Positions 1-47,897 of a DNA stretch of 47,897 bases are shown here, in pieces; position 1 is the stretch's first letter, and each line of letters starts with the position of its first letter. A program made the position numbers and the translations under genes. The DNA lies in NCBI GenBank assembly GCA_022340425.1, contig JAJDNY010000137.1:1-47897 (forward strand), given 5' to 3'. The DNA comes from Desulfobacteraceae bacterium (GTDB lineage: Bacteria > Desulfobacterota > Desulfobacteria > Desulfobacterales > JAABRJ01). Under the pieces are notes generated by a model that saw only the letters and a program-made list of their open reading frames with translations, was not told the origin of the DNA and searched no databases.

Positions 1-2
1 TG

Positions 3-719
3 TATGAAAAGGGCGGGCTGGAGATGATGCAGGAGATCTATGGAAAATTCAACCTCTTTGCCCTTCCCGGGGGGCAGTGCGGCCAGGAAATGGGGCTTTT
101 CTCCAACAAGCGTGCCACCAAGATGGAGGACTTCAAAGGCATGCGAGTGCGCACCCCGGGCTGGTACATGGACATTTTGAACAACATGGGTGCCTCGGTC
201 AGCCCCCTTCCCGGCGGCGAGGTGTACCTGGCCCTGGAGCGCGGCGTCATCGATGCGGCCGAGTTCTCCTCACCAGCCATCAACTACCCCATGGGTTTCG
301 ATGAGATCACCAAGTTTGCCATTCAGCCGGGCGTCCACCAGCCGGGCATCCAGTGCGCCCTCTTCTTCAACAAGGACGCCTACGACAAGCTGCCCGAAGA
401 TTTGAAGTGGATCATCGACATCTGCGCCAAGGAAACCCAGCTCTGGAGCTACAACTGGATCAACAGCCTCAACGCCGAGGCGATCCGGCGGTTCAAGGAA
501 AAAATTGAGATCGTCAAACTGGACACCGAGACCCTGGTCGATTTCCGCAAGTTCACCAAGGCCTATCTCGACGAGGTCAAGGCCAAGTACCCCGACGTCA
601 AAAAAGTCCTCGACAGCCAGGAAGCCTTCCTGGAGAGCTTTGCCGACTGGCGTGACGCCCGCAGCGGCGCCACCCCGTGGCCGTATGAAACTTACATCAC
701 GGGCCGGATCACCGAATAA
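3..719 (+). CDS. TRAP transporter substrate-binding protein, DctP family (5' partial)
   Basis: This is the C-terminal two thirds (about 238 residues) of a periplasmic solute-binding protein of a tripartite ATP-independent transporter; the signal peptide and first lobe lie outside the window. The segment GMRVRTPGWYMD carries the Arg that in DctP proteins binds the substrate carboxylate, and PGGEVYLALERGVIDA is the typical hinge region. The closest family I recognise is the TakP / 2-oxo-acid and lactate-binding branch (annotated as mannitol/chloroaromatic type). It is followed by DctQ, DctM and lutABC, so lactate or a related 2-hydroxy/2-oxo acid is the likely ligand; that part is inference. 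The frame is open from base 3. Confidence 0.9.
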   Translation, partial: YEKGGLEMMQEIYGKFNLFALPGGQCGQEMGLFSNKRATKMEDFKGMRVRTPGWYMDILNNMGASVSPLPGGEVYLALERGVIDAAEFSSPAINYPMGFDEITKFAIQPGVHQPGIQCALFFNKDAYDKLPEDLKWIIDICAKETQLWSYNWINSLNAEAIRRFKEKIEIVKLDTETLVDFRKFTKAYLDEVKAKYPDVKKVLDSQEAFLESFADWRDARSGATPWPYETYITGRITE

Positions 720-732
720 GCGGCCGCCGCTC

Positions 733-757
733 CGGGCCGCCCGCAACGGGCGGCCCG
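733..757 (+). repeat. Intercistronic hairpin between dctP and dctQ
   Basis: A perfect 11-bp GC stem (733-743 with 747-757) closes a CAA triloop 14 nt after the dctP stop codon. No T tract follows, so it is unlikely to be a full terminator. Hairpins here typically stabilise the binding-protein part of the mRNA or partly reduce transcription into the membrane genes. A similar structure occurs after the other dctP gene in this window. Confidence 0.6.
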
Positions 758-838
758 AACCCTGCGGCCGCGGCAGGGGAAGTAAAGCGCCAAGCCCGGC
801 GGCCGTTTTCGCCCAACCCAAGCCAAAAGGACCACCCC

Positions 839-1339
839 ATGTTCGCCACGATTTCACGTGCCATCGACACGTTCAACAAAAGGCAGGGCGAAGTCACCTC
901 GCTGCTGGTTCTGCCGCTGCTGGCGGTGGTGATCTACGAGGTTTTCATGCGTTACGTCTTCAATGCCCCGACCATCTGGGGGTTTGAGGTCACCACCTTT
1001 CTCTACGGCCTCCACTACATGTTCGGCTATGCCTACACCGATGTTCTGGACGGCCATGTCCGGGTGGACATTTTCACCGCGCGCATGTCGCCCCGCGCCC
1101 AGGCGCTCCTGGCGATCATCACCAACGTGGTCATTTTCCTGCCGGTTATGACCTGCCTGACCATCTGGACGTTCAAGTACGGTATCACCTCCCTCAAGGG
1201 CCTGGAGGTCAACTCCACCAGCTGGGCGCCGCCGATCTACCCCATCAAGCTGGTCATGGCCGCCTGCTTTCTGTTTCTGCTGCTCCAGGGGATCTCCAAT
1301 CTCATCAAAGACGTGAAAACGCTTTCGGCTGCGAGGTAA
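839..1339 (+). CDS. TRAP transporter small permease, DctQ family
   Basis: A 166-residue integral membrane protein with four predicted transmembrane helices, the usual size and topology of a DctQ subunit. The stretch near residues 60-75 (TDVLDGHVRVDIFTAR) is the conserved DctQ motif containing the G-H-V-R-V-D core between helices 2 and 3. It bridges the large permease DctM in the inner membrane. The ATG is preceded by AAAAGG at about 825-830. It lies 119 bp after dctP, past a hairpin, and 6 bp before dctM. Function by family is secure; substrate is inferred from the lut genes downstream. Confidence 0.93.
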   Translation: MFATISRAIDTFNKRQGEVTSLLVLPLLAVVIYEVFMRYVFNAPTIWGFEVTTFLYGLHYMFGYAYTDVLDGHVRVDIFTARMSPRAQALLAIITNVVIFLPVMTCLTIWTFKYGITSLKGLEVNSTSWAPPIYPIKLVMAACFLFLLLQGISNLIKDVKTLSAAR

Positions 1340-1345
1340 TCACCC

Positions 1346-2689
1346 ATGAGTCCTGAAATTCTCACCGTGGGCATGTTCGCCACCCTGATTTTCGCCATCA
1401 CCTTGGGGCATCCCCTGGCTTACACCCTGGCGGGAGTGGCCACCCTCTTCGGCCTGATCGACAACGGCTTCAACATCCCGGGGCTCTTCGACCTGTTTGC
1501 CAACAACGCCTGGGGGCTGATGAACAACTACACCCTGGTGGCCATCCCGCTGTTCATTCTGATGGCTCAGCTGCTGGATCGCTCCAAGGTGGCCGAGGCG
1601 CTCTTTGAGGCGCTCTACATCGTTCTGGGCGGCATCAAGGGTGGTCTGGGTCTGGCGGTGGTCGTGGTCTGCACCGTTTTCGCCGCGACCACCGGGATCA
1701 TCGGCGCCTCGGTGGTGGCCATGGGCCTGCTGGCGACCCCGGCATTGCTGGGTAAGGGCTACCAGAAGGAGATGACCAGCGGCATCATCTGCGCCGCCGG
1801 CACCCTGGGGATCCTGATCCCCCCCAGCATCATGATGGTGGTCTACGGCGGCCTGACCGGGCTCAAGGAAACCTCGGTGGGCAACCTTTTCGCCGGCGCC
1901 ATCTTCCCGGGCCTGATCCTCGCGGGGCTTTATTTCCTTTACATCTTCATCCGCTGCAACCTGAACCCCGCCCTCGGCCCCCCGATTTCCAAGGTGGAGG
2001 CCAGCCGGTGGTCCGCCCGCCAAAAATGGGGCATGACCCTGAAATCCCTGGTTCCCCCGCTGGCACTGATCCTGGCCGTCATGGGTACCATCCTCGCCGG
2101 TGTGGCCACCCCCACCGAAGCGGCGGGACTCGGTGCTTTCGGCGCCCTGGTGCTGGCCATCCTGAACCGCAAGTTCAGCTGGGAGGTTCTCAAGCTCTCC
2201 TGCCAGTCGACCCTCAAAACCACCTCCATGGTGATGATGCTCTTTATCGGCGGCACCTTTTTCTCCACCGTTTTTCTGAGCATGGGCGGCGGCGACGTGG
2301 TGGCGGATGTCCTGATCGGCAGCGGTCTAAACCGCTGGATCGTGCTCATGATCATGATGGCCATCGTCTTTTTGATGGGCATGTTCATCGACTGGGCCGC
2401 CATTTTGCTGGTCACGGTCCCGATCTTCATGCCCATCGCGATGGAACTCGATTTCAATCCGCTGTGGTTTTCGATCCTGATGTGCGTCAATCTGCAGACT
2501 TCCTTCCTGACGCCGCCCTTCGGCTACGCGCTGTTCTACTTCAAGGGCGTCGCCCCGGAGAGCTACAGCATGACGCACATCTACAAGGGGATCATGCCGT
2601 TCGTGTTGCTGCAGCTCTTGGCGATGGTGGTCCTGAGCGTCTTCCCGACCGTGACCACCTGGCTGCCGCAACTTTTCTTCGGCGGGTGA
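1346..2689 (+). CDS. TRAP transporter large permease, DctM family
   Basis: A 447-residue polytopic membrane protein, normal for DctM (about 12 helices), the Na+-coupled translocation subunit. Typical DctM features are visible: GIIGASVVAMGLLATPALL, PPSIMMVVYGGLTG, the second-half repeat ATPTEAAGLGAFGALVLA, and QTSFLTPPFGYALFYFKGV near the C terminus. GAGG just upstream serves as the ribosome-binding site. It completes the dctPQM set that precedes lutABC. The gap to the next gene is about 107 bp with no convincing terminator, so co-transcription is plausible. Confidence 0.95.
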   Translation: MSPEILTVGMFATLIFAITLGHPLAYTLAGVATLFGLIDNGFNIPGLFDLFANNAWGLMNNYTLVAIPLFILMAQLLDRSKVAEALFEALYIVLGGIKGGLGLAVVVVCTVFAATTGIIGASVVAMGLLATPALLGKGYQKEMTSGIICAAGTLGILIPPSIMMVVYGGLTGLKETSVGNLFAGAIFPGLILAGLYFLYIFIRCNLNPALGPPISKVEASRWSARQKWGMTLKSLVPPLALILAVMGTILAGVATPTEAAGLGAFGALVLAILNRKFSWEVLKLSCQSTLKTTSMVMMLFIGGTFFSTVFLSMGGGDVVADVLIGSGLNRWIVLMIMMAIVFLMGMFIDWAAILLVTVPIFMPIAMELDFNPLWFSILMCVNLQTSFLTPPFGYALFYFKGVAPESYSMTHIYKGIMPFVLLQLLAMVVLSVFPTVTTWLPQLFFGG

Positions 2690-2796
2690 CACAGCGACAG
2701 TCCCAGCCGTAAAAACCGTGCCAGCATCGCTATTCTGTGACCCTGCCCCGGCGGAGCCGACCGCCGGGGCCACCCCAAATCGGAAAAGGCAGTGCC

Positions 2797-3546
2797 ATGC
2801 GAAGCTACCCCCTCAAACCGGAAACGGTCTATTTCTTCGGAACCTGCCTGGTGGACATGGTCTATCCGGATGCGGGCATGGCGGCCATCCGCCTGCTGCA
2901 ACGTGAAGGCCTGCACGTCGTCTACCCCCAGGCCCAGTCCTGCTGCGGCCAGCCGGCCTACAACTCGGGGTTTCCGGACGAAGCCCGGGCCGTGGCCCGC
3001 AAACAGCTGCGACTGTTCCCCAAGGACTACCCGATCGTCGTGCCCTCGGGGTCTTGCGCCGGCATGATGCACCGCCACTATCCGGCCCTTTTCGCCGAGG
3101 ATTCGGACCGGGCGCTGGCGGAGGAGTTTGCCGGACGCGTCTTCGAGTTGACCGAGTTTCTGGTGCACGTGCTGCAAATCCGGTTGGAAGACCGCGGCGC
3201 GCCGGTGACGGTCACCTGGCACTCCTCCTGCCACGCCCTGCGGGAAATGGGGGTGATCCAGGATTCCAAGTCGCTCATCCGCCAGCTCAAGAACGTCACC
3301 CTGCTGGAGCTCGAAAACGAGCACGAGTGCTGCGGCTTCGGCGGGACTTTCGCCGTCAAGCAGCCGGAAATTTCGGCCGCCATGGTGGCCGACAAGGCCG
3401 CCGACATCCGCCAGACCGGCGCCACCACGGTCCTCGGCGGTGACTGCGGCTGCCTGATGAACATCACCGGTGCCCTGCAGCACCAGCGGGTGCCCGTCAC
3501 CGGGCAGCACATCGCCCAATTCATCTGGGAGAGAATCCATGGCTGA
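2797..3546 (+). CDS. lutA: L-lactate oxidation complex subunit LutA-like (cysteine-rich CCG protein)
   Basis: About 249 residues with two cysteine-rich (CCG) domains: SCCGQPAYNSG in the first half and ECCGFGGTFAVK in the second, plus WHSSCHALRE and GGDCGCLMN. These ligate iron-sulfur clusters in the LutA/YkgE and heterodisulfide-reductase D/glycolate-oxidase F families. With LutB and LutC it forms the cytoplasmic L-lactate dehydrogenase (LutABC). I chose the ATG at 2797 (MRSYPLKPE) because the more upstream in-frame start gives a Pro/Arg-rich extension without family similarity. The 3' end overlaps lutB by 8 bp. Confidence 0.9.
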   Translation: MRSYPLKPETVYFFGTCLVDMVYPDAGMAAIRLLQREGLHVVYPQAQSCCGQPAYNSGFPDEARAVARKQLRLFPKDYPIVVPSGSCAGMMHRHYPALFAEDSDRALAEEFAGRVFELTEFLVHVLQIRLEDRGAPVTVTWHSSCHALREMGVIQDSKSLIRQLKNVTLLELENEHECCGFGGTFAVKQPEISAAMVADKAADIRQTGATTVLGGDCGCLMNITGALQHQRVPVTGQHIAQFIWERIHG

Positions 3547-4969
3547 AACCACGGGGTTTGATTTCGCCAAAAACATCCGGCAGGCGCTAGGCGATCAGCA
3601 GCTGCGCAAGAACTTCAAATTCGCCATGGGCAGCATGATCCAGAAGCGCCGCCTGGTTTTCGCCGACGAGGACGAGTTCGAACAGCTGCGCGCCATCGGC
3701 CAGGCGATCCGCACCCGGGCGCTCGCCAAACTGCCCGAACTGCTGGCCCAGCTGGAAGCGCGCTGTACCGCAAACGGCATCCAGGTCCACTGGGCGGAGA
3801 CCGCCGAGGAGGCCAACGCCACGGTGCTGGAGATCATGCAGCGCCACGGTGCCACCCGCATGGTCAAGGGCAAGTCGATGGTCTCCGAGGAAATGCACCT
3901 CAACCGCTTCCTGGAGGCCCGGGGGATCGCGGTCACCGAGACCGACCTGGGGGAGTTCATCATCCAGTTGGCCGGCGAAACCCCATCGCACATCATCGTG
4001 CCCGCCATTCACAAGAACAAGGAGCAGATCGCGCGCCTGTTTCACGAAAAGATCCCCGACACCCCCTACACCGAGAAGGTCGAGGAGCTCAACGCGATCG
4101 CTCGCCGCACCCTGCGTCAGAGGTTTTTCGACGGCCAGGTGGGTCTCAGCGGGGTCAACATGGCGGTGGCCGAGACCGGCACCCTTTGTCTGGTGGAAAA
4201 CGAGGGCAACGGCCGGATGTGCACCACCGTCCCGCCGGTTCACATCGCCGTGATGGGCCTGGAAAAGGTGGTCGAGAAGCTCTCCGACGTCCCGCCGCTG
4301 CTGCGCCTGCTGACCGGTTCGGCCACCGGCCAGCTGATCACCACCTATTTCAACATGATCACCTCGCCCCGCAGGCCGGGGGAAAAGGACGGCCCGCTGG
4401 AGGTGCATCTGGTCATCCTGGACAACGGCCGCTCGCGGATCCTGACCGACCCCCAATTCCGCCAGACCCTGCAGTGCATCCGCTGCGGCACCTGCCTGAA
4501 TCACTGCCCGGTCTACACCCGCATCGGCGGTCATGCCTTCGGACACGTCTACCCGGGGCCCATCGGGGAAATCCTCACCCCTCAGATGGAGGGTCTGCAG
4601 GAGGCCGGTGTCCTGGCCACCGCCTCCAGCCTGTGCAACGCCTGCGAGGCCGTCTGCCCGGTCAAGATCCCGATTCCCGGTCTGATCCGCGAACTGCGCA
4701 ACGCGAGCTACACCGCCACCCCCACCGGTCGCGTGCCCGGTGAGGGGTTCAAGCGCAACCTCCCGGAAACCCTGGCCTGGAAAGCCTGGGAAAAGGTCAA
4801 CCGCACCCCGGCCTTGAATGCCGTCGTCACCCGTCTGGCCGGTCTCCTGGGGGACAAGGCACCCCGTTTGGGCCCCCTGAAAATCTGGAGCCGCTATCGA
4901 ACGCCCCCCCGGGTGGCTCGGCGCAGCCTGCACGCCATGACCCGCGCCCAAGGAGTCGATAATGAGTGA
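3539..4969 (+). CDS. lutB: L-lactate oxidation iron-sulfur protein LutB-like (LUD domain plus 2x4Fe-4S)
   Basis: About 476 residues: an N-terminal LUD domain (including GVNMAVAETGTLCLVENEGN) followed by a dicluster ferredoxin segment with CIRCGTCLNHCPVY starting near residue 313 and CNACEAVCPVKIP near residue 366. This is the LutB/YkgF electron-transfer subunit of lactate dehydrogenase. The start at 3539 (MAETTGFD) overlaps the lutA stop by 8 bp, indicating translational coupling; the upstream in-frame extension is Ser/Pro-rich and not family-like. The end overlaps lutC by 8 bp as well. All cluster-binding cysteines appear intact. Confidence 0.94.
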   Translation: MAETTGFDFAKNIRQALGDQQLRKNFKFAMGSMIQKRRLVFADEDEFEQLRAIGQAIRTRALAKLPELLAQLEARCTANGIQVHWAETAEEANATVLEIMQRHGATRMVKGKSMVSEEMHLNRFLEARGIAVTETDLGEFIIQLAGETPSHIIVPAIHKNKEQIARLFHEKIPDTPYTEKVEELNAIARRTLRQRFFDGQVGLSGVNMAVAETGTLCLVENEGNGRMCTTVPPVHIAVMGLEKVVEKLSDVPPLLRLLTGSATGQLITTYFNMITSPRRPGEKDGPLEVHLVILDNGRSRILTDPQFRQTLQCIRCGTCLNHCPVYTRIGGHAFGHVYPGPIGEILTPQMEGLQEAGVLATASSLCNACEAVCPVKIPIPGLIRELRNASYTATPTGRVPGEGFKRNLPETLAWKAWEKVNRTPALNAVVTRLAGLLGDKAPRLGPLKIWSRYRTPPRVARRSLHAMTRAQGVDNE

Positions 4970-5621
4970 CACCGCCCGTGAAAACATCCTGCGCAAGCTC
5001 GCCGCCGCCCACCGACCCGCCCAAATTCCGGAAACCGGGGCGCTGCCGATCGCCGCGCTCTGCCAGGCGGAAAAAATCGAACAGCTCAAGCATTTCATGG
5101 AGGCCGTGAGAGGCGAGGTGCACGTGGTCAAGAAGGAGGGCTGGATCGCCCGGCTTCAGGATCTGCTGCGCCCGCGCGCTTTGAAGACCCTGCTCTACGG
5201 CCCGGCAACGCCCCTCGGCAAAGCCCTGGCGGCCGGGTGGCCCCCCGAAGACCCGGGGCTGCCCCGACTGGTGCCCTATGCCGCGCCGGTGGAGGATTTC
5301 AAGTCCGAGCTGTTCCAGCTAGATGCCGGCATCACCGGTACGCTGGGCGCCATCGCCGAAAACGGGGCCCTGATCCTGTGGCCCACCCCCGAGGAGCCGC
5401 GCCTGATTTCACTGGTGCCGCCGATTCACATCGCCCTAGTGGACGCCCGCGACATCTACTGCAATTTTGCCGACGCCCTCACGGCCGGCACCTGGAAGGC
5501 GAACATGCCGACCAATGCCCTGCTGATTTCCGGTCCGTCCAAAACGGCGGACATCGAACTCACCCTGGCCTTCGGGGTCCACGGCCCGCGTGAGGTGCTG
5601 GTCCTGGTCCTGGAAGCGTGA
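4962..5621 (+). CDS. lutC: L-lactate oxidation LUD-domain subunit LutC-like
   Basis: A 219-residue LUD-domain protein of the LutC/YkgG family, third subunit of the LutABC complex. The C-terminal half carries the typical pattern DAGITGTLGAIAENGALIL, RLISLVPPIHIALV and ALLISGPSKTADIE. It starts inside the last codons of lutB (8-bp overlap). Preceded by a TRAP system and lutAB, it completes a lactate uptake and oxidation module; electrons probably pass to the membrane quinone pool, but no acceptor gene is visible here. Confidence 0.93.
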   Translation: MSDTARENILRKLAAAHRPAQIPETGALPIAALCQAEKIEQLKHFMEAVRGEVHVVKKEGWIARLQDLLRPRALKTLLYGPATPLGKALAAGWPPEDPGLPRLVPYAAPVEDFKSELFQLDAGITGTLGAIAENGALILWPTPEEPRLISLVPPIHIALVDARDIYCNFADALTAGTWKANMPTNALLISGPSKTADIELTLAFGVHGPREVLVLVLEA

Positions 5622-5733
5622 CGGCGGCGTAGAAGCCCGCTTGGTGCGTTGCACCGGGTGGGCCCCGGGATTGCGCCGGAGCAGAAAACCCCAGCCGCCA
5701 ATAGACACTCAGAACCTGTCCATGGAGATCGCT

Positions 5734-6231
5734 ATGTTACCGGAAATAAAAAAGATCCTTTACGCCACGGACCTCTCCGAAAACGCCCGCTACGCCGCCC
5801 GCTACGCAGTCGCGCTGGCCGAACGCTTCAATGCCGAGATCACGACTGTGCACGTCATCGAGCAAATCTCGGCCAACATTCACAGCCGGGTGGCGGCGAT
5901 GCTGGGAGAGGCCGAGTGGCAGGAAATCCAGGCGCGCCGCCGGGAGGAGACCTTCACCACGATCCAGACGCGGCTCAGGAATTTCTGCCGGGACCTCCAA
6001 GACCAGCTGGCCGGCTGCCGGCTGGAGCAGGCCGACATCGTCACCCGTGAAGGGGAGCCGGTCTCTGAAATCCTGGCGCTGGCAAAAGAACGGCCTTTCG
6101 ATCTGATCGTGATGGGCACCCGCGGTCTGGGCGCCCTGGCCGACGCCGTGATGGGCAGCACGGCCCGCCGGGTGATTCGCCGCGCCCAAATCCCGGTGAT
6201 GGTGGTCCGCCTGCCCGGGGAAACGAGCTGA
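5734..6231 (+). CDS. Universal stress protein, UspA family
   Basis: A 165-residue protein with the UspA fold: N-terminal KKILYATDLSENARYAARYA and the C-terminal ATP-binding-type motif MGTRGLGALADAVMGSTARR (G-2x-G-9x-G-S/T), so it belongs to the nucleotide-binding class. Start chosen at 5734 (MLPEIKK), preceded by GGAG at 5724-5727; earlier in-frame codons give an Arg/Pro-rich non-homologous tail. It follows lutC after 112 bp and may belong to the same transcript. Role beyond stress response is not predictable. Confidence 0.9.
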   Translation: MLPEIKKILYATDLSENARYAARYAVALAERFNAEITTVHVIEQISANIHSRVAAMLGEAEWQEIQARRREETFTTIQTRLRNFCRDLQDQLAGCRLEQADIVTREGEPVSEILALAKERPFDLIVMGTRGLGALADAVMGSTARRVIRRAQIPVMVVRLPGETS

Positions 6232-6649
6232 TTGCTCTCCGGGCACCCGAGCCGGCCGTGCAACCCGGGGTCGCCGGCCGACGGCCCCGTTGTGATGCGA
6301 CGCCGCCGGTTGAGGCGCCGCCTGATTCTCCCTGCCGCGGCGGTCCTGCAGATCTGCAAGGCCGCCACCTGCTTCTGGCCCGTCTGCGATGGCCCCTCCA
6401 AACCTTCAGCGGCAGGCTCCAGGGGACCCTCCAGCTTCCCCTTCACCCCGTTTTACCTCGCTTCCCCCACCCCCTGAGACATGAAAAAAAAGTAACAATC
6501 ATCCCTTTTTTACCCAATTTAGCGGGAGGGAATTTACCCAAAGCCACTTGATCTGGCGCCCACGGGGCGGCGGCCGGTGGCTTTCTTACGTGCGGCGGGC
6601 CGCCGTCGGCCCCAACGGCCCCGGGACGCGCCGACGTCCAGGCGGCCGG
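6232..6649 (+). other. Long intergenic region upstream of a sigma-54 promoter
   Basis: No convincing gene is seen. The left part is GC-rich with no coding signal. An AT-rich island at roughly 6478-6540 contains A and T runs and two copies of TTTACCCA. The rest leads directly into the sigma-54 promoter at 6650. The region most likely carries upstream activator sites and possibly the end of the lut/usp transcript. Confidence 0.5.
6506..6543 (+). promoter_or_regulatory. Candidate upstream activator site: direct repeat of TTTACCCA
   Basis: TTTACCCA occurs at 6509-6516 and again at 6533-6540, 24 bp apart start to start, on the same face of the helix to within a few base pairs, inside an AT-rich island. 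It lies about 135-170 bp before the predicted start of the sigma-54 transcript, the usual distance for an enhancer-binding protein site. The regulator is unknown; this is inference from spacing and repetition only. Confidence 0.35.
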
Positions 6650-6665
6650 TGGCACCCTTATTGCT
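6650..6665 (+). promoter_or_regulatory. Sigma-54 (RpoN) promoter, -24/-12
   Basis: TGGCAC, 5 bp, TTGCT: an exact match to the RpoN consensus TGGCAC-N5-TTGCW, with GG (6651-6652) and GC (6663-6664) 12 bp apart. The predicted transcript starts near 6676, a few bases before the riboswitch aptamer begins. Expression therefore should need an enhancer-binding protein and ATP hydrolysis. Confidence 0.85.
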
Positions 6666-6680
6666 CCAGAATTGACTACG

Positions 6681-6766
6681 CCAAAGCGTCAAAGCCAAAC
6701 CCCGAGTGATCGGGCGACGGAAAGCCGCGGGTCTTGCGCCACCAAGACAGCCGGGTTGCCTTTACG
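6681..6766 (+). ncRNA. GEMM riboswitch aptamer (c-di-GMP-I class)
   Basis: The segment has the GEMM layout: conserved CAAACC before a hairpin (CCCGA 6701-6705, GTGA tetraloop, TCGGG 6710-6714), then GACGGAAAGCC (consensus GACGCAAAGCC), then a second stem GTCTT 6731-6735 with AAGAC 6744-6748, then AGCCGGGTTGCC as in many Geobacter-type GEMM RNAs. P1 can form between CGT/AAAG (6687-6694) and CTTTACG (6760-6766). The G at 6694 aligns, by hand, with the G that selects c-di-GMP; cGAMP-selective relatives have A there. Two core positions differ from consensus in a complementary way (C6695 and G6720). It lies directly after the sigma-54 start site. Confidence 0.85.
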
Positions 6767-6785
6767 AAGGTCGCCCGGCTTTTTT
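6749..6785 (+). terminator. Riboswitch expression platform: intrinsic terminator
   Basis: AGCCGGG (6749-6755) pairs with CCCGGCT (6774-6780), with an inner CCTT/AAGG stem (6759-6762, 6767-6770) around a four-base loop and a run of six T at 6780-6785. The 5' arm is the 3' strand of the GEMM aptamer, so aptamer folding and terminator formation are mutually exclusive. Ligand binding should therefore prevent termination (an ON switch). Confidence 0.85.
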
Positions 6786-6830
6786 GTAGGCCGGCATGCA
6801 CCCCTTGCAACCGAGAAAAGGGAGGAGATC

Positions 6831-7262
6831 ATGCAGAGAGTGTTTCGAATCGCCCGTCTGGCCGGGGTACTGCTGGCCGTCGGCGCCCTTTGGGTCCCGG
6901 TGGCCGCCGCCGAACCGCAGGCTGAGCCAATCACGGGCGGGATCGTGATCGTACGCAACTGCCCCAAGAGCGAGATCAAGAATTTCAGCTATATGCTCTC
7001 CAGTGTGCCCGGCGGCGGCTGGGCGGAAATATCCAACGCCGGGGAGAGCTTCCGACTCAACTTTTTCTCCTTCACCCCGGAGGACCTCGAGGCCTTCAAC
7101 CAGCTGGGCAGTCGCACGGAACCGCGGATAAGCGTGATCCTCTACAACGGCGATTTCGTCTTCATGGTGCGGTCCTCCAAAGAGGAGTACCGGGGAGCGC
7201 CGCCACCTGAAATCGAAGACCCGCCGGTGGTGGGCAAGGGCGCGCCGACGGTTGATCTTTAG
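6831..7262 (+). CDS. Unknown exported protein under sigma-54/GEMM control
   Basis: A 143-residue protein that I cannot assign to a family. It has a clear Sec signal peptide (MQRVFRIARLAGVLLAVGAL then a hydrophobic stretch ending VAAAEP). The mature part is about 118 residues, probably a small alpha/beta or beta-rich domain, with one Cys (RNCPKSE) and a Pro-rich C-terminal tail (GAPPPEIEDPPVVGKGAP). The ATG at 6831 follows GGGAGGAG with ideal spacing and lies 45 bp after the riboswitch terminator. The next gene is 51 bp downstream and also encodes an exported protein, so the two probably act together at the envelope in a c-di-GMP-linked process. Confidence 0.8.
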   Translation: MQRVFRIARLAGVLLAVGALWVPVAAAEPQAEPITGGIVIVRNCPKSEIKNFSYMLSSVPGGGWAEISNAGESFRLNFFSFTPEDLEAFNQLGSRTEPRISVILYNGDFVFMVRSSKEEYRGAPPPEIEDPPVVGKGAPTVDL

Positions 7263-7313
7263 CCGCACCACCTCCCGGCCCATAAAGTTTTGACCGGCAA
7301 CAAGGAGAACCCG

Positions 7314-8054
7314 ATGAAATCCCTTCGCCACATTGTTCCGACCGTCGGTCTGATCGCTGCAGCCTTCCTGGCCGTTGCGGCCGCTGCGGCGGCCGAAAGT
7401 GAAAGTCAGCGGATTTCACGCTTGCGGGCTCAGCTGTGCACGACCCACATCGAATACCTGGACGGGGCCGCAGGCAGCGTCGCGGATCTTGCAAGAGCCC
7501 TTGGCGCCCTGGCCCGCCAGCTTCCCGACGACCCAAGCACCGCCGACCTCGGGCAGCGCGTCGCCCAAGCCGCCGAGGAGGCGCGTGCGCTTCTGGAGGC
7601 CCTCGACCTCCAGCTGACGGTGGCCGTCAATGCCTGCGACAACCTGGCGGCCCGCATCAAGCAGCCCACCCTGATGCGGCCCGACGAGGGTCAAAGATTC
7701 TCTAAAAGTAACGTCATCCGCGGCCTCCGGGAGGAGCTCTGCAGCCTCTACGTGGACAATTTGGCCGAAATCCTGCTGCGCGGCGACTGGATCCTGGAGG
7801 ATCTGGCGGCGATTCAGGCCGACCCCGCGGCAGCCAGGCTCCGGACGGCCAAGGGAATCGACCTGCCGATGGCCGAAAACCGGCTGCGGCAGCTGGTGGA
7901 CACCGCCGCCGGCCAGTTCTTTGCCTCGGAGCTGGCGTGCCTGGCCATCGGTGAAAGAGCGGCCAAAAGGGATTTCTGGCGGGCAGCCGAAGCCGGTCTG
8001 CAGCCGGGCCTGACCACCAACCCCTATTTGGTGCTGTTGCGAATCTACGACTGA
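7314..8054 (+). CDS. Unknown exported helical protein with an internal repeat
   Basis: A 246-residue protein of no family I recognise, with an N-terminal signal peptide (MKSLRHIVPT, then an Ala-rich hydrophobic core ending AAAAAAES). The mature protein is strongly alpha-helical. Two segments look like copies of one module: RLRAQLCTTHIEYLDG early and GLREELCSLYVDNLAE about 100 residues later, each with one Cys. Further Cys residues occur in VNACDNLA and ELACLA. AAGGAG precedes the ATG. It shares the transcript of the upstream exported protein and is thus expected to be controlled by RpoN and the GEMM riboswitch. Confidence 0.78.
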   Translation: MKSLRHIVPTVGLIAAAFLAVAAAAAAESESQRISRLRAQLCTTHIEYLDGAAGSVADLARALGALARQLPDDPSTADLGQRVAQAAEEARALLEALDLQLTVAVNACDNLAARIKQPTLMRPDEGQRFSKSNVIRGLREELCSLYVDNLAEILLRGDWILEDLAAIQADPAAARLRTAKGIDLPMAENRLRQLVDTAAGQFFASELACLAIGERAAKRDFWRAAEAGLQPGLTTNPYLVLLRIYD

Positions 8055-8264
8055 TGAAGCGCCGCAGCAGAAAGCCCTTGTCAAACCCAGGGCGATCGAC
8101 TATTTTTGATCAGGATGGCAGTTTGCCCGGCGGCGACAAAACGCCCGAATATTCAGCTGACCTGTAGGAAAAGCCGTTTATTCCGGCCCGTCTCCCGTCC
8201 GCGGCAGTGGATGCCGACCTACAGCGGCAGCCCCTGCCATCCACTTTTAGTGCCCCCACACCCC

Positions 8265-8663
8265 TCACATGCCCTGCAGGAGCGCCTTGACACGGCTGCC
8301 GTCGGCCCGCGGACCGAAGTGTTTCATGACCGCCCCGACGGCCTGCATCTTGTTTTTGAACTGGGTAAAATCGATATTCTGCCGCACCCAGGAAGTGATT
8401 TCCTCCTCGGAAGCCATCTGCGGCAGATAGGACGCGAGGATCGTGATGAAGGCCGAATCCCCCGCCATTCCCCTGCGGTCCAGCACCTCGCGCTCCGCTT
8501 TGATCAGCTTCTTCAGAATCCTGATGACATCCTCATCGCCGAGCTGTTTCGTCTCCTGCCGCCCGAATTCCCCCAGGACCACGCGCAGGGCTTCCTTGCG
8601 GGCCTCGTCGCGGGTTTTGATGGCGGCTGTGAGGTCCTCCTTGAGTTTTGCCTGAATGGACAT
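8265..8663 (-). CDS. GatB/YqeY domain-containing protein
   Basis: About 132 residues of the YqeY family, homologous to the C-terminal tRNA-binding region of GatB. Visible family features: KLKEDLTAAIKTRDEARKEA at the N terminus, the central KKLIKAEREV region, and the C-terminal VGAVMKHFGPRADGSRVK (family consensus M-x-L-x-G-x-A-D-x-x). Start chosen at MSIQAKLKED; ten more residues are possible upstream. Its role is not established, though it is often linked to tRNA amidotransfer. It lies 72 bp downstream of the M48 gene on the same strand. Confidence 0.9.
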   Translation of the reverse strand: MSIQAKLKEDLTAAIKTRDEARKEALRVVLGEFGRQETKQLGDEDVIRILKKLIKAEREVLDRRGMAGDSAFITILASYLPQMASEEEITSWVRQNIDFTQFKNKMQAVGAVMKHFGPRADGSRVKALLQGM

Positions 8664-8735
8664 TCGTGCCTCGCTTTCGATTTTGCGGCCCATCGCCGCT
8701 CGGGTCGTTACCAGGCGCCCGATCGGCAGGGCGCG

Positions 8736-10007
8736 TCAGAAAGTTTTGGGATCCCAACCGAACAGCCGGGGATCCCGGATGGTTTCAATCGCCGCGATCC
8801 GCTGGGTGACCGGCGGATGCGCGTAATGCAGCCAGACATAGAACCGGTGCGGGCTGAGATTGGCCAGGTTGTGGGCCGAGAGTTTTTTAAGGGCGCTCTC
8901 CAGGGCCTCTTTGCTGCCGGTGGTGGCGACCGCGAAGCGGTCGGCGGCCAGTTCGTTTTGGCGCGCAAGCGCCCGCAGCGGGAGCCCCACCAGAAATTCC
9001 AGGGGTCCACAGAGAATCCCGAAAAAAACCAGGCCGGCGTGAACCGATGGGGTCTCCAGAAAAAAGGCGGCATACAGCGCCGGGCAGGAGAGGACAAGCG
9101 CCAGCAGGTAGCAGATCACCCCGGCATGCACCACCGCGATGACCAGGGCCTGGTCCATATGCCGTTTTTTGAAGTGCCCCATCTCGTGGGCCAGGATCGC
9201 CACCATCTCGTCCACGCTGTGGCGCTTAACCAGGGTGTCAAACAAGACGATGCGCTTGTGCCGGCCCAATCCGGTAAAAAAGGCGTTTGATTTTCCCGAA
9301 CGGCGCGAGCCGTCCATCACCAGGATATTGTCCAGTGGAAAGCGGATCCCACGGGCATAGGCCAGGATGGCCTGCCGCAGCCGCCCCTCGGGCAGGGGCT
9401 GGAAGCGGTTGAAAAGCGGCAGGATCCAGGCCGGCGCAGCCAGCTGCAGCCCCAGCATGAAGAGACTCAGGGCAAGCCAGCAGCCCCACCAGGCATGGTC
9501 CCCGGCATAAATCAAAAAACCCAGCAGGGCCGCCAGCAGCGGCCCCCCGAGAACCAGGGCCAGCCCGAGCCCTTTGACCCGATCGGCCCAGAAAACCGCG
9601 GCGCTGGTACGATTGAAACCGAAGCGCGCCTCGATTCCAAACGTTGCATAGAGATCAAAGGGCAGTCCCAGGACCAGCTTCAAGCCGGCCAGAGCGCCCA
9701 CAAAGGCAAGCCCGGTCGGTATCGGGCCCCAGCCGAAGCCGCGCACCCAGCCGTCCAGCACGCCGAACCCGCCCCCAAACCAGAACAGCAGCAGGACCAG
9801 GGTATCAAAGCCCCTCACAGCCCACCCCAGACGGGTGTTTGCGGCCAAATAGGCCTGGGCTTTGCGATAGCGCTCGGGGTCGTAGACGTCACGGAAGTCG
9901 GCGGGCACTTCGGCCCCGGCCAACCGCAAGTTGAGAAAATCGGCCAGGGTGTTCAGCAGTAACTCGGCCGCAAGACCCGCCAGAATGAGGACGCCGATCC
10001 AGTTCAT
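8736..10007 (-). CDS. M48 family metallopeptidase (Ste24/CAAX protease type)
   Basis: A 423-residue polytopic membrane protein with the zinc-binding motif H274-E-M-G-H278 in VAILAHEMGHFKKRH, and the third ligand Glu in NELAADRFAVATTGS. It has about five helices before the catalytic domain and the Ste24-typical NAFFTGLGRHKRIVLFDTL. Such enzymes act in membrane protein quality control in bacteria. I chose the start MNWIGVLIL because GGGAGGGC lies just before it; the longer option adds 17 Arg-rich residues. It is divergent from fmdB. Confidence 0.92.
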   Translation of the reverse strand: MNWIGVLILAGLAAELLLNTLADFLNLRLAGAEVPADFRDVYDPERYRKAQAYLAANTRLGWAVRGFDTLVLLLFWFGGGFGVLDGWVRGFGWGPIPTGLAFVGALAGLKLVLGLPFDLYATFGIEARFGFNRTSAAVFWADRVKGLGLALVLGGPLLAALLGFLIYAGDHAWWGCWLALSLFMLGLQLAAPAWILPLFNRFQPLPEGRLRQAILAYARGIRFPLDNILVMDGSRRSGKSNAFFTGLGRHKRIVLFDTLVKRHSVDEMVAILAHEMGHFKKRHMDQALVIAVVHAGVICYLLALVLSCPALYAAFFLETPSVHAGLVFFGILCGPLEFLVGLPLRALARQNELAADRFAVATTGSKEALESALKKLSAHNLANLSPHRFYVWLHYAHPPVTQRIAAIETIRDPRLFGWDPKTF

Positions 10008-10080
10008 CGATTTTGCCCTCCCGGGGGTCTTCTGCCGGCACCCCACCCGCGTCCGCACCGCCCCGCATGCCTGTTTGGCC

Positions 10081-10108
10081 TTGACTTGGAGGTCGAAGCA
10101 ATTATTAT
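10081..10108 (+). promoter_or_regulatory. Sigma-70-type promoter for fmdB-like gene
   Basis: TTGACT (10081-10086), 16 bp, TATTAT (10103-10108): five of six matches in each box. The predicted start near 10115 gives a short leader ending in AAAAGGAG before the ATG at 10139. Confidence 0.65.
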
Positions 10109-10138
10109 CTGAGCGTCAAAAATCAAAAGGAGTCTGTG

Positions 10139-10348
10139 ATGCCCATCTATGAGTTTCTCTGTGAAAACTGCTGCTGTCAGTTCGAAGAACTGGTTCTGAG
10201 CCCCGCCGACCCCCCGCCCAGATGCCCCGGATGCCAGTCGCAAGCGGTGAAGAAGATCATGTCGGCCGGCGCGATTCGCCCCAAAGGCATCGCCACAGGC
10301 GCCGGCGGCTTCAAGGCTCCGACCTGCAAGCCTGCCTCGGGCGGCTGA
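10139..10348 (+). CDS. FmdB family zinc-ribbon protein
   Basis: A 69-residue protein with the FmdB-type N terminus MPIYEFLCENCCCQFEEL and a second Cys pair in PRCPGCQSQAVKK, giving a four-Cys zinc ribbon; the tail is Gly/Ala-rich as is usual for the family. Start at the ATG at 10139, after AAAAGGAG. FmdB was first proposed as a regulator of formamidase/acetamidase genes, but most homologues are of unknown role. It has its own promoter and appears monocistronic. Confidence 0.9.
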   Translation: MPIYEFLCENCCCQFEELVLSPADPPPRCPGCQSQAVKKIMSAGAIRPKGIATGAGGFKAPTCKPASGG

Positions 10349-10360
10349 CGGATCTGACCG

Positions 10361-10381
10361 TTTTTCTCAGTTTGAGAAAAA
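10361..10381. repeat. Short AT palindrome after fmdB
   Basis: TTTTTCTCA, GTT, TGAGAAAAA: a perfect 9-bp inverted repeat 13 bp after the stop codon. The A and T runs are inside the stem in the order T-to-A, so it is not a classical intrinsic terminator; it could protect a 3' end or be a protein-binding site. Confidence 0.45.
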
Positions 10382-10466
10382 TCGCAACGCCGTAGCCCAA
10401 TCTCACACCCGACGGACCTCCGGGAGCCCAGTTAAAGTTGATGAACCAGTAAAAAGTCAAAAACGA

Positions 10467-10590
10467 GACAGTTTCGTAAAAAGGTCAAGTTCAAGGCGCG
10501 CAAATCTCGAGGAGTGAGGCGTACTTATGTACGCCGCAGCGACTTCGAGATGCAGCGCAACGCGGAAATTGGCTTTTTTACGGAACTGTC
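10467..10590. repeat. 124-bp imperfect palindrome, MITE-like or dispersed repeat
   Basis: The ends GACAGTTTCGTAAAAA and TTTTTTACGGAACTGTC are near-perfect inverted repeats. Similarity of the two arms continues inward (for example CAAATCTCGA against TTCGAGATGCAG) to a perfect central stem GGCGTAC-TTAT-GTACGCC at 10518-10535. There is no transposase and no coding sense. Elements with this kind of TTTCGTAAAAA end are, to my recollection, dispersed in some Desulfobacterota genomes; copy number cannot be judged from one window. The flanks at 10382-10466 and 10591-10866 hold nothing I can identify. Confidence 0.7.
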
Positions 10591-10866
10591 AAAGTTGGTC
10601 TCCGGAAAGGGCCAGGTGACGACCTTCAGGCCCCGAACAGCCGGGCAGGCATTGGGTTCGCCCCAATGGCCTGAAGATAGCGTGCATCGCGCCGCCTGAG
10701 CGCCGGCAGAGCCCGCCACCCCGGGGCGCTGAAGCCGAACGCGACGGTCTGAGTGCCGTGCCAATCATGCCGCTTCCTTGACCGCTGCCGGCCCGGTGGG
10801 CTATAAGGAGCGCTGAAACGGGGCTGGCAGATCGCCTTCCCCGGCCCCTTTTGAGAAATCCAAAGT

Positions 10867-11064
10867 ATGAATCTGATCACACAGGTGGTGCTGGTTCTGG
10901 TGTTGTGGCTGATCACGGGCCTGGGGTTTCTGTCCAAGGCCTCGGAAACCCGGCGCAAAGGGCAGCCCATGACAGCTGCCTGGTTTTCGTGGGAGGGCCT
11001 CTTCTTCTTTTTAAGCGTGATCGTGCCGCTGGCCCTTCTGATCCACCGCAACATCGACGGTTGA
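10867..11064 (+). CDS. Small membrane protein of unknown function
   Basis: 65 residues with two hydrophobic segments: residues 2-22 (LITQVVLVLVLWLITGLGFL) and about 42-60 (LFFFLSVIVPLALLIH), separated by a charged loop (KASETRRKGQP). No family is recognised and the ribosome-binding site is weak. It ends 4 bp before the CULT gene, which supports it being real and co-transcribed. What it does is unknown. Confidence 0.55.
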   Translation: MNLITQVVLVLVLWLITGLGFLSKASETRRKGQPMTAAWFSWEGLFFFLSVIVPLALLIHRNIDG

Positions 11065-11068
11065 ACTC

Positions 11069-11500
11069 ATGCTGCCCCTGGCTTCCAGGCCCACCCGGCA
11101 CCTGCGCATCCCTGCGGGGAATGGAAAAGAGGGCGGCGGCGGCATCGCTCCCCGTGGGGAGCCGCAACAGCATCCGGCCGACGCTGAAGCCGCGATCATC
11201 TGCCGCAGCTGCCGCCACCCGGTCACCCATCCCCAGGAGCGGATCGCCATGGCCGGCAGCCACCGCCATACTTTCGCCAACCCCGCAGGCCTGGTGTTTG
11301 AAATCGGGTGTTTCCGCCAAGCGCCGGGATGCCGCCATGCCGGGCCGGCTTCCCACGAGTTCAGCTGGTTTCCAGGCTACCACTGGCGCATCGCGCTTTG
11401 CCGCGGCTGCCAGGTGCAGCTCGGGTGGCGCTTCGAATCTCCGGTTGACAGGGGCTTCAGCGGGCTGATCCTGGATCGCCTGGTTTCAACTAGTCCTTGA
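11069..11500 (+). CDS. Single-domain CULT (cereblon-type thalidomide-binding) protein
   Basis: 143 residues. From about residue 43 it matches the CULT domain, the ligand-binding domain of eukaryotic cereblon and of small bacterial proteins such as MsCI4 from Magnetospirillum. Zinc ligands: C45-x-x-C48 and C111-x-x-C114. Aromatic cage: W100, W106 and W120 in FSWFPGYHWRIAL and LGWRF; the spacings (6 and 14 between Trp, 11 from W100 to the third Cys) equal those of human cereblon W380/W386/W400 and C391. The first 42 residues are Pro/Gly/Arg-rich and not conserved-looking, so a later start is possible. Natural ligands of the family are thought to be cyclic imides/uridine-like molecules or modified protein C termini; the role here is unknown. 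Its stop overlaps the next ATG (TGATG). Confidence 0.88.
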   Translation: MLPLASRPTRHLRIPAGNGKEGGGGIAPRGEPQQHPADAEAAIICRSCRHPVTHPQERIAMAGSHRHTFANPAGLVFEIGCFRQAPGCRHAGPASHEFSWFPGYHWRIALCRGCQVQLGWRFESPVDRGFSGLILDRLVSTSP

Positions 11501-11979
11501 TGCGGCCCGAGCCGGAAACGCCAGCCCAAAGAAAGCGAGATGCCATGCTGCTCTCCGAATTCGGCAACGAGGTGCTGTCCAGAGGATCGGCCGCGGTCTT
11601 ACCCCAGAACCTGGACCAGAAATGGCTCGGCATTCTCCAGCGACGGGCGGACGAATTTATCGACAGCCATTTCGAGCTGGAAACCTGCCCTGATCACGCC
11701 CGCGGCGTGGACCCCCTCCTAACCGTTTGCGTGTCGGAAATTCTCCAGCACCAGGCGGGTGGCGCCGTCAAGACCACCGAAGAGGAACTGATCCGCAAAA
11801 CCACCATTTACGCCGTTGCCGTCACCATGGAATCCATCCACCGGGGGGCCCGGCGACCCCTGGAGCCGCCGACCCTGGAAAACATTTTTGCCACCGAACG
11901 GCTGACCCGCTTGAAGAGGGCCTACCCCGAGCTGGAAGCCTTTTTGGAGCGAGTGTGCGTCACGGCCGCGACGGTCTGA
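11500..11979 (+). CDS. Conserved-looking protein of unknown function, coupled to the CULT gene
   Basis: 159 residues from the ATG at 11500, which shares a base with the CULT stop codon (TGATG); an alternative start is MLLSEFGNE at 11545. It is soluble, mostly helical, without signal peptide or clear motif. A segment KTTEEELIRKTTIYAVAVTM and a C-terminal LTRLKRAYPELEAFLERVC are the most regular parts. I do not recognise a family. Overlap with the CULT gene suggests that the two products work together or are made in fixed ratio. Confidence 0.72.
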   Translation: MRPEPETPAQRKRDAMLLSEFGNEVLSRGSAAVLPQNLDQKWLGILQRRADEFIDSHFELETCPDHARGVDPLLTVCVSEILQHQAGGAVKTTEEELIRKTTIYAVAVTMESIHRGARRPLEPPTLENIFATERLTRLKRAYPELEAFLERVCVTAATV

Positions 11980-11990
11980 GGGTCGCGGCA

Positions 11991-12125
11991 AGAAATAATT
12001 CAACAATATGGCGAAGGATTTTGGTTCGTCATCAAGGCCCATCCGCCGGCGCATATCGGGATATGTGCCGGCGGGTGTAACGCCGAGGACGGGCCAAAAG
12101 ACAAGCAAGATGTGGAATTATTTTT
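11991..12125. repeat. About 135-bp imperfect palindrome with a 15-bp central stem
   Basis: Outer arms AAATAATTCAACA and TGTGGAATTATTT are inverted repeats; inner blocks match too (GGATTTTGG with CCAAAAG, TCATCAAGGCCC with GACGGGCC). The centre CCGCCGGCGCATATC (12043-12057) pairs with GATATGTGCCGGCGG (12060-12074) with one G-T. It sits between the convergent ends of the CULT-linked gene and the NUDIX gene. It differs in sequence from the 10467-10590 element. It may act as a bidirectional terminator or be a dispersed repeat. Confidence 0.65.
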
Positions 12126-12157
12126 TGCCGAGGCCCTGAAGGCTGCGCCGCATGTCC

Positions 12158-12967
12158 TCAGCCCCCGGTGAGATAATGGCGCCGGATACGGCCCGAGATC
12201 ACCGGCAGCCGCGCCGGGTCGGGCGGCTGGAAACCGAACACCAGCTCCAGAAACACCATCACCACCCGGAAGGTGACCCCCCAGAGCAGCTCCCGCCCAT
12301 CAGCCGCCTCGAAGAGGAAACAGGGGAAATCCTCGCTGCGTCCCCTGAAGCGGGTCGCCACCGCGGCTGAAATCTGCAATCGGTAGCGCACGTAATGGGC
12401 CGGGTTGAGTAGGCAGCGCAGGGGGACGGACACAATTTTTTCCACCTCCCAGTTGGGCACGAACCGCTGCCCGGCGGCAACCCAGGCCGCCATCGGGTAG
12501 ATGATCCGACGGAAGAGAAGCAGCCGCTGAGCCGGCAGGGGCCCCAGAAACCGGACGCCCAGAGGATTCAGCCGCATCTCCTCGAAGCTCTCGCGCAGGC
12601 TGGTGGCCAGCAGCAGGGCCAGCCGCCGGGCATCGGCCGGGGCGTTGCGCCGCCAGCTGCGCCACGGCGGCCAGTTGCCCAGGGGCAAGAGCGGTAACCC
12701 CAGCAGTCTTCCCACCAGGGCGTCCACGCGCGGGGAAATACTGCCCCCCGGGCAGCAAAGATCACCGGGCTGCTTGACCCGCCGCGAGCGCTTATTGAGA
12801 ATCAGACACGGCTCGCGCCCCACCTCCCCCAGCAGGAAAAGCACTGCCGAGGATTTGCTGCCCGCATCCGGAATTTCCAGGCAGGCACGGCTCCGGCGGC
12901 ACTGACGGGTCAGCACCCGGCTGATCCGGGCCTGCAGGGCCGGCGTGTCGGTGAGCAAATGGGCCAC
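12158..12967 (-). CDS. NUDIX hydrolase, CoA-diphosphatase-like, with interrupted Nudix box
   Basis: 269 residues. The first part of the CoA-pyrophosphatase motif is present (KQPGDLCCPGGSIS) and the catalytic helix is RESFEEM (REx2EEx). Between them lie about 48 residues where the canonical box has about 15, so the Nudix box carries an insertion (Trp/Arg-rich, NWPPWRSWRRNAPADAR). The Gly after the EE pair is Arg. It could hydrolyse CoA or a related pyrophosphate; activity needs proof. I chose the GTG at 12967, which overlaps the helicase stop codon by one base (TAGTG), over a longer frame that lies inside the helicase. Confidence 0.78.
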   Translation of the reverse strand: MAHLLTDTPALQARISRVLTRQCRRSRACLEIPDAGSKSSAVLFLLGEVGREPCLILNKRSRRVKQPGDLCCPGGSISPRVDALVGRLLGLPLLPLGNWPPWRSWRRNAPADARRLALLLATSLRESFEEMRLNPLGVRFLGPLPAQRLLLFRRIIYPMAAWVAAGQRFVPNWEVEKIVSVPLRCLLNPAHYVRYRLQISAAVATRFRGRSEDFPCFLFEAADGRELLWGVTFRVVMVFLELVFGFQPPDPARLPVISGRIRRHYLTGG

Positions 12968-15354
12968 TAAGTGTTCGCCTCCCAGAAGGACCGCAGCCCC
13001 CATGCCAGCTGCCCCGCACCCGGGACCGCCAGCGGGCGCCACACCGCGGGCAGCAACGTTGCATAGCGGGCGGTGGTGAAGCGCTGATCCATCAGGACCA
13101 CCACCCCGCGGTCGTCCTCGGAGCGGATCACCCGGCCGGCCGCCTGCAGCACACGGTTGATCCCCGGGTAGAGATAGGCGTTTTCAAAGCCCAGCTCGCC
13201 GCGGGACTCAAAATAGGTCCGAATCAGCTCCCGCTCAAGTGAAACCCCCGGCAGCCCCACGCCCACCACCGCCACGCCGCAGAGACGTTCGCCCACCAGG
13301 TCGACGCCTTCGCCGAACACCCCGCCCAACACCGCCAACCCCACCAGGGTGGCGGGGTTGTCGAGATCGAAGCGCTCCAGGAAGGTCTCGCGCTCGGCCT
13401 CGGACATCGCGGGGCGCTGGGAGATGACCTCGACCCCCGGGAGCGACGGATTCAAGACCCCCCGGACGAGCTCCAGATAGTCATACGAGGGAAAAAAAAC
13501 CAGGTAGTTGCCTTTGCGCTGGGTCACCAGGGTTTCAATGCCGTGGGCCACCGCCGGTGCGGTTCGGCTGCGCTGGCGATAGTAGGTGGCCGCGGCGGTC
13601 GCGAAAACCCCCAGATGCTGCGGGGCAAAAGGCGACGGCAGCCGCAGGCGGCGGGCGTCGCGGCGGCAGCCGAAGATCTTTTCAAAATACCCCGCGGGCG
13701 TCAGCGTGGCCGAGAAGAAGACCACCGAGCGGCAGCGCTGAAGGGCTTCCGCCAGCTGCGGGGCGGGGTCCAGGCAGAAGAGGCGAACCTTGACGTCCGT
13801 TCCCAGACGCTCGTAGCAGGTGGCATAGGTGGCGTCGAAGCGCTCCGCCACCCGCAGAAAACCGCTGACAATGAAAAAGGCCTCCAGCATCTCCTGGCGG
13901 AAGGGGGCCGGGGTGTTTTGGGTCAACCAGCTTTGGGCGGCGCCCGCAAAGCGCTGCAGCCGGGGCAGCAAGCCCGCCGGCGGGGACTCTTCGGCACGCG
14001 GGTTGGTCCCTTCCTGACAGCTTCGGCGGGCCTCCAGGAACCAGTTGTTGACCCCGTTTAACGCGCGCAAAACCGCCGGCAGCCGCCCGCTTAAGCTGCG
14101 CCGTAGCCCCATCAGCGGCGCTTTGCGAAGTTCGGCGGAAAACATCTCGCGGGAGCGGTCCACCAGGTTGTGGGCCTCGTCCACCAGGAAGGTGTAAACG
14201 CCGTTTTCCTCACCGAAAAAGCGCCGCAGGTAAACCCGCGGATCAAAGGCGTAGTTGTAATCACAGATGATGCAGTCGGCAAAACGGGACAGATCCAGGG
14301 AAAACTCGAAGGGACAGAGACTTTCGGCCGTGGCGACGGTCTCCAGGAACTCGCGGGTGAACGCGTCCTGGCCGAAGGCGGTTTCGATCGCGCCGTTCAG
14401 GCGATCATAGTAGCCGCTGGCAAATGAACATTCCTCGGGGCTGCAGGCCCGGCCGGGGTTGAAACAGATTTTCTCCTTGGCCGTGATGGTCAGTGATTTG
14501 ACGCAGGCCCCGCCGCGGCGCAGGACCGCAAAGGCCTTTTCGGCCGCGGCGCGGCCCGTGGTGCGCGCCGTGAGGTAGAAAATTTTTTCGGTCGGCCCCC
14601 CGGCCAGGGCCTTGAGTGCCGCAAAGAGGGCCGCCATGGTTTTGCCGATCCCGGTGGGCGCCTCCACCAGCAACTGGTCACCGTTTTGGACGGCGCGGTA
14701 AACCGCCACGGCCATCTCCCGCTGCCCCGCGCGGTAATCCGCATACGGAAAGCCGATCCCCGCCAGGCTGGCGTCACGGCGGGCCTGCCAATCGGCCAGG
14801 GTGCGCGCCCACTGCAGGTAGCGGCCCACCAGATCATCGAAAAAGACCCGCAGTTCGGCTGCGGCCGCCAGCCGGGGAATGCTGCGGACCTCCCCGCTGT
14901 CCAGCTGGCAGTAGGTCAGTTGAACCACCACGGTGCTCAACCCGTGGGCCAGGGCGTAGAGAAACGCGTATACCTTGACCTGCCCCCAGTGCAGGGGGTT
15001 TTCGCGCCCCAACACGGCGTCCATATCCCCGGTGGTGGTCTTGATCTCCTCCACCACGCTCCGGCCGCCCTCCTGGTAAACCCCATCGATTCGGCCGGTG
15101 ACCTGAAGGCGAAACCCGCTGGCATCGACCCGGTGGCTGACCGCCACCTCCGGGGCATAACCGGTGGGTCGCGAACGCTGAATGCGCTGATGGGCGCGGA
15201 TGGCCTCCAGCGGTCGGGCGCTACCCAGGAATCCGGCTTCCAGGTCACCCGTGCGCAACCCGTGCGCCACCAGAGCCCGCACGCCGATGGTGATCTGCCG
15301 CGGCGCCCCTGCCGGCGCCGCGATCTCTTCGCGGGCAGCCGTCACGGCGGTCAT
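12967..15354 (-). CDS. XPD/DinG-type Fe-S superfamily 2 helicase with N-terminal PD-(D/E)XK nuclease domain
   Basis: 795 residues. The N-terminal part has a nuclease-like core with RIDGVYQEGGRSVVEEIKTTT-type D...ExK residues. Next come Walker A EAPTGIGKTMAALFAAL and the DEAH box FLVDEAHNLVDRS. Between them a run of cysteines (KEKICFNPGRACSPEEC, SLCPFEF) suits the XPD-family 4Fe-4S cluster. The C-terminal helicase motifs include VVFFSATLTPAGYFE, GLAVLGGVFGEGVDLVGE and QAAGRVIRSEDDRG. It probably unwinds damaged or branched DNA. ATG at 15354 overlaps the upstream gene (ATGA) and its stop overlaps the NUDIX start. Confidence 0.92.
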   Translation of the reverse strand: MTAVTAAREEIAAPAGAPRQITIGVRALVAHGLRTGDLEAGFLGSARPLEAIRAHQRIQRSRPTGYAPEVAVSHRVDASGFRLQVTGRIDGVYQEGGRSVVEEIKTTTGDMDAVLGRENPLHWGQVKVYAFLYALAHGLSTVVVQLTYCQLDSGEVRSIPRLAAAAELRVFFDDLVGRYLQWARTLADWQARRDASLAGIGFPYADYRAGQREMAVAVYRAVQNGDQLLVEAPTGIGKTMAALFAALKALAGGPTEKIFYLTARTTGRAAAEKAFAVLRRGGACVKSLTITAKEKICFNPGRACSPEECSFASGYYDRLNGAIETAFGQDAFTREFLETVATAESLCPFEFSLDLSRFADCIICDYNYAFDPRVYLRRFFGEENGVYTFLVDEAHNLVDRSREMFSAELRKAPLMGLRRSLSGRLPAVLRALNGVNNWFLEARRSCQEGTNPRAEESPPAGLLPRLQRFAGAAQSWLTQNTPAPFRQEMLEAFFIVSGFLRVAERFDATYATCYERLGTDVKVRLFCLDPAPQLAEALQRCRSVVFFSATLTPAGYFEKIFGCRRDARRLRLPSPFAPQHLGVFATAAATYYRQRSRTAPAVAHGIETLVTQRKGNYLVFFPSYDYLELVRGVLNPSLPGVEVISQRPAMSEAERETFLERFDLDNPATLVGLAVLGGVFGEGVDLVGERLCGVAVVGVGLPGVSLERELIRTYFESRGELGFENAYLYPGINRVLQAAGRVIRSEDDRGVVVLMDQRFTTARYATLLPAVWRPLAVPGAGQLAWGLRSFWEANT

Positions 15355-15671
15355 CGCTGCGGCCGGCGGCATGCCCGCCGCAGGAGGCGGGCCACCGCCC
15401 ACAGCCCCAGCGCCCACACCAGGCTGTTGACCAGGATCGGGACGGCTATCCAGCCGCCCGGAAACCAGGCCCGGGGGAAAAGCGACAGACTGATCACCGG
15501 GAAATAGAGGACCTTGGCCACGGCCACCAGCAGCCGGGTGACAAGGGGCAGGTGGGGTTCGAAAACGTGGTCGGCGGTCTGGTGCAGGATCAAGGCGCCC
15601 ACCGCCCGGGTGGCGGCCCAATGCACCAGGGCGATGGCTCCGAGAATGAGCATCTGCTTTGGGCGTGTCAC
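15351..15671 (-). CDS. Small membrane protein, unknown function
   Basis: About 106 residues from the GTG at 15671 (VTRPKQMLILG); an ATG six codons later is an alternative. Three or four hydrophobic helices are evident (MLILGAIALVHWAATRAVG, LLVAVAKVLYFPVISLSL, AVPILVNSLVWALGLWAV), with a basic C terminus RRACRRPQR. No family is recognised with confidence. Its stop overlaps the helicase start (ATGA), so it is the first gene of this minus-strand operon. Confidence 0.7.
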   Translation of the reverse strand: MTRPKQMLILGAIALVHWAATRAVGALILHQTADHVFEPHLPLVTRLLVAVAKVLYFPVISLSLFPRAWFPGGWIAVPILVNSLVWALGLWAVARLLRRACRRPQR

Positions 15672-15791
15672 ACTTTGCCTTTCACTCCATCCGGCCGCGG
15701 GGGGAAATTGCCGCGGGGTGCCTGTGACGCCGCCCGTCACCGCCCCCCCTCCCACACAGCCCGAAGCCGGGGCGGGCCTGTCCTGGGGAGG

Positions 15792-15840
15792 CCGGTTGCG
15801 CTATAAACCCCGTGCATGCCGTCCGGGGTTTTATAACCGG
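15792..15840. terminator. Inverted repeat between divergent transcripts, terminator-like
   Basis: CCGGTT-gcgc-TATAAACCCCG pairs with CGGGGTTTTATA-AACCGG across a loop of about 11 bases; the stem is long and includes a T4 run. It lies between the start of the minus operon (15671) and the plus CoA-transferase (16146), so what it would terminate is unclear. The remaining 15841-16145 is the leader/promoter region of the CoA-transferase gene; TTGGCA...TATGAT at 15945-15971 is a weak promoter candidate with a 15-bp spacer. Confidence 0.45.
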
Positions 15841-16145
15841 TTTAGGCCGCGCAGGCAAGCAGCCGGATCCCCCCGGGACTTTCCCGGGCAGGACCCTTCG
15901 AGTCGAGCCGCGGTCGGCCACCGTTGCTGAACCAAAAGTGGCTTTTGGCAGCGCACAATTTCTGATATGATCGCCCCAACGGTTTTGTGGCATTTTTCCG
16001 TCTGCCGCGCCCTTTGAGGTTTCGGTCCACAACCGGCTCCCCGCCTGGCTGCCGCGAAGGCCTGCGGCCAGAAAGCGCCGGAAACGGGCCAAAGCCTGGC
16101 CGGTCCAACGAAGCCCCCTGCCCCCTCTGAAAGGAGTGCCGCACC

Positions 16146-17642
16146 ATGCGCAGCTATGGCCCGTTTGCGCTGCTGAGCGCCGCAGAAGCCATCACCCACG
16201 TCAAAGACGGCGACACGGTCGCCTTCAGCGGGTTTAGCCCCGCCGGGGCGGCCAAGGCCGTACCCACCGCCCTGGCCGCACTGGGCCGCGAGGAGCATCG
16301 CCGGGGACGCAGTTTCCGGGTCAGGGTGCTGACCGGCGCCTCCAGCGGCCACTGCATCGATGAACTCCTGGCCGAAGCCGAGGTCATCGCCTGGCGCACC
16401 CCCTATCAGTCCGGCGAGGCCCTGCGGCGCCAGATCAATCGTCAGGAAGTGGAATATGTGGACATGCACCTCTCCCACCTGCCCCAGACCGTGGCCCAGG
16501 GGTTTTTCGGGCGGATCGACGTGGCCGTCATCGAGGCCACCGAAATCGCGCCGGACGGACGGGTCTACCTGACCACCTCCATCGGGGCCTCCCCCACCTA
16601 CCTGCAACACGCCGAAAAGGTCATCATCGAAATCAACCGCCACCAGTCGCCGCGCCTGCGCGAGATGAGCGATGTCTTCATCATGCCGCCGCCGCCGCAT
16701 CGCTACCCCATCCCGATCTTTGACCCTCTCACCCGCATCGGCTGCCCCTACGCCACGGTGGAGCCCCGAAAGGTGGTGGGCATCGTCGAAAGCCACGAAC
16801 CGGACAAAATCGGCGCTTTCGCCCCGCCTGACGCGGTCAGCAATCAAATCGCCGGCCACGTGGTGGCTTTTTTGCTGGCGGAGAGGCGCGCCGGCCGGAT
16901 TCCCCCCGAACTGCTGCCGCTGCAGGCCGGTGTCGGCAACGTCGCCAACGCGGTTTTGGCGGCACTGGGCGAACACCCCGACATTCCGCCCTTCAAGATG
17001 TACTCCGAGGTCCTTCAGGATGCCATGGTGGACCTGCTGGCCGACGGCAAGTTGATCGGCGCCAGTGCCACCGGGTTGACCATCTCCAGCGGCAAGCTGA
17101 AACAACTTGTGGACGACATCGACTTCTTCGCCCCGCGTATCGTGCTGCGCCCCCAGGAAATCTCCAACCACCCCGGCATCATCCGGCGACTCGGGGTGGT
17201 GGCGATGAACACCGCCCTGGAGGCCGACATCTACGGCAACGTCAATTCCTCCCACGTTTACGGCATGGACGTGATCAACGGCATCGGCGGCAGCGGCGAG
17301 TTCGCCCGCAACAGCTACATCTCCATTTTCATGACCCCCTCGGTGGCCAAGGGCGGCAAAATCTCGGCCATCGTCCCCATGTGCCCGCACGTTGACAGCA
17401 ACGAGCACTCCGTGCAGATCCTGGTCACCGAACAGGGGCTGGCGGACCTGCGCGGTCTGGGGCCGATGCAGCGCGCCCGAGCCATCATCGACCGCTGCGC
17501 CCACCCCGCATACCGGGACTATCTCAACCGCTACATCCGCGAGGCCCGCACCGGGCACATCCGGCACGACCTGCAGCGCTGTTTCGAACTGCACCGCAAC
17601 CTGCTGGCCACCGGTGCGATGCTGCCCAGCGGAAACGACTGA
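16146..17642 (+). CDS. Acetyl-CoA hydrolase/transferase family CoA-transferase
   Basis: 498 residues, the usual length for the Cat1/AarC-type (succinyl-CoA:acetate or acyl-CoA:acetate) CoA-transferases. Family marks: GDTVAFSGFSPAGAAKAVP at the N terminus, GVGNVANAVLAAL, the catalytic Glu in MYSEVLQDAMVDL, GIGGSGEFARNSY and TEQGLADLRGLGP. It transfers CoA between carboxylic acids, for example during acetate or acyl-CoA turnover in a complete-oxidising anaerobe; the exact acyl pair is not predictable. AAGGAG precedes the ATG. It appears to be monocistronic, with an OM phospholipase gene 56 bp downstream. Confidence 0.92.
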   Translation: MRSYGPFALLSAAEAITHVKDGDTVAFSGFSPAGAAKAVPTALAALGREEHRRGRSFRVRVLTGASSGHCIDELLAEAEVIAWRTPYQSGEALRRQINRQEVEYVDMHLSHLPQTVAQGFFGRIDVAVIEATEIAPDGRVYLTTSIGASPTYLQHAEKVIIEINRHQSPRLREMSDVFIMPPPPHRYPIPIFDPLTRIGCPYATVEPRKVVGIVESHEPDKIGAFAPPDAVSNQIAGHVVAFLLAERRAGRIPPELLPLQAGVGNVANAVLAALGEHPDIPPFKMYSEVLQDAMVDLLADGKLIGASATGLTISSGKLKQLVDDIDFFAPRIVLRPQEISNHPGIIRRLGVVAMNTALEADIYGNVNSSHVYGMDVINGIGGSGEFARNSYISIFMTPSVAKGGKISAIVPMCPHVDSNEHSVQILVTEQGLADLRGLGPMQRARAIIDRCAHPAYRDYLNRYIREARTGHIRHDLQRCFELHRNLLATGAMLPSGND

Positions 17643-17698
17643 GCCGCGCGCAGGAAGCCGTTTCCGCAATCGATTTCACCCCGGTCCTGGAGGAAAAC

Positions 17699-18892
17699 AT
17701 GCGCGCATGGCAGGTTACCGTCGTTTCCATCTGGCTGCTGGTGGGGGGCCTGCTCGAGGCGGCGCAGCTCGAAACCATCCTGAAACCCCCGGAGGCACCC
17801 GCCCAGGCCGGCGGGGCGGCGGTCATCACCCTTTTTTTCGCCAACTCCGGCGCGCAACCGGCACACGTCGACCTCGGAGCCCTCGGCAGCGGTCGGCTCT
17901 CACGTGAGGAAGCGCAGCAGGCGGTCGCCATCAGGTATCTGGAGCCCCCGGAAACCCCGCTGGTGATCCCCCCGGCAGGGTTTCGCAAGATCGCCGCCGA
18001 GGTGGCGCTGCCGGACGGCTGGAGCGGCATGGTCAGTCTGACCATCGACGGCCTCGGGGGTCCGCCGGTGGTCTTCCCCGTCCAGGAGGCCGCGCAATCC
18101 CCGACAGCCGAACCCCAAGGCTCTCCCGCGCCGCCGCCTTGTCCACCACCGAACACGGACCTGGGCTATTTCTGGGACAACTTCTCGGGCCACGAGCCGA
18201 TCTACTTTCTCTACGGCCCGAACCCCGCGGACGTCAAGTTCCAGATTGGCTTCAAATACCACATCCTGAATTCCGACGGCCCCATCGTCAACCGCTGGCC
18301 CCTGCTGGACGGACTGCACTTGGGCTACACCCAGACCTCCTTCTGGGACCTGGAGACCGCATCCCAGCCGTTTGACGACACCAGCTACCGCCCCGAAATC
18401 TTCCTGCTGCATGCCGACCTGCGCCAGCGCTGGCTGCCCCAAGCCAGCCGCCTGGACTTCCAGGCCGGCCTGCAGCACCAATCCAACGGCCAGGGCGGCG
18501 ATGCCAACCGCAGCCTCAACATCGCCTATGCCCAACCCACCTGGACTTTCGGCGACCCCCGGAACCAAGCGTTCACCGTCGCCCCGCGGGTTTTCGCCTA
18601 CCTCTCCCGGGCCAGCGAAAACAATGACATCGAAAACTACCGCGGCTATTCCGAACTGCTGCTCAAACTCGGCCGCTGGGACGGCGTGGAATGGGCCACC
18701 ACCCTGTGCAAGGGCACCCGGGCCGGCAAGGGTAGCTGGCAGATGGATGTTTCAACCCCCATCGGGGAGCTGCTCTTCGACAATCTGGATCTCTTCTTTC
18801 ATGCCCAGTTTTTCACCGGTTACAGCGAAAGCCTGCTGCGCTACGACGAGAGCGATACCCGTCTGCGGCTGGGCTTTTCGTTTTACCGCTGA
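17699..18892 (+). CDS. pldA: Outer membrane phospholipase A (PldA/OMPLA) with N-terminal extension
   Basis: 397 residues against about 290 for E. coli PldA. Residues 1-22 form a signal peptide; about 25-130 look like an extra beta-rich domain (VITLFFANSG..., MVSLTIDGLGG), then a Pro-rich linker (GSPAPPPCPPP), then the 12-strand barrel from about 155. The catalytic triad is visible: H260 and S262 in LQHQSNG and N274 fourteen residues after His, the same spacing as E. coli H142/S144/N156. It ends in an aromatic LGFSFYR, the usual barrel C terminus. It hydrolyses phospholipids in the outer leaflet. GGAGG precedes the ATG. Confidence 0.9.
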   Translation: MRAWQVTVVSIWLLVGGLLEAAQLETILKPPEAPAQAGGAAVITLFFANSGAQPAHVDLGALGSGRLSREEAQQAVAIRYLEPPETPLVIPPAGFRKIAAEVALPDGWSGMVSLTIDGLGGPPVVFPVQEAAQSPTAEPQGSPAPPPCPPPNTDLGYFWDNFSGHEPIYFLYGPNPADVKFQIGFKYHILNSDGPIVNRWPLLDGLHLGYTQTSFWDLETASQPFDDTSYRPEIFLLHADLRQRWLPQASRLDFQAGLQHQSNGQGGDANRSLNIAYAQPTWTFGDPRNQAFTVAPRVFAYLSRASENNDIENYRGYSELLLKLGRWDGVEWATTLCKGTRAGKGSWQMDVSTPIGELLFDNLDLFFHAQFFTGYSESLLRYDESDTRLRLGFSFYR

Positions 18893-19016
18893 GGCGCTGT
18901 GGGGATTGCAGCAGAAGCGGAGGTTTTGCCGCTGCTGGGAGAGAATGCGGAAGGCAGCGGGGGGGCAGCGGTTTTCACCGGCAGGGGAGCCGGGGCGTGC
19001 GGGCTGGAGATGGACC

Positions 19017-19595
19017 TCAGGATTCTTCGAGCTTGCGCTTGATTTTGAGGGCGCAAGCGGGGCAGAAGGTGGAGGTCACCCGAAAGCGCGTCTTGTGGCC
19101 GAGGTAGTCTTCCATCCTCACCCATTCACCGCAGCCGGGTGTCGTGCAGCTGTCGTCGCGCACTTTTTTGCAAACGCTGCAGACCGGCAAAATTTTGCCG
19201 GCGGCGGCCTTCTGGCGCCGCGACGCCCGTTTTTCCAGGCAGCGGGCCACCCGGCGCTTCATTTCGGCGGGCTCACAGGGCTTGAGGATATAGTCGTCGG
19301 CGTCCATCTGAAGCGCCTCGATGATGAACTCCAGATCTTCGTAGCCGGTGTGGAGCATCACCATGGTCTCGGGGCAGCGCGCCTTGGCCTCCTGCAAAAC
19401 CCCGATGCCGTTCACCTCCCCCATGAAGAGGTTGGTGATCACCAGATCGAAAGCGGTTTTGCGCAGCAGGGTGATGGCATTTTCGCCGCTGCTGCGGGTT
19501 TGGACGGTGTGGCCTTCCCGCGTCAGGAGAACCCGCAGGCTGTCACGAATCCGTTTCTCGTCGTCCACAACAAGGATGTTTCCGGTCTCGGTCAC
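19017..19595 (-). CDS. Single-receiver response regulator with C-terminal cysteine motif
   Basis: About 192 residues from the GTG at 19595 (VTETGNILVVDDEKR); a further upstream GTG is possible. The receiver domain has the acidic pair VVDDEKRIRDSL and the K in YILKPCEPAE; the phospho-Asp position in the third strand reads DLVITNLFMGE, where the usual Asp is Asn, so phosphorylation may be altered. The C-terminal 60 residues have CSVCKKVRDD, TTPGCGEW and FCPACALK, a Cys-rich tail like those found on many Desulfobacterota regulators, probably zinc-binding. No DNA-binding domain is seen. Confidence 0.85.
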   Translation of the reverse strand: MTETGNILVVDDEKRIRDSLRVLLTREGHTVQTRSSGENAITLLRKTAFDLVITNLFMGEVNGIGVLQEAKARCPETMVMLHTGYEDLEFIIEALQMDADDYILKPCEPAEMKRRVARCLEKRASRRQKAAAGKILPVCSVCKKVRDDSCTTPGCGEWVRMEDYLGHKTRFRVTSTFCPACALKIKRKLEES

Positions 19596-19712
19596 ACCGA
19601 CCTCATCACTTTTGGGGGGGTGAAACCCGCCGCCGGCGGACCGCACCGGGCGATGGCGCCTGTTGCACGCAAATCGTTCAGGAAAATAGGGAAAAGCAGG
19701 GGACTACTCCCC

Positions 19713-19740
19713 TCTATACCTAAAAAATCGGCCTTGTCAA
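19713..19740 (-). promoter_or_regulatory. Sigma-70-type promoter for the response regulator
   Basis: On the minus strand, TTGACA (19740-19735), 16 bp, TATAGA (19718-19713). The -35 box is perfect. The leader to the GTG at 19595 is about 110 nt. Confidence 0.6.
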
Positions 19741-19756
19741 ACATGAACCCGTTGAA

Positions 19757-19799
19757 GGCCGCCCAAATCCGGGGCTTTCGACCCCAGGGGGCCGTTTTT
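19757..19799 (+). terminator. Intrinsic-terminator-like hairpin upstream of the patatin gene
   Basis: GGCC (19757-19760) and CCC (19762-19764) pair with GGG (19787-19789) and GGCC (19790-19793), enclosing an inner GGGG/CCCC hairpin (19771-19774, 19782-19785); TTTTT follows at 19795-19799. The nearest plus-strand gene before it ends at 18892, so it either stops read-through or acts as a leader attenuator 63 bp before the patatin start. Confidence 0.5.
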
Positions 19800-19861
19800 G
19801 CAGCGTAAGCGGATTCAGGCCCACCATGATCTTAGGCCGCTTGTTAAAGGAGTCGCAACGG

Positions 19862-20938
19862 ATGCCATCCAATCTCCGCATCCAGGCTGGAGCGCGCGCG
19901 CTGGCCGTCCTGCGGGACGGGGGGCTGAAGCCGGAGACCGTCCAGGTGATCGCCGGTGCCGCCGGCGGCCCCAAGTGGCTGATTCTCAGCCACATCGACC
20001 GCTTTCTTTTCGGCGGCTGGAGCACCGGCCGCAGGATGCCGCTCTACCTGGTCGGATCCTCATCGGGGGCCTGGCGTTTCGCAGCCGCGGCCCAGGCCAA
20101 CCCCGTGGCCGCCATCGACCGGCTGGAACGGGCCTATATCGCCCAGCGCTACGATCCCCGCCCCGCCCCGGCCGCCGTGAGCCGCACGGCCAGGCAAATC
20201 CTGGAGAGCTTCATCACCCCCCGGAAGACCGCTCAGATACTGGACCACCCCTTTCTGCGGCTTAATTTTCTGGCCGTCCGCAGCCGCGGATCGCACCGTT
20301 GCCGACGGCCGGCTCGGATGTGGCTGCGGATGGCGGCGGCGACGACGCTTAACGCCTTCAAGCGGCGGTGGCTGGGTCTTCTTTTTGAACGGGTCCTGTT
20401 TCACGACCCCCGCGGCCTGCCGCCGTTCTATCCCATGCCCGGCTTTCCCCTGCGGACCGTTGCGCTTGAAAGACGCAACCTTGTCCCGGCATTGCGGGCC
20501 TCGGGCGCCATCCCCCTGGTTATGGCCGGCGTCGACGCCATTGCCGGCGCGCCCCCCGGTTGCTATTGGGACGGCGGGCTGATCGACTATCATCTGGACT
20601 TGCCTTACGATCACCTGGGCGACGGCCTGGTGCTCTTTCCCCACTACACCGACCGCCTGGTTCCCGGCTGGCTGGACAAACGCTTTACCCGCCGCCGGCC
20701 GGAGGCCGCCCACACCCGCAACGTCCTGTTGGTCAGCCCTTCGGCGACCTTTCTGCGCCGCCTGCCCCTGGGCAAAATCCCCGATCGGACCGACTTCGTC
20801 CGCTTCCGCGGCCACGATCGGGAGCGCATGGCCTACTGGCGCCGGACGGCTGACGCCGGCGCGGCCCTGGCCGAGGATCTGGCCGATCTTCTGACCGGCG
20901 GCCGGCTGCGATCCACAGCCACCCCATTGTCGGCCTGA
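19862..20938 (+). CDS. Patatin-like phospholipase family protein
   Basis: 358 residues. The patatin-type oxyanion Gly-rich segment is IAGAAGGPKWLIL, the nucleophile elbow is GSSSG (VGSSSGAWRFAAAA), and the catalytic Asp is in WDGGLIDYH (DGG/A motif), so the Ser-Asp dyad appears complete. It probably hydrolyses lipid acyl esters. Start at MPSNLRIQA after AAAGGAG; the upstream in-frame ATG lacks a good ribosome site. There is no signal peptide, so it is expected in the cytoplasm. It stands alone, with a terminator-like hairpin before it and a separate promoter for the next operon after it. Confidence 0.88.
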   Translation: MPSNLRIQAGARALAVLRDGGLKPETVQVIAGAAGGPKWLILSHIDRFLFGGWSTGRRMPLYLVGSSSGAWRFAAAAQANPVAAIDRLERAYIAQRYDPRPAPAAVSRTARQILESFITPRKTAQILDHPFLRLNFLAVRSRGSHRCRRPARMWLRMAAATTLNAFKRRWLGLLFERVLFHDPRGLPPFYPMPGFPLRTVALERRNLVPALRASGAIPLVMAGVDAIAGAPPGCYWDGGLIDYHLDLPYDHLGDGLVLFPHYTDRLVPGWLDKRFTRRRPEAAHTRNVLLVSPSATFLRRLPLGKIPDRTDFVRFRGHDRERMAYWRRTADAGAALAEDLADLLTGGRLRSTATPLSA

Positions 20939-20967
20939 GGTGCGCCCTGCCAGGGGGGAATTGGCGC

Positions 20968-20996
20968 TTGACAAACCCCGGGCGCTTGGGTAAGGG
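20968..20996 (+). promoter_or_regulatory. Candidate promoter of the ior operon leader
   Basis: A perfect TTGACA (20968-20973) is followed after 17 bp by TAAGGG, a poor -10 box. The start would be near 21003, giving a leader of about 250 nt that holds the Trp-rich peptide and the attenuator. The -10 assignment is uncertain. Confidence 0.4.
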
Positions 20997-21061
20997 AGAT
21001 AGCAGTTTAAAGGCAATCGGTGGGTCGAACAGCATCTGGGCGCCCGAACGCCGGGGACAAA

Positions 21062-21133
21062 ATGAAATACTTGCTCTGGTTCTGGTGGTGGCAGCCAACA
21101 GGAAGCGCGCCCGCCGGAATGAAACCCGAATAA
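21062..21133 (+). CDS. Trp/Phe-rich leader peptide of the ior operon
   Basis: A 23-codon reading frame, MKYLLWFWWWQPTGSAPAGM then KPE and TAA. Four Trp codons and one Phe codon fall within five positions (W6-F7-W8-W9-W10), with Tyr at position 3. GGGGA lies 5 nt before the ATG. Such a Trp run is extremely unlikely by chance and is the hallmark of ribosome-mediated transcription attenuation (as in trpL and pheL). It is followed by alternative hairpins and an intrinsic terminator just before iorA. The peptide itself probably has no function other than sensing charged tRNA-Trp (and perhaps tRNA-Phe). Confidence 0.85.
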   Translation: MKYLLWFWWWQPTGSAPAGMKPE

Positions 21134-21214
21134 ACGATTCGTCCTGGGCAGCTTCAGCGGTCGCCGCGAAGAAGGCCCACGACATATGGTGAACACGCTA
21201 AGCCGGGGCCTCTC
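21088..21214 (+). promoter_or_regulatory. Attenuator: mutually exclusive leader RNA pairings
   Basis: Hand folding gives a classical four-segment layout. Segment 1, GTGGCAGCC (21088-21096, covering the last Trp codons), can pair with segment 2, GGCCCAC (21174-21180). Segment 2 (GAAGGCCC, 21171-21178) can instead pair with segment 3, GGGCCTCTC (21206-21214). Segment 3 overlaps the 5' arm of the terminator. A strong helper hairpin CTTC-A-GCGG/CCGC-GAAG lies at 21152-21171. A ribosome stalled at the Trp codons masks segment 1, frees segment 2 to capture segment 3 and so prevents termination. Confidence 0.65.
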
Positions 21215-21234
21215 ACGAGCGCCCCGGCTTTTTT
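21201..21234 (+). terminator. Attenuator terminator before iorA
   Basis: AGCCGGGGC (21201-21209) pairs with GCCCCGGCT (21221-21229) across an 11-base loop, followed by six T at 21229-21234. It ends 20 bp before the iorA start codon, so it must be read through for the operon to be expressed. Confidence 0.88.
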
Positions 21235-21254
21235 ATGGACACGGGAGGTGTCAC

Positions 21255-23072
21255 GTGAACCGCAAAAATCTCGCCTTGGGCAACGAGGCCATCGCCCAGG
21301 GCCTGCTGGAAAACGGCTGCGCCATCGCCACCTCCTACCCCGGCACCCCGGCCTCGGAGATCCTCTCGTCGCTCGCCCGGCTGCAGCGCCAGACGGGCGC
21401 CGCCCTGCACGCCCAGTGGGCGGTCAACGAGAAGATCGCCTTCGAAATCGCCTATGCCGGCTGCCAGGCCGGGCTGCGCACCGCCGTCAGCATGAAGCAG
21501 GTGGGCTTGAACGTGGCCGCCGACCCGCTCATGAGCGCCGCCTACATGGGCACCAGCGGGGGGTTTGTGGTCATCAGCGCCGACGACCCGGGCCCGCACT
21601 CCTCCCAGACCGAGCAGGACAGTCGGTTGATGGCCATGATGGCCAAGATCCCGGTCCTCGACCCCGACTCCCCCGCCCAGGCCCGCGAGCTGGTGGCCGT
21701 GGCCTATGCGCTTTCCGAGGCGTTCCGCATCCCGGTGATGCTGCGGCCCACCACTCGGGTCTGCCACGCCCGCCAGGACATGGCGCCCCTCTCCCCACGG
21801 CCCCCCGAGCGCCAGCCGGCCTTTGAAAAAAATCCGGCCCGCTGGGCCGCGACCCCCAAGTTCCGCAACCAGTTGCACCACGAACTGGAGCGCAAACTGG
21901 CCGAGATCGCGATTTACCCGGCCACCGCACCACTCAAACTGAACGCGGCCGGTGAGACCCCCAAGGCTATTGTCGTCTCGGGCGTCGCCGCCGCCCACGC
22001 ACGCGAGATCATGGCCGATCTGGGGATCGGGGACCGGATCGCCCTCTACCAGGTGCGCCAGCCTTTCCCGCTGCACACCGACTTCACCGCCCAACTCCTG
22101 GCCGCCCACAGCGAGATCCTGGTGATCGAAGAGACCATGGGGGTGATCGAAATGCAGCTGGCCGACCGGCAGCGGGTACGGGGCAAGCTTTGCGGCGCGG
22201 TGTCCCGGGTGGGGGAGATCCTGCCGGAGGCGGTGGAAAACAGCATCCGCCAGTTTGCCGGGCTGCCCGGACGCGTGCCCAGCCTGCCGACCGTTCCCGG
22301 CCGGCGCCCCACCCTGTGCGCCGGCTGCCCCCACCGGGCCAGCTACTTCGCCATCAAGCGGGCCGCCCCACGGGCGATCTACACCGGCGACATCGGCTGC
22401 TACACCCTGGGGCTCAACCTGGGCGCGGTGGACACGGTGCTCTGCATGGGGGCTGCCATCAGCCAGGCGGCCGGTTTTTACCACGCCTTCAAAAACGCGC
22501 CCAAACCGCCGGACATCGTGGCCACCATCGGCGATTCGACCTTCTTTCACGCCGGCGTGCCGGCCCTGATTGACGCGGTGGTCCAGGGGGTCAAGTTCGT
22601 CCTGGTGATCCTGGACAACCGGACCACCGCCATGACCGGCAACCAGCCGACACCGGCAACCGGGACGGGCGCCATGGACGAGCCGCTCAACCGGGTGGCG
22701 ATCGAAAGCCTGGTGCGCGGCTGCGGCGTGAGCCGCTGCGAAACCGCCGATCCCTACCAACTCGAAGCCTTCACCCGCACGGTGCGCGCGGCGGTCAAAT
22801 ACAGCCGCAGCAGCGGGCCCGCGGTGGTGATCGCGCGCCACCCCTGCCTGCTGGACAAGCGCCGGCAGGAGGCGGCCGCCCTCGCCCAGGCGCCCACGGT
22901 GGGCGACGCCTGCGACGGCTGCGGCTACTGCCTCAAAAACTTCGAATGCCCGGCGATGGGCATGGATCCCGAAACCGAGCGGGTCCGGATCGACCCGCTG
23001 GTCTGCAGCGGCTGCGGCGTGTGCCTGACCATCTGCCCGCAGAAAGCCATCGCCGCCTGCGCCCGAGATTAG
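21255..23072 (+). CDS. iorA: Indolepyruvate:ferredoxin oxidoreductase, alpha subunit
   Basis: 605 residues from the GTG at 21255, preceded by GGGAGG with good spacing; the in-frame ATG upstream would have to be translated through the terminator. Domains: pyrimidine-binding part (IATSYPGTPASEILSSLARL), ThDP-binding part with GDIGCYTLG and GDSTFFHAGVP...LDN, and a C-terminal two-cluster ferredoxin (CDGCGYCLKNFECP, CSGCGVCLTICP). The enzyme interconverts arylpyruvates and arylacetyl-CoA with ferredoxin. In archaea and some anaerobes it also runs in reverse (reductive carboxylation) for aromatic amino acid synthesis, which the Trp attenuator favours here. It starts the iorAB-ligase-TRAP operon. 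Confidence 0.95.
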   Translation: MNRKNLALGNEAIAQGLLENGCAIATSYPGTPASEILSSLARLQRQTGAALHAQWAVNEKIAFEIAYAGCQAGLRTAVSMKQVGLNVAADPLMSAAYMGTSGGFVVISADDPGPHSSQTEQDSRLMAMMAKIPVLDPDSPAQARELVAVAYALSEAFRIPVMLRPTTRVCHARQDMAPLSPRPPERQPAFEKNPARWAATPKFRNQLHHELERKLAEIAIYPATAPLKLNAAGETPKAIVVSGVAAAHAREIMADLGIGDRIALYQVRQPFPLHTDFTAQLLAAHSEILVIEETMGVIEMQLADRQRVRGKLCGAVSRVGEILPEAVENSIRQFAGLPGRVPSLPTVPGRRPTLCAGCPHRASYFAIKRAAPRAIYTGDIGCYTLGLNLGAVDTVLCMGAAISQAAGFYHAFKNAPKPPDIVATIGDSTFFHAGVPALIDAVVQGVKFVLVILDNRTTAMTGNQPTPATGTGAMDEPLNRVAIESLVRGCGVSRCETADPYQLEAFTRTVRAAVKYSRSSGPAVVIARHPCLLDKRRQEAAALAQAPTVGDACDGCGYCLKNFECPAMGMDPETERVRIDPLVCSGCGVCLTICPQKAIAACARD

Positions 23073-23094
23073 CGCCGCAAGAACGGGAGACGCA

Positions 23095-23658
23095 ATGCAA
23101 GCGCCACTAAATCAACAAATCGTCATCAGCGGGGTGGGCGGCCAGGGGGTCCTGTTCGTGACCCGCCTGCTGGCCGAAGCGGCCATCGCCAAGGGCCTGG
23201 CGGTGCTCTCCTCGGAAACCCACGGCATGGCCCAGCGGGGCGGCACGGTGCTTTCGCACTTCAAGGTGGGAGACTTTTCAAGCCCGCTGATCCGCCCCGG
23301 GCACGCCGATCTGCTGCTGGCCTTGAAGGCCGAAGGCATCGCCCAGCACGCGGCCTTTCTCAAGCCCGACGGCTGGATCGCGGTCAACGCGGCGGCCGCC
23401 CCGGCCGACGGCGGCAACCGCTGCTGCCTGGCGCTCGACGCCGACCGTCTGGCCCGCGCCGTCGCCCCCAAAGCCGTCAACCTGATCCTGCTGGGTTTTG
23501 CCCTGGCCGCAAGCCCGGCCGAGAGCGAAAACCCACTTTTCTGTGATTTGGCGGAGATTCAAAGCGTGCTGCAAAAGCGCCTGGACGCCCGACCGCAGCT
23601 CCTGGAAAACGCTCTGGCGGCCCTTGCCGCCGGCGCCGCGGCCCCGGCGGCCGTATAA
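23095..23658 (+). CDS. iorB: Indolepyruvate:ferredoxin oxidoreductase, beta subunit
   Basis: 187 residues of the gamma-type 2-oxoacid:ferredoxin oxidoreductase domain: QIVISGVGGQGVLFVTRLLA at the N terminus and SSETHGMAQRGGTVLSH are characteristic of IorB. It binds IorA to form the active heterodimer. The ATG follows GGGAGACGC and lies 22 bp after iorA. The C-terminal tail is Ala-rich (LAAGAAAPAAV). Nothing appears missing compared with the family. Confidence 0.95.
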   Translation: MQAPLNQQIVISGVGGQGVLFVTRLLAEAAIAKGLAVLSSETHGMAQRGGTVLSHFKVGDFSSPLIRPGHADLLLALKAEGIAQHAAFLKPDGWIAVNAAAAPADGGNRCCLALDADRLARAVAPKAVNLILLGFALAASPAESENPLFCDLAEIQSVLQKRLDARPQLLENALAALAAGAAAPAAV

Positions 23659-23680
23659 AAAACACCCCAAGGAGAGTTTG

Positions 23681-24982
23681 ATGCCGTTCATTCCCCAAGA
23701 GCTGCCCCCGGAGAGGCTGCAGCGCCTTCAACTGGAGGGCCTCAAGTGGACCGTGGCCCACGCCTTCAACAACTCGGCGGCCTACCGCCGCAAATTCGAT
23801 GCCGCCGGGATCACCCCGGCGGACATCCGCACCCTGGCCGATATTGCTCATCTGCCGTTTACCGACAAGGAGGACCTGCAGGCGGAGTACCCCTTTCCGC
23901 TGCGGGCGGTGCCCTTTGAGGAGATCACCCGCATTCACGCCTCCTCGGGCACCACCGGCAAGCGCAAGGTGCTCTGCTACACCCAGCGGGACGTGGACGT
24001 CTGGGCCGAGCTTTTCGCGCGCTGCTATGAACTGGCCGGGCTGACCCGCCGCGACCGCGTTCAGATCGCGGTTGGCTACGGGCTGTGGACCGCCGGGGCC
24101 GGCTTTCAGGCGGGCTGCGAGCGCTTCGGCGCGATGGCGATCCCGCTGGGGCCGGCCAACGCCGAGATGCACTGCGAGATGCTGGTGGACATGCAAGCGA
24201 CCGTCTTCTGTTCCACCGCCTCGATGGCGCTCTTGATGGCCGAAGAAATCCAGGCGCGCAACCTCGGCGGCAAAATCCGCCTGGAAACGATCATCCTCGG
24301 GGCCGAGCGCCACAGCGACGCCATGCGCGCCCGCATCAAGGCCCTCACGGGCGTCGAACACATCTTCGACATCTACGGGCTGACCGAACTCTACGGGCCC
24401 GGCACGGGCCTGGACTGCCGCTGCCACAGCGGCATCCACTACTGGGCGGATCACTTCATCTTCGAAATCATCGACCCGGCGACCCTGCAACCTGTGCCCG
24501 CCGGCGCCCAGGGGGAACTGGTGGTCACGACCCTGCGCAAGGAGGCCAGCCCCCTGATCCGCTACCGGACCCACGACCTGACCCGCCTCATCGAGGGCCC
24601 CTGCCCCTGCGGCGTCCCCTTTCCGCGCCACGACCGGATCATGGGCCGCAGCGACGACATGTTCATCTACCGGGCGGTTAACATCTACCCCAGCCAGATC
24701 GATCACGTCCTCAGCCGGGTTGGGGGCACCGGCAGCGAGTTCCAGATCCACCTGATGAGCCGTGAAAGCGGCCGCGACCGAATGGTCATCAAGGTCGAAC
24801 GCGGCCAGGAGGCCGGCCCCACCGACGATGCGCACCTGGCCGAGCGGATCGCCACCGAGATCCGGCGCAAGGTGCTGGTGCGCAGCGACGTGGAAATCGT
24901 CGCCTACGGCAGCCTGCCGCGCACCCAGCGCAAAAGCCGGCGGGTGTTCGACCACCGCAACGGCGACGATCCCGGCGCCTGA
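23681..24982 (+). CDS. Phenylacetate-CoA ligase family (arylacetate-CoA ligase)
   Basis: 433 residues, the size of PaaK-type AMP-forming ligases. Motifs: P-loop HASSGTTGKRKVLCYTQRD, YGLTELYGPGTGLDCRC (acyl-adenylate motif), YRTHDLTRL and, near the C terminus, RTQRKSRRVFDHR containing the catalytic Lys region. It activates phenylacetate, indoleacetate or a similar acid to its CoA thioester with ATP. AAGGAG precedes the ATG at 23681. Being between iorB and a TRAP transporter, it would supply arylacetyl-CoA for reductive carboxylation by IorAB, or use exported-acid chemistry in the opposite direction. Confidence 0.93.
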   Translation: MPFIPQELPPERLQRLQLEGLKWTVAHAFNNSAAYRRKFDAAGITPADIRTLADIAHLPFTDKEDLQAEYPFPLRAVPFEEITRIHASSGTTGKRKVLCYTQRDVDVWAELFARCYELAGLTRRDRVQIAVGYGLWTAGAGFQAGCERFGAMAIPLGPANAEMHCEMLVDMQATVFCSTASMALLMAEEIQARNLGGKIRLETIILGAERHSDAMRARIKALTGVEHIFDIYGLTELYGPGTGLDCRCHSGIHYWADHFIFEIIDPATLQPVPAGAQGELVVTTLRKEASPLIRYRTHDLTRLIEGPCPCGVPFPRHDRIMGRSDDMFIYRAVNIYPSQIDHVLSRVGGTGSEFQIHLMSRESGRDRMVIKVERGQEAGPTDDAHLAERIATEIRRKVLVRSDVEIVAYGSLPRTQRKSRRVFDHRNGDDPGA

Positions 24983-24993
24983 CACTTTCAAAA

Positions 24994-25022
24994 CCCCGGC
25001 CGGGGCAAAGGGCCGGCCGGGG
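24994..25022 (+). repeat. Hairpin between the CoA ligase and dctP
   Basis: CCCCGGCCGG (24994-25003) pairs perfectly with CCGGCCGGGG (25013-25022) around a 9-base loop. No T tract follows. With the hairpin at 26109-26131 it brackets the dctP cistron, a layout expected to stabilise the binding-protein mRNA. Confidence 0.6.
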
Positions 25023-25060
25023 ATCACCGCGGACACCACACAAGGAGGAGGGAATCCACC

Positions 25061-26083
25061 ATGGCTTCACGCTTCAAACTCATTCGATGGGGCATCCTGC
25101 CGGCGCTCGCAGCCTTCTTCAGCCTGGCGGCGCCCGCTGCCGGCGCCGCTCCGGTCACCCTCAGCTACGCCAACTTCCCGCCGGCGCCGACCTTCCCCTG
25201 CGTCCAGATGGAGCGCTGGAAGCAGGAGGTGGAAAGCCGCACCCGGGGGCAGGTCCAGATCGACACCTTTCCCGGCGGCACCCTGCTGGACGCCAAGGAC
25301 ATGATGGACGGCGTGATCGCCGGGCAGGCGGATATCGGCTGTCTCTGCATGGCCTACCAGCCCGGCCGCTTCGTGGTCACCAACGCCACCAGCCTGCCGC
25401 TGGGGATCCCCAACGCCCGGGTGGGCAGCCGGGTGCTCTGGGAACTCTACCAGAAATACCAGCCCCAGGAGTTCGCTGCCGTCAAGGTGCTCACGATGTT
25501 CACCACGGCACCGGCCAACATCATGTCCAAGAAGCCGGTGCGCAGCCTGGCGGACCTCAAGGGGCTCGACCTGCGCGCTTCCGGCGGTGCAGCCGAGATT
25601 CTCAAGGCCTGGGGGGCCAACCAGGTGGGCATGCCCATGTCGGCCACGCCGGAGGCCCTGCAAAAAGGCGTGGTGCAGGGGCTGTTCTCCTCGCTGGAGG
25701 TGATGAAGGACCTCAAGTTCGCCGAAATCTGCAAGTACGCCACCCTCACCGACACCGCGATCTACCCCTTTGCTGTGGTGATGAACCTGGAGCGCTGGAA
25801 CGCCCTGCCGCCGGAGGTGCAACAGGTCATGGACGACCTGCGGCTGGAGCAGGCCGAGTGGACCGGGAGCTATATGGACAACCATGTCCAGGAGGCGCTG
25901 ACCTGGTCCCGCGACACTCACCAGGTGGAGGTCATCACCCTCTCGGAAACCGAGAAGGCCGATTGGAACCGCCCGCTGCAGCCGATCACCGACGCCTGGG
26001 TGCAGACCAACGGGGCCAAGGACTTTCCGGCCGCGGCGATCGTCGGCGACATCCAGGCCCTGATCCAGCAGCACACCCGCTAG
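25061..26083 (+). CDS. TRAP transporter substrate-binding protein, DctP family (putative aryl acid)
   Basis: 340 residues with a signal peptide (MASRFKLIRWGILPALAAFF, cleavage after the AAPAAGA region). DctP features: RTRGQVQIDTFPGGTLLD, MMDGVIAGQADIG, the ligand-binding Arg in LKGLDLRASGG, and TPEALQKGVVQGLFSSLEV. AAGGAGGAGG lies before the ATG. It captures a carboxylate in the periplasm. Because it is in one operon with an arylacetate-type CoA ligase and IorAB, I infer an arylacetate or related aromatic acid as ligand; the sequence alone cannot prove it. It is flanked by two strong intercistronic hairpins. Confidence 0.93.
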   Translation: MASRFKLIRWGILPALAAFFSLAAPAAGAAPVTLSYANFPPAPTFPCVQMERWKQEVESRTRGQVQIDTFPGGTLLDAKDMMDGVIAGQADIGCLCMAYQPGRFVVTNATSLPLGIPNARVGSRVLWELYQKYQPQEFAAVKVLTMFTTAPANIMSKKPVRSLADLKGLDLRASGGAAEILKAWGANQVGMPMSATPEALQKGVVQGLFSSLEVMKDLKFAEICKYATLTDTAIYPFAVVMNLERWNALPPEVQQVMDDLRLEQAEWTGSYMDNHVQEALTWSRDTHQVEVITLSETEKADWNRPLQPITDAWVQTNGAKDFPAAAIVGDIQALIQQHTR

Positions 26084-26108
26084 CTCCAGGGCGCACCTGA
26101 CCCCAGGA

Positions 26109-26131
26109 CCCCGGGCCAAAGGCGCCCGGGG
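26109..26131 (+). repeat. Intercistronic hairpin between dctP and dctQ (ior operon)
   Basis: CCCCGGGC (26109-26116) pairs with GCCCGGGG (26124-26131) around a 7-base loop, 25 bp after the dctP stop, without a T tract. It matches in position the hairpin of the first TRAP operon. Confidence 0.6.
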
Positions 26132-26153
26132 CCGTCTCCGGACCGCAACCGCC

Positions 26154-26648
26154 ATGGAAAAAGCGCTCGCAAAACTGATCGGTTGGATCAACCGCTGGCT
26201 GGTTCTCTCGGCCGGGGTGTTTCTGGTGGGCATGATCCTGCTGACCTGCGCCAATATCGGGCTGCGGATCGCCTGGCTGCCCCTGCGGGGGACCTTCGAG
26301 CTGATGGGCTTCTTCGGCGCGCTGGTGACCGCCTTGAGCCTGGCCTACACCCAGGCCCAGCGCGGCCACATCGCCGTGGACGTCCTGATCAACACCTTCC
26401 CGCCGGTGGTGCGGCGCCTGCTGGGTCTCATCAACAGCGCCGCATGCGCCGGCTTTTTTGCCCTGGTTGCCTGGCAGCTGGCCGAGAAGGCCGCGGTCCT
26501 GCGGCAAACCGGAGAGCTCACCGAAACGCTGCGGGTGCCCTACTATCCTTTCACCTACGGGGTGGCGGCGGGCTGCGCGATGCTGGCGGTGGTGTTTTTG
26601 GCGGAGCTCCTCAAGGGGCTGCGCCCCATCCGGGGGGACCGCCGATGA
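26154..26648 (+). CDS. TRAP transporter small permease, DctQ family
   Basis: 164 residues with four hydrophobic helices. The conserved DctQ loop is TQAQRGHIAVDVLINTF (G-H-I-x-V-D) between helices 2 and 3. It starts 70 bp after dctP, past the hairpin, and its stop overlaps the dctM start as ATGA, so the two permease subunits are translationally coupled. Function by family is secure. Confidence 0.93.
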   Translation: MEKALAKLIGWINRWLVLSAGVFLVGMILLTCANIGLRIAWLPLRGTFELMGFFGALVTALSLAYTQAQRGHIAVDVLINTFPPVVRRLLGLINSAACAGFFALVAWQLAEKAAVLRQTGELTETLRVPYYPFTYGVAAGCAMLAVVFLAELLKGLRPIRGDRR

Positions 26649-27949
26649 GCCTTACCTGGGTGGGGATATCCGGCATCGGGATCCTGATGTTCATCCTCTT
26701 TTTTCTGGGCATGCCGGTGGGCTTTGCCATGGCCATGGTGGGTTTCGGCGGCTTCTGCTACGTGGTCTCGCTCAAGGCCGGACTCAACATGGTGGGCGCG
26801 GTCTTTTGGACGACCTTTTCGCAGTACGGCTTGACGGTGATCCCGCTGTTTATCTTCATGGGCCAGATCGCCTATTATTCGGGCGTCAACGAGAAGCTCT
26901 ACACCGCGGCCTACCGCTGGGTGGGGCATATCCGCGGCGGGTTGGCCATGGCCACCGTGCTGGCCTGCTCGGCCTTTTCCGCCATCTGCGGCTCCAACGC
27001 GGCCACCGCCGCGACCATGTCCACGGTGGCGCTGCCCGAGATGCGGAAATACCGTTACAACCCGAAGCTCAGCACCGGGGCCGTGGCCTGCGGCTCCACC
27101 CTGGGGGTGGTGATTCCGCCCAGCGTGGTGCTGATCGTGATCGGACTTTCCACCGAGCAGTCGATTGCGCGGCTCTTTTACGGGGGGATCGGGGCGGGCA
27201 TCGCCCTGACGCTGTTTCTGCTGGGGACCGTTTTTCTAATGTGCCGGCGCCACCCCGACTGGGGCCCGGTGGGCCCGCGCTTCAGCCGCGGCGAGCGGAT
27301 CGCGGCGCTTTCCGGGGCGCTGGAAATGGCGGTCCTCTTTCTGCTGGTGATGCTGGGCCTATATTTCGGGGCCTTCACGCCGGCCGAGGCCGGCGCTGCC
27401 GGCTCGTTTTTCGCCGTGGCGATCAGCCTGGGCCGGGGGCTGCTCTCCTGGCAGGGCTTTTCTTACGCCGTCAAGGACACCCTGCGGATCTCCTGCATGG
27501 TGATCGCCATCGTGGCCGGCGCCGTGATCTTCGGCCGCTTCCTGACGGTCACGCGCATCCCGTTTGAGATTGCCGCCTGGGTGGTGGGCCTGCCGGTGCC
27601 CAAGGTGACCGTGATCGGCATCATCTTCGTCATCTACATCATCGGCGGCGCCGTGATGGACGCCCTGGCCCTGCTGCTGATCACCATCCCGATCTTCTTT
27701 CCGGTTGCCACCCAGCTGGGCTACGACCCCATCTGGTTCGCGGTCACGATCACGGTGATCACCACTCTGGGGGCCGTCACCCCGCCGGTGGGGGCGACCA
27801 CCTACGTGGTCGGCGCCATGGCCAAGGACGTGCCCCTGGAGGACGTCTTCAAGGGCACCGCCTACTTCCTGCCGGCCTACGTCCTCTGCATCGTTCTATT
27901 GATGCTCTTTCCGCAGATCGTGACCTTTCTTCCGCGCCTGATCCCCTGA
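26645..27949 (+). CDS. TRAP transporter large permease, DctM family
   Basis: 434 residues, the normal length. Characteristic parts: MPVGFAMAMVGFGGFCYV, STVALPEMRKYRYNPKL, CGSTLGVVIPPSVVLIVIGL, FGAFTPAEAGAAGSFFAV and TPPVGATTYVVGAMAKD. The start at 26645 lies in an ATGA overlap with dctQ; longer in-frame readings lie within dctQ and are not real. It is the last gene of the Trp-attenuated operon and completes the Na+-driven uptake system. Confidence 0.95.
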   Translation: MSLTWVGISGIGILMFILFFLGMPVGFAMAMVGFGGFCYVVSLKAGLNMVGAVFWTTFSQYGLTVIPLFIFMGQIAYYSGVNEKLYTAAYRWVGHIRGGLAMATVLACSAFSAICGSNAATAATMSTVALPEMRKYRYNPKLSTGAVACGSTLGVVIPPSVVLIVIGLSTEQSIARLFYGGIGAGIALTLFLLGTVFLMCRRHPDWGPVGPRFSRGERIAALSGALEMAVLFLLVMLGLYFGAFTPAEAGAAGSFFAVAISLGRGLLSWQGFSYAVKDTLRISCMVIAIVAGAVIFGRFLTVTRIPFEIAAWVVGLPVPKVTVIGIIFVIYIIGGAVMDALALLLITIPIFFPVATQLGYDPIWFAVTITVITTLGAVTPPVGATTYVVGAMAKDVPLEDVFKGTAYFLPAYVLCIVLLMLFPQIVTFLPRLIP

Positions 27950-27964
27950 AGCGGTTTAAAGAAG

Positions 27965-27992
27965 CCGGCCTGGGGGCACTGCCCCAGCCCGG
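27965..27992. terminator. Hairpin between convergent genes
   Basis: CTGGGG (27970-27975) and CCCCAG (27982-27987) form a stem that can be extended by the outer CCGG/CCGG bases, in the 43 bp between the dctM stop and the stop of the convergent kinase. It lacks a clear T run but is well placed as a shared terminator. Confidence 0.4.
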
Positions 27993-30968
27993 TTATTCGG
28001 CGACGGCCGCCTGGATCTTTTCGGAAAGCTGGCCCATGTCGAAAGGCTTCTGGATAAACCCGTTGCAGCCCCGCGCCAGGATCTCGCTGGCGCGGCCGTC
28101 GATGCTGTAGCCGGAGCAGAGCAGCACGCGCACCGCCGGGTCGATGGCCTTGAGGTGGTCGTAGGTCTCGCCGCCGTTCATCCCCGGCATGATCATGTCC
28201 AGAATCACCAGGGTCACCTCATCGCGGTGCGCGCGGTAAAGCGCCAGCGCCGCCTGACCGCTTTCGGCGGTCAGCACCCCGTAGCCGAGCTTCCGGACCA
28301 TGGCGGTGACCACCTCTAAAATCACCGGTTCGTCGTCCACCAGCAGAATCGTCCCCGATCCCTGGTGAAGCTCTTCCGGCAGCGGCGGGGCCTCGGTGAC
28401 CGCGGTCTCGGTGGCCGGCAGGTAGACGTGGAAAACCGCCCCCTCGCCCCGGCGGCTGAAGACGGTGACGGCGCCGCCGTGGTTCTGGACGATGCCGTAG
28501 ACCGAGGCCAGCCCCAGGCCGGTGCCGCGCCCCCGCTCCTTGGTGGTGAAAAAAGGGTCGAAGATGCGCGGTTGGATGACGGGGTCGATCCCCTCACCGG
28601 TGTCGGCCACCGCGATGCGGACATAGCGCCCGGCGGCCAGACCCAGGGGCCGTGCGACATCCTCCGCCAGATCCCGGTTTTCGGTTGCAACCTCCAGGGT
28701 CCCCCCGGCGGGCATGGCCTGCCAGGCATTGACGAACAGGTTGAGCAGCACCTGTTCGATCTGGCTGCGGTCACCGGCCACGGACCAGACCGCCTCCTGG
28801 AGGTTGGTCTGAATGTTGATTTCGCGGTGGGTCCGACCGAACATACGGCTGCAGCCGGCGATCAGTCGGTTGAGGTCCACCGGCTTGACGACGTACTTGC
28901 CCCCGCGCGCAAAGCCCAGCAGCTGCCGGGTGAGATCGGCGGCGCTGAGGATACAGGCGTCGATGCCCTTCAAGTTTTCGCGGTGCCGGGGCGGGAATTC
29001 GGGATCGCACATCATCAGTGAGGTGTGCCCCTGGACCCCCATCAAAAGGTTGTTGAAATCGTGGGCGATGCCGCCGGCCAGGGTGCCGATGGCCTCCATC
29101 TTCTGGGCCTGCTTGAGCTGGGCCTCGAGCCTTTCCTTCTCCGCAAAGGCCGCTTTCAACTCGCTGATGTCGCGGGTCACCAGCAGCAGATGGGGCTCAT
29201 CGCTGATCACCAGCGGGCGGCCGGAAACCAGCCCGGGCAGCACCCGGCCGTCCTTGGCGCAGAAGTCGATCTCCGTGCTGAGCACCTGTCCGCTGCGCCG
29301 GAGCTCGGCCATCATCCGCTTGAGGTCGCCGGGGTTTTGCCAGATGCCGATCTCCAGGCTCGTCCGGCCGATGACCTCCTCCCGCTGGAAGCCGGTCACC
29401 TGGCTGAAGGCCTGATTGACGTCGCTGTAGGTGCCGTCGGACAGGCGGGTGAGGGTCACCGGGTCAGGCAGCGTCTGGTAGACCGCCCGCAGCCGCTCCT
29501 CGCTGGCCCGCAGGGCGATTTCGGCCTCTTTGCGGGCGCTGATGTCGGTGTACACCGCCACAACCCCCTGCAGTTCGCCCTTGACCATGATCGGTGTGCC
29601 CGCTGCGATCACCGGGATGGGGCGGCCGTCCTTGGCGTAGCGGACCGTTTCCAGCGGCTTGAATTTTCCGCCGGTCAGCACCAGCCGGGTGATCGCCGCG
29701 GCTTCCGGGTAGACGTCCGCGCGGGCCACCAGATCATCCAGATTACGGCCGACGGCCTCCTGGAAGGTGTAGCCGAAAAGATTTTCGGCCCCGGGGTTCC
29801 ATTCCAGAACGCGGTGCTGGGTATCCAGCGTAACGATGGCGTCGGGGGCATGGAAAAGAATCGACTCCAGGAACCTCTGGCGCTTGACGAGCTCCTCCTC
29901 GGCCTGCTTGCGGGCAGTGATGTCCTCGGCGATCCCCGTCAGGCGTGTCACGCGGCCGTCCGCCGCCGAGATGGCCACCCCGCGGTCGGCGATCCAGCGC
30001 ACCGCGCCGTCGGGGCGCACAATCCGATACTCGCGGGTCTCCGCCCCGCGGGTGGCCGCGATGCGCGCCAGCCAGCCCTCGGCCGCCTCGCGGTCATCGG
30101 GGTGGATGCTGCGGGCCCACTCGTTATAATCGGCCAGCAACGCCGCCGCCGGGCGTCCCCAGATGGCTTCGTAGGCTGGGCTGGCGTAGACCATTCGCTG
30201 CGCCTCCCAGTCCAACAGCCAGAAAACCTCGCGCACATGCGCGGCCATTTCACGGAAGCGCTCCTCGCTCTGGCGCAGGGCGTCCTCGGCCTGACGGCGG
30301 TCCTCGATTTCCTGCCGCAGCTGGGCATTGATCCGGCGCAGCTCGCCGGTGCGCGCCCGGACCCGCGCCTCGAGGGTTTCCTGGGACTGCTGGAGGGCGT
30401 TTTCGGCCCGTTTGCGGGTGATTTCAACGGCCGCGAGATTGCCCAGCAGGAAAAGGGTATCCAACTGCGAAGCGTCAAAATCGGTCCGACGCCGGTTGAA
30501 ACCATAGAGCACCCCGAGGTTCTGGTCGCCCATCTGGATCGGGACCCCCATGCCGGAGATCAGCCCCTCGGCGGCCACGGCGGCCCTCAGCTCGGGGTCA
30601 AGGCCTTCAAGCTCGGCATAATTCGGCACGATCCGGCCGCGGCGTGCCCTGGAGACCAGCCCGGCCAGCCCATGGCCGCAGGGGATGCAGAGTTCTTGCA
30701 TGGGCGTGGAGCGGATTCCGGCGCTGACGTGCATGCAAAAAGCACCGCGGTCTTCATCGCGCAGGGCGATGAAGGCCGCCTCGACCCCCAACAGGCGCCG
30801 GCAGATGGCAACTAACTGTCTCAGGTTGTCATCCAGGCTGTGGTCGGCGGTCATGGCCACGGCCAGGTCGTAGAGCACCCGAAATTTCTGCAGCTCCCGG
30901 GCCAGGGGGGCTTCCACCCTGGGGTTGGCCGCGGTTTCGGGCTCGCCGCTTTGGATCTTGATTCCCAT
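27993..30968 (-). CDS. Hybrid sensor histidine kinase: GAF, three PAS, HisKA, HATPase, receiver
   Basis: 991 residues. Order: GAF domain (about 30-190), a coiled coil (QQSQETLEARVRARTGEL), PAS 1, PAS 2 and PAS 3, HisKA with phospho-His in GGIAHDFNNLLMGVQGH, HATPase with FTTKERGRGTGLGLASVYG, and a C-terminal receiver with phospho-Asp in VILDMIMPGMNGGE. No transmembrane helix, so it is cytoplasmic. The start at 30968 (MGIKIQSGEP) follows GGGAG; the frame continues upstream only as the shadow of the EamA gene. Signal and partner are unknown. It is closely similar in its kinase and receiver parts to the kinase at 33594-36062. Confidence 0.92.
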   Translation of the reverse strand: MGIKIQSGEPETAANPRVEAPLARELQKFRVLYDLAVAMTADHSLDDNLRQLVAICRRLLGVEAAFIALRDEDRGAFCMHVSAGIRSTPMQELCIPCGHGLAGLVSRARRGRIVPNYAELEGLDPELRAAVAAEGLISGMGVPIQMGDQNLGVLYGFNRRRTDFDASQLDTLFLLGNLAAVEITRKRAENALQQSQETLEARVRARTGELRRINAQLRQEIEDRRQAEDALRQSEERFREMAAHVREVFWLLDWEAQRMVYASPAYEAIWGRPAAALLADYNEWARSIHPDDREAAEGWLARIAATRGAETREYRIVRPDGAVRWIADRGVAISAADGRVTRLTGIAEDITARKQAEEELVKRQRFLESILFHAPDAIVTLDTQHRVLEWNPGAENLFGYTFQEAVGRNLDDLVARADVYPEAAAITRLVLTGGKFKPLETVRYAKDGRPIPVIAAGTPIMVKGELQGVVAVYTDISARKEAEIALRASEERLRAVYQTLPDPVTLTRLSDGTYSDVNQAFSQVTGFQREEVIGRTSLEIGIWQNPGDLKRMMAELRRSGQVLSTEIDFCAKDGRVLPGLVSGRPLVISDEPHLLLVTRDISELKAAFAEKERLEAQLKQAQKMEAIGTLAGGIAHDFNNLLMGVQGHTSLMMCDPEFPPRHRENLKGIDACILSAADLTRQLLGFARGGKYVVKPVDLNRLIAGCSRMFGRTHREINIQTNLQEAVWSVAGDRSQIEQVLLNLFVNAWQAMPAGGTLEVATENRDLAEDVARPLGLAAGRYVRIAVADTGEGIDPVIQPRIFDPFFTTKERGRGTGLGLASVYGIVQNHGGAVTVFSRRGEGAVFHVYLPATETAVTEAPPLPEELHQGSGTILLVDDEPVILEVVTAMVRKLGYGVLTAESGQAALALYRAHRDEVTLVILDMIMPGMNGGETYDHLKAIDPAVRVLLCSGYSIDGRASEILARGCNGFIQKPFDMGQLSEKIQAAVAE

Positions 30969-31051
30969 CCGCGCTCCCGTCGCTGGTGGGTCGCCGTGAA
31001 GAATTCGAACCGGGACTCGGGCCTGTGGGCAGCGGGTCCAAAAACGCCGCG

Positions 31052-31891
31052 CTATCCGGCCGAGATCAGCGCAACGCCGCAGATGGCCAAGGAGATCCCC
31101 GCCAACTGAACCCGTTGCGGCCGCTCGCGCAGGATCACGGCCGCCAGGCTGACCGTGACCGCCGGGTAGAGCGACCCCACCACCGAGACCACACTCAGCA
31201 TGCCCTGGGTGGTGGCCAGACTGAAGGCGTATACCCCCAGGGCATCCAGTACCCCCACCCCCAGAATGGCCGGCAGGTGGCAACGCGCCGCACCCAGTGC
31301 CGGACGGGTCACCAGGACCACCGGCAGGAGGCACAGCCCCTCGGAGAGCCGCACCAGCAACGCGGCCCAGAGGGGGTCCGGACCGCTGGCGAGATCGATC
31401 AGGATAAAAAAGCTGCCGAAGGCCAGGGCCGCCCCCAGCGCCAACCCGGCGCCGGCGGCGATGCTGGCGCCAGCCGCGCCGGCCCCCTTTTCCCGCACGG
31501 CCATCACGGCACCGATCACGGCCGCCGCCATCCCGGTCAACTGCAACCCCGATGGGTCGTCGCCGCCATAAAGGCCCATCAGGACCGGCAGGGCCACCCC
31601 GGTTGCGCTGACCGCGGCGACCATCGCCATGGAACCGATCGCCATCCCGCGGAAAAGGCACAGCAGCCCCAAAACCCCCACCACACCGGCGGCAGGCGCG
31701 AAAAAAAGGACCGGATCCGCCGGCGGCGGCATGCCCCGCACGGCCACCAGAACGGCCATCAACACCAACCCGCTGAGACACGAGAGCGCCAGAACGCTTA
31801 AGACCGGCACCACCCGGCTTTTGAGGCCGCCGATGAAATCGCCGATCCCCCAGCCCAGACAGGCGGCAAAGGCGAGGCTCAGCGCCAGCAT
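31052..31891 (-). CDS. EamA/DMT family transporter
   Basis: About 279 residues with ten hydrophobic helices in two EamA repeats; the second includes LGVYAFSLATTQGMLSVVS and LYPAVTVSLAAVILRERPQR, a classic DMT end motif. It probably exports a metabolite; substrate unknown. Start MLALSLAFAACLGWGIGDFI chosen because it places helix 1 at the N terminus; an upstream start adds 23 Gly/Arg/Pro-rich residues. It lies 83 bp upstream of the hybrid kinase on the same strand. The gap 31892-32090 to rlpA holds nothing obvious. Confidence 0.88.
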   Translation of the reverse strand: MLALSLAFAACLGWGIGDFIGGLKSRVVPVLSVLALSCLSGLVLMAVLVAVRGMPPPADPVLFFAPAAGVVGVLGLLCLFRGMAIGSMAMVAAVSATGVALPVLMGLYGGDDPSGLQLTGMAAAVIGAVMAVREKGAGAAGASIAAGAGLALGAALAFGSFFILIDLASGPDPLWAALLVRLSEGLCLLPVVLVTRPALGAARCHLPAILGVGVLDALGVYAFSLATTQGMLSVVSVVGSLYPAVTVSLAAVILRERPQRVQLAGISLAICGVALISAG

Positions 31892-32090
31892 GCAGCCCAC
31901 CCCCCCGGGTTTGGCAGATGGGGTGCGCCGGCCGCCGCGGCCTCCTGGCGTAAAGAACAAGGGATCATCAAAGCCTCTTTGGATCTACTCGGGAAAAGCC
32001 GTCCGGAAGCTTCGCCGGCCGACGGGCGGCAGCCCCGCAAAAAACCCAGCCACACCCGGACTAACCTTGATGGATCGGTAGACGGAACTG

Positions 32091-32795
32091 TCAACCATCC
32101 ACCGCAATCGCCGCCACCCGCACGCGGGCGATGCCCGCCTCGTAAAACCCCAGCCGGCGCGCCGCCGCGGCACTCAGATCGATGATCCGGCCGTCCACGA
32201 ACGGTCCGCGGTCGTTGACGCGCACGACGATGCTGCGCCCGTTTTGCAGGTTGGTGACCCTGGCGTAGGTCGGCAGCGGCAGGTGCTTGTGGGCCGCCGA
32301 GAATTGGCTCGGATCAAAGGCCTCGCCGTTGGCGGTCATGTGGCCGCCCGGGCGCTTGAGAGTTTCGTTGCCGTACCAGGAAGCGACCCCGGTTTCACGG
32401 TAGCGGCCGGCTTCGGCCAGGGACATCGGCACGTAGCGCCGACCGTTGACGACGTAGGGCGACATTTTAACCCGCCCCTGCCGAATCGCCTCCCGGGGCG
32501 TGAGACCGTCAATGGTTTCGACTTCCTCATGGGTAAGCGGCCAGACCAGCGGCGCCATCACCACCTTGAAGGTGTAGCCCCCCACCCGGCAGACCGCCTT
32601 GCCGACCCCGATGGCGGCGCAGGTCGCCAGTTTCCCTACCGCGTAAGTGGCCTTGCCCGTCCCTCGGGCGGCACGCCAGGTGGTGTCGAACATCCCGCAG
32701 GCTGAAAGCAGAACCGGCGCCAGCACAACCCAAGAGGTGACCCGTGGAAATTTGGCGAGGCGGGGGTGGGGATATCCTTCGGCTTCGCTGGGCAC
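32091..32795 (-). CDS. rlpA: RlpA-like septal lipoprotein with double-psi beta-barrel
   Basis: 234 residues from a GTG (VPSEAEGYPHPRLAKF) preceded by GGAGAGAG; this start gives a basic n-region and hydrophobic stretch ending in the lipobox LLSAC (Cys is lipidated). The C-terminal RlpA domain shows ETGVASWYGNE, GHMTANGEAFD, FSAAHKHLPLPT, IVVRVNDRGPFVDGR (catalytic-type Asp) and RIIDLSAAAARRLG. RlpA proteins are outer-membrane lipoproteins, often lytic transglycosylases acting on denuded glycan at division sites. No SPOR domain is present, unlike the enterobacterial form. The middle region (about 35-110) is unique. Confidence 0.9.
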   Translation of the reverse strand: MPSEAEGYPHPRLAKFPRVTSWVVLAPVLLSACGMFDTTWRAARGTGKATYAVGKLATCAAIGVGKAVCRVGGYTFKVVMAPLVWPLTHEEVETIDGLTPREAIRQGRVKMSPYVVNGRRYVPMSLAEAGRYRETGVASWYGNETLKRPGGHMTANGEAFDPSQFSAAHKHLPLPTYARVTNLQNGRSIVVRVNDRGPFVDGRIIDLSAAAARRLGFYEAGIARVRVAAIAVDG

Positions 32796-32859
32796 GCAAC
32801 TCTCTCCAAAATCCGGGGGCGTGACCGGCCGGAAATCGGCAGCCCCTGTCAGAATCGGT

Positions 32860-32888
32860 TTGACACCCGCCACCGGCCGGCCTATGGT
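32860..32888 (+). promoter_or_regulatory. Sigma-70-type promoter for the cupin gene
   Basis: TTGACA (32860-32865), 17 bp, TATGGT (32883-32888); the predicted start is near 32895, about 60 nt before the ATG. It lies in the divergent region between rlpA and the cupin gene. Confidence 0.6.
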
Positions 32889-32953
32889 GAGATTTCTGCA
32901 ACAGGCCGGATCCGCAATGCGATTCCAATCTCCAGGTGAGGGGGCAGCTTCCC

Positions 32954-33277
32954 ATGTTTCAACCACAAAATGGCGACGGCTACAAGAGCATACTGGACAA
33001 AATCAGGCAAAAAACCCTGGTTTATGGCGAAAAGACCCTGCTGGCCGAATTCCGCCTGGCCAAGGGCGCGGTGGTCCCGGCCCACCAGCACCCCCACGAA
33101 CAAACCGGCTACCTGGTATCCGGCCGACTGGAGCTGACCATCGGCGGCCAATGCCACCTGGTCACCCCCGGCGGCAGCTGGTGCATTGCCGGCAACGTGA
33201 CCCACAGCGCCGTGGCCCTGGAGGATGCGGTGGCGGTTGAAGCCTTTGCCCCCGTCCGCAAAGACTATCTGCCCTGA
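32954..33277 (+). CDS. Small cupin-domain protein
   Basis: 107 residues, a single cupin barrel. Motif 1 is AHQHPHEQTGYLVSGRLEL (metal ligands H, H and E) and motif 2 is PGGSWCIAGNVTHSAVA (final His). The metal site is thus complete. Such small cupins are sensors, isomerases or dioxygenases of unclear substrate. An in-frame GTG six codons upstream is an alternative start. It is expressed from its own promoter and is divergent from rlpA. The region 33278-33593 that follows has no clear gene (a weak minus-strand frame is discussed among rejected items). Confidence 0.85.
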   Translation: MFQPQNGDGYKSILDKIRQKTLVYGEKTLLAEFRLAKGAVVPAHQHPHEQTGYLVSGRLELTIGGQCHLVTPGGSWCIAGNVTHSAVALEDAVAVEAFAPVRKDYLP

Positions 33278-33593
33278 GGGCGCCCCCGCAAACGACCACC
33301 GTTGGCCGCCCTGCAGCGCCGGCGCCGCGGCCGACTTCGCCGCGATGGCCAGCCAAACCCCCGCCAGTCCCGCCACAGCCGCCGGACGGCGCTGCACAGA
33401 GCCTCCCGCAACCCCTGCCGCCGATTATTTTGGATTTGGGTAAACCCCCTGGCGATCCGATGAGATAAAAATTCGAGCCGGTCGCGGGCGGGGCCCCAAA
33501 CGGCGGCGGAACCCCCCAGCAGCCGGTCCCCTGTGAAATACAACGCTTGCCGGCTGGAACCGCGTCTGCGCGCCAACGGGCGGCCACCGGCAA

Positions 33594-36062
33594 GTGAAGA
33601 CGACCCGAAATCGGATGAAACTCAGCCTACCCTTTAAAATCTCCCTTTTCTATGCCGGCTGCGGAAGCCTCTGGATGCTTCTAGCCGACCGGACCCTGGC
33701 GGCCCTTTCCATCCCCGCGGCGGCTGCTTTGCAAAAATACCAGGGCTGGGTGTTTGTTCTGCTGACCACCCTGGCCCTGTGGGCCTTCGCCCGGCGCCAG
33801 GTGGCGGGGCGGCTGCGGGGGGAGGCCGCCCACCGTGAAACCGAACGGCAGCTGGCCTCCTTCGCGGGCGCCGCCAGCGACGGCTTTCTGTTGCTGGATG
33901 AAAACCTCACCATACTGTTTGCCAACCCGGCCGCCGAGAAAATGAACCGCATGGGCCGTCCCCTGGTGGGCATGCAACTGGCCGATCTGTCGCCCAGCGC
34001 CGTGTCCCAGGGACGCATCGACCAGTACCGCCAAACGCTTCGCTCGGGAAACCCGGTGAGCTTCGAGGACGTCAGCGTGGAGTTGCCCTCCGGCAGCCAC
34101 CACCTCGCCATCAGCGCCTTCAAGACCAGCGAGGGCATCGGCTTGATCCTGCGGGACATCACCGCCCAAAAACAGAACGCCATGGAGCTCAAACGCCAGA
34201 AAACATTCCTGGTCAAAATCCTCGAAAGCATCCAGGGCGGCATCAGCGTCATCGACCGGGACCTCTCGATTGTGATGACCAACCAGGTCATGCAGCGCTG
34301 GAGCGCGGACTGCGCCCCCATGGTGGGCCGCAAATGCCACGAGTGCTATCCCGCAGACGCCCGGGCCTGCGATCCGTGCCCGGCCCGGCGCTGTTTCCAA
34401 ACCGGCCGCAGCGAGCGGCAAATCAAGCCGGCTCCTCCCGGGCTGGGGGCGGAATGGATCGAGGTCTTCTGCTACCCGATCCAGGACGAAACCAGCGGCG
34501 AGATCACCGGCGCCGTCAAATTCGTTCGCGACATCAGCGAACAGGTCAAAACCGAACGGATGTTGCGCAACTACGAGAAGATGGTGATGGCCTCCAACGA
34601 TCACCTCGCCATGGTGGACCGCCATTACCTTTTTCAGGCCGCTAACCCCACCCTGGCCAGTTTTTTGGAGATCCCCCGGGAGGCCCTGGTCGGCGCCTCG
34701 GTCCCCGCCATTTTCGGCCCCTCGTTTTTTGAACAGCGCCTGAAGGCGGACGTCGACCGCTGCCTGAACGGCGAGGAAATTCGCCACAAAGGTTGGTTTG
34801 CCTCCAAAACATCCGGCAAGCGCCTGATGGACATCGCTTTTTATCCGATATTAGAGCACGGCGGCCAGGTCCAGGGAATGGCGGTGATCGCCCGCGACAT
34901 CACCGAGATCAAGCGCCTGGAGGAACAGTTCATCGAAGCCCAGAAGCTGGAGGCCATCGGCACCCTGGCAGGCGGCATCGCCCACGATTTCAACAATCTC
35001 CTGATGGGCATTCTGGGCCACACATCCCTTCTGCTGGCCACCGCGGATATGGCCGCCGGGGCCGCGGCACACCTCAAGGCCATCGAGGAATGCACCCGCA
35101 GCGCCTCGCACCTCACTACCCAGCTGCTGGGCTTCGCCCGGGGCGGCAAATACGAGGTCAAGACCACCGACCTGGCCCAGCTGATCCAGTCCGAGAGCGC
35201 CCTTTTCGCCCGCACCCGCCGCGAAATCCGGGTGGAAACGGTCTGCAGCCCGGACCTGCGGCCAGTGGAGGGCGACCGCAACCAGATCGCCCAGGTGCTG
35301 CTCAACCTTTTCGTCAACGCCTGGCAGGCTATGCCCGCGGGCGGCAGCCTGCAGATCAGCGCCGACAACGTCGTGGTGGATGCCCCAAAGGCCCGGGCCT
35401 GCGAGGTCGCCCCGGGCCCCTATGTGCGGGTGGCCGTCCGTGATACCGGCGTGGGGATGAACGCCGAAACCCGCCAGCGGATATTCGAGCCTTTTTTCAC
35501 CACCCGCCGCCGCGACCGGGGCACCGGGCTGGGGCTAGCCGCGGTTTACGGCATCGTGCGCAACCACAAGGGGTTCATCACCGTCAGCAGCCTGCCCAAC
35601 AAGGGAACCACTTTTGAAATTCTCCTGCCGGCCTCAGACCCCGCGCCGGCCCCGCCGGAGGCGCCACCCTGCCAGGACCCCGGGATCGGCAGCGGCCGCG
35701 GCAACGTGCTGCTGGTGGACGACGAGGAAATGATCCTCACGGTGGGCAAGGCCATGCTGGAGAAATTGGGCTATAGCGTCCAGACCGCGCTTTCGGGGCA
35801 GGAGGCTTTGGCGGTTTACGACCAGCAAAAAGAGGCACTGGACCTGGTCATCCTGGACATGATCATGCCCGATGCGGGCGGCGATGAGACTTTTGACCGA
35901 CTGCGGGTCATCAATCCGGCAGTACGGGTGCTGCTCTCCAGCGGCTTCAGCCTCGAGGGCAAGGCCAGCCAAATCATGGCGCGCGGCTGCAACGGTTTCA
36001 TTCAGAAGCCTTTCTCACTGAACGCACTCTCCCAGAAAATCCGGGAAGTCATGACGGCCTGA
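33594..36062 (+). CDS. Membrane-bound hybrid sensor histidine kinase with three PAS domains and receiver
   Basis: 822 residues (GTG at 33594; an ATG at 33615 is as likely). Two transmembrane helices near the N terminus (FKISLFYAGCGSLWMLLA and YQGWVFVLLTTLALWAFA), then PAS 1, a Cys-rich PAS 2 (KCHECYPADARACDPCPARR), PAS 3, HisKA with phospho-His in GGIAHDFNNLLMGILGH, HATPase (FTTRRRDRGTGLGLAAVYG) and a receiver with VILDMIMPDAGGDE. The second PAS has five Cys in 22 residues, a possible metal, Fe-S or heme-linked sensing site. It is a paralogue of the kinase at 27993-30968. No response-regulator gene is adjacent. Confidence 0.92.
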   Translation: MKTTRNRMKLSLPFKISLFYAGCGSLWMLLADRTLAALSIPAAAALQKYQGWVFVLLTTLALWAFARRQVAGRLRGEAAHRETERQLASFAGAASDGFLLLDENLTILFANPAAEKMNRMGRPLVGMQLADLSPSAVSQGRIDQYRQTLRSGNPVSFEDVSVELPSGSHHLAISAFKTSEGIGLILRDITAQKQNAMELKRQKTFLVKILESIQGGISVIDRDLSIVMTNQVMQRWSADCAPMVGRKCHECYPADARACDPCPARRCFQTGRSERQIKPAPPGLGAEWIEVFCYPIQDETSGEITGAVKFVRDISEQVKTERMLRNYEKMVMASNDHLAMVDRHYLFQAANPTLASFLEIPREALVGASVPAIFGPSFFEQRLKADVDRCLNGEEIRHKGWFASKTSGKRLMDIAFYPILEHGGQVQGMAVIARDITEIKRLEEQFIEAQKLEAIGTLAGGIAHDFNNLLMGILGHTSLLLATADMAAGAAAHLKAIEECTRSASHLTTQLLGFARGGKYEVKTTDLAQLIQSESALFARTRREIRVETVCSPDLRPVEGDRNQIAQVLLNLFVNAWQAMPAGGSLQISADNVVVDAPKARACEVAPGPYVRVAVRDTGVGMNAETRQRIFEPFFTTRRRDRGTGLGLAAVYGIVRNHKGFITVSSLPNKGTTFEILLPASDPAPAPPEAPPCQDPGIGSGRGNVLLVDDEEMILTVGKAMLEKLGYSVQTALSGQEALAVYDQQKEALDLVILDMIMPDAGGDETFDRLRVINPAVRVLLSSGFSLEGKASQIMARGCNGFIQKPFSLNALSQKIREVMTA

Positions 36063-36690
36063 CGGCGGCCGGTTCTGCGGTCCGAAACCCAGCAGGGCGG
36101 AAGCGGTCCGGGAAAAAATAGAATTTTTAGGCCTCAGCCCCGGCGCCCGCTCCCCCCGGCCAAATCTCCGACTGCCGCCTCTGACAGGGGCAAATGGCAT
36201 TAAAAAAAGAAGGTTAAGACGGTTTCGCCCCTGCTGCGCTGCCCGATGGGGCAGCGCGGCGGCGACCTTTCGCACCCAGCACCGGGTCCCGCCAGCGGTT
36301 CCAAAGAAAAAAACCCTTGCCCCAATCCCAATCGTGCCGGATAATAATCTTAGACGTGCAAGAAGCGGCGACGCCCATCGGCGGGAGTTGCGCCTGCCCA
36401 GCCGCCCGAACCCCAACAGTTGGTAACACGCGCGGCGCCACCCCCGGCACTGCTGGAAAAATTCGCTTTTCAGTCGCGGCCAGAGGCGGTCCGCTTGTCC
36501 ATCCGCCGGAGATCCCGTGGAAACAACCTGCCAGTGGAAGCATTAGAAAAGCAGGCCTGAACAGACCCATTTTGAAGATTCTCTACCCCAACGCCCCCCA
36601 ATTATCCGGGGCATCATTTTTGGCAATCGTGAGCCCCCAAATGCCCAAATCGTGAAACGATTTGGCGCGCCATCGAAAAGGAGTGCCGCA
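36063..36690 (+). other. Long intergenic region and RRM-gene leader
   Basis: No coding signal is seen in 628 bp. Two structures stand out: a 12-bp GC hairpin (36233-36244 with 36249-36260) without a T tract, and a perfect 9-bp hairpin CCAAATCGT-GAA-ACGATTTGG at 36645-36665. The latter ends about 11 nt before the Shine-Dalgarno sequence AAAAGGAG (36676-36683) of the RRM gene, so it probably belongs to the mRNA leader and may influence translation, as in cold-shock mRNAs. Confidence 0.45.
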
Positions 36691-37071
36691 ATGAACATCT
36701 ATGTCGGGAATATGTCGTACAACGTGAATGAGGAGGATCTGCGGGGGGCTTTCGAGGCCTTCGGTAAAGTCGATTCGGTCGCCATCATCAAAGACAAGTA
36801 CAGCGGCGAATCCAAGGGCTTCGGTTTTGTGGAGATGCCAACCGCAGCCGAAGGCCAGGCGGCCATCGAGGGCCTCAACGGCAAGGAGTTCAAGGGCCGC
36901 ACACTGACCGTCAACGAAGCGCGCCCCAAAGCTGAAGGCGCCAGAGGCGGCCACGGCGGCGGCCGGGGTGGGGGCTACGGCGGTGGCGGCGGCTACGGTG
37001 GCGGTGGCCGCGGCGGCGGCTACGGTGGCGGCGGCCGTGGCGGGGGCGGCGGCGGTCGCGAGCGGCGCTGA
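36691..37071 (+). CDS. Glycine-rich RNA-binding protein with one RRM
   Basis: 126 residues. An RRM occupies residues 2-80, with RNP2 IYVGNM and RNP1 KGFGFVEM; the tail from about 85 is almost entirely Gly/Arg/Tyr repeats (GGRGGGYGGGG units), as in cold-inducible RNA-binding proteins. Bacterial homologues bind RNA and are often induced by cold. AAAAGGAG precedes the ATG, and a hairpin in the leader could respond to temperature. The tail-coding DNA is low-complexity GGC/GGT repeat. Confidence 0.93.
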   Translation: MNIYVGNMSYNVNEEDLRGAFEAFGKVDSVAIIKDKYSGESKGFGFVEMPTAAEGQAAIEGLNGKEFKGRTLTVNEARPKAEGARGGHGGGRGGGYGGGGGYGGGGRGGGYGGGGRGGGGGGRERR

Positions 37072-37672
37072 TTGACCGTCTTCAAACTGCTGCAACACCT
37101 GTCGACCCGGCGGCGCTGACCGCATCCTGCGGCGCCGCCGGGTCACATGCCGCCCAAGCGACGGCCGACGGACCCCGTTGGCCTCGCGCCGAGCCCTGCC
37201 AATTCCACTGCGGACCTGCAGCCGCAGCAGCACCTGCCCACCGCCCCGCGGACCCCTGAAAAACCTCTCCCCATTGGGTCGCCCAGCAACCCAAAGCGAA
37301 TCCCCCCAGAAGCGTAAATCATTGCCCCTTCAGGTCGTAAAAAAACCCGACACAAGCCGGCCGCAGCCGATTTTCCGAAAACGGTCTTGAGTGATCGAAT
37401 TTTATGCGATTTTAGCGGGTTATCAATCTTTCGATTTTTGCCGGTGCTGGCACAGGACTTGATAAACATGACCCCCAAGAACCGGGGAAATGTGGCATTC
37501 AGCGGTCTTCTGCGGCCCGCGCGACACCCGCCCCGACTCTCTGGGGAGGTGCCGACCAGTGACGGCCGCCGGGCGGGCGGAAGACGCCGGGGCGAAGAAT
37601 GGATTTTTGCAACCTGTAAAAAATGATGACACCGTCCCGGATGCACTGCCGAATCAGACAAGGAGGATTGAA
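37072..37672 (+). other. Intergenic region before the receiver-CBS operon
   Basis: 600 bp without a convincing gene. The middle (37380-37460) is AT-richer. TGGCAC-N5-TTGAT at 37448-37463 resembles a sigma-54 promoter, but the essential GC of the -12 box is GA, so I do not call it. The last 200 bp are the probable leader of the receiver-CBS gene, ending in AAGGAGG. Confidence 0.4.
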
Positions 37673-38575
37673 ATGCAGCAAAAAATTAGGGTCCTCATGG
37701 TGGATGACGAAGCCCAGTTTCGGGCGACGACATCCAGAATCCTCACCAAAAAGGGCTTTGCGACCACCATTGCCGGCAGCGGGGAGGAGGCGCTGGCCAT
37801 CCTGACCCAAAACCCCCAGGATGTGGTCATCCTGGACATCAAGATGCCGGGCATGGATGGACACGAAGCCCTGGGGGAAATCAAAAAATTACGCCCGGAA
37901 ACCCAGGTGATCATGCTCACCGGCCACGGCGCCGAGGCCTCGGCCAAAGCTTCCCAGGTCAAAGGCGCCTTCGACTACCTCAGCAAGCCGTGTGACATCG
38001 ATCTTCTGGCCCTGAAAATCAACGAAGCGTTCAAGACCTCCCACAAGGATTTGAAAAAGGAGGAGAAAACCGCCGGCAGCATCATGATCCACGTGGAAGA
38101 CTACAGCGCCATCGGGCCCCAGCAGACCGTGCGGGAAGCCATCGAGGCCCTGATGCGCTCATTCAAATCCCTGGTTTCCTCCAGCCGCCTGATGGAAACC
38201 GGCCACCGCTCCCTGCTGGTCTGCGACGAAAGCCAAGAGGTGATCGGGATGCTGAGCATCCTCGACCTGATCCAGGCGGCCCGCCCGGCCTACCTGAGCG
38301 CGGCCAAACCCTCCATGGCCGACAGCATGCAGTATTCGCGCATGTTCTGGAGCGGCCTTTTTACGACCCAGGTCAAGGCCCTGGCCGACAAAAAAGTTGA
38401 GGAGGTCATGTCCGACACCCCGCCGTGCCTGGACGAGGACACCAACCTGATGGAACTGGCCGATTTCATGTACACCGAGCAGGTGCGGCGGGTGCTGATC
38501 ACCCGCCAGGACAGAGTCGTCGGCGTGGTGCGCGAACAGGAGCTCTTTTTTCAAATGGCCGACATCATCATGTGA
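37673..38575 (+). CDS. Response regulator fused to a pair of CBS domains
   Basis: 300 residues. Receiver domain at about 1-120: acidic pair LMVDDEAQF, phospho-Asp in VVILDIKMPGMDG, and Lys in YLSKPCDID. After a short linker come two CBS domains (VEDYSAIGPQQTVREAIEAL; VEEVMSDTPPCLDEDTNLME), which usually bind adenine nucleotides. There is no DNA-binding output, so it may control a protein partner according to phosphorylation and energy state. AAGGAGG precedes the ATG. The SLC13 transporter starts 41 bp later, making it the likely target or co-regulated partner. Confidence 0.92.
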   Translation: MQQKIRVLMVDDEAQFRATTSRILTKKGFATTIAGSGEEALAILTQNPQDVVILDIKMPGMDGHEALGEIKKLRPETQVIMLTGHGAEASAKASQVKGAFDYLSKPCDIDLLALKINEAFKTSHKDLKKEEKTAGSIMIHVEDYSAIGPQQTVREAIEALMRSFKSLVSSSRLMETGHRSLLVCDESQEVIGMLSILDLIQAARPAYLSAAKPSMADSMQYSRMFWSGLFTTQVKALADKKVEEVMSDTPPCLDEDTNLMELADFMYTEQVRRVLITRQDRVVGVVREQELFFQMADIIM

Positions 38576-38616
38576 CCGCATGGACTGAACACCGATTGAT
38601 AGGGAGGAGGAGTTTT

Positions 38617-40566
38617 ATGGATCCATCCGCCAAAATCGACGATACCCGCGCCACCGCCGGGAAGGTTGCGGGGTCTGATGCGCGCTCGGGGGCAGGAGCG
38701 CCCGCAAGCCGCAAATCCGCCCTCAAGAAAAAGAAGGCCACCGGCTACGACAAATACGTCGATTGGAAGCTGTTCGTCATTCCACTGGTGCTGCTGTTCG
38801 GCATTCTGTTCATGCCGACCCCCTACAGCATGAAGGACGTGGGCACCGAATACAATGTCGGCCCCAAGGCGGTGACCGTCTATCTGGCCAAGGAGCTGTT
38901 CGATCTTCAAACCTCCGATTTGGAGCAGTGGCAGCTGGTCACAGTCCAGATCATGGACCACAACATGCGCATGGGGGCTCTGGGAAAGGACCGCTTCCTG
39001 AAAAGGGACGCCAGGTGGCTCAGGCAGAACAAGATCCAGAGCGACACCACCAATCTCGCCCGGGCCCTGAGCTGGGTGGAGGAAAACGTGGCGCCCGAGC
39101 GGTTTCGCAGCCTGATGCAAAACGCCCTGGAGCTGCGGCGCGACGGGCTCAAATACGAGGAGCTGTCCGATAAGGACCGGCAGGCCGCCGACAAGGGCGC
39201 CTGGCACATCCAGGTGGCCATCGGGATGGGGGCCTTTGTCGTTTTCTGCTTTTTGACGGAGTGCATCCCCCTTCCGGGGGTGGCCTTCTGCATCGGGCTG
39301 CTGCTGGTCTTTACCGGCGTCACCTCGCGCCAGGAAGTGGCCATGCTCTACTGGGATGACGCCGTCTGGTTCATCATGGGCAGCCTCATGTTCGCCGCGG
39401 CCTTCGTCAAGACCGGGGTGGACAAGCGGGTCTGCCTGGCCATGTTCAAAAAGCTGGCGGTGCCCAACGTCAAGTGGATCACCCTGATCTTCTTCGTCAT
39501 CATCTCGCCCCTGGCGGCGGTCATCTCCGACCACGCCCTGGCGGCGATGTTCCTGCCGATCGCCATGCTGCTCTACCAGAACAGCCTCAGCGACGAGGTC
39601 CCGGAAGACCTGGAGCTGGGAAAGATGATGATGATCGCCATCGCCATGGCCTGCAACATCGGCGGCCCCGGCGCCCCCTCGGGCGGCGCCCGCAACGTGA
39701 TCATGATGACCTATCTGAACGACATGTTCGGGATGGATATCGGCTATTTTGAGTGGATCACCTACTGCATGCCCTATCTTTTCATCATGATTCCGCTCAC
39801 CTGGCTGCTGGTCAACTGGCAGTTCAAGCCCCGCATCCGCTCCCTGGCACCGGCCATGGAACACCTCAAAAAGGAAATCGACAAGATGGGCGGCTGGAAC
39901 CGAAACCAGATCAGCGCCCTGATCATCTTCGTGGTCATGGTCTTCGGCTGGTTCACGGAAAAGACCTTCTATCAAAATGGGATCCTGCCCATCCGCCTGG
40001 GCCTGGGGGTTTTGGCCATGGCCGGTGCGGTGGCCTATCTCCTGGCCGGCATCGTCAACTGGCGCGACTACCAGGAAAAAGTGGACTGGGGTGTCGTCTG
40101 GCTGTACGCCGGGGCGATCATTTTCGGTCGCACCCTGGACGGCACCGGCGCGGCCTACTGGCTGGCCCGCAGTGTGATGGACCTGCTGGCCCCCCTGGGG
40201 ATGAATGCCGGTCTGCCGCTTATGGCCGTATCCAACGGCATCACGGCGGTTATGACCAACCTCATGGCCGATGGGCCCGCCGCGGCGGCCGTGGGGCCAA
40301 TCGCCCTCAACATGGCCGGCTTGGCCCATCCGGGCACAACCTTCCTGCCCTTCATGGCCATGTCCACGGCGATCGCGTCCTCGTTTGCCTTCATGCTGGT
40401 GATCGGCACCCCGCCCAATGCCATCGTCTATGCTAGCGGCTATCTGGAGCCCAAAGACTTTCTGCGGGTGGGCATCCCGCTGTGGTTCATCGCCAACATC
40501 GTGCTGCTGCTGCTGACCGCCGGCTACTGGATGCTGCGGGGGTTCGGGGCCCTGCCGAACTTCTGA
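38617..40566 (+). CDS. SLC13/DASS family permease with a large insertion after helix 1
   Basis: 649 residues, long for a DASS transporter. The N terminus is basic and soluble (SRKSALKKKKATG), helix 1 is FVIPLVLLFGILFMP, then about 125 mostly hydrophilic residues precede helix 2 (IQVAIGMGAFVVFCFLTE). The core has the family repeats: SDHALAAMFLPIAMLL with NIGGPGAPSGGARN, and MAVSNGITAVMTNLMADG with IGTPPNAIVYASGYL. Substrate is probably a dicarboxylate or sulfate with Na+. GGGAGGAGG precedes the ATG. It follows the receiver-CBS gene by 41 bp. Confidence 0.9.
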   Translation: MDPSAKIDDTRATAGKVAGSDARSGAGAPASRKSALKKKKATGYDKYVDWKLFVIPLVLLFGILFMPTPYSMKDVGTEYNVGPKAVTVYLAKELFDLQTSDLEQWQLVTVQIMDHNMRMGALGKDRFLKRDARWLRQNKIQSDTTNLARALSWVEENVAPERFRSLMQNALELRRDGLKYEELSDKDRQAADKGAWHIQVAIGMGAFVVFCFLTECIPLPGVAFCIGLLLVFTGVTSRQEVAMLYWDDAVWFIMGSLMFAAAFVKTGVDKRVCLAMFKKLAVPNVKWITLIFFVIISPLAAVISDHALAAMFLPIAMLLYQNSLSDEVPEDLELGKMMMIAIAMACNIGGPGAPSGGARNVIMMTYLNDMFGMDIGYFEWITYCMPYLFIMIPLTWLLVNWQFKPRIRSLAPAMEHLKKEIDKMGGWNRNQISALIIFVVMVFGWFTEKTFYQNGILPIRLGLGVLAMAGAVAYLLAGIVNWRDYQEKVDWGVVWLYAGAIIFGRTLDGTGAAYWLARSVMDLLAPLGMNAGLPLMAVSNGITAVMTNLMADGPAAAAVGPIALNMAGLAHPGTTFLPFMAMSTAIASSFAFMLVIGTPPNAIVYASGYLEPKDFLRVGIPLWFIANIVLLLLTAGYWMLRGFGALPNF

Positions 40567-40635
40567 CCGCGTTTGTCGGCCCGGCGCCTTTTCGGCCCGT
40601 GCGGTTTTCAGGACACGGGCCGAAAAGAGGGCCTG

Positions 40636-40666
40636 AAAGCGCAAAATCACCTGATTTTGCGCTTTT
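40636..40666. terminator. Bidirectional intrinsic terminator
   Basis: AAAGCGCAAAATC (40636-40648), ACCT loop, GATTTTGCGCTTT (40653-40665) plus a further T: a perfect 13-bp stem with T run on both strands, 70 bp after the SLC13 stop. It ends the receiver-CBS/SLC13 transcript and isolates the lipid operon. Confidence 0.85.
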
Positions 40667-40789
40667 ACCGGTCCCTCGAAATTGACAGCCCCGCAAAGGA
40701 TGAAAAGTTTTGGAACAAACTTAAAGAATTTCCGCGACCCCGGGGGGTGGCAAAAGGGGAAGCCACCCCCAAAGCAAGAAGGCGGCACC

Positions 40790-41509
40790 ATGAAAATTCT
40801 CATCACCGGCGCCACCTCCGGCATCGGCCGACAGCTGGCGCTGGACTATCACCGCGAGGGGCACGAGGTCTGGGCGCTGGGCCGCAGCCGGGAAAGGCTT
40901 GCGGCCCTTGAGAGCGTGGGCCTCAAGACCGGCGCGGTGGACCTCTTGAACCGCGAGGAAACGCTGAGCTGGTTTTCGGGGCTGGAGGTGATCGACCTGG
41001 CGATCCTCTCGGCCGGGTCCTGCGAGTACATCGACCTGCCCGTCTTCGACAGCGCCCTGCTCAGCCGGATGATGCGGGTCAACGTCGAAACCATGGGCCA
41101 CAGCATCGAGGCGCTCCTGCCGCTTTTGCGCCGCAGCCGGGCGCCGCATCTGGTGGGGATCGGCTCCGGAGCGGCCTATTTGCCCCTGCCGCGGGCGGAG
41201 GCCTACGGGGCGTCCAAAGCGGCCGTCGCCTACCTGCTGGAGACCTTGCGGATCAGCCTGTTCAGGGAAAAGATCGCGGTCAGCCTGGTATGTCCGGGAT
41301 TTGTCCAAACACCCCTGACCGACCGCAACGATTTTCCGATGCCTTTTCTGATCAGCAGCGCCCGGGCCAGCCGGGCGATCCGCAGGGGAATCGCCCGCAG
41401 ACAGCCGGAAATCCACTTTCCGCGGCGTTTCACCTATATTTTGAAGGCCCTGTCGCTCCTGCCGGATGTGCTCTGGCTGCGGCTGGCCCAAAAGATGGTC
41501 CGGTCATGA
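40790..41509 (+). CDS. Short-chain dehydrogenase/reductase
   Basis: 239 residues. The nucleotide-binding motif is TGATSGIGRQLAL, and the catalytic residues are Ser in GIGSGAAYL and Tyr/Lys in AYGASKAAV. The C-terminal part (FPRRFTYILKALSLLP) resembles SDRs found in bacterial Cfa/DUF1365 lipid clusters. It would reduce or oxidise a lipid intermediate with NAD(P)H. It is the first gene of a five-gene operon; its stop overlaps the next start (ATGA). An earlier in-frame start at 40682 is less likely because the SDR core begins MKILITG. Confidence 0.92.
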   Translation: MKILITGATSGIGRQLALDYHREGHEVWALGRSRERLAALESVGLKTGAVDLLNREETLSWFSGLEVIDLAILSAGSCEYIDLPVFDSALLSRMMRVNVETMGHSIEALLPLLRRSRAPHLVGIGSGAAYLPLPRAEAYGASKAAVAYLLETLRISLFREKIAVSLVCPGFVQTPLTDRNDFPMPFLISSARASRAIRRGIARRQPEIHFPRRFTYILKALSLLPDVLWLRLAQKMVRS

Positions 41510-42741
41510 AGCAAATCGCCGTCATCGGCAGCGGCATCGCCGGGCTGACCAGCGCTTACTACCTCTCCCGTCGCCATGCGGTGACGGTGTTCGAGGCCAA
41601 CGATTACATCGGCGGGCACACCCACACCGTCGACGTCTCCCTGGCGGGCGAAAAAAGCGCCATCGACACGGGCTTTATCGTCTTCAACGACCGCACCTAT
41701 CCCAATTTCATCCGACTGCTGGAGGAACTGCAGGTGGCTTACCAGCCAACGGAAATGAGCTTTTCGGTGCGCAACGATGCCATCGATCTCGAGTACAACG
41801 GCAGCGACCTCAATCGCCTCTTCGCCCAGCGCGAAAACCTGCTGCGCCCGGCCTTCTGGCGGATGCTGCTGGACATCGTGCGCTTCAACCGGGCGGTCAG
41901 GCGGGAGGCGGCCCGCCCCGGCGCCCGGACCATCGGGGATTACGTCCAGCGGCAGCACTTCGGGGCGCTCTTCGCCGACAATTACCTGCTGCCCATGATC
42001 GCCGCCATCTGGTCCATGGGCCTTCAGGACGCCAGGGACTTTCCGCTGCAGTTTTTTGTGCGCTTTTTCGAAAATCACGGTTTGCTGAACCTCGTCGACC
42101 GTCCCCAGTGGTACACGATCGTCGGCGGGTCGCGGGCCTACATCGCCCCTTTGACCGCGCCGTTCAGGCAATCCGTTCGGCTGAAGACCCCGGTGACGCG
42201 CCTCCAGCAGGCCAACGGCGGCATCAAACTCACCAGCCGCGCGGGGACCGAGACCTTTGACGAGGTGGTGGTCGCCTGCCATGGCGACCAGGCCCTCGCC
42301 CTGCTGGCCGAGCCCGGCGCCCAGGAGCGAAAGGTGCTGGGGGCCCTATCCTGCACCGAAAACCGGGTGGTGCTGCACACCGATACGCGCCGCCTGCCCC
42401 GGCGCCAAAGCGCCTGGGCCAGCTGGAACTACTACTGCAGCGGCAGGCATGCCGGCCGGGCCACCCTGACCTACAACATGAATATCCTGCAGCGTCTGAA
42501 TAAACGGCAGCCCTATCTGGTCAGCCTGAACCAGGAGGTCGCCGAAGACAAGGTCCTGGGGCGCTTCACCTACGCCCACCCGATGTTCAATCCGGCCGCA
42601 ATCGAAGCCCAGCGGCAGTGGCACACCATTTCCGGCATCGATCACGTCCATTTCTGCGGCGCATACTGGTTCAACGGCTTCCACGAAGACGGCGTTAAAA
42701 GCGGCCTGCGGGTCTGCCGCGCCCTGGGGATTGAACCATGA
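41506..42741 (+). CDS. FAD-dependent amine-oxidase-type oxidoreductase of a Cfa lipid cluster
   Basis: 411 residues. The N-terminal Rossmann motif is KQIAVIGSGIAGLTSAYYL followed by FEANDYIGGHTHTVDV (FAD site); the C terminus includes HFCGAYWFNGFHEDGVKSG, the second flavin contact. The family accompanies DUF1365 and cyclopropane-synthase-like genes in many bacteria and is implicated in unusual membrane fatty acids, including furan fatty acids in Rhodobacter (recalled, and which gene does which step is not certain). It overlaps both neighbours by 4 bp. Confidence 0.92.
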   Translation: MKQIAVIGSGIAGLTSAYYLSRRHAVTVFEANDYIGGHTHTVDVSLAGEKSAIDTGFIVFNDRTYPNFIRLLEELQVAYQPTEMSFSVRNDAIDLEYNGSDLNRLFAQRENLLRPAFWRMLLDIVRFNRAVRREAARPGARTIGDYVQRQHFGALFADNYLLPMIAAIWSMGLQDARDFPLQFFVRFFENHGLLNLVDRPQWYTIVGGSRAYIAPLTAPFRQSVRLKTPVTRLQQANGGIKLTSRAGTETFDEVVVACHGDQALALLAEPGAQERKVLGALSCTENRVVLHTDTRRLPRRQSAWASWNYYCSGRHAGRATLTYNMNILQRLNKRQPYLVSLNQEVAEDKVLGRFTYAHPMFNPAAIEAQRQWHTISGIDHVHFCGAYWFNGFHEDGVKSGLRVCRALGIEP

Positions 42742-43475
42742 AACCCGCGCTCTATGTCGGCACCGTCACCCACCAGCGCTTTATCCCCAGGCGTCACCGT
42801 TTCCGCTACCCGTTTTTCATGTGGTACCTGAACCTCGACGAGATCGACCGCCTGCCGGACGTGGGCCGCTGGTTTTCAGCCCGGCGCTTCGCCCTGAGCC
42901 GGTTCCAGCGAGCCGACTATCTCGACCGACCATGGGAGCCGCTGCACCTCAGGGCCAAGACCCGCATGCAGGAACTGACCGGGCGGCCGGTCAGCGGCCC
43001 GGTCTGCGCACTCCTCAATCTCCGGACCCTCGGGCTCTACTTCAGCCCGGTCAATTTTTATTTCGGCTTCGATCGCAGCTCCCGCCCGTCGCACTTTCTG
43101 GCCGAGGTGTCCAATATTCCCTGGAACGAGCGCCATCTTTACAGCCATTATCTGGGCAGCGGTCCGCCCGCACCGATGCATGCCAAGGCGTTTCACGTGT
43201 CGCCGTTCAACCCCCTGAACCAGTATTACCGTTGGCAGATCAGCCCCCCCGGCAAACGGATCAGGATCGGGATTGCGGTCCACGATCCCCGCGGCCGGGT
43301 CTTCGAAGCCAGGCTGGACCTAACACGCCAGCCCTTCAACTCGGTCTCCGTAAGACGGCAGCTGCTCAGAAAACCGGTGATGACCGCCGCCATCGTCTCG
43401 GCGATCCACTGGCAGGCGCTCAGACTCTACGCCAAAGGCGTGCCCTATGTACCCTACCCCAAGGAGACGACATGA
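42738..43475 (+). CDS. DUF1365 family protein
   Basis: 245 residues matching DUF1365: LYVGTVTHQRFIPRRHRFRY at the N terminus, VNFYFGFDRS, the conserved EVSNIPWNERHLY and KAFHVSPFNPLNQYYRW. No catalytic mechanism is established; the protein is almost always encoded beside the FAD oxidoreductase and Cfa-like enzyme, so a role in modifying membrane fatty acids is inferred. ATGA overlaps at both ends show tight translational coupling. Confidence 0.93.
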   Translation: MKPALYVGTVTHQRFIPRRHRFRYPFFMWYLNLDEIDRLPDVGRWFSARRFALSRFQRADYLDRPWEPLHLRAKTRMQELTGRPVSGPVCALLNLRTLGLYFSPVNFYFGFDRSSRPSHFLAEVSNIPWNERHLYSHYLGSGPPAPMHAKAFHVSPFNPLNQYYRWQISPPGKRIRIGIAVHDPRGRVFEARLDLTRQPFNSVSVRRQLLRKPVMTAAIVSAIHWQALRLYAKGVPYVPYPKETT

Positions 43476-44731
43476 GAGACCTCACCCACCCCTCACGGCG
43501 CCCTCGGGCTACCCTTTTACAGGGCCTTCTGCCGGACTGGTCCAGATCCCTGCTGTTTAACCTCCTGGCCAACCTGCGCTACGGCCAGATCACCTTTCAC
43601 GATCAGGACGGCGCCCGCACACTGGGGCAGCGGCCGCAGCTGCAGGCGACGATCACGGTGCATGACCCGGCCTTCTACCCCCGGGTGCTCTTCGGCGGAT
43701 CGATCGGTGCCGGAGAAGCCTATGTGGACGGCCTCTGGGAAACCGACAGCCTCGCCACCCTGGTGCGCATCATGGTGCGCAACATGGACCTGCTGGACCG
43801 CATGGAGCAGGGCCTCGCCTGGCTGCTCTGGCCCTACCAGCGGCTCCGGCACCTGCGGCGGGACAACCACCGTCAGGGGGCGAAGAAAAATATCCTGGCC
43901 CATTACGACCTGGGCAACGACCTCTACGGGGCGTTTCTGGATCCGACGATGATGTATTCGGCGGCGATCTACCCCCGGGAGAACAGCAGCCTGGAGGAGG
44001 CCGCGCGTTTCAAACTGGACTATATCTGCCGCCGGCTGCAACTGACACCCCAGGACCGGGTGATCGAAATCGGCGGCGGCTGGGGCGGCTTCGCCATCCA
44101 CGCCGCCGCCAATTACGGCTGCCATGTGACCACCACCACCATTTCCGATGCCCAGTTCCGGGAGGCCCAGCGGCGGATCGAGGAGGCGGGCCTCGGCCAC
44201 CGGATCACCCTGCTGCAAAAGGATTACCGGGATCTTAACGGCCGCTACGACAAGCTGGTCAGCATCGAGATGATCGAGGCCGTCGGTCACCGCTACCTGC
44301 CCGAATTTTTCAGAAAGTGCGGCGCCCTGCTGCGGCCTGAGGGCCTGCTGCTGATCCAGGCGATCACCATCGCGGACCAGAAATACAGCCAATACGTGCG
44401 AAACGTGGATTTCATCCAGCGCCACATCTTTCCCGGCGGCTGCGTACCCTCCATTACCCGCATGCTCTCCCTGATCACCGCCAAAACCGACCTGGTGGTG
44501 CGCAGCATCGAGGATTTCGGCTTCGACTACGCCCGCACCCTGAGGGACTGGCGCAGCCGTTTCCTCGGGGCTTACGATGCGTTGAAAACACGCGGTTACG
44601 ACGAACGCTTCAAGCGCCTCTGGGAGTTCTATCTGGCTTACTGCGAGGGCGGGTTTCGGGAGCGGGCGCTTAGCGTGGTGCAGTTGATGGCCTCCCGCCC
44701 CCTGAACCGCACCGCTTTGAGGCGCCTATGA
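43472..44731 (+). CDS. Cyclopropane-fatty-acyl-phospholipid synthase family methyltransferase
   Basis: 419 residues. An N-terminal lipid-binding region (about 30-130) precedes the SAM-dependent methyltransferase: KKNILAHYDLGNDLYGAFLD, motif I VIEIGGGWGGFAIHAA, SIEMIEAVGHRYLPEFF, and RNVDFIQRHIFPGGCVPS. It transfers a methylene/methyl group from SAM to a double bond of membrane phospholipids. Within this cluster a product other than a plain cyclopropane ring (for example a methylated or furan precursor) is possible. AAGGAG precedes the ATG, which overlaps the DUF1365 stop. Confidence 0.94.
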   Translation: MRDLTHPSRRPRATLLQGLLPDWSRSLLFNLLANLRYGQITFHDQDGARTLGQRPQLQATITVHDPAFYPRVLFGGSIGAGEAYVDGLWETDSLATLVRIMVRNMDLLDRMEQGLAWLLWPYQRLRHLRRDNHRQGAKKNILAHYDLGNDLYGAFLDPTMMYSAAIYPRENSSLEEAARFKLDYICRRLQLTPQDRVIEIGGGWGGFAIHAAANYGCHVTTTTISDAQFREAQRRIEEAGLGHRITLLQKDYRDLNGRYDKLVSIEMIEAVGHRYLPEFFRKCGALLRPEGLLLIQAITIADQKYSQYVRNVDFIQRHIFPGGCVPSITRMLSLITAKTDLVVRSIEDFGFDYARTLRDWRSRFLGAYDALKTRGYDERFKRLWEFYLAYCEGGFRERALSVVQLMASRPLNRTALRRL

Positions 44732-45222
44732 ACTGGCTGGTCAATCTGGCCATCTACGAGGGCGCCTGGTTCGCCTGCGTACTGGGCGGGGACGCCCTGG
44801 CATGGGTCGCCGCGCTGCTCCTGGCGGTTCATCTTTACCTGACACCCTGCCCCAAAGCCGACCTGCTCCTGGCAGGTGCCCTTTTGCTCGTCGGCCTGGT
44901 CCTGGACGGCACCTTGAAGGCCGTCGGCTTCTTCAGCTTCGACTCGCCCATCGTACCGATACCGCTCTGGCTGATGGGCGTATGGGCCACGTTTGCCACC
45001 TTGCCCAACCACAGTCTGGCGTGGCTCAAAAACCGCCTGCGGCTGGCGGCGGTCCTGGGGGCTGTTGGCGGGCCGCTGGCCTATTGGGCCGGGGTCCGGA
45101 TGGGGGCGGCGACCTTCAACTGGCCGCTGCTGCCCTCCCTGTTTCTCCTGGCGGTGATCTGGGGGATTCTCATGCCCGGGGTGATGCGCCTCAGCAGCCG
45201 TCTGGCGCCCGAGCGCGGATAG
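44728..45222 (+). CDS. DUF2878 family membrane protein
   Basis: 164 residues with about five hydrophobic helices, starting MNWLVNLAIYEGAWFACVLG as in DUF2878 proteins, with WLMGVWATFATLPNHSLAW and AGVRMGAATF in the middle. Unknown function, but it commonly closes SDR/FAD/DUF1365/Cfa clusters and may hold the enzymes at the membrane or move the lipid. ATGA overlap with the Cfa gene. The operon ends 41 bp before the stop of a convergent gene. Confidence 0.9.
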   Translation: MNWLVNLAIYEGAWFACVLGGDALAWVAALLLAVHLYLTPCPKADLLLAGALLLVGLVLDGTLKAVGFFSFDSPIVPIPLWLMGVWATFATLPNHSLAWLKNRLRLAAVLGAVGGPLAYWAGVRMGAATFNWPLLPSLFLLAVIWGILMPGVMRLSSRLAPERG

Positions 45223-45262
45223 CGCGCCGGCAGCTCTTTGAAATTCGCCGTTTGGGGTCTGC

Positions 45263-46303
45263 TCAGACGGCAGCCATCGGCCCGGGCGTGTTCAGTGTCG
45301 GGGGCGGGTGCAGCAGGCCCCTCCGCCAGCGGTCGGGTATGGCGGCCACCCCGTTGGCCGCACCCAGCAGGGCGCCCAGAACGGCGCCGCGGCCGGCGTT
45401 GTCGCCCCCGAGATTGGTGTTGACCACCAGGGCTTGTTCCAGGTCGGCGGCATACTTCAGGGCCAGGTAGGCAATGGCGGGGATGGCGTCTTCGACGTAG
45501 CAGGCCGGACTGAGGCGCTGACCGATGACCACGTCGTCGGGGTGATTCAGCCACTTCTCCAGGGGGTGTCCCAGAAGCGGGTTGACTTGGCGCCGAATGA
45601 TGTCCGTCAGCACCCGGCCCAGCGGAGCGCCGCCCAGCACCGGTAGCAGAACGTCCAGCAGAAAGGCGCCGGCAGCCTCCATTCTGGGTCCTAGATGGGT
45701 GAGGTGCAGATGCTCCAGGGCCTTGGCACGCGCAGCAGGTGGTGAGTCGGCATAGAAGACCGCTACCGGGATCATGCCGATGATCCCGCTGACATGTTTT
45801 TCGGCCACCCCGCAAGCGGTGGGGGGGCTGCCGGTGGCATAATGGGCGAAAAAGCGGCGGTGATACTCCTCCACGTAGGTGTCGGCGTGGCTGCCGGGCG
45901 TGGTCATGTACCGGATGTAATCATCGGCGAAGGCCTCGGCGCGATAGGCGCGGTGCTGGTTGAGGCTTTCGATCAAAAGCACGCAGAGTTTAAGGTTCAG
46001 AGTGTTTTCGCCGGCTTGCAGGAACTGGTGGTAGTGGATGCCGGCCCGGCCCCAGAAGCGGGCCTGTGCATGCAGGATGTCGCCCTTCGGCCCGGAGGGC
46101 CGGTAGCTGGAGCGCCACAGGATGCTGTCGGGATGGGGATTGCGGGGCGCCAAATAGTCGGTCACATACCCGTAGTCCCGGGCCAGTGCCTGGCGGTTGT
46201 AGTACCAGTGCACGGGCATGGCCAGGGCATCACCGATGAACATGGCCGTCAGCGCGCCGGCGCGCCGCTGGGAGGGGTTGATCGCGTGGTCGGATAGACT
46301 CAT
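45263..46303 (-). CDS. ADP-ribosylglycohydrolase family protein
   Basis: 346 residues. The N-terminal RRAGALTAMFIGDALAMPVHW and the later NTNLGGDNAGRGAVLGALLG are the family's metal-site regions; in classic members the latter reads GGDxD, here the second Asp is replaced (GGDNAGRG), so metal binding or activity may differ. Members remove ADP-ribose from proteins or RNA, or are crystallin-like. There is no neighbour hinting at the substrate and no ADP-ribosyltransferase in view. A GGAAGG-like site precedes the ATG. Confidence 0.85.
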   Translation of the reverse strand: MSLSDHAINPSQRRAGALTAMFIGDALAMPVHWYYNRQALARDYGYVTDYLAPRNPHPDSILWRSSYRPSGPKGDILHAQARFWGRAGIHYHQFLQAGENTLNLKLCVLLIESLNQHRAYRAEAFADDYIRYMTTPGSHADTYVEEYHRRFFAHYATGSPPTACGVAEKHVSGIIGMIPVAVFYADSPPAARAKALEHLHLTHLGPRMEAAGAFLLDVLLPVLGGAPLGRVLTDIIRRQVNPLLGHPLEKWLNHPDDVVIGQRLSPACYVEDAIPAIAYLALKYAADLEQALVVNTNLGGDNAGRGAVLGALLGAANGVAAIPDRWRRGLLHPPPTLNTPGPMAAV

Positions 46304-46413
46304 GGGAAAACGACCTTCCTTGTCGGCCTGTAATGTAGTGTGGCGCTTTTAAGGGTTTAACGGCACCGTCGCGTTGACGGATTCCAGGCGCTCAGGATGG
46401 GCAAATGTCAGGG

Positions 46414-47133
46414 TCATCTGAAGGTCTTCAGCGCCCCCATGCCGCCGTCCACGTGAAAGATTTGCCCGGTAATCCAGCCGGCCGCCTGACGCAAGAGGTA
46501 GCACGCAAGGCCGGCGGCATCCTCGGCCACCCCGATGCGGCCCAGTGGATGGCGTTCGGCCGCCGCCCGGCGCTTCTGATCGCTGGACAGCAGACCGGCG
46601 GCCAGGCCGGTGTCGGTCAGGGAGGGAGCGATGGCGTTGACGCGAATGCGGGGGGCGAACTCCGCCGCCAGGGCCCGCGTCAGCCCCTCCACGGCACCCT
46701 TGGCGCTGGCAATGCTGCTGTGAAAGGGCATTCCGGTTTGAACGGCCACCGTACTGAAGAGCACGATGGATGCGCCGGGAGCCTTTTTGAGGGCGGGCAA
46801 ACAGGCCTGGATGGCGCTCACGGCCCCCAGCAGATTGGTTTGCAGCTCGGTCAGGAAATCCTCGCGCGTCAGCCTCTGAAAGGGCTTCAGGGTGATGGAG
46901 CCCGGACAGTAGACCAGCCCATCGAGGGGCACGGGGATCACCTCCGGGGGGACGTCGCAACGGGCGGCATCAAAGGCGAAGCGCTGCACACCGTCCCCGT
47001 CCCGCGGTCCATCCGCCTGGCGCGAGCTGTAGCTCACCATGGCGTCCTCGGCGTGCAGCATCGCCACCAGGGCCTTTCCGATGCCGCTGCCGCCGCCAAA
47101 GACGATGAAATTTTGGGATTTCACGGTCAACAC
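46414..47133 (-). CDS. SDR-family protein lacking the catalytic Tyr
   Basis: 239 residues with a normal Rossmann motif (VFGGGSGIGKALVAM), the catalytic-type Ser (VLFSTVAV) and C-terminal GQIFHVDGGMGAL typical of classical SDRs. The YxxxK motif, however, reads I-A-S-A-K (HSSIASAKGAVEG): the Tyr is replaced by Ile (codon ATT) while Lys remains. It may be inactive as a dehydrogenase, bind a cofactor as a sensor, or use another residue. Start at the GTG at 47133 is provisional; another GTG lies three codons later. Confidence 0.85.
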   Translation of the reverse strand: MLTVKSQNFIVFGGGSGIGKALVAMLHAEDAMVSYSSRQADGPRDGDGVQRFAFDAARCDVPPEVIPVPLDGLVYCPGSITLKPFQRLTREDFLTELQTNLLGAVSAIQACLPALKKAPGASIVLFSTVAVQTGMPFHSSIASAKGAVEGLTRALAAEFAPRIRVNAIAPSLTDTGLAAGLLSSDQKRRAAAERHPLGRIGVAEDAAGLACYLLRQAAGWITGQIFHVDGGMGALKTFR

Positions 47134-47240
47134 CTGTCAAATTTTTGGATGAAAACGGCGGCGGTTTCGACGCCGCCAGGCGGATGCCCGGTCTTACGGG
47201 TAGCCGCCGAAGGGACGGTGGGATTACCCCGAAACGGCGA

Positions 47241-47453
47241 CTAACGCCGAAAGACTAGCGGCACTCTCCCGGCCCGGGGACGGCGAGCGATCGATGCCAG
47301 CGAAAATGTCCCTGAGGCGGTCAGCGCCATCGCAGCCGTGATCGCCGCAAGGGACATGCCCCCGTTTAACCCGGTCAGAACGGCCAGCGCGAGACTTGCC
47401 AGGACGACTATAACCAGCGCTGCGTTGACAGCGTTTAAGTGACAAAAGTTCAT
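47241..47453 (-). CDS. Small membrane protein, hypothetical
   Basis: 70 residues with two hydrophobic segments (NAALVIVVLASLALAVLTGL and LAAITAAMALTASGTFSLA) and a basic C-terminal tail (ARRPRAGRVPLVFRR). GGAAGG precedes the ATG at good distance. No family is recognised. It lies alone between the Tyr-less SDR and the divergent CBS gene, so it is only moderately supported. Confidence 0.45.
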   Translation of the reverse strand: MNFCHLNAVNAALVIVVLASLALAVLTGLNGGMSLAAITAAMALTASGTFSLASIARRPRAGRVPLVFRR

Positions 47454-47587
47454 CGCACACCTTCCAACGATTGCTGATGGAGGGGAGGAAAGCAGGCTCC
47501 AGCCGGCATCACCGGCGTGCCCGACAAAAGCCGTTTATTCGTGAACAACCCAAACATAGCCATTCATACCCCGGAGGCAACAGAATC

Positions 47588-47897
47588 ATGAAAACAATCC
47601 AAGTCAAAGATTTGATGGTTTCGCTGGCGGATTACGCGACCGTGTCCCAGGACGCCACCCTCTACGATGCGGTCCTGGCCCTGGAGGAGGCTCAGAAACG
47701 ATATGAAAGCGATCTCAGCCCCTATCTGCACCGGGCGGTCCTGGTCTACGACGAGAACAGGAAAATCGTCGGCAAGGTCAGCCAGCTGGACATTTTGATG
47801 GCCCTCGAGCCCAACTACAAGATCGTGGATCTCAACAAGTTGTCGCGCTTCGGCTACAGCCTGGATTACATGCAGTCATTTGCCAAGACCGGCCTCT
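47588..47897 (+). CDS. CBS-domain protein (3' partial)
   Basis: The first 103 residues are visible; the gene runs off the window. A CBS domain begins at IQVKDLMVSLADYATVSQDA, with AVLVYDENRKIVGKVSQLDI as its second half, followed by LSRFGYSLDYMQSFAKTGL. The same layout, including the tail after the first CBS half, is seen in the receiver-CBS protein at 37673-38575 (MLSILDLIQAARPAY then MQYSRMFWSGLF), so the two are related. GGAGG lies before the ATG. Ligand is probably an adenine nucleotide. Confidence 0.88.
   Translation, partial: MKTIQVKDLMVSLADYATVSQDATLYDAVLALEEAQKRYESDLSPYLHRAVLVYDENRKIVGKVSQLDILMALEPNYKIVDLNKLSRFGYSLDYMQSFAKTGL

Follow-up and report, generated by a model that had tools for sequence, protein, structure and literature searches.

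The window, by which is meant the whole stretch of 47,897 nucleotides that was analysed, belongs to a Desulfobacteraceae genome of 4.0 Mb in 209 contigs, whose nearest relative in the collection is the Desulfobacteraceae bin L085 (iorA 91% identical). Its forward strand carries iorA and iorB, encoding the two subunits of an indolepyruvate oxidoreductase (IOR), followed by a gene for a PaaK-type CoA ligase and the TRAP transporter genes dctP, dctQ and dctM, the last of which ends at 27949 (Table 1). The products of iorA (625 bits against a cut-off of 650.9 for TIGR03336) and iorB (220 bits against 227) are full-length relatives that score slightly below the equivalog cut-offs. The start codon of iorA is GTG (21255), with a Shine-Dalgarno sequence GGGAGG at 21243-21248. 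DctP is 51% identical to Desal_3247 (4n6d), slightly nearer than Dde_0634 (4nap), to which it is 48% identical over 291 aligned residues with the same fold; 4pgn and 4pgp score nearly identically to 4nap, and further structural neighbours bind aromatic acids. The VIA search that ranked these structures used a structure model of only moderate confidence (pLDDT 71), so its ranking was used only jointly with the sequence match. Indoleacetate is a reported ligand of Dde_0634, a TRAP binding protein from Desulfovibrio (Oleidesulfovibrio) alaskensis (PMC9543091, PMC9973260); the DctP of the window resembles Dde_0634 in sequence and fold, and its own ligand is inferred. A c-di-GMP-I riboswitch aptamer is also present in the window (6684-6763, + strand, 59.6 bits).

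Table 1. Features of the ior operon and its leader in the window
Feature	Positions	Strand	Evidence
Promoter	20968-20996	+	TTGACA 20968-20973, 17-nt spacer, -10 TAAGGG 20991-20996
Leader-peptide Shine-Dalgarno GGGGA	21053-21057	+	Sequence
Leader peptide MKYLLWFWWWQPTGSAPAGMKPE, 23 codons	21062-21133	+	Sequence; same-genus leader MKFLLWFWWWQATGSAPTGMTPE; 31 related leaders
RNA segment 1 (Trp codons)	21080-21092	+	1:2 duplex -16.3 kcal/mol
RNA segment 2, partner of 1 or 3	21101-21119	+	2:3 duplex -15.1 kcal/mol
RNA segment 3	21141-21155	+	3:4 duplex -14.7 kcal/mol
RNA segment 4, partner of 3 or 5	21168-21183	+	4:5 duplex -15.6 kcal/mol
Intrinsic terminator, RNA segments 5 and 6, six T	21200-21234	+	5:6 duplex -21.9 kcal/mol; hairpin -24.7 kcal/mol
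iorA, indolepyruvate oxidoreductase alpha subunit	21255-23072	+	TIGR03336, E 9.6e-188
iorB, beta subunit	23095-23658	+	NF004916, E 2.4e-65
PaaK-type aryl-CoA ligase	23681-24982	+	TIGR02155, E 8.5e-121, below cut-off; phenylacetate-CoA ligases of known structure
TRAP substrate-binding protein DctP	25061-26083	+	Pfam DctP; nearest solved relatives Desal_3247, Dde_0634
TRAP small permease DctQ	26154-26648	+	Pfam DctQ, E 2.5e-22
TRAP large permease DctM	26645-27949	+	TIGR00786, E 4.3e-84, on longer frame 26183-27949

The upstream neighbour is a patatin-like gene with its stop at 20938. The region singled out in the earlier note begins at 20968, exactly at the TTGACA of a putative promoter, the -10 hexamer of which is weak and poorly matched. 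The leader open reading frame runs from an ATG at 21062 to a TAA at 21131-21133, with Trp codons at 21077, 21083, 21086 and 21089 (positions 6, 8, 9 and 10), and so satisfies, like the leaders of relatives, the criterion of a short reading frame with tandem Trp codons, its translation being inferred. When the sequence was read again, the 23-codon leader with the run Trp-Phe-Trp-Trp-Trp and the terminator with six T at 21201-21234 directly 5' of iorA both held to the codon and coordinate; calling the Shine-Dalgarno sequence of the leader good was too generous, because it is only a mediocre GGGGA. The terminator consists of AGCCGGGGC and GCCCCGGCT, joined by nine perfect pairs, and TTTTTT at 21229-21234, and ends 20 nt 5' of the iorA start, so that an intrinsic terminator precedes the first gene of the operon, as expected of a ribosome-mediated attenuator. 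The leader RNA folds 2.8 standard deviations better than its shuffles. A second genomic match to TGGTTYTGGTGGTGG, on contig C50, is antisense to a long open reading frame and was dropped.

Trp-rich leaders and a six-segment RNA upstream of iorA

Orthologues of iorA that are 60-91% identical, together with some more distant ones, were taken from many genomes and collapsed to 125 distinct upstream regions, and a Trp-rich short open reading frame lies just 5' of iorA in 31 of these, the window counted. The same-genus sister has the leader MKFLLWFWWWQATGSAPTGMTPE and the same terminator as the window; other related leaders are MKPTCWWWWWQRP, MKHIFWWWWYKP, MVTFWWWWRIG, MFWCWWWQPRSKPAHLQ and MGSRILNLWWWWWGKKRGGVCP. 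Most of the 31 have TTGACA in a similar position, 54-134 nt 5' of the leader, and the sole constant feature across all of them is the Trp run, Phe and Tyr being variable. By a strict test (a short reading frame with at least three Trp within six residues), 24 of 93 close orthologues are positive, whereas dinucleotide shuffles give about 0.4 on average and the opposite strand gives none. One locus, L182, passed this test and was left outside the 31, its peptide and missing terminator looking like chance. The IorA proteins of Syntrophaceae and other members of the phylum (L134, L135, L306-L309, L314) are distant (about 53-58% identical). In this group the Trp run of the leader is followed by a conserved tail, GGEVCP or GGVCP, at the end of the peptide, and there is a single terminator.

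The comparison of homologous operons that the earlier note called for yielded Trp-run leaders, covarying alternative helices and terminators, so that its main claim passes this check; the element is not present in every homologous operon, and whole clades are without it. Among the IorA loci compared, the element is absent from large clades, including all Desulfosarcina; the clade L215-L231 (family code f36) has the full iorAB-ligase-TRAP order without a Trp leader, and is possibly under other regulation or catabolic in role. On the IorA tree, leader presence requires 16 changes. No convincing element was found at the paralogous IorA locus of the window genome itself (C26, L059).

The conserved anatomy is one of six RNA segments that pair as 1:2, 3:4 and 5:6 (off) or as 2:3 and 4:5 (on). 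Their order is fixed in relatives: segment 1 contains the Trp codons, segment 2 lies at the leader stop codon (typically GAAGCTTGCTCACCACC), segments 3 (AGAGCCGTGAGNGGCTTC) and 4 (GAAGNGGCTCATGGCTCTTTT) follow, and segments 5 and 6 form the second hairpin with its U-run. In an alignment of 24 leaders, with the partner strand slid by one to three columns as the control, 89.1% of cells are paired in the off structure (34-63% when slid) and 84.7% in the on structure (34-48% when slid), with 12 and 9 pairs, respectively, changed on both sides; the covariation score of each structure exceeds that of every shuffle. The helices that share segment 3 are both well kept, 2:3 having 90.7% of cells paired and changes on both sides in 6 of 12 pairs, and 3:4 having 89.4% and 7 of 16. 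The clearest sign comes from columns 51, 117 and 150, in segments 2, 3 and 4, which change jointly as U-A-U or C-G-C: a single base is constrained by two alternative partners. The 24 leaders hence meet the criterion of a mutually exclusive terminator and antiterminator, both conserved and covarying, and also that of a his-type layout, in which an extra hairpin pair relays through 2:3 and 4:5.

The alternative pairings that had been named for the window fared unequally: that of 21171-21178 with 21206-21214 is real (-11.5 kcal/mol) and corresponds to the 4:5 antiterminator, and that of 21088-21096 with 21174-21180 is weak (-7.4 kcal/mol) and is not the conserved one. The 4:5 helix of the window is shifted in register by about three columns from the consensus, and for this reason adds nothing to the column-wise covariation. 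In most relatives U-runs follow both 3:4 and 5:6, making two tandem terminators; L105 and L159 have one only after 3:4, and the window, its sister and several others only after 5:6, with none at segment 4 of the window.

For a ribosome stalled in the Trp run, the window leader from about a dozen nucleotides past the ribosome up to segment 5 folds into 2:3 with 4:5. When the ribosome has instead reached the stop codon, RNA made as far as segment 4 adopts 3:4 and the complete leader 3:4 with 5:6; a transcript that extends only to 21214 still has 4:5 as its predicted minimum. Once the whole terminator is present, the thermodynamic minimum is 3:4 with 5:6 in both ribosome states. At equilibrium, the starved state has segment 5 more sequestered than the replete state for 21 of 22 leaders (mean 0.73 versus 0.37) and a weaker 3:4 helix for 21 of 24 (mean 0.53 versus 0.77), often slightly. 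The corresponding starved and replete values for the window are 0.74 versus 0.72 and 0.37 versus 0.50, a difference so small that the switch must depend on the order of folding during transcription.

Could a frame that is never translated and a plain terminator of the preceding gene have come together here by accident? The terminator could serve the patatin-like gene, the stop of which is not far upstream; conservation, covariation, the shuffles and the reuse of the element before Trp genes (see below) contradict such a coincidence, which is refuted by the comparative data and retains practically no credence.

In its short leader with tandem Trp codons, its exclusive 1:2, 2:3 and 3:4 helices and its intrinsic terminator, the element is like the trp attenuators of Proteobacteria and Actinobacteria (Escherichia coli trpL; Corynebacterium and Streptomyces trp, PMC1262725), and in some relatives it even stands before trpE. 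It differs from them in its target here, iorAB with the CoA ligase and TRAP genes, and in the additional segments 5 and 6, which carry the U-tract terminator. The his attenuator alternates between the pairings A:B, C:D and E:F on the one hand and B:C and D:E on the other. Like the present element, the his attenuator of Salmonella and E. coli places an additional hairpin between the codon-run hairpin and the terminator (PMC1183508); here, however, the codons are for Trp rather than His, and the 3:4 hairpin of most relatives has a U-run and is terminator-like. No Rfam family reaches its gathering score over the element, in the window or at related loci, and the Rfam model finds no T-box (tRNA-Trp) in either.

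Other genes behind the same element

The 24 ior leaders were used to build a covariance model (R1), with which 389 genomes of the order and 395 genomes of the phylum were searched. Within the order, 47 matches have E < 1e-9, which by coordinates and downstream genes fall before iorA (28, including the training set), a CoA ligase gene (10), a TrpB-like gene (6), dctP (1) and trpE (1), or at a contig border (1). Those of the weaker matches, to about 1e-5, that were opened precede trpE operons, DctP-DctQ-DctM-ligase genes or a DAHP synthase gene, or lie too near a contig end; those weaker still were mostly outside the target survey. In the phylum the identifiable targets are iorA, trpE, trpD, TrpB-like genes and the DAHP synthase gene. 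No target with an identifiable downstream gene was found outside aromatic and Trp supply, which is the reason for regarding the element as a Trp-starvation switch. It recurs, as far as can be judged by model matches and gene order, in dozens of related sulfate reducers and also before ordinary Trp-making genes.

TrpB-like genes lie behind the element at L277, L280, L282, L283, L284, L315, L320, L324, L326 and L330; the family was confirmed with NCBIfam model TIGR01415, those at L277, L280 and L283-L284 being called by resemblance to a scanned member. The role of the TrpB-like family in Trp supply has often been left open. At L275 a single element heads a 458-codon TrpB-sized gene (so called from size and place only), iorA, iorB, the ligase gene and the TRAP genes. 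At L302 and L327 the element precedes a gene for 3-deoxy-7-phosphoheptulonate (DAHP) synthase, confirmed with TIGR01361, and this arrangement is read from the downstream gene as Trp control at the entry of the shikimate pathway.

The trpE gene of the window genome (L060 9010-9300, - strand) has a 36-codon leader with two Trp, MNVKSLHPHAIFDNRQVPCGCWRIPHWRCADVFVSA, a terminator CCGCGGCACCCTCCTGGAGGCCGCGG-TTTTTTTT, and TTGACA upstream. Its R1 score is low (13.4 bits, E 0.013), so it is kept apart from the element described here and regarded as a possible divergent attenuator. No element was found upstream of trpB or of the TrpB-like gene in this genome.

These targets bear on what the leader senses. 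The signal could be aromatic amino acids generally (Phe, Tyr and Trp), for the leader of the window has one Phe and one Tyr codon, Phe or Tyr occurs near the run in some relatives, and the IOR and the ligase probably take several aryl substrates; yet only the Trp run is constant across the 31 leaders and the trpE and TrpB-like targets indicate Trp, which makes a general aromatic signal improbable. Much less credible still is an arrest peptide of the TnaC type that responds to an excess of Trp: Trp is indeed abundant in the leader, and other work has assigned the downstream genes to aromatic amino acid catabolism, but conservation of the peptide is limited to the Trp run and does not extend to its surroundings, intrinsic terminators and exclusive helices are present, and the same leaders precede biosynthetic genes.

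The layout of the element, its conservation in relatives, the covariation of its helices and its recurrence ahead of Trp genes were observed. It is very probably a ribosome-mediated transcription attenuator sensing charged tRNA-Trp, which would turn on a salvage operon when Trp is short; that transcription terminates there and responds to Trp, which substrate is used and which way the enzymes work are inferred. Ribosome-mediated Trp attenuation of an indolepyruvate oxidoreductase operon, as the earlier note proposed, has the support of the leaders of relatives, the covarying helices and the terminators, in the absence of expression data. When Trp is plentiful, the ribosome is predicted to pass the Trp codons and reach the stop codon, 3:4 would form, segment 5 would be left free for segment 6, and the 5:6 terminator would end transcription 20 nt 5' of iorA. 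When Trp is short, the ribosome would stall on the Trp run, allowing 2:3 to form and segment 4 to capture segment 5; with no terminator, the iorAB-ligase-TRAP genes would be transcribed. The open-licence literature yielded no description of ior attenuation or of this element (subscription literature was outside the search). The kind of attenuator is old, and the ior operon as its target is new as far as is known from that literature.

Direction of the pathway

Gene content alone cannot give the direction in which an IOR runs; the enzyme is reversible and is usually annotated under the breakdown of peptides or amino acids. A switch for Trp starvation that also stands before trpE and TrpB-like genes is an independent clue that in this clade the enzyme works towards synthesis. 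To be off when Trp is plentiful is textbook behaviour before a Trp-making operon and would be perverse before a Trp-degrading one. Because the operon is a member of a Trp-supply regulon it is probably anabolic, and the biosynthetic direction is considered most likely, both the direction and the activity of IorAB on indolepyruvate being inferred.

In Methanococcus maripaludis an IOR is reported to take part in making aromatic amino acids from aryl acids (PMC3462420, PMC4162585); the present system is alike in the proposed use of IOR for synthesis, and differs in that it comes from a bacterium, is joined to a TRAP importer and is placed under Trp attenuation. The logic of the off state, the relatives of DctP and the M. 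maripaludis IOR together make a route of import, CoA activation, reductive carboxylation and transamination the most likely one. The TRAP transporter would import indoleacetate and perhaps other arylacetates, the CoA ligase would activate the imported arylacetate to its CoA thioester, the IOR, working in reverse, would carboxylate the thioester reductively to indolepyruvate, and a transaminase would convert indolepyruvate to Trp. The window genome possesses trpEGDCF and a full-length trpB and is therefore not a plain Trp auxotroph, so salvage would stand beside de novo synthesis.

The attenuator may be real and the operon nevertheless catabolic, converting aromatic amino acids or arylpyruvates to arylacetyl-CoA with a gain of energy, the Trp control serving some other purpose. 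In Desulfococcus multivorans, proteomics connects growth on phenylpyruvate and phenylacetate with an IorAB, a TRAP system and a CoA ligase, and the IOR was assigned to phenylpyruvate breakdown (PMC5109826); a clade with the same gene order and no Trp leader also fits this reading. However, the element would be off at plentiful Trp, just when an operon for Trp degradation ought to be on, the remaining targets of the element are trpE, TrpB-like and DAHP synthase genes, and one operon joins a TrpB-like gene with iorAB, so that catabolism is an unlikely role for the attenuated operons, though one to be kept in mind. Leaderless ior operons may be catabolic, as the proteomics suggests for the IOR of D. 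multivorans.

On the anabolic reading, it is fairly likely that Desulfobacterota possess a Trp regulon governed by one recurrent six-segment attenuator with tandem terminators, by which de novo synthesis is tied to indoleacetate salvage. The covariance model could then be used to annotate TRAP transporters and CoA ligases by their membership in the regulon. The reading predicts an indoleacetate-to-Trp salvage route in anaerobic bacteria, and if the regulon is as proposed, sulfate reducers of marine and sediment habitats would consume auxin-type acids as precursors of Trp.
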